IMG/VR virus record: IMGVR_UViG_3300042549_009479
Span: 1 to 26,678 of that record
Direction: 5' to 3' (one strand)
Source of the DNA: a virus
Length of the DNA: 26,678 nucleotides
The notes below the pieces were generated by a model, which was given only the letters and a program-made list of their open reading frames with translations, did not search any database and had not been told where the DNA came from. The translations under genes were made by a program, and so were the position numbers. Within the stretch, counting starts at the first letter, position 1; the number at the start of each line of letters is the position of its first letter. Of the stretch, positions 1 to 26,678 are shown in pieces.

Positions 1-1254
1 GAACCCGAAACAGTAGTAGTAATAATTCCACCAGATGATTATACCGTCACAGATATAGAAGACAACGAGCCAATCACGACAGTGATATTGGACAATATTC
101 TTGAAAATACGTTCACTACTGATATTGGGGCTGACGAGGTTGGCGCTGTTCTTGACACACTCCTCGGCGCAGAACTTAGCGACACCCAGTTTGACAATGT
201 TCTAGAAGCCGTGTTCACCGAAGATGTTTCGGCAGATGTATTCACCGAAGCACTAACAACGATGTTGGATGCAGACATCACTAGCGAACAGTTGACGGCA
301 GTTTTGGATTCAGCATTCTCGGAAGACACTTCTGCCGAGAACATGGTGTCGGCTTTGGAATCAATCTTTGATGGTCCGCTTAGTTCTGGCGACCTAGACA
401 CAGTTATGGCAGCCGTATTTGACGAAGATATATCGGTTGCGGACACTATGACGGTTCTTGGGGACTTGCTTGAAACAAACCTGAGCGCGTCAGAAACAGA
501 AGCAATCTTCGACAGCGTGTTTGACAGTGACCTCTCGGATGCAGAAACCATTGAACTTATCGTTGATGTATTGGAGGACGGTCTAACCGCAGAGAATTTG
601 GGCGCTGCTCTTGGCGCAGTCTTTGACGAAGAAGTAAGCACCGAAGTTTTGATTGAAACCTTTACCGCCGTCTTGGGCAATGAACTAGACGCCGAGTCTG
701 TTGGTGTCATCGTGGATGTGTTGGAATCCGACACAATTACGAGCGAGCAGGTATCCGAAGTAGTCACATTGGTAATTGAGCAGGAAGGTGGTATTCCCAG
801 TGAGCAAGCAACAGAGTTGGCAACTAGCGCAAAGGTCCTGGAAAGCATCGATGCTGCGCAAGCAACAGAAGTCTTTAGCGCGGTCGTGGTCGATGATGTG
901 TCATCAGAACAAGGAGAGGCAATAGCAGAAGCCCTCATTGACGCCCCAACGGAAGTAAAGGAATCATTTGAAGAGGAAATAAATGTCTTCGATGGCGTCT
1001 TCGATACCTATGTTGCAGTTGACTCTTCAATCGATGTTGGAGACAGAAGAACGCTTGTTGCTGCAGGAGCCGCTGTGGCGGCAGTTGGCGCTGCTGCTGG
1101 TGCTGCACCCTCCCCTGGCCCCACAGGCCCTTCTGGAGGCCCCACAGGCCCTTCTGGAGGCAATTCTGGTGGAGGCGGTGACGTCCCTGCTCCAGATAAG
1201 AAGAATAATTCAAAAAATCGGCGCCGTGCGCGTCAGGGTGTCCGCGTAAGGTAG
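1..1254 (+). CDS. Acidic helical-repeat protein with collagen-like Gly-Pro tail (5' end missing)
   Basis: The frame is open from base 1 with no obvious start, so the gene probably begins upstream; a GTG at 82 is the first start codon in frame but has no clear ribosome site. From about base 85 to 790 the protein is a run of 17-residue units, best seen as 34-residue pairs, with the pattern L..VL..hF.ED.SAE. alternating with h..hL..hhD..LS... This looks like a repeated helix-turn with very many Asp and Glu. Near the C-terminus comes a hydrophobic Ala/Val stretch (about bases 1051-1108), two exact GPTGPSG repeats, a Gly-rich linker and a basic tail rich in Arg and Lys. No enzyme motif is visible. 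It sits upstream of membrane/lysis genes, so a virion surface or envelope-contact role is possible, but I do not recognise the family. The reverse strand also has a 299-codon open frame here, which I treat as a shadow of the repeats. Confidence 0.8.
   Translation, partial: EPETVVVIIPPDDYTVTDIEDNEPITTVILDNILENTFTTDIGADEVGAVLDTLLGAELSDTQFDNVLEAVFTEDVSADVFTEALTTMLDADITSEQLTAVLDSAFSEDTSAENMVSALESIFDGPLSSGDLDTVMAAVFDEDISVADTMTVLGDLLETNLSASETEAIFDSVFDSDLSDAETIELIVDVLEDGLTAENLGAALGAVFDEEVSTEVLIETFTAVLGNELDAESVGVIVDVLESDTITSEQVSEVVTLVIEQEGGIPSEQATELATSAKVLESIDAAQATEVFSAVVVDDVSSEQGEAIAEALIDAPTEVKESFEEEINVFDGVFDTYVAVDSSIDVGDRRTLVAAGAAVAAVGAAAGAAPSPGPTGPSGGPTGPSGGNSGGGGDVPAPDKKNNSKNRRRARQGVRVR
85..795 (+). 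repeat. 51-bp (17-residue) coding repeats, about 14 units
   Basis: The translated units align without gaps over at least six 34-residue pairs (for example those beginning FDNVL, LTAVL, LDTVM, TEAIF and LGAAL). DNA identity between units is low, while spacing and hydrophobic positions are kept. That points to old duplications under selection for fold rather than a recent tandem expansion. Confidence 0.75.
1117..1158 (+). repeat. Two 21-bp direct repeats encoding GPTGPSG
   Basis: Bases 1117-1137 and 1138-1158 encode the same seven residues, almost identically at DNA level. They form a short collagen-like Gly-X-Y stretch, a feature often seen in phage structural proteins and prone to length change by slippage. 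Confidence 0.85.
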
Positions 1255-1266
1255 CCGACCCTACCT
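1249..1266 (+). terminator. Weak hairpin at the end of the repeat-protein gene
   Basis: AGGTAG (1249-1254) pairs with CTACCT (1261-1266) around a 6-base loop and spans the stop codon. There is no following T-tract, so it could be a weak or Rho-assisted terminator, an RNA-stability element, or chance. Confidence 0.25.
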
Positions 1267-1321
1267 ATACCACAAGTGATGATTAAATAAAATAACTGTA
1301 CCTAGTCGGCAAGGACAAGAT

Positions 1322-1495
1322 ATGTTGAAAAAAATCATTGGAGAACTTTCTTCACTTGGCTGGACCCTGGCTGGAACTGGACTTGTCCTGATTACTCTTA
1401 GCGGAGATACCCAAAAATGGGGAATCTACATGTCAATCGCGGCATTGGCTATACACATTATTGGTTTCGTTATCCCGTCTGGAGACGACGAGTAA
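1322..1495 (+). CDS. Small two-helix membrane protein, holin candidate
   Basis: A 57-residue protein starting at ATG 1322 with an AAGGA ribosome site about 6 bases upstream. It has a short Lys-rich N-terminus, a first hydrophobic segment at about residues 11-27, a polar turn around GDTQK, a second hydrophobic segment at about residues 34-53, and an acidic end (GDDE). Two membrane helices in under 60 residues is the usual layout of a class II phage holin, which makes holes in the cytoplasmic membrane at lysis. The stop shares a base with the next start (TAATG), so the two small membrane proteins are translationally coupled. The function is inferred from size, topology and the neighbouring DUF2746-like gene; no family signature is visible. 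Confidence 0.75.
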   Translation: MLKKIIGELSSLGWTLAGTGLVLITLSGDTQKWGIYMSIAALAIHIIGFVIPSGDDE

Positions 1496-1761
1496 TGACT
1501 GAAGTATATGTAGCACTGATTAGCACATTCGGTCTGGTCATTGTTGCATATTTTGAGCATGGTCGCCGCGCTTCTAAGCAAAACTGGGAAGAAAATAAAG
1601 CAGACCACAATTTCGTTGTCGACAAAATCGAGACAGTAGCAAAGGGACTCGGAATTTCAATAGACAGAGTTGAGAGTACGGCGCTAAGAACAGAAGCAAA
1701 AATTGACGAGCACATCCGCGACCATGCTGTTGGAGAATTTAAAGCCGATGCCCCCGCGTGA
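1495..1761 (+). CDS. DUF2746-like membrane protein (possible holin or holin partner)
   Basis: An 88-residue protein starting at ATG 1495, directly overlapping the preceding stop; an upstream in-frame start at 1417 would overlap the previous gene and lacks support. A single N-terminal membrane helix (about residues 4-20, ending AYFEHGRR) is followed by a charged helical tail with phrases such as KADHNFVVDKIE, GLGISIDRVE and RTEAKIDEHIRDH. This one-helix plus coiled-coil layout matches the DUF2746 proteins found beside lysis genes in mycobacteriophages and other actinophages. It probably sits in the membrane with its tail in the cytoplasm and may tune or form the lysis pore. Family recognition is from memory of the pattern. 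The stop codon lies inside a perfect 16-bp palindrome. Confidence 0.8.
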   Translation: MTEVYVALISTFGLVIVAYFEHGRRASKQNWEENKADHNFVVDKIETVAKGLGISIDRVESTALRTEAKIDEHIRDHAVGEFKADAPA

Positions 1762-1771
1762 TATATCACGC
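1756..1771. promoter_or_regulatory. Perfect 16-bp palindrome, operator-like
   Basis: GCGTGATATATCACGC reads the same on both strands. It covers the last codons and stop of the DUF2746-like gene and lies 41 bases before the next start; a TATAAA at 1792-1797 downstream could be a -10 box. A dimeric repressor site is one reading, a short RNA hairpin another. No second copy was noticed in the window. Confidence 0.4.
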
Positions 1772-1812
1772 CGCTAGACTCCTGGCAACAAGTATAAAAC
1801 TGGAGCAAATTA

Positions 1813-2280
1813 ATGATTGATAGAAAAAATATTATGGACATTGCCAAGCGCGAATGCAAAGGCGATGCATCTACGGAAGAAATTGAATGGCTGCAATCTC
1901 CAGAAAATCGCTTGGCTTGGTGTCAGTCGCTTCTAACCGCCCTTTCGGACTATGAGTCATCTGCAATGTATCATCGCGAGCGCGTTAATATGATGGCTCA
2001 AGATGTAAAACTTGGTGTTGTTTCCCATAAGGACTACCTTGATGAGAAAGAAAAGTTTGACACATGGTATCGAAAGTCGCAGCGTTACCGCAACGGTATC
2101 AGCGAGCGCCTATCGCAGGTAAAAACACTCCTCGCCGAAGACAAGACAATTTCATACCTTGATGAAATCGCGAGATTGACTTATGCAATCATCCAACATA
2201 AGAAGGAATCTGAAGAAACTGAAGCAATACCAGAAGTATATGACCTTATTCTTTGGTCATCTATTTCAGTTCTTGAGTAG
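1813..2280 (+). CDS. Hypothetical helical protein
   Basis: A 155-residue protein starting at ATG 1813 after a GGAG about 7 bases upstream. It is predicted to be nearly all helix and strongly charged, with a possible coiled coil in the middle (about residues 40-120, rich in Lys, Glu, Arg and Ser). No membrane segment, Cys cluster or catalytic motif is seen. It ends two bases before the GTG start of the SNF2-like helicase, so the two are probably translated from one message and may work together. I do not recognise the family. Confidence 0.75.
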   Translation: MIDRKNIMDIAKRECKGDASTEEIEWLQSPENRLAWCQSLLTALSDYESSAMYHRERVNMMAQDVKLGVVSHKDYLDEKEKFDTWYRKSQRYRNGISERLSQVKTLLAEDKTISYLDEIARLTYAIIQHKKESEETEAIPEVYDLILWSSISVLE

Positions 2281-2282
2281 GC

Positions 2283-4436
2283 GTGGACAGCGAATATTCG
2301 CAACTAGCGGGAGCGTTGAGGTCAGTCGCTCTTGCGTGCGATGGCGCAGTAACCGAAGACGGCATAGGTTTTAATAAATCAGATTCGCGTATCGGGACAC
2401 AATTAGCACTAATCCCAGAGTCATACTGGACCCCGACAATGGCTTATTCTGCGTGGATAATGTTGGCCAAGTATTCGAAACAACTAAGGAAACTTGGTTT
2501 TGTGTATGACGAGATTACTCCCCCCAGGCGCTCATACACAGACATACATGAAGACCTAAGTTCCCTTTATGGCTCAAATGTGGATAAGCGAATCACTAAA
2601 ATTAAGAATAGTTTTATTGTTCATTGTCAATACGATGAGCAGATAACTTCAGAACTAAAGCAAATTACTGGAATTGTTTGGAATTCCGCTGCATCTGTTT
2701 GGATTGCGCCAGAATCGGCTAAATTGGAACTTGCAGAATTTGCATCTAAGTACCAATTCAATGTCTCGCAGGAAGCACAAACTCAATTGCCTGAAGTAAT
2801 CCAAGATACAGAAAAGTCGCTGACCATTAGCAAGCGCGGTATGGCTGTAATTAAATTCCCGTATGACCCTGAGATTATTGCTGAGGTAAAGAAACTCCCT
2901 CAGCGAATTTGGGATATGAAGAAAAAGCACTGGACTGCACCAATAACTATTGGAGTACTTGAATTAGCCGATAAGTATAAGTTTGATGTTGAAGATTCGG
3001 TTAGGGAAAAAATTCTTGAACTCACCAAGAAGTCAACAGAACTACTGGTCCAATCAACATCGACCGATGCAGACATAAACATCCCTACCCTTAATGGAAC
3101 TTTAATGCCATACCAGAAGGCTGGAGTTGCCTATGCGGGTTCGGTGGGGCGCTGCCTAATTGCTGACCAAATGGGGCTGGGTAAGACGGTTGAGGCAATA
3201 GCCGCACTTGAATACAGGGACGCATTCCCAGCGATTATTGTGTGCCCCGCTTCGCTTAAAGAAAACTGGAAGCGTGAAATAAATAAATGGCTTCCTCACC
3301 GAACCGTCAATATTTTGAGCGGAAAAGGCAACATTGCAAATGTTGATGTGAACATTGTGAACTACGACATCGTCGGCAGGTTTGTTGAGCCAATCATGCA
3401 CCTAAAGCCTATGGGACTTGTTCTTGACGAGTCGCACTATGTAAAGACCAGCAAAACAAAACGCACCGAAGCCGTTCGCGATATCGCAAAGAAAGTTCCG
3501 CAGTCTGGAACCGTATTACTTCTTTCTGGAACTCCAGTGACAAACAGACCAGAAGAACTTGTCAGTCAACTAGAGATTCTTGGAATGCTTAGTCGCTTCG
3601 GTGGCAAGTGGGCTTTCCTGAAGCGTTACACGAATGCGTACCACAATGGATTTGGCTGGGACACCAAAGGTGCTTCTAACCTAAATGAACTGAACATGAA
3701 ACTGCGCCAGAACTGCTACATCCGTAGAACCAAAGACGAAGTGCTAAAAGAACTTCCAGCAAAGACACGAAATGTTGTCCACGTTGAGCCATCTGGAAAA
3801 GGATATGTGGAGTACAGGAAAGCAGAAGGCGACCTTCTTTCATTCCTTGCAGAGAATGGATATCGCGCTTCGGATACAGCGGAGCACTTGCGGAGAACTA
3901 CTGTTCTGAAGCGTCTTGCCGCTGACGCGAAGATGGAAGCAGTAATCGAATGGATTGATTCATTCTTAGATTCCTGCGATAGAAAACTTGTTGTGTTCGC
4001 GCACAATGTCGCGATTGTGGATTACCTTGCTGGCAAGTATGGAAATCTCCGTGTAAGCGGTCAGGACTCAATGGAAGACAGGCAGCATGCTGTTGACTCT
4101 TTCCAAAAAGACCCGCAAGCAAGAGTAATTGTTCTTAACCTTCAGGCTGGTGGAGTCGGGCTAACTCTGACCGCTGGCTCAGATGTCTGTTTCGTCCAGC
4201 AAGGATGGACTCCTGGAGAGCATGACCAAGCAGAAGACCGTTGTCACCGAATTGGACAGGAAAACAGCGTTCAAGTCTGGTACCTAATTGGAGTAAATAC
4301 CATCGATGAGGATATTTACGACCTGATTGACGCGAAACGAGTCATTGTTGATGCTGTCACTGAAGGCGATGAAGTCCAGCAAGCAAGCGTTGTTGGCGAC
4401 CTTATGAAAAGGCTTTACGCCAAAACCAAGCCATAG
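2283..4436 (+). CDS. SNF2-family (SMARCAL1-like) DNA helicase/translocase
   Basis: A 717-residue superfamily 2 ATPase starting at GTG 2283. The Walker A motif MGLGKT is at residues 297-302, the Walker B/DESH box at 382-385, motif III as LLLSGTP, and in the C-terminal RecA lobe motif V (GGVGLTLTAG) and motif VI (AEDRCHRIGQ, ending at residue 659). The HRIGQ form is the hallmark of SNF2 proteins, which move on or anneal double-stranded DNA rather than unwinding long duplexes. Before the motor are two related regions of about 65 residues (about 101-170 and 180-248), each with an RxTxI-type strand, an I.W....-.W.AP. core and a closing ADKY/ASKY helix. They resemble the tandem HARP domains of SMARCAL1, an annealing helicase acting at forked DNA. 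A role in phage replication-fork repair or recombination is likely. It is unusual that the gene sits among lysis and tail genes. Confidence 0.93.
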   Translation: MDSEYSQLAGALRSVALACDGAVTEDGIGFNKSDSRIGTQLALIPESYWTPTMAYSAWIMLAKYSKQLRKLGFVYDEITPPRRSYTDIHEDLSSLYGSNVDKRITKIKNSFIVHCQYDEQITSELKQITGIVWNSAASVWIAPESAKLELAEFASKYQFNVSQEAQTQLPEVIQDTEKSLTISKRGMAVIKFPYDPEIIAEVKKLPQRIWDMKKKHWTAPITIGVLELADKYKFDVEDSVREKILELTKKSTELLVQSTSTDADINIPTLNGTLMPYQKAGVAYAGSVGRCLIADQMGLGKTVEAIAALEYRDAFPAIIVCPASLKENWKREINKWLPHRTVNILSGKGNIANVDVNIVNYDIVGRFVEPIMHLKPMGLVLDESHYVKTSKTKRTEAVRDIAKKVPQSGTVLLLSGTPVTNRPEELVSQLEILGMLSRFGGKWAFLKRYTNAYHNGFGWDTKGASNLNELNMKLRQNCYIRRTKDEVLKELPAKTRNVVHVEPSGKGYVEYRKAEGDLLSFLAENGYRASDTAEHLRRTTVLKRLAADAKMEAVIEWIDSFLDSCDRKLVVFAHNVAIVDYLAGKYGNLRVSGQDSMEDRQHAVDSFQKDPQARVIVLNLQAGGVGLTLTAGSDVCFVQQGWTPGEHDQAEDRCHRIGQENSVQVWYLIGVNTIDEDIYDLIDAKRVIVDAVTEGDEVQQASVVGDLMKRLYAKTKP

Positions 4437-4494
4437 CCTTTGTATACACCTTGCTTCGACAAGACTTTGGGCAACCGAGTCATAAGGAGCAATC

Positions 4495-4701
4495 ATGAAA
4501 GCAACAACAGCAGCAGACGGAATCGCAAAGGGTGGCGCAATGGGCGTCGTTGTTTACTTGTGCGACAAGTACAGCATTGACCCAATGCTTACCGCACTTG
4601 CAATGCCGCTAGTGGCAGCAGTCCTCGCAATGGCATCAACAAAAATTGGCGACCCAACAGTTGCTTCATTCTTCGCAGCAAAGCAAGAGGCTAAGAAATA
4701 A
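4495..4701 (+). CDS. Small holin-like membrane protein
   Basis: A 68-residue protein from ATG 4495 with a good AAGGAG site. It has two hydrophobic stretches (about residues 10-24 and 29-48) separated by a short polar DKYSIDP turn, and a polar, Lys-ended C-terminus. The stop overlaps the start of the M15 peptidase (TAATG), the classic arrangement of a holin feeding an endolysin. The lysis role is inferred from topology and this coupling. A GTATAC at 4441-4446 just upstream could be part of a -10 box, but no matching -35 is seen. Confidence 0.8.
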   Translation: MKATTAADGIAKGGAMGVVVYLCDKYSIDPMLTALAMPLVAAVLAMASTKIGDPTVASFFAAKQEAKK

Positions 4702-5273
4702 TGGCAAAGGAAAGTTGGCCAGTAGTTCCAGTTAAATACTGCGAGCATTTGGAAGGCAAGAAGCCAAGCCAGATTACCCCTGCGATGCTTCGCAAGTTGT
4801 CTGTTGGTGGGCAAATGCACCACTGTGCAGCGCGCGCTTTTGAAGCAATGAAAGCAGCCGCAGCAGCAGAAGGAATCAAGTTGGCTCCGACTTCCAGCGG
4901 CGATACATTCCGCAGTATCGAGACCCAGAAAAAAGGCTTCCTTACTCGCTACCAGAAGGAATTAATTCCAGGTTCGTCGACCCGTACATGGGATGGCGTG
5001 AAGTGGTATCTCAAGAAAGGCAACGCCCCGTTGGCTGCCCCAAATGATGATGCAAAAACATGCTCCCGCCACATGATGGGAATCGCCATTGATATCGCAA
5101 ATGCAAACGGCAAAATTCTTGCTTGGTTGCTTGCAAATGAGCAGAAGTTTGGATTCAGTCACGAGGTAGTAGAAAACCCAGGCGCAGAACCATGGCACAT
5201 CCGTTTTACCGAAGGTAAAGCAATGCCACAGGCTGTTCTGGACTACGAAGCGGCTAATCCACCACAGGCGTAA
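4701..5273 (+). CDS. M15-family peptidase, endolysin (D-Ala-D-Ala carboxypeptidase/L-Ala-D-Glu endopeptidase type)
   Basis: A 190-residue zinc peptidase coupled to the holin-like gene. The family signature SRHMMGIAIDIA gives zinc ligands His124 and Asp131; EPWHIRF gives the general base Glu163 and the third ligand His166. The spacing is normal for M15 peptidases such as VanY or phage T5-type endolysins, which cut stem-peptide bonds in peptidoglycan. The N-terminal 60 residues (PVKYCEHLEG to GGQMHHC) may pack against the catalytic core. There is no signal peptide, consistent with release through a holin. No separate cell-wall-binding domain is visible. Confidence 0.92.
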   Translation: MAKESWPVVPVKYCEHLEGKKPSQITPAMLRKLSVGGQMHHCAARAFEAMKAAAAAEGIKLAPTSSGDTFRSIETQKKGFLTRYQKELIPGSSTRTWDGVKWYLKKGNAPLAAPNDDAKTCSRHMMGIAIDIANANGKILAWLLANEQKFGFSHEVVENPGAEPWHIRFTEGKAMPQAVLDYEAANPPQA

Positions 5274-5295
5274 GTGTCTGAATATGGGCTGAAAA

Positions 5296-5301
5296 TATAG
5301 T
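5296..5301 (+). promoter_or_regulatory. Candidate -10 box TATAGT upstream of the major tail protein
   Basis: TATAGT lies in the 109-base gap before the major tail protein gene and matches the -10 boxes at 6016 and 16530. No good TTG-type -35 is found 16-18 bases upstream, so it would be a weaker or extended -10 promoter. It would give a leader of about 75 bases ending with AAGGAG, a sensible arrangement for a highly expressed structural gene. Confidence 0.45.
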
Positions 5302-5382
5302 ACTATTTCGCTCATACCCTCGCACACTTAAACACATAAGTCAGTACAATTATTCACAGAACAAGGAAAAAGGAGTCCAGAA

Positions 5383-5940
5383 ATGGCCGCAAGTCAGTCC
5401 ACAATTACATTCGATGTCCAAGATTGCAAGGTGTATCCAGTTAGCACCGATGTCTCTGGTGGCATTACATACGGCGCAGCAGTTGATGTTCCTGGTATCC
5501 AGGAAGTTTCTGTTGAGCCAAACTTTGTCACCGTAGAACTTAAGGGTGACGGAAAGGTTCTTGCCAAGAAGGGCAAGATTGACCGTCTTAACTTTTCTGC
5601 AACCTATGCAGAGTTGAGCCTTGAAGTACTCAAGACCATCTTTGGTGGAACCGTCGCCGCTGCAGGTTCGGGTTCAACCGAAACCGCAACTTACACCTTT
5701 GATGGTGGAAGCCTTCCATACTTTAAAGTTGAATTCTTGGTCAATGACCTTGAATCAGAACTTTCGGAGTTGGTATTCGAACTTGCTAAGTGCCAAGTAA
5801 CTGGTGGAACGATTATGTCGGGTTCGACCGACAACTTCGGCACCCCATCGTTCGACGCAGAAGCGATTCTCCCAATCGCAACTGGCGTTGGCTTCGGAAC
5901 CGTACAGTTCCGCGAAGCATCAACTGGCCTTAGCGCTTAA
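5383..5940 (+). CDS. Major tail protein (tail tube subunit)
   Basis: A 185-residue protein with a strong AAGGAG ribosome site. It is beta-rich, acidic and Gly/Thr rich, and opens with STITFDVQDCKVYPV, then DVPGIQEVSVEPNFVTVELKGDGKVLAKKGKIDRLNFS, a pattern typical of siphovirus tail-tube proteins in actinophages. It polymerises into the tube around the tape measure. Its place just before the tail chaperones and tape measure supports the call. It has its own candidate promoter and is followed by a strong terminator, as expected for a protein needed in many copies. Confidence 0.92.
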   Translation: MAASQSTITFDVQDCKVYPVSTDVSGGITYGAAVDVPGIQEVSVEPNFVTVELKGDGKVLAKKGKIDRLNFSATYAELSLEVLKTIFGGTVAAAGSGSTETATYTFDGGSLPYFKVEFLVNDLESELSELVFELAKCQVTGGTIMSGSTDNFGTPSFDAEAILPIATGVGFGTVQFREASTGLSA

Positions 5941-5967
5941 TTAATCTAATCCAACTCCTCCTTGGGA

Positions 5968-5995
5968 CAAACGACGGCCTTCGGGCCGTCGTTTG
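5968..5995 (+). terminator. Rho-independent terminator after the major tail protein
   Basis: A perfect 12-bp stem, CAAACGACGGCC (5968-5979) pairing with GGCCGTCGTTTG (5984-5995), closed by a very stable TTCG tetraloop and followed by a short CTTTA tract. This is the clearest terminator in the window and should make the major tail protein message end here, separating it from the chaperone and tape measure genes. Confidence 0.92.
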
Positions 5996-6021
5996 CTTTA
6001 TCCCCGAATAGTGTGTATAGT
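5993..6021 (+). promoter_or_regulatory. Sigma70-type promoter for the tail chaperone, likely leaderless
   Basis: TTGCTT (5993-5998), a 17-base spacer and TATAGT (6016-6021). The ATG at 6029 lies 7 bases after the -10 box, where transcription would begin, and no ribosome site precedes it. Leaderless mRNAs are common in Actinobacteria. The -35 box overlaps the end of the terminator stem, so termination and re-initiation are packed into about 60 bases. Confidence 0.7.
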
Positions 6022-6028
6022 TACCCGC

Positions 6029-6580
6029 ATGGATTATTCACCAATTGTTTTAAAAAATAAAGGCGTTCCAGTTAAGTTCTACAAGACAAAAAAAGCAGAA
6101 AATGGGCTTGATGTTTGGGAGCGAGAATACGATGAGGTCGGCGAGCCAATCGTCGAAGATTCTTTCGTGCGCTTCAATAACAATGTGATTGCAGACATCG
6201 AGGTTCATTGGGGAAGCCTTGAAGAATGGCAAGAGCGGATTGAAAAACAGCCAGTTCATACGCTTAGGCAAACACTTGCTTTTGCAACAAGGCGACATAG
6301 TTCAGATATCGGAGAGGCAATGCTCGATGGTGAGGTGCTTGGTTATTCAAACGTAATCGGAACCGCGTGGGCAATTGCCAACGGCGTAAACCCGATAATG
6401 GCGAGTCGGATGTTGAAGCAGAGCGCCGAACTCGCCGAAGAGCAAAAAAGGCTGCTAAACGAGGCAATGGACGCACAGCAGGAAAAGACACAGGACTTCC
6501 TTGGAGACAGTGGTACACAACCTGGTCCCAAACGGGCCGTCCGTACGAAGAGTTCTGGGACCTCAGCCCAGCCCAAGTAG
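6029..6580 (+). CDS. Tail assembly chaperone, short form (gpG-like)
   Basis: A 183-residue protein from ATG 6029, chosen because the frame upstream runs back into the terminator and promoter. It is predicted helical and acidic in the middle, with a Pro/Thr/Ser/Lys-rich C-terminal end (TQPGPKRAVRTKSSGTSAQPK) that looks unstructured. Position directly before the tape measure gene, and the overlapping second frame, identify it as the first of the two tail chaperones that coat the tape measure during tail building, equivalent to lambda gpG. Sequence similarity between such chaperones is low, so the call rests mainly on gene order and the frameshift arrangement. Confidence 0.85.
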   Translation: MDYSPIVLKNKGVPVKFYKTKKAENGLDVWEREYDEVGEPIVEDSFVRFNNNVIADIEVHWGSLEEWQERIEKQPVHTLRQTLAFATRRHSSDIGEAMLDGEVLGYSNVIGTAWAIANGVNPIMASRMLKQSAELAEEQKRLLNEAMDAQQEKTQDFLGDSGTQPGPKRAVRTKSSGTSAQPK

Positions 6581-6675
6581 CCGCCGTCTTTGAGGGCATG
6601 GGTTACATGAAGCAAAAGGCTGGGACTAGCGAAATCATGAATTTTGCCAAGTCGCTTGGTCTTGCTTCTGGCTAG
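6029..6675 (+). CDS. Tail assembly chaperone, -1 frameshifted long form (gpGT-like)
   Basis: A second open frame, -1 relative to the short chaperone, overlaps its end and runs to a TAG at 6673-6675. Its 3' part encodes a folded-looking segment (LPWRQWYTTWSQ, FWDLSPAQVAAVFEGMGYM, IMNFAKSLGLASG) but has no convincing start of its own. The standard explanation is a programmed -1 shift giving a fused protein of about 215 residues. Two candidate slip points are present: an A6 run at 6444-6449 and G_GAA_AAG at 6481-6487. The second is phased like a canonical heptamer and would shift AAG to AAA in the A site, but needs a mismatch in the P site. The first allows a perfect Lys codon slip. Confidence 0.8.
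6481..6487 (+). other. Candidate -1 slippery site in the tail chaperone gene
   Basis: GGAAAAG is read as G_GAA_AAG in the chaperone frame. A -1 shift here joins residue 153 of the short form to DTGLPWRQW in the second frame. The alternative is slippage on the six-A run at 6444-6449 (codons CAA AAA AGG). I cannot decide between them from sequence alone. Confidence 0.5.
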
Positions 6676-6693
6676 TCGTTTGTAATTTGCATT

Positions 6694-6699
6694 TATACT
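6694..6699 (+). promoter_or_regulatory. Possible -10 box TATACT before the tape measure gene
   Basis: TATACT lies 44 bases before the tape measure start in a short AT-rich gap (6676-6742). No TTG-type -35 is found at normal spacing. The tape measure start itself has no clear ribosome site, only an A-rich AAAAAATAAATCT leader. Confidence 0.25.
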
Positions 6700-6742
6700 G
6701 TTTTCGTTTGCGTGCGGTGTTTTAATGTGAAAAAATAAATCT

Positions 6743-9700
6743 ATGTCAAACGCTCCTGGTGGTATGCCGCCACTAAACGTCCGCATTCAGATTTCAACAA
6801 CTGGTGCTGGAAGTGCCGCGTCTGCAATGCGCACTGTTTCTGGCGCATCTAGAGCAATGGGCTCTTCTATTGCAGGCAGTGCTGTACCAATCAGAATGAT
6901 GGGTGACGCAATGCGTCAAACCGCATCGCTGATTAAATATTCTGTTCTCGGCGGATTTTTGAATATGGGCAAGGCGGCGATGGATGCCTCTCGCCAAATG
7001 GAAGTTTCAATGTCGCGCATTCAAGGTTTGGTTGGAATTAGCGCAGCCGAAGTAGAAAAAATGAAGCAATCAATCCTGGAACTTGGAGGCTCTACAACCA
7101 AATCTCCACTGGAACTTGCAGAGGCCTTGTACTTCATTACATCTTCTGGATTTAAGGGCGCAGCAGCGATGGATATTCTCGCCGTATCAGCCCGTTCCGC
7201 AGCCGCTGGACTCGGAGAAACTCAGGTTGTTGCTGATGCTTTGACATCGGTTATGAGCGCTTACGGAGAAGGTACATATGATGCTGCAGCCGCGGCAGAT
7301 ATTCTTACAATTGCAGTACGAGAAGGTAAGGCAGAAGCAGACCAATTTGCTCCAGCACTTGGCAAGGTGCTTCCAGTAGCAGCCGCTTTTGGTGCGACAT
7401 TTGAAGACGTTTCTGCTGGTGTTGCTGCATTGAGCCGTACTGGTGCAAGCGCTGGTACGGCTGCTATTTACTTGCGTCAAGTTTTGTCACAGTTGCTAAA
7501 GCCATCAAAGCAGGCATCGGACACAATGAAGGCAGTTGGAACCAGCGCAGAATCAATTAGGGCAGAAATTAGCGAAAAAGGACTCCTCGTAGCCCTGGAA
7601 AATCTAAATACAAGACTTGGTGGAAGCGAATACGAAGTTGCATCTACTGGTCTTGCAAAGGTGTTCGGTAATGTGCGTGCACTTACGGCTGTCTACTCAT
7701 TGCTTGGTCCAAACCTTGAGGCGAACCGTGACATATTTGCGGAGATGTCCAACTCCGCAGGAGCAGCAAGTGATGCTTTCGAAGTAGCAGCACAAACAGC
7801 AGATGCAAAATTAAAAGCAGCGCTTGGAGAAGTACAGGCGATAATGATTAGCCTTGGTGACCAAATCATGCCAGTGGTGTCTGACTTGGTTTCGTTCGGC
7901 GGTGCAATTCTTAATGGAGTTAACTCAGTAGTTGCATTTACTGGGAAACTTGGAATTGTTGGAACCGTCGTTGGAAAGATTGTTAAATATTTTATTGGCG
8001 CCACAACCGTTTTGTTCCTCTTCGCAAAAAGTGGACTCTTTGTCTTTACAAGGGGAGCAGCATTGCTTCGTTTGTTTGCCAACATGCAGATAACAATTAA
8101 AGGCCTCACTACTGGAATCCGAACAATGAGCGGAACCACGAAAGGCCTTGGGGCGAGCATGGGCTTTCTTGGGAAGAGCACCATGAAGTCATCTTTTTCG
8201 GTTAGCCAAATGAATTACATTACGGCCCAAGCCGCCATATCAGAGCAGGCATACTATCGAGCAATAGCGCTTACCACTGGCAATCAGACACTAAGAACAA
8301 TTGCAACACAGAAAGCGGCTACAGCGTCGACAACTGCAGCGGTAGCGAATCAAGGACTTGCCTGGAGCGAAATGATTGCTGCAGTAAACGCCAAAATACT
8401 TGGACGCGCTTTAATGAATATGATTCCAATTGTTGGAACAGTAATCATGGTCGGAATGATTTTGTTCGATATTTTCAAAGGAATATTTGGAAAGAAAAAA
8501 TCAGAAGAAGACGCGGATGGAATTGACAAGCGCGCAAAATCTCTTGGTGAACTAAATAAGTTAATGGGCGCAACAATAAAACTTGCAACCAGCGGTTTTA
8601 CCATGGAGGTAAAGGGTGAAAAAAATGATGAAGGGGTCAATGTTTTTGAGGAATTTAAAAAGACAATTCCAGAAGATTTCAATAACGCAGTTGAAGAAAT
8701 AAACAAACGAACAGGAAATGACTCGGAAAAGATTGCTCTTGCTGCTGGATTCCTGGACCAGTTGGTATTGACTGACAAACAGAGAACTATGTTCACTACA
8801 TTTCTAGCAGACATGCTGAATATATCAGGAAATGATATTTTGAACTTTGACAACTCTGGGACAGCAGCAGCAATTTCACAAAATATTGACGGAATGTTTA
8901 TACAAGCATTCCAAGGTTCAGACAAAGATTATCTAGACGAGGTAAGAAGGGAATTTGAAGGACCCCTTAATACTGCTGGGCAGCAGTTGGATGCGCTATT
9001 CGAGGGAGTAGTAAACGCTGACAATAGGCAGGGTGCGACAAACGACATTAAGTCAATATTTGATACAGCAGGTGATTCTGTAGGAAATTTATTAGATTCC
9101 ACTGGAGATGTTGTTTCATTTTCAAAGAGTCTTACGGTACTAAAAACAAAAATAGGCAACTCTGGGATGGCCCTGTATAGGCAAAATGAAATCCTGAATA
9201 GGTACACAGAGGCAGTATTAAAGAGTGTTACTGGAACGGCAGACTTCACCAGCGACTCCCAGGACCTCCAGACGGTGTTTAAAGATACTGGAAACCAATC
9301 AAAATTCATTGACGTTTTAGAGAAGGGAGGAATGACACTCACTGACGCAACGGCTGCAGTAGAAGAACTTACCTCCGCATATGACACAAATACAGTGATG
9401 GATGCTGCTGAACAATACGAAATATTCACTGGAATCGTTGATAAATATACAGTCGCTCAAGATGGTGCAAGTCAGTCACAAAAAGATGCCATGTCTTCCG
9501 CTTATGACCTTGGCTCTGAATTTGCTGATGGTTTGTCTCCAGCAATCCGCGAATTAGCGGATGATTATGAAAATGCAAAAAAAGCGCTCGACAACTACGC
9601 AAAAGGTCAAGAAGCAATAAAAGGAACTGCTGTTGGTCTTGATGACGCTGCTATTGACTACAGAGACTCCCTAAGAGGATTGAACGATGCGCTTAAAGAA

Positions 9701-11902
9701 AGTGGCGGCTCTTTAGGCAATAGTGCACTTGGCGATAAAGCAAAGACTGCAGTAAAGGGAGTTCAGGAATCAGTTCTTGAATATGTCAACGCATTCCAGG
9801 TAGCAAATCCAAGAGCAACCATTCAAGAGGTTCAGGATGTAGCAAGAGAAAAACTTGTTCAAGGGTACTCTGCTATCAAAGATGTCTTTAAACAAACTGG
9901 CGTAGATATTGAAGCAGGAAATGCATACCTAAATAGCATTAAATTTGACTTTACGGGTACTGGAGTTCTTGAAGAATATATAAGTACCTACTTTGGTGCG
10001 AATACAGACATGAAAAAACTTGCGGAAGAAGTCGCACCAGAACTACCGACTGCAGTATTGGACCAAATTGCTTCTGGAATTGTTGCAGACGGTGGAGCGG
10101 CCGCGGCTGCTGCGCTTCCTGGAGTACAGGCAATGGGAGATGCAATCCTTCAGCAATTCAAGGATTTTTGGGAGATTAAATCTCCATCCCAAGTAATGAA
10201 AAAAGAAATTGGTGCAAAATTAATTGACGGAATAGTGGCCGCAATCAATGACCCAGCCAGTGCCACAAAGATACAAAACGCTCTCGATAACATCGCAGTT
10301 AATCGCGCAAGCGCAAGAGCGCTAAAGGCTGCATCCGATAGGGGTGCAGCACTTGCTGCTGCATATGCAAATGGGGTACTTGGAAAAACGGCAGCAACGA
10401 CCATGCCGAAAGTAGAACTAGTCGGTGAGGATAACGCACTGGGCGATTTCAACCCAGGAGAGTCAACAGGAACTGGCGGCGGAAGCAGCGAGGCCACCCC
10501 TGCACAAAAGCGCGGAGATGCTTTTAGGGGTGGAAAACAATACGGAAGATTTTTCGGAAAAGGAATTACTAGAGGACTTGCTGAAAAATTCCTTGAAGAT
10601 AAGGGCAAGATAACCACTCCAGTGATGGACCTTATTGAAAAAGTTATTGGCGACTCATCAAACGCTCTTGGAACAATCGGAAAATACATTGATGCGCAGT
10701 TGGGATTCCAAAAGGCATTGAGCCAGAACCTCAAACTTGCCAACGAGCAGTTGCTGCTGCAATCAAACGTGGCAAAGGCCGAAAGAGACGCGCAGTTTGC
10801 TACAAGAAAGTTTGGAGCGCAAGGCGGTGCAGCGGTTACGGATTACGAAATTGCCCAAATTGAAGATTTGCAAAAGGCAGTTGAAAAAATAACCCGAGAT
10901 TACGCAATGCGTCGCACCGATATTCGGGCGGTTATTGATGCAGAGAATGCGCTCAATGAGGCAAAAGCAGCGTCTACAGAAATATCAGAAGATGTGATTA
11001 GCACTCAAAACGGTGTTATTGACGCTAACTTGGCGCTAAAAACTGCTGGATTAGAGTCCTCTAAATCAATCTATGACGTTGTCGAGGCGCAGAAAAAACT
11101 AACTGAAGCGGCTATAGATTTCAGGATTAATGGCAAGCAGGCAGTATCTGTGTTTGAGCAGTTTGCCGACCAGGCTTTCCCAGGTCTTGCTTATCAGGTT
11201 GATGAGGCCACTGGCGTCATGTACCGCGCTGGCGTGGCCCTCTCTGATGACAACGGTCTTTTCCTCAAGTCAATTAAAGGTCTAGGAGAAAAGATTTTTG
11301 GTGCTCTTGCAATTGCCGCCAAAGAGGCTGGAGCATTGAGCACCGTCCCAGAATTCTTCGAGCCAGCAAGGCCAATAGATACGCCAGTAGGTTCAGGCGC
11401 TGGTGCAGGCGCTGATGCAGGCGCTGGAAGAATTATTCCAAGCCAAGCCGAAAGGGCAAATAAGAACAGTCCATTCTTTGGTCAGAACGAAAGTGGCGGG
11501 TATTACGATACCTTCTATGCTGCAGTCAAGAATCTTCACCCTAGTTTTGACCTTGGAGGAAATAAAACCCTTCAGGAAGCAAAGTCGGCTTTTAAAAATC
11601 TTTATGACCTTTATGTAAAAAAGGGAAAAATTGCAAAACTTGCTTCTGGCGGTTTGGTCAATCGGCCAACATTTTCGCTCATTGGAGAGGCTGGACCAGA
11701 AATGGTGGTCCCCCTCAACGGGGTTGGAGTTACCACGGCGCTTGAAAGACTATCAGCGGTCAGAAGCATGAATACGGAAACAACATCAAGCGGGCGAGAG
11801 CAGGTATTCAATATAACGGTTAATAACCCAGTACCAGAAACTGCATCGGAATCAATCTCTCGCCGTATGCGTTCGCTCTCAACTGCTGGACTGTTTGGAT
11901 AG
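6743..11902 (+). CDS. Tape measure protein (TP901-type phage tail protein)
   Basis: At 1719 residues this is by far the largest gene, in the expected place after the chaperones. It sets tail length while the tube polymerises and is ejected with the DNA. About residues 80-320 form the conserved TP901/PhageMin_Tail core (ASRQMEVSMSRIQGL, SPLELAEALYFITSSG, GATFEDVSAGVAALSRTG, KVFGNVRALTAV). Hydrophobic, membrane-insertion-like stretches follow at about 402-445 and 556-580. The centre and C-terminal third are long Ala-rich helices and coiled coils. Near residue 1634 is the tape-measure motif ASGGLVNRPTFSLIGEAGPE, and a GAGAGADAGAG linker made from a 12-bp repeat lies near base 11396. No lysozyme or peptidase domain was recognised inside it. 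Taking about 1.5 angstrom per residue, the tail would be roughly 250 nm; that is a rule-of-thumb estimate. Confidence 0.95.
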   Translation: MSNAPGGMPPLNVRIQISTTGAGSAASAMRTVSGASRAMGSSIAGSAVPIRMMGDAMRQTASLIKYSVLGGFLNMGKAAMDASRQMEVSMSRIQGLVGISAAEVEKMKQSILELGGSTTKSPLELAEALYFITSSGFKGAAAMDILAVSARSAAAGLGETQVVADALTSVMSAYGEGTYDAAAAADILTIAVREGKAEADQFAPALGKVLPVAAAFGATFEDVSAGVAALSRTGASAGTAAIYLRQVLSQLLKPSKQASDTMKAVGTSAESIRAEISEKGLLVALENLNTRLGGSEYEVASTGLAKVFGNVRALTAVYSLLGPNLEANRDIFAEMSNSAGAASDAFEVAAQTADAKLKAALGEVQAIMISLGDQIMPVVSDLVSFGGAILNGVNSVVAFTGKLGIVGTVVGKIVKYFIGATTVLFLFAKSGLFVFTRGAALLRLFANMQITIKGLTTGIRTMSGTTKGLGASMGFLGKSTMKSSFSVSQMNYITAQAAISEQAYYRAIALTTGNQTLRTIATQKAATASTTAAVANQGLAWSEMIAAVNAKILGRALMNMIPIVGTVIMVGMILFDIFKGIFGKKKSEEDADGIDKRAKSLGELNKLMGATIKLATSGFTMEVKGEKNDEGVNVFEEFKKTIPEDFNNAVEEINKRTGNDSEKIALAAGFLDQLVLTDKQRTMFTTFLADMLNISGNDILNFDNSGTAAAISQNIDGMFIQAFQGSDKDYLDEVRREFEGPLNTAGQQLDALFEGVVNADNRQGATNDIKSIFDTAGDSVGNLLDSTGDVVSFSKSLTVLKTKIGNSGMALYRQNEILNRYTEAVLKSVTGTADFTSDSQDLQTVFKDTGNQSKFIDVLEKGGMTLTDATAAVEELTSAYDTNTVMDAAEQYEIFTGIVDKYTVAQDGASQSQKDAMSSAYDLGSEFADGLSPAIRELADDYENAKKALDNYAKGQEAIKGTAVGLDDAAIDYRDSLRGLNDALKESGGSLGNSALGDKAKTAVKGVQESVLEYVNAFQVANPRATIQEVQDVAREKLVQGYSAIKDVFKQTGVDIEAGNAYLNSIKFDFTGTGVLEEYISTYFGANTDMKKLAEEVAPELPTAVLDQIASGIVADGGAAAAAALPGVQAMGDAILQQFKDFWEIKSPSQVMKKEIGAKLIDGIVAAINDPASATKIQNALDNIAVNRASARALKAASDRGAALAAAYANGVLGKTAATTMPKVELVGEDNALGDFNPGESTGTGGGSSEATPAQKRGDAFRGGKQYGRFFGKGITRGLAEKFLEDKGKITTPVMDLIEKVIGDSSNALGTIGKYIDAQLGFQKALSQNLKLANEQLLLQSNVAKAERDAQFATRKFGAQGGAAVTDYEIAQIEDLQKAVEKITRDYAMRRTDIRAVIDAENALNEAKAASTEISEDVISTQNGVIDANLALKTAGLESSKSIYDVVEAQKKLTEAAIDFRINGKQAVSVFEQFADQAFPGLAYQVDEATGVMYRAGVALSDDNGLFLKSIKGLGEKIFGALAIAAKEAGALSTVPEFFEPARPIDTPVGSGAGAGADAGAGRIIPSQAERANKNSPFFGQNESGGYYDTFYAAVKNLHPSFDLGGNKTLQEAKSAFKNLYDLYVKKGKIAKLASGGLVNRPTFSLIGEAGPEMVVPLNGVGVTTALERLSAVRSMNTETTSSGREQVFNITVNNPVPETASESISRRMRSLSTAGLFG
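11396..11427 (+). repeat. 12-bp tandem repeat encoding GAGA/GADA linker
   Basis: GGCGCTGGTGCA, then GGCGCTGATGCA, then a partial copy. It encodes a flexible Gly/Ala linker in the tape measure protein before its C-terminal motif and is a likely site of slippage. Confidence 0.75.
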
Positions 11903-11911
11903 GATTAGATT

Positions 11912-12808
11912 ATGTCTTTGGTTTTGCCAAAATTTTCAGAGTGGTACACGGTAGACAATGTTGAGTTTGCTTCGCACGCGTACTGGATTGCAGATGTATC
12001 TAAGGGTCATGCTGGAAGAAAAGGCAAGGATATTGATATTCCTTCAATCCATGGTTCTGCATGGAGAGAAAAGCGATTTGAGGCACGAAAAGAATCTTGG
12101 ACAATTGTTATTACTGACGCGAATCCGACCACTGGAGTAACTGCCGCAACAGAGGCATCGCGACGAGCACAGTTCAACGAAAACTACGACGAAGTAATGT
12201 CTATTTTAAACAAGACTGGTTCTCAGTTGTTGATAAACCACAACAGAATCGACCCGAATAACTCATCGCTGATTGAGGTCAGAACTGCTTACGGAGAAAT
12301 CACTGGTAGTTACGACATCGACGAGCACAAAGACCTGCTTTATGCGCAGTTCAGCGTTGATGTTGAATACGCAGACCCACGATGGTACGACGTATCCGTT
12401 TTATCACCCGCGCTATCTGCAACAATTTCTACTGCGGCAAGCGTTGCATCAGTAACAAATACTTCGGCATCTATTGGAACTGCTCCAGTTACATATATGA
12501 CGATTACATTTGCACCGACTGGTGGGGACTCATTGATTAACCCACGGTTAACGAATTCAACATATTCCTCTCAGTCAATAATCGGGTACACAGGAACCAT
12601 TGCTAGTGGTCAGAGTATTGTGATAGATACCGAAAATCTAACGATGAAAACTGGAACTGGAACAAATGTTATCTCTGCGCTTTACAGGAGTGGCACCAGA
12701 CAAGACTGGATGGTTCTATTCCCCACAACCAATACACTTACATTTAGCGTGACTGGAACGACCAGTAGAGGGACATGCACCATAACTCATAGAAGGGCAT
12801 TTATCTAA
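11912..12808 (+). CDS. Distal tail protein (Dit-like)
   Basis: A 298-residue protein starting 9 bases after the tape measure stop. The N-terminal part contains a typical distal-tail sequence (GRKGKDIDIPSIHGSAWREKRFEARKESWTIVI) and a long helix with a beta hairpin around YDEVMSILNKTGSQLLINHNRI. The second half (about residues 190-298, VTYMTITFAPTGGDSLINPRL to the end) is beta-rich and resembles the galectin-like C-terminal domain of siphovirus Dit proteins. Dit forms the hexameric ring joining tube and tail tip. The stop overlaps the start of the hub protein (TAATG), as is usual. Confidence 0.85.
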   Translation: MSLVLPKFSEWYTVDNVEFASHAYWIADVSKGHAGRKGKDIDIPSIHGSAWREKRFEARKESWTIVITDANPTTGVTAATEASRRAQFNENYDEVMSILNKTGSQLLINHNRIDPNNSSLIEVRTAYGEITGSYDIDEHKDLLYAQFSVDVEYADPRWYDVSVLSPALSATISTAASVASVTNTSASIGTAPVTYMTITFAPTGGDSLINPRLTNSTYSSQSIIGYTGTIASGQSIVIDTENLTMKTGTGTNVISALYRSGTRQDWMVLFPTTNTLTFSVTGTTSRGTCTITHRRAFI

Positions 12809-15800
12809 TGCCCGTTGCAATCACCAGTTGGGATGTTCGCGTCGTTTCGGCGATGGATGTAAATACCGTGATTTCTTATGTACCAAGATGGACCTCGATT
12901 GAATTCTCAGACCAACTAAACGATGTTGGTTCTGGAAAAATTACTCATGATTTCAAGGACCCATTCTTTGCTCAGTTCGAGGCCGAAAATGGCAGGTCCC
13001 TGCTAACTGGGCCATACGCATTGCAGATTCTGCGAAACTCAACTCTGGTGTTCTCATTCTTCATTGAAGATGTTCAGGTAGACAGGCTTGCAGGTTCAGA
13101 AACAGTAACAATCTCTGGTCGTGGAATCGGCGCTGCTCTTGAATGGGCCGTCGTTTTGCCTGAAGGTTTATCTGGTACTACGAGAGTTGGAACCACAACT
13201 AGCAGTAAAGCGTCATTTTTTGACAGATTGTTTCCAGGCTATGCATGGAATGTTCGTTGCGCAACAACCGCAGCATTAACGGCATCGTACACAAATGGAA
13301 ATTATTCAGCCGCACACCCTGGAGTTGGAGCACAACTTCAGGCAACATCAAGCGGAAATATTAACTCTATTGGAATTGATGGAATTCAAGACCTAGTAAT
13401 TGGCGACACCATACTTGTAAAGAATCAGGCGAACCAAGCACACAATGGAATTTATTGGGTTCTGCAGACTGGCTCTCCATCAACCGTATTTGTGTTGCAG
13501 CGCTGGACAACATGCGATGGCTCCCCACTTAGCGACCTTGATGTGGGAAGTGCAGTATTTGTTCAAGAAGGAGTTCAAAACGGTTATAGCGTTTTCAGTC
13601 TTTCGTCAAATGGTTCAATGACAAACCCTAATCAAGTTGGAACAAATAACCTTGTTTTCTCTCCATTGACGACTGGCACATATACTGCCCTAAGTGCTTT
13701 TTGGCTTTTGTTTAAAGAAGCAGACAATGGATACGAATACTCATCTGAAGCAAGTGAGTTCGGTACAGAAATTCAATCGTCTGGACGAGGTGGTCCAGAA
13801 TTCGCTGTCTCTTGGCCGCTTTATCTTGATTCAGTAATCGATGCAAATGTCGGTCAACTTGATTCCAAAGGTTCTGTAGTTCAAGATGGTGGAGACTTTA
13901 GCGTTCCAGCAGGAAAGACGATGCTCGAAGTCATCAAACAGGTTGCCGACCAGACTGGTCTATCCTGGCACTTCTCTCCTTCTGGTTCTGTGAGTTTTGC
14001 AGTGACACCATTTACGCGAAATGGAGTTGTTCGCTCGACTCCCTATGGAACAGACAGAACATCTGGTTCTGCTGCGATGCTTTTTACACTTCCAGAACTT
14101 ACAAACTCCGATACAAAAACAAGTTCCACCGATAGGAGAACAATTGTTTGGGGCTCAGATGGCAGAAGTATTGACAGGCTTGAGTCAACAAATAAATCAA
14201 TCTTTGGAATTCGCGAGTCATATTTTGAAAATACATCTTCTGATGCTGCAGCAGTTGCCAACTTCACTGGAAGCGCAATGCGAAAAATCGATGGTGGTAA
14301 AATTTCGCAGACCATAAAGTTTGTAGAACAGCAAGGACAAACTGCATGGATTGACTTTTCTGTTGGCGACAAAGTTTTAGTTGAGAGCGCAATTGGTGTA
14401 TTCAGTGAGCAAATAGTCTCAGCCTTATCAGCAACGGTAAGCGCTTCAGATGAACACAACATCGAGATAACTCTCGGTGAGGTATTTCCAGATATTGCTT
14501 CTGACCTCGAGGCACAGGCAGGATTTGGTGCACTAAACGCCGCAACCATTGCATCATTTTCTGGAACTCCACCAAATGTGAGTCTTCCACCACCGACACC
14601 AAGAACTGCCGTTGCATCCACTGCTGGCATGAGCAACAGAGTAACTGTTACATGGGATAATCCAAACTCTGGTCGAGTCAGCAAGTACGAAGTTGCTGTT
14701 TACAGGCAAGGAACGACAAAGATTCCGACCTCGGTGGTGCGACGAGGAAACATCGTTTCAGCAACATTTTCATCTCCGCACGCTCTCACCAATGGGATGT
14801 ATGTAAATATCACCTCGGACGAAGGATTTGGTGGATTCAATATTCCTCTTCTAAATACCAGTTCAAGTGTTATCTACTATGCAAATTCTGGCCCAGACTT
14901 TACGGCAACGAATGCAGTAGGCGTTGCTCAAGTACTTGAATACACGGTAGTTGATGTTGATGGAACCAAAGATACAGCAACTATCGAAAACCTTGGAGCC
15001 CCTGGACAGACATACTCATACCACGTAACCCCCTATAACGAATATGGACTCGCTGGGGAGGTAAGTGCAGCACAAACTTTTGCATCCTCAAATGAGCCAT
15101 TCACTCTTGTTGGTTCTGCTGTGCAGTCTGCAACCTATTCTCAAAATATCAGCGGATGGAAGATTTCAGCAAACGGAGCAGCAGAATTCAACTCAATAAC
15201 GCTTCCAAGTTCCAGTGCTGCGTTGGATATTGGCGGAGATGATGCTGATTCTTTTCATGTTGACTCAACTGGAAATATGTGGCTTGGTGCAAGCATTGCC
15301 AACAAAGCAACCGCCCCGTTTCGTGTTACAAATGCTGGCTACCTGACGGCAAATACTGGACAGTTTAAGGGCCAGTTGGATGTTGGCAGCGGCAATACAT
15401 CGTTCCATGTTGACACTGCTGGAAACATGTGGCTCGGAAATGCTTCTTATGCTTCTGCACCATTTAAGGTTTCCAATACTGGAAGCATCACCGCAACAAC
15501 TGGAACATTTAGCGGAAATCTTAATGGTGGAACAATTGACATTGGTGATTTTGATACAACATCGTTTCATGTGGATTCCTCTGGCAACATGTGGGTCGGT
15601 GCATCAACATACGCAGCAGCGCCATTTAAAATTTCATCGGCTGGATTTGTTACATCTGCGAATGGTGCGACGTTTACTGGCGGATTGTCAAGCACGAGCG
15701 ACGCCAGTTTTGCTGGAGGCGATGGCAGGCAGTCCTACATCCAGAACGATGGAAGATTTCAGTCAATTAGTGGCGGAACGGTTTATGCAGAAATGGGACT

Positions 15801-16359
15801 ATCTGGTGTTAAAACACAAGCGCTTATTGCTCAACATCAAAACCATATAGACTTCTTTGGCGAGTACGCTGGATTTAGACACAATATGTCGTTTGGAATT
15901 GGGGATTCAGCGTTCTCGGCAGCGTTTGTTGCAACAGGAAACCCAGCCGCAAACGCTGGATTTTCTGGAGTTGCGACTAGGGTGTCTGATAATTATCAGT
16001 ATTCTTATAATCCTGGATTTGTAACTTCTGATAGAAGAACAAAAATCAACATTGCAGATGTTGATGATGATTTTGAAGATAGATTTTTAAATCAAGTTAA
16101 AATTTACCAGTTTGATAAAATAAACTACGCAAACGATAACGACTTGCATGCATACGGAAAGCATCTCGGCGTAATAGCGGACGAATTAAGAGAAATTTTT
16201 CCACAGTGGGAAACCAGCATTAGTCTACGAGACCCAGACGGCGCAGACAGCCATGTTTTACGAGCCGTAAACTATGAGGCCATGATTCCCGCCCTTATTT
16301 GGATTTGCCAGAGATTAAATACGCGAATTCAAGAACTCGAGGCTAGACTGGTCATATGA
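12808..16359 (+). CDS. Tail hub/tip protein fused to a fibre and S74 intramolecular chaperone
   Basis: A mosaic protein of 1183 residues. Residues 1-145 and about 293-590 look like a Tal-type tail hub (SIEFSDQLNDVGSGKI, LLTGPYALQILRNS, GRGIGAALEWAVVLP, then MLEVIKQVADQTGLSWHFSPSGSVSF). They are split by an inserted module at about 146-292 of the type seen in phage adhesins (VRCATTAALT, IDGIQDLVIGDTILVKNQ, NGIYWVL, VFVQEG). A fibronectin III-like domain follows at about 598-758, itself carrying an insert near 647-706. Three repeats with the core FHVDSxGNMWLG come next. The C-terminal about 110 residues are a peptidase S74 chaperone domain, beginning TSDRRTKINI; in that family the chain is cut between Ser and Asp, here Ser1074 and Asp1075, after it has helped a trimeric fibre fold. 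The protein probably recognises the host surface. Confidence 0.88.
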   Translation: MPVAITSWDVRVVSAMDVNTVISYVPRWTSIEFSDQLNDVGSGKITHDFKDPFFAQFEAENGRSLLTGPYALQILRNSTLVFSFFIEDVQVDRLAGSETVTISGRGIGAALEWAVVLPEGLSGTTRVGTTTSSKASFFDRLFPGYAWNVRCATTAALTASYTNGNYSAAHPGVGAQLQATSSGNINSIGIDGIQDLVIGDTILVKNQANQAHNGIYWVLQTGSPSTVFVLQRWTTCDGSPLSDLDVGSAVFVQEGVQNGYSVFSLSSNGSMTNPNQVGTNNLVFSPLTTGTYTALSAFWLLFKEADNGYEYSSEASEFGTEIQSSGRGGPEFAVSWPLYLDSVIDANVGQLDSKGSVVQDGGDFSVPAGKTMLEVIKQVADQTGLSWHFSPSGSVSFAVTPFTRNGVVRSTPYGTDRTSGSAAMLFTLPELTNSDTKTSSTDRRTIVWGSDGRSIDRLESTNKSIFGIRESYFENTSSDAAAVANFTGSAMRKIDGGKISQTIKFVEQQGQTAWIDFSVGDKVLVESAIGVFSEQIVSALSATVSASDEHNIEITLGEVFPDIASDLEAQAGFGALNAATIASFSGTPPNVSLPPPTPRTAVASTAGMSNRVTVTWDNPNSGRVSKYEVAVYRQGTTKIPTSVVRRGNIVSATFSSPHALTNGMYVNITSDEGFGGFNIPLLNTSSSVIYYANSGPDFTATNAVGVAQVLEYTVVDVDGTKDTATIENLGAPGQTYSYHVTPYNEYGLAGEVSAAQTFASSNEPFTLVGSAVQSATYSQNISGWKISANGAAEFNSITLPSSSAALDIGGDDADSFHVDSTGNMWLGASIANKATAPFRVTNAGYLTANTGQFKGQLDVGSGNTSFHVDTAGNMWLGNASYASAPFKVSNTGSITATTGTFSGNLNGGTIDIGDFDTTSFHVDSSGNMWVGASTYAAAPFKISSAGFVTSANGATFTGGLSSTSDASFAGGDGRQSYIQNDGRFQSISGGTVYAEMGLSGVKTQALIAQHQNHIDFFGEYAGFRHNMSFGIGDSAFSAAFVATGNPAANAGFSGVATRVSDNYQYSYNPGFVTSDRRTKINIADVDDDFEDRFLNQVKIYQFDKINYANDNDLHAYGKHLGVIADELREIFPQWETSISLRDPDGADSHVLRAVNYEAMIPALIWICQRLNTRIQELEARLVI
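15223..15690 (+). repeat. Three 51-53-residue fibre repeats (FHVDSxGNMWLG type)
   Basis: Units begin at 15223, 15376 and 15535. Each encodes an LDIG/LDVG/IDIG strand, the FHVD(S/T)xGNMW(L/V)G core, (A/T)APF(K/R)(V/I)(S/T) and a turn with Thr/Gly. Repeats of this kind form the trimeric beta-helical shaft of phage fibres ahead of an S74 domain. Confidence 0.85.
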
Positions 16360-16505
16360 GCGAAAATCAAACACCACAGCCAGATATCAGCGAAGTAATT
16401 AATGACCTGTCCGTACAGGTTGCCACAATGTCGCGCGATTTGGCTATTCAAAGGTCTATCATTAACCAACTTAATAAAAAGATTGTTGAACTAGAAACAA
16501 AATAG
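16356..16505 (+). CDS. 49-residue coiled-coil protein
   Basis: A short gene starting at an ATGA overlap with the tail fibre stop and ending TAG at 16503-16505. The product begins MSENQTPQPDISEVI and continues as one amphipathic helix (VQVATMSRDLAIQRSII, then NKKIVELETK) with a heptad-like Val/Met/Leu/Ile spacing, so a small coiled coil is likely. It is the last gene of the tail operon, so it may be a fibre partner or a minor structural factor. The function is unknown. Confidence 0.7.
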   Translation: MSENQTPQPDISEVINDLSVQVATMSRDLAIQRSIINQLNKKIVELETK

Positions 16506-16506
16506 G

Positions 16507-16535
16507 TTGCAATCTAAATTTGGCTGATGTATAGT
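16507..16535 (+). promoter_or_regulatory. Sigma70-type promoter of the replication/modification block
   Basis: TTGCAA (16507-16512), exactly 17 bases, then TATAGT (16530-16535). The -10 box is identical to that at 6016 and the -35 shares TTGC. It is followed by a strong AGAGGAGG ribosome site and ATG 16565. It probably drives the long run of replication and DNA-processing genes that follows. Confidence 0.75.
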
Positions 16536-16564
16536 CAACTTACTTAACTAACAGAGGAGGCCGT

Positions 16565-17452
16565 ATGGCTGCTATTAATTTTGAAGACTACCTAAGCACT
16601 TCGGTGCGATGGGCAATGTTTAAGGCCGACTGGCCAGATGCATACATTGAGTTTTCTGAAAGTACCCCAACCGATGTTGGGATTCCCGCTTCGTTTTCAA
16701 AAAACGAAGATAAAATTTGCGTCGCCTTCGTTGCCAGATTTAAGGGTGATGAAAGCCCGATTATTGCTTACAAGGCAGAGTCTGATGTCCGCGGAACGAA
16801 GGACACTGATTCATGGCATGCTCTTTGCTCAAAGGCAATGGGCCGCGCAATGAAGAAGGCTGGATACCCCGACACCATGACAGACCTTAAGATTCTTATG
16901 AAGTTCCGCGAGGCAAAGACTGGAGTCAAGGTTGTGACAGCACCAGCAGTCCAAGTAGCAAATCAGGTTCTTGAAACAAAGTCAATTATCGCTGGTGTGC
17001 AAACCGAGAATAAGGTTCCCGCAGTTGAGTCAAAGGAAAGCCCACAAAAAGAGGCAACAAAGCCGCTTCTCGAAGGCTGGAAAAATGAAGGCGAATTAGA
17101 AGATGCGCATCGTACATTCAAGACGATGTGTGCTGACCTATCTCCAGATGAACTTGAGTCACTCCGCGAGCACCACGACAAGTTGAATGGTCGTTCTTGG
17201 CCTATGGAAAAAGGCGACCTGAATAACCTCATGATTGCCCTTCAGGGTATTCGTGGCGCACGAGAAGAAGCAGATGCTGACAGCATGCTTGCTTCTGCCC
17301 CACTTAAGGCGTCATTTGTTTTGCTTAGTGAGCACGCACAAAAAGAAGTAATGCTTGCATTCGGTGACCCATCCAAATGGGAAGAGAACATGCCAGAGCG
17401 TGAATACAACGCCATCATGGACCTATTTGAGGCCGCTTCGCAAGAAGACTAA
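16565..17452 (+). CDS. Hypothetical protein, possible ssDNA-binding/annealing (Erf/Rad52-like) recombination protein
   Basis: A 295-residue protein with a strong ribosome site and its own promoter, the first gene of the replication block. The first about 120 residues run YLSTSVRWAMFKADWPDAYI, then beta strands (ICVAFVARFKGDESPIIAYKAES), then SWHALCSKAMGRAMKKAGYPDT. The last phrase recalls the 'A.tKA.GRAL...Gy' helix of phage Erf/Sak-type annealing proteins and similar ssDNA-binding proteins. A Pro/Lys/Glu-rich linker (about 125-175) leads to a helical C-terminal part with CADLSPDELESL. An annealing or ssDNA-binding role would suit the neighbouring RusA-like and HIRAN genes. The match is only a pattern resemblance. 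Confidence 0.4.
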   Translation: MAAINFEDYLSTSVRWAMFKADWPDAYIEFSESTPTDVGIPASFSKNEDKICVAFVARFKGDESPIIAYKAESDVRGTKDTDSWHALCSKAMGRAMKKAGYPDTMTDLKILMKFREAKTGVKVVTAPAVQVANQVLETKSIIAGVQTENKVPAVESKESPQKEATKPLLEGWKNEGELEDAHRTFKTMCADLSPDELESLREHHDKLNGRSWPMEKGDLNNLMIALQGIRGAREEADADSMLASAPLKASFVLLSEHAQKEVMLAFGDPSKWEENMPEREYNAIMDLFEAASQED

Positions 17453-17454
17453 TC

Positions 17455-17793
17455 ATGACACCAAACATATTCACGACAAAAGTCGTTGGAGTGTCGTTTT
17501 GTAAAAACTATCCGCAGTCAATCTTTTCTATTAGCGCAAGCGTCGCTACTGGAAAAGTCAGCCTTGAACTAGAGCGTGATATTAACAACCCGCACGATTC
17601 CAATGCAATTATGGTTAAATCCCAAAAAATGTTCATTGGTTGGTTGCCAAAAGTTATCGCGGCAGTTTTAGCAAAAGAAATTGACAGTGGAATTACTTGG
17701 TCGGCGGAAGTTGATTCAATATTGGTATCGACAGAAAATGTTGACCAACCAGGACTAAAAATAACAGTATGGAGAAACAGTGAAAATCAATAG
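17455..17793 (+). CDS. Stand-alone HIRAN-domain protein
   Basis: A 112-residue protein that is essentially one HIRAN domain: VVGVSFCKNYPQSI, a second strand region VSLELERDINNPHDSNAIMV, and IGWLPKVIAAVLAKEIDSG. The N.HD.NAI.V phrase followed by (I/V)G.(L/I)PK is diagnostic. In eukaryotic HLTF the HIRAN domain binds DNA 3' ends at stalled forks and is fused to a SNF2 helicase. Phage and bacterial versions are often separate proteins near replication genes. Here it could recruit factors to DNA ends; notably the phage also encodes an unfused SNF2 protein at 2283. It starts 2 bases after the previous stop and its end overlaps the next GTG start. Confidence 0.8.
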   Translation: MTPNIFTTKVVGVSFCKNYPQSIFSISASVATGKVSLELERDINNPHDSNAIMVKSQKMFIGWLPKVIAAVLAKEIDSGITWSAEVDSILVSTENVDQPGLKITVWRNSENQ

Positions 17794-18322
17794 TCAAATA
17801 CAATTAGTGATGGATTCGCTTGCCGAGACTGCAGGTGCGACTATCAAGGGTTTCGAAGATGGTACTTTGGAATTCAATCCAGACGAAGGTTTCAACGCCC
17901 TTGTCAATATCGGAGAACTTAAGCGTCAGGCAAGACAAATCGAAGACTCGATAAACGAACTTCTTGTCGCATGGATGCGTATCAACGGTGAAAAGTCTCG
18001 CGACTATGGAACCCATGTTGCCGAGCGTAAAATTAGTTCCACGAGAAAGAATTGGGAGCATAAGACCTTACTTGAAGCGGTTGTTAACATGTCTCTTGCT
18101 GATGAGAATAGCAGGATTATTGACCCTAACACTGGAGAGGTAATCGACCTGCTTGTGGTAGCCAAACCACTCATTGATGGTGTGGTTAAGAATATCGTAG
18201 ATGCTGCAGCAATACGCGACTGGCGTGTGACTGCGCTCCGCGCTATGATTCCTGGACTAAATCCAGACGACTTCTGTGAAGTTGAAAAGACCGAAAGGGT
18301 ATCCATTAGGAAAAAGGCATGA
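17780..18322 (+). CDS. Hypothetical actinophage-type protein
   Basis: A 180-residue protein with a GTG start at 17780 overlapping the HIRAN gene, GGAGA 6 bases upstream. It is helical and charged. The centre has AWMRINGEKSRDYGTHVAERKISSTRKNWEHKTLLEAVV, followed by a short strand-rich part (IIDPNTGEVIDLLVV) and a C-terminal WRVTALRAMIPGLNPDDFCEVEK. Proteins with this 'GTHVAE...S..R..W.h..L' and 'DW+..AL+...l.pDD+C' pattern recur in actinophage replication regions, to my recollection without a known function. No catalytic motif is evident. It overlaps the initiator gene by 4 bases and is presumably co-translated with it. Confidence 0.7.
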   Translation: MKINSQIQLVMDSLAETAGATIKGFEDGTLEFNPDEGFNALVNIGELKRQARQIEDSINELLVAWMRINGEKSRDYGTHVAERKISSTRKNWEHKTLLEAVVNMSLADENSRIIDPNTGEVIDLLVVAKPLIDGVVKNIVDAAAIRDWRVTALRAMIPGLNPDDFCEVEKTERVSIRKKA

Positions 18323-19035
18323 GCGTATATTGCACTACTCGGGTATGGAAAAAATCAAAAGCAACTGGAAACGACAAACTAGTTCTTCTTGCTATTGCTG
18401 ATAATGCTTGGGAGGATGGGACAAATGCCTTCCCATCAATTCGACATATAGCCCACAAGGCTGGTCTTGATAAACGAACGGTAAAACGGATTATTAAAAA
18501 ACTCATAGAGATGGGCGAACTAAAAAGGCAACTTCGCCACAACCAGAGTAGTCTATTTACTGTGCTGATTCAGGATAGTTGGCCAGATATTCCGATGAAT
18601 ATATCCATAGATGACGATGATGACGAAGAAGGTCAGGTCGTTGAGACATCGCCAGAAGCGGTTGAAGTTCCCCCTGCCCCCGAAAAAAAACTTCCAGCGA
18701 AAAAGAAAGCAAGTCCATTGGCTAAGAAAGAACGACCAGAAGACCCAATCTGGAATGCCGTAATGGATGTTTGTGGTATTGAGCAAACCACCCTTAACCA
18801 GTCCGAGCGAAGCAAATATGGTGGGTGTTGCAAGTTGTTAAAAGAAAGCCAAGCAACATCTGAAGAGATTTATGTGCGCGCAGAAAGATATAGGAAGCGG
18901 TACGAAGGAATTATACTTACGCCACCAGCGCTGGCAAATCACTGGTCGTCATTGTCGCAGGACGACGTATCTACAAAGGCTGTTCCAGCAGGCTGGGACG
19001 CAATCAAAGAAGCAAGAAAACAACGAGGAGCATAA
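18319..19035 (+). CDS. Winged-helix replication initiator-like protein
   Basis: A 238-residue protein in an ATGA overlap with the previous gene. Residues 1-90 form a winged helix-turn-helix (KLVLLAIADNAWEDGTNAFPSIRHIAHKAGLDKRTVKRIIKKLIEMGEL), the type at the N-terminus of many phage replication initiators that open or mark the origin. A very acidic linker (DDDDDEEG, about 97-104) and a Pro/Lys/Ala-rich stretch separate it from a C-terminal domain (about 150-238) with WNAVMDVCGI, KYGGCCKLLKES and ILTPPALANHW, reminiscent of the C-terminal DnaD/DnaT-like parts of such proteins. With the G39P-like loader three genes downstream it would bring the replicative helicase to the origin. A transcription regulator remains possible. 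Confidence 0.65.
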   Translation: MSVYCTTRVWKKSKATGNDKLVLLAIADNAWEDGTNAFPSIRHIAHKAGLDKRTVKRIIKKLIEMGELKRQLRHNQSSLFTVLIQDSWPDIPMNISIDDDDDEEGQVVETSPEAVEVPPAPEKKLPAKKKASPLAKKERPEDPIWNAVMDVCGIEQTTLNQSERSKYGGCCKLLKESQATSEEIYVRAERYRKRYEGIILTPPALANHWSSLSQDDVSTKAVPAGWDAIKEARKQRGA

Positions 19036-19036
19036 A

Positions 19037-19261
19037 ATGGACTTTAATGAATGGATGAAACACGGGATTGAGAAGGGTTGGTGCGGGCCGCCAGTTTGCT
19101 ACACACACGATGGTCTTCCGCTCAGCATTGAAGAAGAAACTTTGCTATACGAGGAAGACCCATGCGTTCACGTCGTGCGAATGTACGAGAGCGAAGAGCA
19201 GGCGAAGGCTGTTATCGAAAATCACTCGCCTTCAAATTGGCGTGACCACTATTCTCTATGA
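19037..19261 (+). CDS. Small actinophage protein (74 aa)
   Basis: Starts at ATG 19037 one base after the previous stop, with GAGGAG upstream; a longer in-frame start at 18872 would overlap the initiator gene heavily and is rejected. The sequence MDFNEWMKHGIEKGWCGPPVCYTHDGLPLS with DPCVHVVRMYES later and a final HSPSNWRDHYSL is a pattern I associate with small conserved actinophage proteins of unknown function. Two Cys near each other and an acidic centre (EEETLLYEED) are notable. Overlaps the next gene by 4 bases. Confidence 0.75.
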   Translation: MDFNEWMKHGIEKGWCGPPVCYTHDGLPLSIEEETLLYEEDPCVHVVRMYESEEQAKAVIENHSPSNWRDHYSL

Positions 19262-19491
19262 GCAAGTACATCTCGTACGCTGATTTCATTGCGGACGTAA
19301 GCATTCAGCATGAGAAATTGTTCAGGTTATTTGGGTGGAGATACGGTCAGACCTATTTTAACATTCTCGCTCAGGATAATCTCAAGGTTGCAAACCTGAT
19401 AAGAGCAACTGAACTTGACCCGTTTGCTTTTGATGAATTAACCAAATTACAGCATCAGAGAATCGAAGGAATTTGGAATGACGCCAGATGA
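19258..19491 (+). CDS. Small hypothetical protein (77 aa)
   Basis: Begins in an ATGA overlap with the preceding gene and ends 14 bases inside the next one. It is helical, with aromatic residues (FRLFGWRYGQTYFNIL) followed by a middle section (NLKVANLIRATELDPFAFDEL) and an ending WNDAR. Similar short proteins occur in actinophage replication blocks. I see no motif that gives a function; it may be a partner of the initiator or loader. Confidence 0.65.
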   Translation: MSKYISYADFIADVSIQHEKLFRLFGWRYGQTYFNILAQDNLKVANLIRATELDPFAFDELTKLQHQRIEGIWNDAR

Positions 19492-19825
19492 AGCAGACCG
19501 AATAGTCGCTGAACTTAATATTATTTTTCCATCCAAGAAACTCATTGTTGAAGAGGTTTTGAGGTGGGAAGAAAATCTTGAGGCGTATTCGTATGAGTCA
19601 GGAAAAGCAGCGATTAAGGCAATCGAGATGAACTCAAAATATTGGCCATCCTGGGCGGAATTTAGGCAGGTGATTGAGCCTATCGCTCGCCGTCTTCAAA
19701 TTGAATCGAACCAATTGGCCCTTCGTTCTGCGGCAGAAGAGCCGTGTAGCAGAGAAGAAAATCTTGCAGCCATTGCAGAAATCCGCAAGATTATGGAATT
19801 AAACAAGCGCAAGATTATCGAATAG
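19478..19825 (+). CDS. G39P-like replicative helicase loader candidate
   Basis: A 115-residue protein whose first 65 residues follow the pattern of the phage SPP1 G39P loader/inhibitor family: an N-terminal EAD.IVAEL helix, IFPSKKLIVEEVLRWEENLEAYSYESGKAAIKAI, then WPSWAEFRQVI. The rest is a charged helix (SREENLAAIAEIRKIMELNKRKI), matching G39P's flexible helicase-binding tail. G39P holds the DnaB-type helicase inactive and delivers it to the initiator at the origin. The nearby winged-helix initiator supports this. No helicase or helicase-like DnaB gene is in the window, so it would use the host's or one elsewhere in the phage. Assigned from pattern only. Confidence 0.5.
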   Translation: MTPDEADRIVAELNIIFPSKKLIVEEVLRWEENLEAYSYESGKAAIKAIEMNSKYWPSWAEFRQVIEPIARRLQIESNQLALRSAAEEPCSREENLAAIAEIRKIMELNKRKIIE

Positions 19826-19827
19826 GC

Positions 19828-19857
19828 TATACTTCCTCTATACCATTGTAAAGAGGA
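19828..19857 (+). promoter_or_regulatory. Possible -10 box and SD-pairing hairpin before the tandem ParB gene
   Basis: TATACT at 19828-19833 could be a -10 box, though no good -35 is seen. TCCTCT (19834-19839) can pair with AGAGGA (19852-19857), the ribosome site of the next gene. On read-through transcripts this would hide the site; a transcript starting from the -10 box itself would begin near 19840 and lack the pairing arm. Confidence 0.3.
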
Positions 19858-19861
19858 TGTC

Positions 19862-21178
19862 ATGTCAGAACAAATTAAAGTAGACACAGAAGTCGTAGAT
19901 ATCTCTATTTTGAAGGGGTATCACCAAAACCCGCGTCGTGGAGATGTTGACGCTATTGCGAAATCGCTTGAGGTAAACGGGCAATACAAGCCGATTGTGG
20001 TCAACCGAAAAGACAACTCAATACTCGCTGGCAATCATACATGGCGTGCCGCAAGAAGCCTTGGCTGGACCCAAATCGCAGTGTCTTGGGTTGATGTCGA
20101 CGAGCATGAAGCGCGCAAGATTGTTCTTGCCGACAATAGGACATCAGACTCCTCGGCATACGACGACTCAAAACTTCTAGAACTTCTTTCAAGCCTCCCA
20201 GACCTGGAAGGAACTGGCTTCACCAGTGTTGATATTGACCAACTTCAAGCCCTAATGAGTGGCATGGGAGAATTCACCGCACCAGAAGGTGAGCGGACAG
20301 GAAAAATAGGAGACGGAATTCGTATCTGTGTTGGCTCGTATCGAGTTCTTGTGGACGACGATGTTTACGCAGATTGGTCAAAAGACTTTGAGGGCGCATA
20401 CAAGGACAACGACTCAATTCTTCATGAGTTGCGTCGCCGTCTAAATCTTCTTGATGCAAAAGCAATTCCTCCACGCCCACGCAAAGCAGCGGCAAAGAAA
20501 AAAGCGGTTGCAAAGGCTGGGATGAAATCGGTTATTACAGAAACAACCAACGTGGATATCAATAGCGTTTTCCCATATCCAATGAATGCTCGTCAAGGCG
20601 ATATTGGGGTAATTGCTGAATCACTTAAGGAGAACGGACAGTTCAGGCCAATCGTTGTAAACAAATTGGATAACTCCATCCTTGTCGGCAACCACACCTG
20701 GAAGGCCGCAAAAATGTTGGGCTGGAAGGAAATAGCCGTGACCTTTGTAGACCTAGATGAAGCGGCTGCCGCAAAGATTGTACTGGTTGACAACAAAACT
20801 GCAGACCTCGCCACTTACGACCATGTTGAACTTGCAGAGATGCTCCGCTCAATGTCGTCTTTCGATGGAACTGGTTATAGCGGCGACGATGTTGATGATT
20901 TGATTAGCGATGTTGCTGGTTGGGGCATCAAGGAAGAAAAAGGAAAGTCGACAGACGAAGACAAGGCCAGAAATGTCACCGCCAACATCGGCAAGTGGGA
21001 GATTAAGTTTGAGCGCTCATACTTCGATGCATGGGAAGAAGAGATGTTCAAGGCTCACGGATTCTCGTATGAGGAAGTCTGTAGCGGAATGATGGAGGCG
21101 CTAAATATCCAGGGTGACTCATGGGTAAGCACACGCCAGCGCCGCTCAAAGCGCAAGAGCGCCCGTAGAACAGAGTAA
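19862..21178 (+). CDS. Tandem-duplicated ParB-like nuclease-domain protein
   Basis: A 438-residue protein composed of two homologous units. Each begins with a ParB/sulfiredoxin-fold domain: VDISILKGYHQNPRRGD and VDINSVFPYPMNARQGD; a helix AIAKSLEVNGQYKPIVV or VIAESLKENGQFRPIVV; and SILAGNHTW or SILVGNHTW (GNHTW at residues 57-61 and 276-280), then SLGWTQIAV or MLGWKEIAV. Each unit closes with a second conserved part ending RRRLNLL (first) or MMEALNI (second), preceded by GSYRVLV or GKWEIKF and a W. A Lys/Ala-rich linker lies between. ParB-like domains bind CTP or act as nucleases/ATPases; phage versions include DNA-modifying and partition factors. The GNHTW form replaces the GHRR box of classical ParB. 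It is coupled (TAATG) to the ParB-methyltransferase fusion, so a joint DNA-targeting job is plausible. Confidence 0.85.
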   Translation: MSEQIKVDTEVVDISILKGYHQNPRRGDVDAIAKSLEVNGQYKPIVVNRKDNSILAGNHTWRAARSLGWTQIAVSWVDVDEHEARKIVLADNRTSDSSAYDDSKLLELLSSLPDLEGTGFTSVDIDQLQALMSGMGEFTAPEGERTGKIGDGIRICVGSYRVLVDDDVYADWSKDFEGAYKDNDSILHELRRRLNLLDAKAIPPRPRKAAAKKKAVAKAGMKSVITETTNVDINSVFPYPMNARQGDIGVIAESLKENGQFRPIVVNKLDNSILVGNHTWKAAKMLGWKEIAVTFVDLDEAAAAKIVLVDNKTADLATYDHVELAEMLRSMSSFDGTGYSGDDVDDLISDVAGWGIKEEKGKSTDEDKARNVTANIGKWEIKFERSYFDAWEEEMFKAHGFSYEEVCSGMMEALNIQGDSWVSTRQRRSKRKSARRTE

Positions 21179-22725
21179 TGAAGCCCGTACTAACCCCAAT
21201 TGAGGACCTCCGTCCGTCTGCCTACAACCCAAGAAAGGCCGACGAAGAGCGCCTAAATCTTGTTGAGTTATCCCTGCGTAAATTTGGCTGGCTCCTGCCA
21301 ATCTACGCGGATGTAAACGGAGAGATTCTGAGTGGCCACCAAAGGCACCTAGTAGCCTCCAGGATGGGCGCAAAGGCCGTTCCAGTGGTTAGGACACCCC
21401 CGATGCCCGTAGAGCGCCGTATGGGAATAAACGTGCTATACAACCGCGCCACAAACGACCTTTATAAAAACCAATCTTCCTCGGACATGAAAGAGTCGCT
21501 TTTTTCGATGGAGGAAATGATTAATAAAATAAATCTACTGCCAGACATTGAAGTGGATACGGCAGAGTGGTATCCAGTAATGAAAATGAAGCCCCAGTCT
21601 GTCTTGCGACTTATAAGCAAAAATGAAAGATGGATGGAGCAGCACGCTATTGTCATGGCTGGACAAATAAAGTCACACGGGTTGCCTCCTATGCCTGTGA
21701 TTTGCACCCCAGATTTCAATGTTCTAAACGGCCGCGCGCGACTTACATTTGCAGCGCAGGAAGGAATTGATTTCATTGATGTCGTAACGGTTCCGTCAGA
21801 AGTTCAAGATGCAGTTACAGCAATGCTCAATCTTTTATCGATGGACTTTGATATCCAGGAACGCTACGCCGACCTTCTTCGTCACAACTCCTTCAGACGC
21901 AAGAATCAAAGAGTAGAAATACTGACACCAACATTCCTGGAAGACTTCTTGAGGCACTTCGTTCCTTCTGGCAATAGGAACGGTGCTTTTCATCTTGACG
22001 ACCCGAAGCATGTTGAGTTGTGGAAAGCATATTACGGGACAAAAGTAATTGATTTTGGGGCTGGCTTGTGCGACAAAACAGACATTCTCAATCGTCTTGG
22101 TGTTGACTGCACTGCCTTTGAGCCATTCTTCCTCGCAAAGGATAATGAAACAATCGATACTGAAGGCGCAAGACAACTCACGAGGAATTTTTTGAAGCGG
22201 GTTGCCGATGGGACAGAGTTTGACTCAATATTCATCGCTAGTGTTTTTAACAGCATTCCATTTCTTCAGGACAGAATCCACGTTATTAAACTCGTTGCGG
22301 CACTTTGCTCCCCACATACCAAACTACACACGGCTGCAATCTGCACGGAATCAGACAGATGGCACAACCACGCACGCGGAGATGTCAAAAAGGGCCACGA
22401 CACTTCCAGCGGTGGATTCCCACTCGACTATGAGCCAAGAATTATTGTTTCTGATATTGCTGCAAAGCCAAAGGTGCAGAAGTACCATACGCAAACAGAG
22501 TTCAAAGAATTGGTTCAAAATGGATTCAAAACAGTAGATACTTTTTTAACGGCAAAGAACGGGCTAGTGCAGGCTGTCGGCTCTAACCCAAAGAAAATAA
22601 GCGTTGAAGAATTGCGGGAGGCGATTGAGTTTGAGTTTGACCTCCCACATCCAGGAGGATTGCGTTTAGGGATGGCGGATGAAGCAAAAGAAGCATTTTC
22701 AAAAAGACTAGGAGTGGAATTATGA
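21178..22725 (+). CDS. ParB-like/SAM methyltransferase fusion protein
   Basis: A 515-residue protein. Residues 1-95 are a ParB-like domain (IEDLRPSAYNPRKADEERL, SLRKFGWLLPIY, SGHQRH at 52-57). A second, more diverged ParB-like region follows at about 160-250 (IKSHGLPPMPVI, VLNGRARLTFAAQEGIDF). From about 255 on is a Rossmann-fold methyltransferase-like domain: motif I VIDFGAG (Asp292 to Gly296), an acidic residue ending strand 2 (Glu315 in TAFEPFF), a strand-4 region around FDSIFIASVFNSIPFL, and C-terminal strands near VDTFLTAKNGLVQAVG. No DPPY/NPPY adenine or PC cytosine motif of DNA methyltransferases was found, so the substrate is open. The gene is translationally coupled to a CmoA-like carboxy-SAM synthase (ATGA), so it may use carboxy-SAM rather than SAM. 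Evidence for the ParB domains is strong; the methyltransferase call is moderate. Confidence 0.75.
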   Translation: MKPVLTPIEDLRPSAYNPRKADEERLNLVELSLRKFGWLLPIYADVNGEILSGHQRHLVASRMGAKAVPVVRTPPMPVERRMGINVLYNRATNDLYKNQSSSDMKESLFSMEEMINKINLLPDIEVDTAEWYPVMKMKPQSVLRLISKNERWMEQHAIVMAGQIKSHGLPPMPVICTPDFNVLNGRARLTFAAQEGIDFIDVVTVPSEVQDAVTAMLNLLSMDFDIQERYADLLRHNSFRRKNQRVEILTPTFLEDFLRHFVPSGNRNGAFHLDDPKHVELWKAYYGTKVIDFGAGLCDKTDILNRLGVDCTAFEPFFLAKDNETIDTEGARQLTRNFLKRVADGTEFDSIFIASVFNSIPFLQDRIHVIKLVAALCSPHTKLHTAAICTESDRWHNHARGDVKKGHDTSSGGFPLDYEPRIIVSDIAAKPKVQKYHTQTEFKELVQNGFKTVDTFLTAKNGLVQAVGSNPKKISVEELREAIEFEFDLPHPGGLRLGMADEAKEAFSKRLGVEL

Positions 22726-23435
22726 AAGATGAAATAATGCCTGGGCAAGAATGGGTATTCAACGATGATGTGGCAAGCGTCTTTGACGACATGCTCTCAC
22801 GCTCGATACCAGGTTACGAGAACATGAGAGACATGGTTTTCCGAATGATTTCACCAATCGTTACAAATGGCGGGTATGTTCTCGACCTTGGCTGCTCGCA
22901 CGGCGAAATGATTTCTTTGATGATGAAGGAATTAGGGTCATCGATGTATGTCAACTATGTCGGAGTCGACTCATCTACGGCAATGGTTAGCAGGGCAAGA
23001 AAAAGGTTCTCGGCAGATGAGCGTGTAACAATTATCCATGCTGACATTGCAACAGCAGAAATGCAGCGTCTAAGGTATGACACAGTTCTTTCGGTGCTCA
23101 CTCTTCAGTTCGTTCCCGTGGAACATCGTCAAGAAATATTAAAACAAATCTATGATTGTCTGACCCCGAACGGTTGCTTCATACTTGTGGAAAAAGTTCT
23201 TGGGGAGACTGCCGCTGGGCAAGAGCAACTTGTCGGCGTTTATCATAAAATGAAAAAAGATAACGGCTACACGGAAGAGCAGGTAGATGCAAAGCGCTCA
23301 TCTCTACAGAATGTTCTTGTTCCACTGCGTGCCTCAGAGAACATCCGCATGCTAAAGGCTGCAGGATTCTCCGTGGTTCAGCCATTCTGGCAAAATCTTA
23401 ACTTTGTAGGGATTTATGCCTCCAAAGAAAAGTAA
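22722..23435 (+). CDS. cmoA-like: CmoA-like carboxy-S-adenosylmethionine synthase
   Basis: A 237-residue class I methyltransferase-fold protein that follows bacterial CmoA from end to end: FNDDVASVFDDMLSRSIPGYE near the start, motif I VLDLGCSHGE, VDSSTAMVSRAR, LTLQFVPVEHRQEILKQIYD, then YHKMKKDNGYTEEQVDAKRSSLQNV and AAGFSVVQPFWQNLNFVGIYA. CmoA converts SAM plus prephenate to carboxy-SAM and phenylpyruvate. In E. coli, Arg199 binds the extra carboxylate; the equivalent here is Arg192 in the KRSSLQNV phrase, so Cx-SAM binding looks preserved. The usual partner CmoB is not in the window. The gene overlaps the ParB-methyltransferase gene by 4 bases and the RusA-like gene by 20. A SAM-dependent methyltransferase of other function cannot be excluded, but the whole-length match makes CmoA chemistry the best guess. 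Confidence 0.8.
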   Translation: MKDEIMPGQEWVFNDDVASVFDDMLSRSIPGYENMRDMVFRMISPIVTNGGYVLDLGCSHGEMISLMMKELGSSMYVNYVGVDSSTAMVSRARKRFSADERVTIIHADIATAEMQRLRYDTVLSVLTLQFVPVEHRQEILKQIYDCLTPNGCFILVEKVLGETAAGQEQLVGVYHKMKKDNGYTEEQVDAKRSSLQNVLVPLRASENIRMLKAAGFSVVQPFWQNLNFVGIYASKEK

Positions 23436-23826
23436 GGAACCGCCGAAGTTACAGACATTCGTCGTTGAGATTTACGGCGAGACAATGTGGACCCTGAATA
23501 AGGAGAGAAGTCTGCATCATTATCAGCGCGCAAAACTGGTGAAAGAATGGCGAGAAGCATCGGCGGCTGTGTCAACAGCAAAAAAGATACCAAAACGCCT
23601 TCGGGCTGTGGAAATAAGATTCATTCCACATCGAAGGAACGGTAAAGGAAAGGCAGACACTGGCGGACATTTCCCTGTAGCAAAGGCCTGTATAGACGGT
23701 CTTGTTGACGCTGGTATACTTTGGGAGGATGGTCCAGAGATTGTTAGGCGGCTCATATTTGAAGCGCCGATTGTTTCTGGAGAGTCAAAAGTTGTACTGC
23801 ATATCACAGAACTGGAAGAGCGATGA
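23416..23826 (+). CDS. RusA-like Holliday junction resolvase
   Basis: A 136-residue protein from ATG 23416, overlapping the CmoA-like gene by 20 bases. RusA enzymes are small dimeric nucleases that cut four-way junctions. The pattern KGKADTGGHFPVAKACIDGLVDAGILWEDGPEIVRRLIF fits the RusA core, in which acidic residues of the form D.D(N)..K...D.L...G....DD bind magnesium; here the central acidic pair is DTG and the later one EDG, as seen in many actinophage relatives. The N-terminal part (FVVEIYGE, TLNKERSLHHYQRAKLVKEWR) is also typical. The weaker acidic cluster lowers certainty that it is catalytic. It ends in an ATGA overlap with the next gene. Confidence 0.7.
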   Translation: MPPKKSKEPPKLQTFVVEIYGETMWTLNKERSLHHYQRAKLVKEWREASAAVSTAKKIPKRLRAVEIRFIPHRRNGKGKADTGGHFPVAKACIDGLVDAGILWEDGPEIVRRLIFEAPIVSGESKVVLHITELEER

Positions 23827-24107
23827 TTGAATCAAGACTAAAAGAAGTATTAAAGATTGAAGACCCAGTCAAGCGCTCGACTGCGCTCCATAACGAGATG
23901 CTCCCAGCAGTGGCAGAAATACGTCGAAGCATCATCGAAGCACGAGCCTTGGCCATTAAGGAGTCATGCGAATTCGGCGGACCAGATGCAGAAGGACTTT
24001 CTTACTCTCAGATTGCAGAAGAACTCGCAGTGTCAAAGCCGCTCATTCAGCAAATGGTCGCATTGGCACGAAAAATTATTGCTGGTGGGAGAGCGCCCCT
24101 GGAATGA
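23823..24107 (+). CDS. Small helix-turn-helix protein
   Basis: A 94-residue helical protein. The N-terminal half is a charged helix (RLKEVLKIEDPVKRSTALHNEMLPAVAEIRRSIIEARALAIK). The C-terminal half contains GLSYSQIAEELAVSKPLIQQMVALARK, a clear helix-turn-helix of the sigma-factor region 4 or resolvase type. Such small HTH proteins are common in actinophages next to RusA genes and may be regulators or terminase-small-like DNA binders. Both ends overlap neighbours by 4 bases (ATGA). Confidence 0.7.
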   Translation: MIESRLKEVLKIEDPVKRSTALHNEMLPAVAEIRRSIIEARALAIKESCEFGGPDAEGLSYSQIAEELAVSKPLIQQMVALARKIIAGGRAPLE

Positions 24108-24295
24108 CAATTTTTTTAATAGTTCTTTGTGTTATCGGTTGGCTTCTTGCACTCGGAGCAATTGGAATTCTATTAATCTTGGCGGTTGCTTTTTCTATAC
24201 AAGAAGCAAGGATGACCGAACTGAAGAGCGATTTGGAAGTAATGGTTCGTCGTGCTAATCTCTTTGGACCAAAGGATAGACAAGAAGATATCTAA
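24104..24295 (+). CDS. 63-residue single-helix membrane protein
   Basis: Starts in an ATGA overlap with the HTH gene and ends at TAA 24293-24295. The first 28 residues (MTIFLIVLCVIGWLLALGAIGILLILAVAF) are one strong membrane segment, followed by a charged amphipathic cytoplasmic part (IQEARMTELKSDLEVMVRR and NLFGPKDRQEDI). A longer frame starting at 23966 would overlap the HTH gene and is rejected. Its role could be membrane anchoring of a phage factor or control of lysis; nothing specific is seen. Confidence 0.65.
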   Translation: MTIFLIVLCVIGWLLALGAIGILLILAVAFSIQEARMTELKSDLEVMVRRANLFGPKDRQEDI

Positions 24296-24310
24296 CTTAA
24301 AGAGGGAAAG

Positions 24311-24535
24311 ATGCAAGAACGAAACCCATACGAACACCAGCATCGACTCCTGAAGGCAGTGAGAATAGTTGATGTGCTTGAGGAATCAAACATCTCTCTA
24401 GATTCTGCAAAAAATTTTGATAAGCATAAGCAATTTGGTATTGCTTCACAAGTTAACGCTGGAGCACCATCAGCAGAAACTTGGAACATGGTGTGCGAAC
24501 TCTACGAGAAGCGAGTTCACGCAAATTTTCTGTAG
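24311..24535 (+). CDS. Hypothetical protein (74 aa), first half of a possible frameshift pair
   Basis: Starts at ATG 24311 with AGAGGG upstream. The sequence is helical: HQHRLLKAVRIVDVLEESNIS, an NFDKHKQFG turn, and WNMVCELYEKRVHANFL at the end. Just before the stop is the heptamer A_AAT_TTT in the correct phase, which would allow a -1 shift into the following frame. The following frame encodes a related sequence (AV.I...L.E...........NF/DF..., then L.+.R), so the two may form one 150-residue protein. No function is recognised. Confidence 0.6.
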   Translation: MQERNPYEHQHRLLKAVRIVDVLEESNISLDSAKNFDKHKQFGIASQVNAGAPSAETWNMVCELYEKRVHANFL

Positions 24536-24765
24536 AGGGTGATGACCCAAGATACTGGCAGCGCGTTTACGCGACAGCAGTAGTTATCGCCCAGATATTG
24601 CAAGAGAACGCAGTTGACCCTCAAGAGTGTGTTGATTTTAATCATTCACATATCCATCAGATATTCATGTCTCAGAGGATTTTTACTTTTGATGAGAACC
24701 TGATATTCTCCATCTCTGTGAAACTCTTGCAAGAGCGTCACGACTACACATACAAATCAAATTAA
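24493..24765 (+). CDS. Hypothetical protein, second half of a possible frameshift pair
   Basis: This frame (-1 relative to the previous gene) ends at TAA 24763-24765. It encodes DDPRYWQRVYATAVVIAQILQENAV, CVDFNHSHIHQI and a closing LLQERHDYTYKSN, a distant copy of the previous 74-residue protein. No good start is visible; GTG 24493 is the best in frame but overlaps the upstream gene by 43 bases and has no clear ribosome site. Reading through from the upstream gene by a -1 shift at 24523-24529 continues exactly into SVEGDDPRYW and is the more attractive explanation. Chance, internal start or a genuine frameshift mutation are alternatives. Confidence 0.5.
   Translation: MRTLREASSRKFSVEGDDPRYWQRVYATAVVIAQILQENAVDPQECVDFNHSHIHQIFMSQRIFTFDENLIFSISVKLLQERHDYTYKSN
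24523..24529 (+). other. Canonical -1 slippery heptamer A_AAT_TTT
   Basis: In the 24311 frame the codons are GCA AAT TTT CTG TAG, so A_AAT_TTT is phased as X_XXY_YYZ, two codons before the stop. A -1 shift joins ANF to SVEGDDPRYW. A short CGCG-TTTA-CGCG hairpin about 30 bases downstream (near 24561-24572) is weak as a stimulator. Confidence 0.5.
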
Positions 24766-24775
24766 TTGGAGAAAA

Positions 24776-25171
24776 ATGACCACTGATACTTGTAGCAGAA
24801 TACAGCGTTCTATTATGTTCGTTGATAGGGCCTCGGCTCCATTTCCTCCAGGTGGCGGAACTTGCGAAGGACAAGATACAAGTTGGTGGTTCCCAGGATT
24901 TGGTGCGAATAAGGCAGAGCAAGCGAACAACCTAAAAGCAATTAGCATGTGCCGAGATTGCCCAGTTCGTCTCGCGTGCTTAAACTACGCTCTTGAGTGG
25001 GAGGCATTCGGTATATGGGGCTCATTCACGGAGCGCCAGAGAGACTTCATAAGGAAGCGGAAGGGAATTCTGCAACAGAGAAAGTCCCTGGGAAATTCTA
25101 AGGCGAATATGTCCTATGATAGAACTTTCACAAACGAAGATAAGCATTGGCTAATAAAGAACGGATACTAA
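24776..25171 (+). CDS. WhiB-like Fe-S transcription regulator
   Basis: A 131-residue protein with GGAG upstream. The four cluster cysteines are Cys30, Cys59, Cys62 and Cys68 (C..C in MCRDCP), followed by the family turn GIWGS at residues 79-83 and a basic C-terminal part (RQRDFIRKRKG) for DNA contact. WhiB proteins are limited to Actinobacteria and their phages, bind a [4Fe-4S] cluster and often act with the principal sigma factor. In phages (for example TM4 WhiB) they can shut down host WhiB genes or block superinfection. This gene is strong evidence for an actinobacterial host. Confidence 0.95.
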   Translation: MTTDTCSRIQRSIMFVDRASAPFPPGGGTCEGQDTSWWFPGFGANKAEQANNLKAISMCRDCPVRLACLNYALEWEAFGIWGSFTERQRDFIRKRKGILQQRKSLGNSKANMSYDRTFTNEDKHWLIKNGY

Positions 25172-25172
25172 A

Positions 25173-25595
25173 ATGCCACTACATAATCACCTTCTCCTGA
25201 ATGGCTACATGACCAATCCACCAATGGATAAAAGCGCTGCTCTTATCTGGATTCAAAAATTAGTCGAAGAAATTGGCATGAAGGTTGCCGCTGGACCGAT
25301 TGCTGCATATGTAGAAAAAGAAGGCAACCGTGGAATGACTGTTGGGTGCTTAATCGAAACCTCGCATATCGCCATGCATGTGTGGGATGAGACAAGCCCA
25401 TCATTCGTTCAATTTGACCTTTACACCTGTTCCACTCTTCCGACCGAACTTGTTATCCGTAATCTTGTTGAAAATTGGGGACTTCACAACTACGCACACA
25501 TGGTCCTTGAGCGCTCAGACGGATTTAATGTCGTCGAATCTGGAGGAACGGCAGTCTTGGAAAGCGAATTCCCCCAAGATACATTGCCGTTTTAG
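25173..25595 (+). CDS. SpeD/SpeH-type pyruvoyl-dependent decarboxylase (S-adenosylmethionine decarboxylase-like)
   Basis: A 140-residue protein with the AdoMetDC core IETSHIAMHVWDE and FVQFDLYTC. Ser64 is the expected residue that becomes the pyruvoyl group on self-cleavage, His69 the processing histidine and Cys86 the proton donor; Ser to His spacing (5) equals that in Thermotoga AdoMetDC. One difference is Thr63 just before the serine where the family normally has Glu, which may change processing. AdoMetDC makes decarboxylated SAM for spermidine synthesis, but some phage and bacterial relatives have become arginine or ornithine decarboxylases. With the CmoA-like and methyltransferase genes this is a second SAM-related enzyme in the phage. 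No polyamine synthase is in the window. Confidence 0.85.
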   Translation: MPLHNHLLLNGYMTNPPMDKSAALIWIQKLVEEIGMKVAAGPIAAYVEKEGNRGMTVGCLIETSHIAMHVWDETSPSFVQFDLYTCSTLPTELVIRNLVENWGLHNYAHMVLERSDGFNVVESGGTAVLESEFPQDTLPF

Positions 25596-25636
25596 CCTAA
25601 AACCTTTCTATCCATATAGCGATTATTATTCGCTGC

Positions 25637-25813
25637 ATGGGAAAACAGAAAAAAGGCAAAGCAGGCGCTGGCGAAGGTCGCACCCGCAAAAATCCAATTA
25701 CTGGAGAGGTTGAAACAGTTGCTGGCACAAAGGCTGGAAAGCGACGTCAATATCTTCCACTCGGTCATCCTCTGCGCACCCATAAAGACAAAAAGGGTGC
25801 GGCTAAAAAATGA
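25637..25813 (+). CDS. 58-residue very basic protein
   Basis: Starts at ATG 25637 and overlaps the thermonuclease gene by 4 bases. Around a third of residues are Lys or Arg (MGKQKKGKAGAGEGRTRKNP, then TKAGKRRQYLPLGHPLRTHKDKKGAAKK). It may bind nucleic acid, as many small basic phage proteins do. No ribosome site is seen; a TATTAT at 25624-25629 lies 7 bases before the ATG as in the leaderless tail-chaperone promoter, but no -35 box matches. Confidence 0.65.
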   Translation: MGKQKKGKAGAGEGRTRKNPITGEVETVAGTKAGKRRQYLPLGHPLRTHKDKKGAAKK

Positions 25814-26217
25814 GCGAGCGCTTTTGGTACGGAGCATCCGCCATTTCCGCCGTTGATGGAGACACCATCGACCTAATGGTTGACCTTGGGTTTGACACCC
25901 ACAAAAAGATTCGCGTTCGCTTGTTTGGGGTCAATACCCCAGAGTCACGAACCACCAACAAAGAAGAAAAAGTGCTTGGCCTGAAAGCAAAACAGTTCAC
26001 CAAAGACTGGCTTAAGGCAAATCCCTGGGTTTTTGTAAACACAATCCCAGACAAAAATGACAAGTACGGTCGAGTTCTGGCAAAAATCTACTCATCTGAC
26101 AAAATCGATGACCCGAAAACCGTGTGTCTCAATTCGGACATTATCAATTCTGGATTAGCGCGTGAGTATTTTGGCGCTGGCGATAAAACCTGGACTGAAT
26201 TTAAAAAGGAGCAATAA
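25810..26217 (+). CDS. Staphylococcal nuclease-like thermonuclease
   Basis: A 135-residue OB-fold nuclease covering the whole SNase domain: VDGDTIDLMV (Asp18 and Asp21 region), RVRLFGVNTPES (Arg37, Glu45), and DKYGRVLAKI (Arg88), followed by LAREYFGAG. These match the catalytic Asp21, Arg35, Glu43 and Arg87 of staphylococcal nuclease, with Asn42 where the staphylococcal enzyme has Asp40, so metal binding may differ. No signal peptide is present, so it acts in the cell, perhaps on host DNA or RNA. It is coupled at both ends (ATGA before, TAATG after). Confidence 0.9.
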   Translation: MSERFWYGASAISAVDGDTIDLMVDLGFDTHKKIRVRLFGVNTPESRTTNKEEKVLGLKAKQFTKDWLKANPWVFVNTIPDKNDKYGRVLAKIYSSDKIDDPKTVCLNSDIINSGLAREYFGAGDKTWTEFKKEQ

Positions 26218-26531
26218 TGGAACAGATTAAAAATATAGTTTTGCGTATTCTCGCAACATTCGCCGCATCTGGTTTGGGCGTTGTCGGCGCTGGAACAATT
26301 GCTGGAGTCCCGCTATGGAAAGCAATCTTCATGGCTGGAATCGCTGGAGTCGCGACTGTAGTTGAAGGACTGTCCCGCGCATTCTTGGACGATGGAAAAC
26401 TCAGCGTTGAAGAAATCAACAGCGTATTCAACAAGGTTGATGGAAGCGCGCGTAAGGAAGAGTTTTCAAAAGCATTTACTGATTCCAGCATGGGAAGCGC
26501 AACGGCAAGCGCTTACAACGCGCACAAGTAA
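26217..26531 (+). CDS. Holin-like membrane protein (r1t-type)
   Basis: A 104-residue protein starting in a TAATG overlap. Two hydrophobic segments lie at about residues 9-31 and 33-50 (ILATFAASGLGVVGAGTIAG, VPLWKAIFMAGIAGVATVV), followed by a polar tail with DDGKLSVEEINSVFNKVDG and a Ser/Ala-rich end. The layout recalls r1t-like holins of actinophages. The DDGKLS.EE.N phrase in the tail looks like a short EF-hand-like loop, but no full pair is seen. It precedes a lipoprotein gene, which may be another lysis or exclusion factor. Confidence 0.65.
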   Translation: MEQIKNIVLRILATFAASGLGVVGAGTIAGVPLWKAIFMAGIAGVATVVEGLSRAFLDDGKLSVEEINSVFNKVDGSARKEEFSKAFTDSSMGSATASAYNAHK

Positions 26532-26678
26532 TGAAAAAGGTCAGCAAAGCATTCCTGACGGTCTTTTTGTTTTTGACCGTATCTGCCTGCGGCTATCAAG
26601 GTGACTATAGGTATTCATGTCAAGACCCAGAAAATTGGGAAAAAAAGGAGTGTAATCCACCGTTATGCAAAGTAGATG
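26531..26678 (+). CDS. Predicted lipoprotein (3' end missing)
   Basis: Starts at ATG 26531 overlapping the holin-like stop (TAATG) and runs past the window end. A Lys-rich N-terminus and hydrophobic core (MKKVSKAFLTVFLFLTVSAC) end in a lipobox, V-S-A-C with the lipidated Cys at residue 20. The start of the mature part is GYQGDYRYSCQDPENW with further Cys residues (KKECNPPLC), so disulfides are possible. Phage lipoproteins are often used for superinfection exclusion or lysis. Only 49 codons are visible, so the family is not assigned. Confidence 0.7.
   Translation, partial: MKKVSKAFLTVFLFLTVSACGYQGDYRYSCQDPENWEKKECNPPLCKVD

Follow-up and report, generated by a model that had tools for sequence, protein, structure and literature searches.

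In bacteria, CmoA is an enzyme of a tRNA pathway (PMC12783734). In phages, CmoA and a second protein, CmoX, were reported in December 2025 to carry out C5-carboxymethylation of DNA, with 5-carboxymethylcytosine in Synechococcus phage S-B43 (PMC12783734). CmoX is a homologue of C5-cytosine methyltransferases, and that report noted ParB-domain neighbors whose role was unknown. A preliminary search described in the same report yielded no candidate for a CmoA-associated phage carboxymethyltransferase of the N6-adenine or N4-cytosine type. A different study, also of December 2025, described phage and prophage fusions of a ParB-CTPase fold to a Methyltransf_23 domain, which were presented without a function, ParB/methyltransferase fusions being frequent in phages; one bacterial fusion of ParB to a SAM-dependent methyltransferase bound ATP (PMC12704722).

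We analyzed a stretch of viral DNA of 26,678 nucleotides (IMG/VR record IMGVR_UViG_3300042549_009479; "the window"), in which three genes on the plus strand, A, B, and C, link these two sets of results, which were not linked to each other in the two reports as far as their accounts go. On balance, we think that A, B, and C probably form a phage carboxymethylation module, in which B would use carboxy-SAM to modify a nucleobase and the ParB folds would load or gate it (Table 1). The outline architecture of B is that of the published fusions (PMC12704722), but B adjoins a CmoA-like gene, and the main text of that study never mentions CmoA. As in the CmoA-CmoX(-CmoY) system of S-B43, a phage CmoA lies beside a gene with a methyltransferase fold, often with ParB and without CmoB. 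The gene order in phage PaBG is ParB, a CmoX-like cytosine methylase, CmoA, one further gene, and an asparagine synthetase. However, CmoX is a C5-methyltransferase with an SPPC motif and R350, while the candidate transferase of the window, B, joins a METTL6-like domain to a ParB fold. The bacterial CmoA-CmoB wobble pathway shares a CmoA homologue with the window, including the equivalent of Arg199, but differs in that the CmoB family was absent from the 15 records searched. The original prediction held that no such system had been described, and this is out of date now that phage CmoA-dependent DNA carboxymethylation (PMC12783734) and ParB/Methyltransf_23 fusions (PMC12704722) are both in print. 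Among the literature matches listed, we found no open-access title that joins CmoA to a ParB fusion.

Table 1. Features of the window that are discussed in the text.
Feature	Coordinates	Strand	Basis
Gene A (438 aa): protein with two copies of ParB_N	19862..21178	+	ORF; PF02195; phrog_8071/723
Gene B: ParB-fold domain and class I methyltransferase fusion, 515 aa	21178..22725	+	ORF; phrog_5475; AF2 model
B residues 1-119: predicted ParB CTPase-type fold	21178..21534	+	VIA Z 11.8; conserved boxes
B residues 224-475: predicted class I (Rossmann) methyltransferase domain with N-terminal cap	21847..22602	+	VIA Z 13.7/13.6
B residues 235-241 (RHNSFRR in the window): cap region	21880..21900	+	Conserved columns
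B K432-K435 (KPKVQKYHT motif)	22471..22482	+	Conserved; the model places it between strands of the core
Gene C (237 aa): CmoA-like protein, probably a carboxy-SAM synthase	22722..23435	+	TIGR00740; 1im8/4gek; linkage
C codon R192 (R199 of E. coli CmoA)	23295..23297	+	Alignment; role from PMC3663124
RusA-like resolvase, next gene after C	23416..23826	+	phrog_34, 2.6e-9

ORF calling on the window bears out the predicted coupling of the three genes by overlaps of 1 to 4 bases: A and B share one base (21178), and B and C share four (ATGA, 22722-22725). C overlaps the gene for a RusA-like resolvase by 20 bases. This gene is probably in a common operon with A-B-C, but we do not think that it is part of the module. 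The RusA-like gene, and not a terminase, follows C in the window's own lineage (16 loci), which counts against the carboxymethylation reading; many other lineages carry the module directly before the terminase genes.

The original prediction expected the genes to be linked in related phages. C lies downstream of B in the same orientation at 88 of 94 viral or phage loci, and at all 82 of those with at least 2 kb of sequence downstream; the six loci that lack C have 715 or fewer bases downstream. On contigs from bacterial genomes, C accompanies B in 56 of 68 cases, or 50 of the 52 with such room. The other two (L128 and L129) have A and B and room downstream, but C is absent. We also clustered the B proteins at 90% identity, and in 43 of the 45 clusters the representative has C. 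The linkage of B and C is thus nearly obligate. A ParB gene lies upstream of B at 81 of the 94 viral or phage loci and on 55 of the 68 bacterial contigs. CmoA neighbors were identified with a profile (A2) whose build of 16 rows included the window and 12 further rows linked to B. Because A2 derives in part from the neighbors being counted, we also searched with the window's C alone (phmmer, 1e-5), which found a CmoA neighbor in 85 of 94 and 53 of 68 cases. The module is present in named phages: gp51-52-53 of SM1, genes 1-2-3 of HJ05, and genes 1, 2, and 5 of Evaa. Since the gene order recurs in distant phages and in prophages, it is beyond chance. B and C also covary (r = 0.72 across 57 loci; none of 200 shuffles reached this value), but B and the terminase covary more strongly (r = 0.94, 12 loci), so we take the covariation of B with C as co-inheritance and not as a special signal. 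Nine columns of B track the Arg or Glu type of the CmoA (described below) at 75%; they seem to be bound to sub-clades, and we did not count them.

C was predicted to be CmoA-like, and its top NCBIfam family is indeed CmoA (TIGR00740, 2.6e-50). Because its score of 171.3 bits does not reach the equivalog cut-off of 193.3, we call it CmoA-like. TIGR00740 was also the top family for all nine C homologues that we scanned, each of them below the cut-off. The best sequence match in the PDB is YecO, a CmoA (9.9e-35; 1im8/4gek). In E. coli CmoA, R199 forms a salt bridge to the carboxylate of carboxy-SAM (PMC3663124). C retains the equivalents of R199, Y39, D62, G64, S66, D89, D117, and E164 (R192, Y32, D55, G57, S59, D83, D108, and E157 in the window) and differs at N132, N90, and A70 (V125, S84, and M63). 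These conserved ligand residues suggest that C makes carboxy-SAM. It counts against the module that 39 of the 89 C proteins aligned have a residue other than arginine at the position of R199 (Glu in 29, Ala in 7, and Asn, Thr, and Val in one each), with one gap counted separately; the C proteins of HJ05, SM1, and Evaa are among the 39. All 29 of the Glu-type proteins have an arginine eight residues further on, and six of the seven Ala-type proteins have one four residues further on. The subfamilies with Glu in place of Arg199 may use a differently substituted SAM.

Canonical ParB proteins have an arginine in the GxxR of Box II. A matches ParB_N (PF02195, 1.2e-16) in two stretches, as expected of a doubled ParB-like protein, and also matches the profiles phrog_8071/723. 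Reading the sequence by eye, we see GNHTW in both repeats at the place of the Box II arginine.

B is the fusion that was predicted, with a ParB fold followed by a class I methyltransferase fold in its AF2 model (pLDDT 86.4, pTM 0.82). Across its length (residues 4-512) B matches phrog_5475, a family of "unknown function" (1.7e-97). At the N-terminus, the sequence match to ParB_N is 7.1e-4 (20 bits, under the Pfam cut-off of 26.3), and the modeled domain superposes on 7bnr_A (VIA Z 11.8, 1.7 A over 93 residues) and also on 6sdk and 7bm8. In an alignment of 90 proteins, NPR (17-19), GHQR (53-56), and N85...NRxTND (89-94) each reach a conservation of 95% or more. The model and these boxes indicate a ParB-CTPase fold with NTP-binding boxes. 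One viral scan gave 262 stretches related to B, some of them possibly partial matches, and we studied 80 of the 262.

For the methyltransferase domain, the closest solved fold among the matches listed is METTL6 (Z 13.7 for the full model and 13.6 for the domain alone). As in B, a cap precedes the core in METTL6 and other m3C tRNA methyltransferases (Z 13.0-13.7), but their identity to B is 9-12%, and the lead of METTL6 is small, with the next entries 0.7 to 1.7 Z lower. A PDB search with E of up to 1 gave no sequence-profile match to METTL6, so the likeness is one of fold alone. The other top folds include the small-molecule methyltransferases ToxA, CcbJ, and GNMT, and also Trm9. None of the 50 structural matches listed is named as a DNA methyltransferase, which excludes nothing. 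Unlinked genes or a fusion with no SAM pocket would have spoken against the original prediction; the genes are linked, and the ligand-free model of the fusion shows a class I fold, so neither of these two checks refuted it. In the cap, R235, R240, and R241 are arginine in all 90 aligned proteins, and the aligned range roughly matches residues 235-241 to the METTL6 cap that carries F57/R60 (PMC11479938). K432 and K435 are lysine in all 90. Based on this conservation, we propose that residues 235-241 contact the base or the cofactor and that K432/K435 contact the carboxylate. We saw no classical DNA-methyltransferase motif in B. In an alignment read by eye, motif IV of the N6-adenine and N4-cytosine enzymes, (D/N/S)PP(Y/F/W), is absent, with no PP pair, and the segment that is conserved behind core strand 4 reads SV-x-NS-x-PF. 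Methyltransf_23 (PF13489) matches the window's B at an E of 0.042 at best and one of 13 relatives at 0.0011. We dropped a close kinship to dnd-associated methyltransferases, suggested by a resemblance, because B matches no NCBIfam methyltransferase family at E of up to 1. A Foldseek match among viral models to a "putative modification methylase" (2.2e-6) was also set aside; it involved long, poorly superposed stretches, and the matches were otherwise mainly to ParB.

Could B be one of the known transferases? B has no match to PF00145 at E of up to 1, and we rejected the idea that it is CmoX in disguise. Nor did we find PF00145 in 35 of 37 B-bearing records, though many of these are fragments and the absence of CmoX from any one such contig is weak evidence. 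The two exceptions have GYPCQ instead of SPPC, and all C5-methyltransferases that we found in or near B loci (L073, L075, L076, and L085) have this ordinary motif. The records of the six closest relatives (L009-L014) have no PF00145 match. Among phage records, CmoX-like proteins, searched for with the PaBG protein at 1e-30, occur in 63 and full-length B in 14, and the organism tallies are disjoint. A CmoB-like B was rejected as well: there was no match to PF08003, and this family is absent from all 15 records searched, which include the window and of which 13 bear B.

The analysis shows the gene order and its near-obligate conservation, the predicted folds, the conserved cofactor residues of C, and the scarcity of C5-methyltransferases beside B. 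We infer that C makes carboxy-SAM and that B uses it, as well as the target, base, and atom, the role of ParB, and any protection from restriction. If B uses the product of CmoA, it stands in the place of CmoX in the published phage system, and our best reading of B is a nucleic-acid carboxymethyltransferase that depends on carboxy-SAM and forms a second class of such enzymes. C would convert SAM and prephenate to carboxy-SAM, and the METTL6-like domain of B would then move the carboxymethyl group onto a nucleobase; most likely, this base lies in phage DNA that is yet to be packaged. The ParB fold of B and the separate ParB protein A would serve to load the enzyme on DNA or to gate it there, a nucleotide probably being bound, and the mark might hide phage DNA from restriction or other bacterial defenses. 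Overall, the original reading, in which CmoA supplies carboxy-SAM, the ParB folds bind or activate the target, and the modified bases protect the phage, is partly supported. It is also possible, and we hold this tentatively, that B is the first of an independently recruited second class acting on DNA, with an RNA-type (METTL6-like) N-alkylating domain, loading by an NTP-binding ParB fold, and transfer of the carboxymethyl group to a nitrogen of the base. If so, B would supply a candidate of the kind that the search in PMC12783734 did not yield.

DNA seems the likeliest target of B, but it counts against a DNA module that B shows no classical DNA-methyltransferase motif and that the closest solved folds in the model comparison act on tRNA or small molecules. 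B might instead carboxymethylate tRNA or another RNA as a phage substitute for CmoB, with ParB binding RNA or only regulating. The proximity to METTL6 (which makes m3C32 in tRNA), the presence of Trm9 in the list, and the bacterial role of CmoA in a tRNA pathway (PMC12783734) all fit this. Yet a common fold does not fix the substrate, the ParB domains and the terminase neighbors in other lineages favor DNA, and B takes the place of the DNA-acting CmoX in the PaBG order. The window has no tRNA genes, although a host tRNA could still be the target. We consider an RNA target rather unlikely. The same fold list, with ToxA, CcbJ, and GNMT near the top, would also suit a module whose target is not nucleic acid but a protein or small molecule, such as a host defense signal. 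B carries a fused ParB fold, however, and has another ParB protein as its neighbor, and we regard this reading as highly improbable.

A different concern is whether B uses carboxy-SAM at all. ParB/methyltransferase fusions are frequent in phages with no tie to CmoA mentioned in the main text of PMC12704722, and the two bacterial loci without C show that A and B can occur without it. B could therefore be an ordinary SAM-dependent DNA methyltransferase with ParB, and the carboxy-SAM from C could be used otherwise (to draw down SAM or by another enzyme). But B and C otherwise co-occur, and we found no other candidate carboxymethyltransferase (PF00145 with SPPC, or PF08003) in the records searched, so we view this as improbable.

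Read as a carboxymethylation module, the three genes would give phrog_5475 and its relatives a predicted function, add a second class of enzymes to DNA carboxymethylation, and involve the ParB fold in the modification of bases. These predictions are directly testable in cultured phages that have the module: Gordonia phage Evaa (host G. terrae 3612), Pseudomonas phage SM1, and Aeromonas phage HJ05. DAHP synthase belongs to the pathway to prephenate, and HJ05 encodes one near the module (aroFGH, 274.8 bits versus a cut-off of 173.2), the only one in 19 records. HJ05 also encodes an asparagine-synthetase-like protein nearby, so at least one phage with B shares the ligase-like gene of the S-B43-type systems; such proteins were present in two of 15 records, one of which is PaBG.

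All three ORFs of the original prediction (A, B and C) are found in the window, whose 26,678 bases make up a complete IMG/VR virus record, and they overlap as the prediction described. Gene A had been read as a doubled ParB protein, and two ParB_N copies are indeed detected in it. For gene C, CmoA is the best family, with a score that falls under the equivalog cut-off. Gene B matches phrog_5475, a family without known function, across its entire length.

In IMG/VR, a profile scan identified relatives of B encoded on 262 stretches, and the best 80 of these 262 were taken for study. The viral and phage set comprises 94 loci, with duplicates removed. The expected linkage is present: a CmoA-like ORF lies downstream of B on the same strand in 88 of the 94 loci, and in all 82 of those with at least 2 kb 3' of B. 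(In the six loci that lack C, at most 715 bases remain after B.) These 94 loci form 45 clusters at 90% identity of B, and C is present in 43 of the 45 representatives. Among contigs from bacterial genomes (titled as Verrucomicrobia, Alphaproteobacteria, Clostridia, Bacteroidales, Chloroflexi, Vibrio, Photobacterium, and others), C occurs with B in 56 of 68, or 50 of 52 where there is sufficient room; two of these 56 (L134 and L163) have C on the 5' side of B. In the two bacterial loci L128 and L129, which have enough room, A, B and a small HAD-like ORF are present and no CmoA-like gene was found; by eye, L128 also has a PIN-toxin-like ORF further along. The viral and bacterial sets overlap in part, as L132 and L105 look like one contig of 17,572 bases. 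A ParB gene is found 5' of B in 81 of the 94 viral or phage loci and in 55 of the 68 bacterial loci. Pseudomonas phage SM1 (gp51-53) and Aeromonas phage HJ05 (genes 1-3) both have the order ParB, B, CmoA. Gordonia phage Evaa has ParB as gene 1, B as gene 2 and the CmoA-like gene as gene 5, with two genes on the opposite strand in between. The A-B-C module is real and conserved.

The best-supported reading, and one we hold to be very probable, is that C feeds B; DNA is likely to be the target. We compared C to E. coli CmoA, for which ligands of carboxy-SAM have been defined (PMC3663124). R199 of E. coli CmoA corresponds to R192 in the window's C, and Y32, D55, G57, S59, D83, D108 and E157 are also kept; the altered positions are N132 (V125), N90 (S84) and A70 (M63). 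Of 89 aligned C proteins, the window's among them, 49 have R at the R199 column, 29 have E and seven have A; N, T and V occur once each, and one protein has a gap (Evaa has A, HJ05 has N, and SM1 has T). We treat replacement of R199 as a reservation about the subfamilies concerned; it does not touch the window's C. In all 29 E-type proteins, the E164 column is D and there is an Arg eight residues further (position 200 of the window's C); six of the seven A-type proteins have an Arg four residues further. The E-type proteins may make an alternative SAM derivative.

For B, the proposed fusion of ParB and methyltransferase folds is supported by an AlphaFold2 model (13 sequences; mean pLDDT 86.4, pTM 0.82). 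Residues 1-119 resemble ParB: 7bnr_A superposes with Z 11.8 (1.7 A over 93 residues), and 6sdk and 7bm8 match too. Residues 224-475 resemble class I methyltransferases, and METTL6 occupies the top four rows (Z 13.7-13.0; next row 12.0). METTL6 was again at the top when the methyltransferase domain was modeled alone (29 sequences; pLDDT 87.4, pTM 0.88; Z 13.6-13.2; next 12.5). Foldseek's own ranking places other, mostly small-molecule, methyltransferases above METTL6. Because METTL6 and the next matches are nearly tied, we claim only a resemblance in predicted fold. METTL6 is reported to grip the base with F57 and R60, from a cap that precedes the core, and with R213; R60 also contacts the cofactor (PMC11479938). 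In B, R235, R240 and R241 fall in the stretch that matches this cap by aligned range, while R366, K432 and K435 are in the methyltransferase core. All 90 aligned B proteins keep these six residues, which we propose as candidate contacts that would bind the carboxylate or the base. The ParB domain of B retains the NPR, GHQR and NR-TND motifs. Other ParB-fold proteins are described as needing the Box II Arg to bind nucleotide (PMC12704722); both repeats of gene A have GNHTW in place of this residue, so A may not bind nucleotide.

The original prediction knew of no described system, which no longer holds, as CmoA-dependent carboxymethylation of phage DNA has been published. In Synechococcus phage S-B43, CmoA is reported to produce carboxy-SAM; the C5-MTase homologue CmoX employs this cofactor to modify cytosine C5 of DNA, and CmoY attaches glycine (Yang et al., PMC12783734). 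A December 2025 survey of ParB folds describes phage fusions to Methyltransf_23, proposing a role in phage biology and assigning no function; the word CmoA does not appear in its main text (PMC12704722). Among the titles listed by our searches of the open-access literature, none joins the two. The A-B-C module varies on a kind of system already in print and is not entirely without precedent.

Of 50,697 phage records, 63 have a match (at 1e-30) to the CmoX-like protein of Pseudomonas phage PaBG, and 14 encode B across at least 80% of its length. No organism is shared between the tallies of the two sets, and both Pseudomonas records in the CmoX-like set are PaBG. (We named the PaBG protein from its PF00145 match, EGSPPC motif and gene place; the gene order is ParB, CmoX-like, CmoA, one other gene, Asn synthetase.) PF00145 was not found in 35 of 37 distinct B-bearing records (17 + 21, one shared), many of which are fragments; the other two have the ordinary GYPCQPF motif. 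Searching the 94 loci by phmmer with the PaBG protein also gave C5-methyltransferase-type ORFs, with GYPCQ, in three loci (L075, L076 and L085). CmoB (PF08003) was found in none of 15 records searched.

Coordinates of features in the window and in other loci (L numbers are loci that carry relatives of B)
Feature	Coordinates	Remark
GYPCQ C5-methyltransferases	L073:10324-11127, L075:3727-4722, L076:3727-4722, L085:62-1006	near B
DAHP synthase of HJ05	L044:258-1421 (HJ05 6257-7420)	Aeromonas phage, near the putative carboxymethylation module
Small HAD-like ORF	L060:3344-3829	one of 57 loci
E-type CmoA-like proteins	L023:8090-8734, L073:9106-9762	examples
TauD-type 2OG-Fe dioxygenase	L016:8207-8983	4.2e-15
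SAM decarboxylase-like gene	window 25173-25595	PF02675, 6.4e-11
HIRAN-domain protein	window 17455-17793	PF08797, 2e-8

ORF clusters 3' of the module have tested representatives that are GpA-type large terminase (39 loci) and small terminase (28 loci). This placement on the packaging side fits a DNA target; the window's own lineage differs, with a RusA-like gene after C instead (16 loci). A cluster of small ORFs from 57 loci lies mostly directly 3' of B (53 of 57 on the + strand), and we take it to be HAD-like from a DLN-T motif. Both members tested match phrog_32036; a weak match to polynucleotide kinase (0.0026) was also seen for one ORF of the cluster. Since B and C overlap in the window, there is no room for this ORF there. 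In L016, the TauD-type gene lies between B and C, and L017 has the same gene order by sequence.

HJ05 encodes a DAHP synthase as gene 6, three genes past C (aroFGH, 274.8 bits; cut-off 173.2), the only one in 19 records. This enzyme is the entry to the shikimate pathway, which leads to prephenate (PMC4281200). Prephenate is the co-substrate of CmoA. Gene 12 of HJ05 is Asn-synthetase-like (PF00733, 9.7e-6; weakly QueC-like in PHROGs), which makes CmoY-type ligation possible in this phage; two of 15 records, HJ05 and PaBG, gave a PF00733 match. In the window, a WhiB-type gene (PF02467, 4.6e-13) suggests an actinobacterial host. The window also encodes a HIRAN-domain protein and, about 1.7 kb 3' of C, a second SAM-related gene, which resembles S-adenosylmethionine decarboxylase; by eye, an ORF cluster from 11 loci resembles it.
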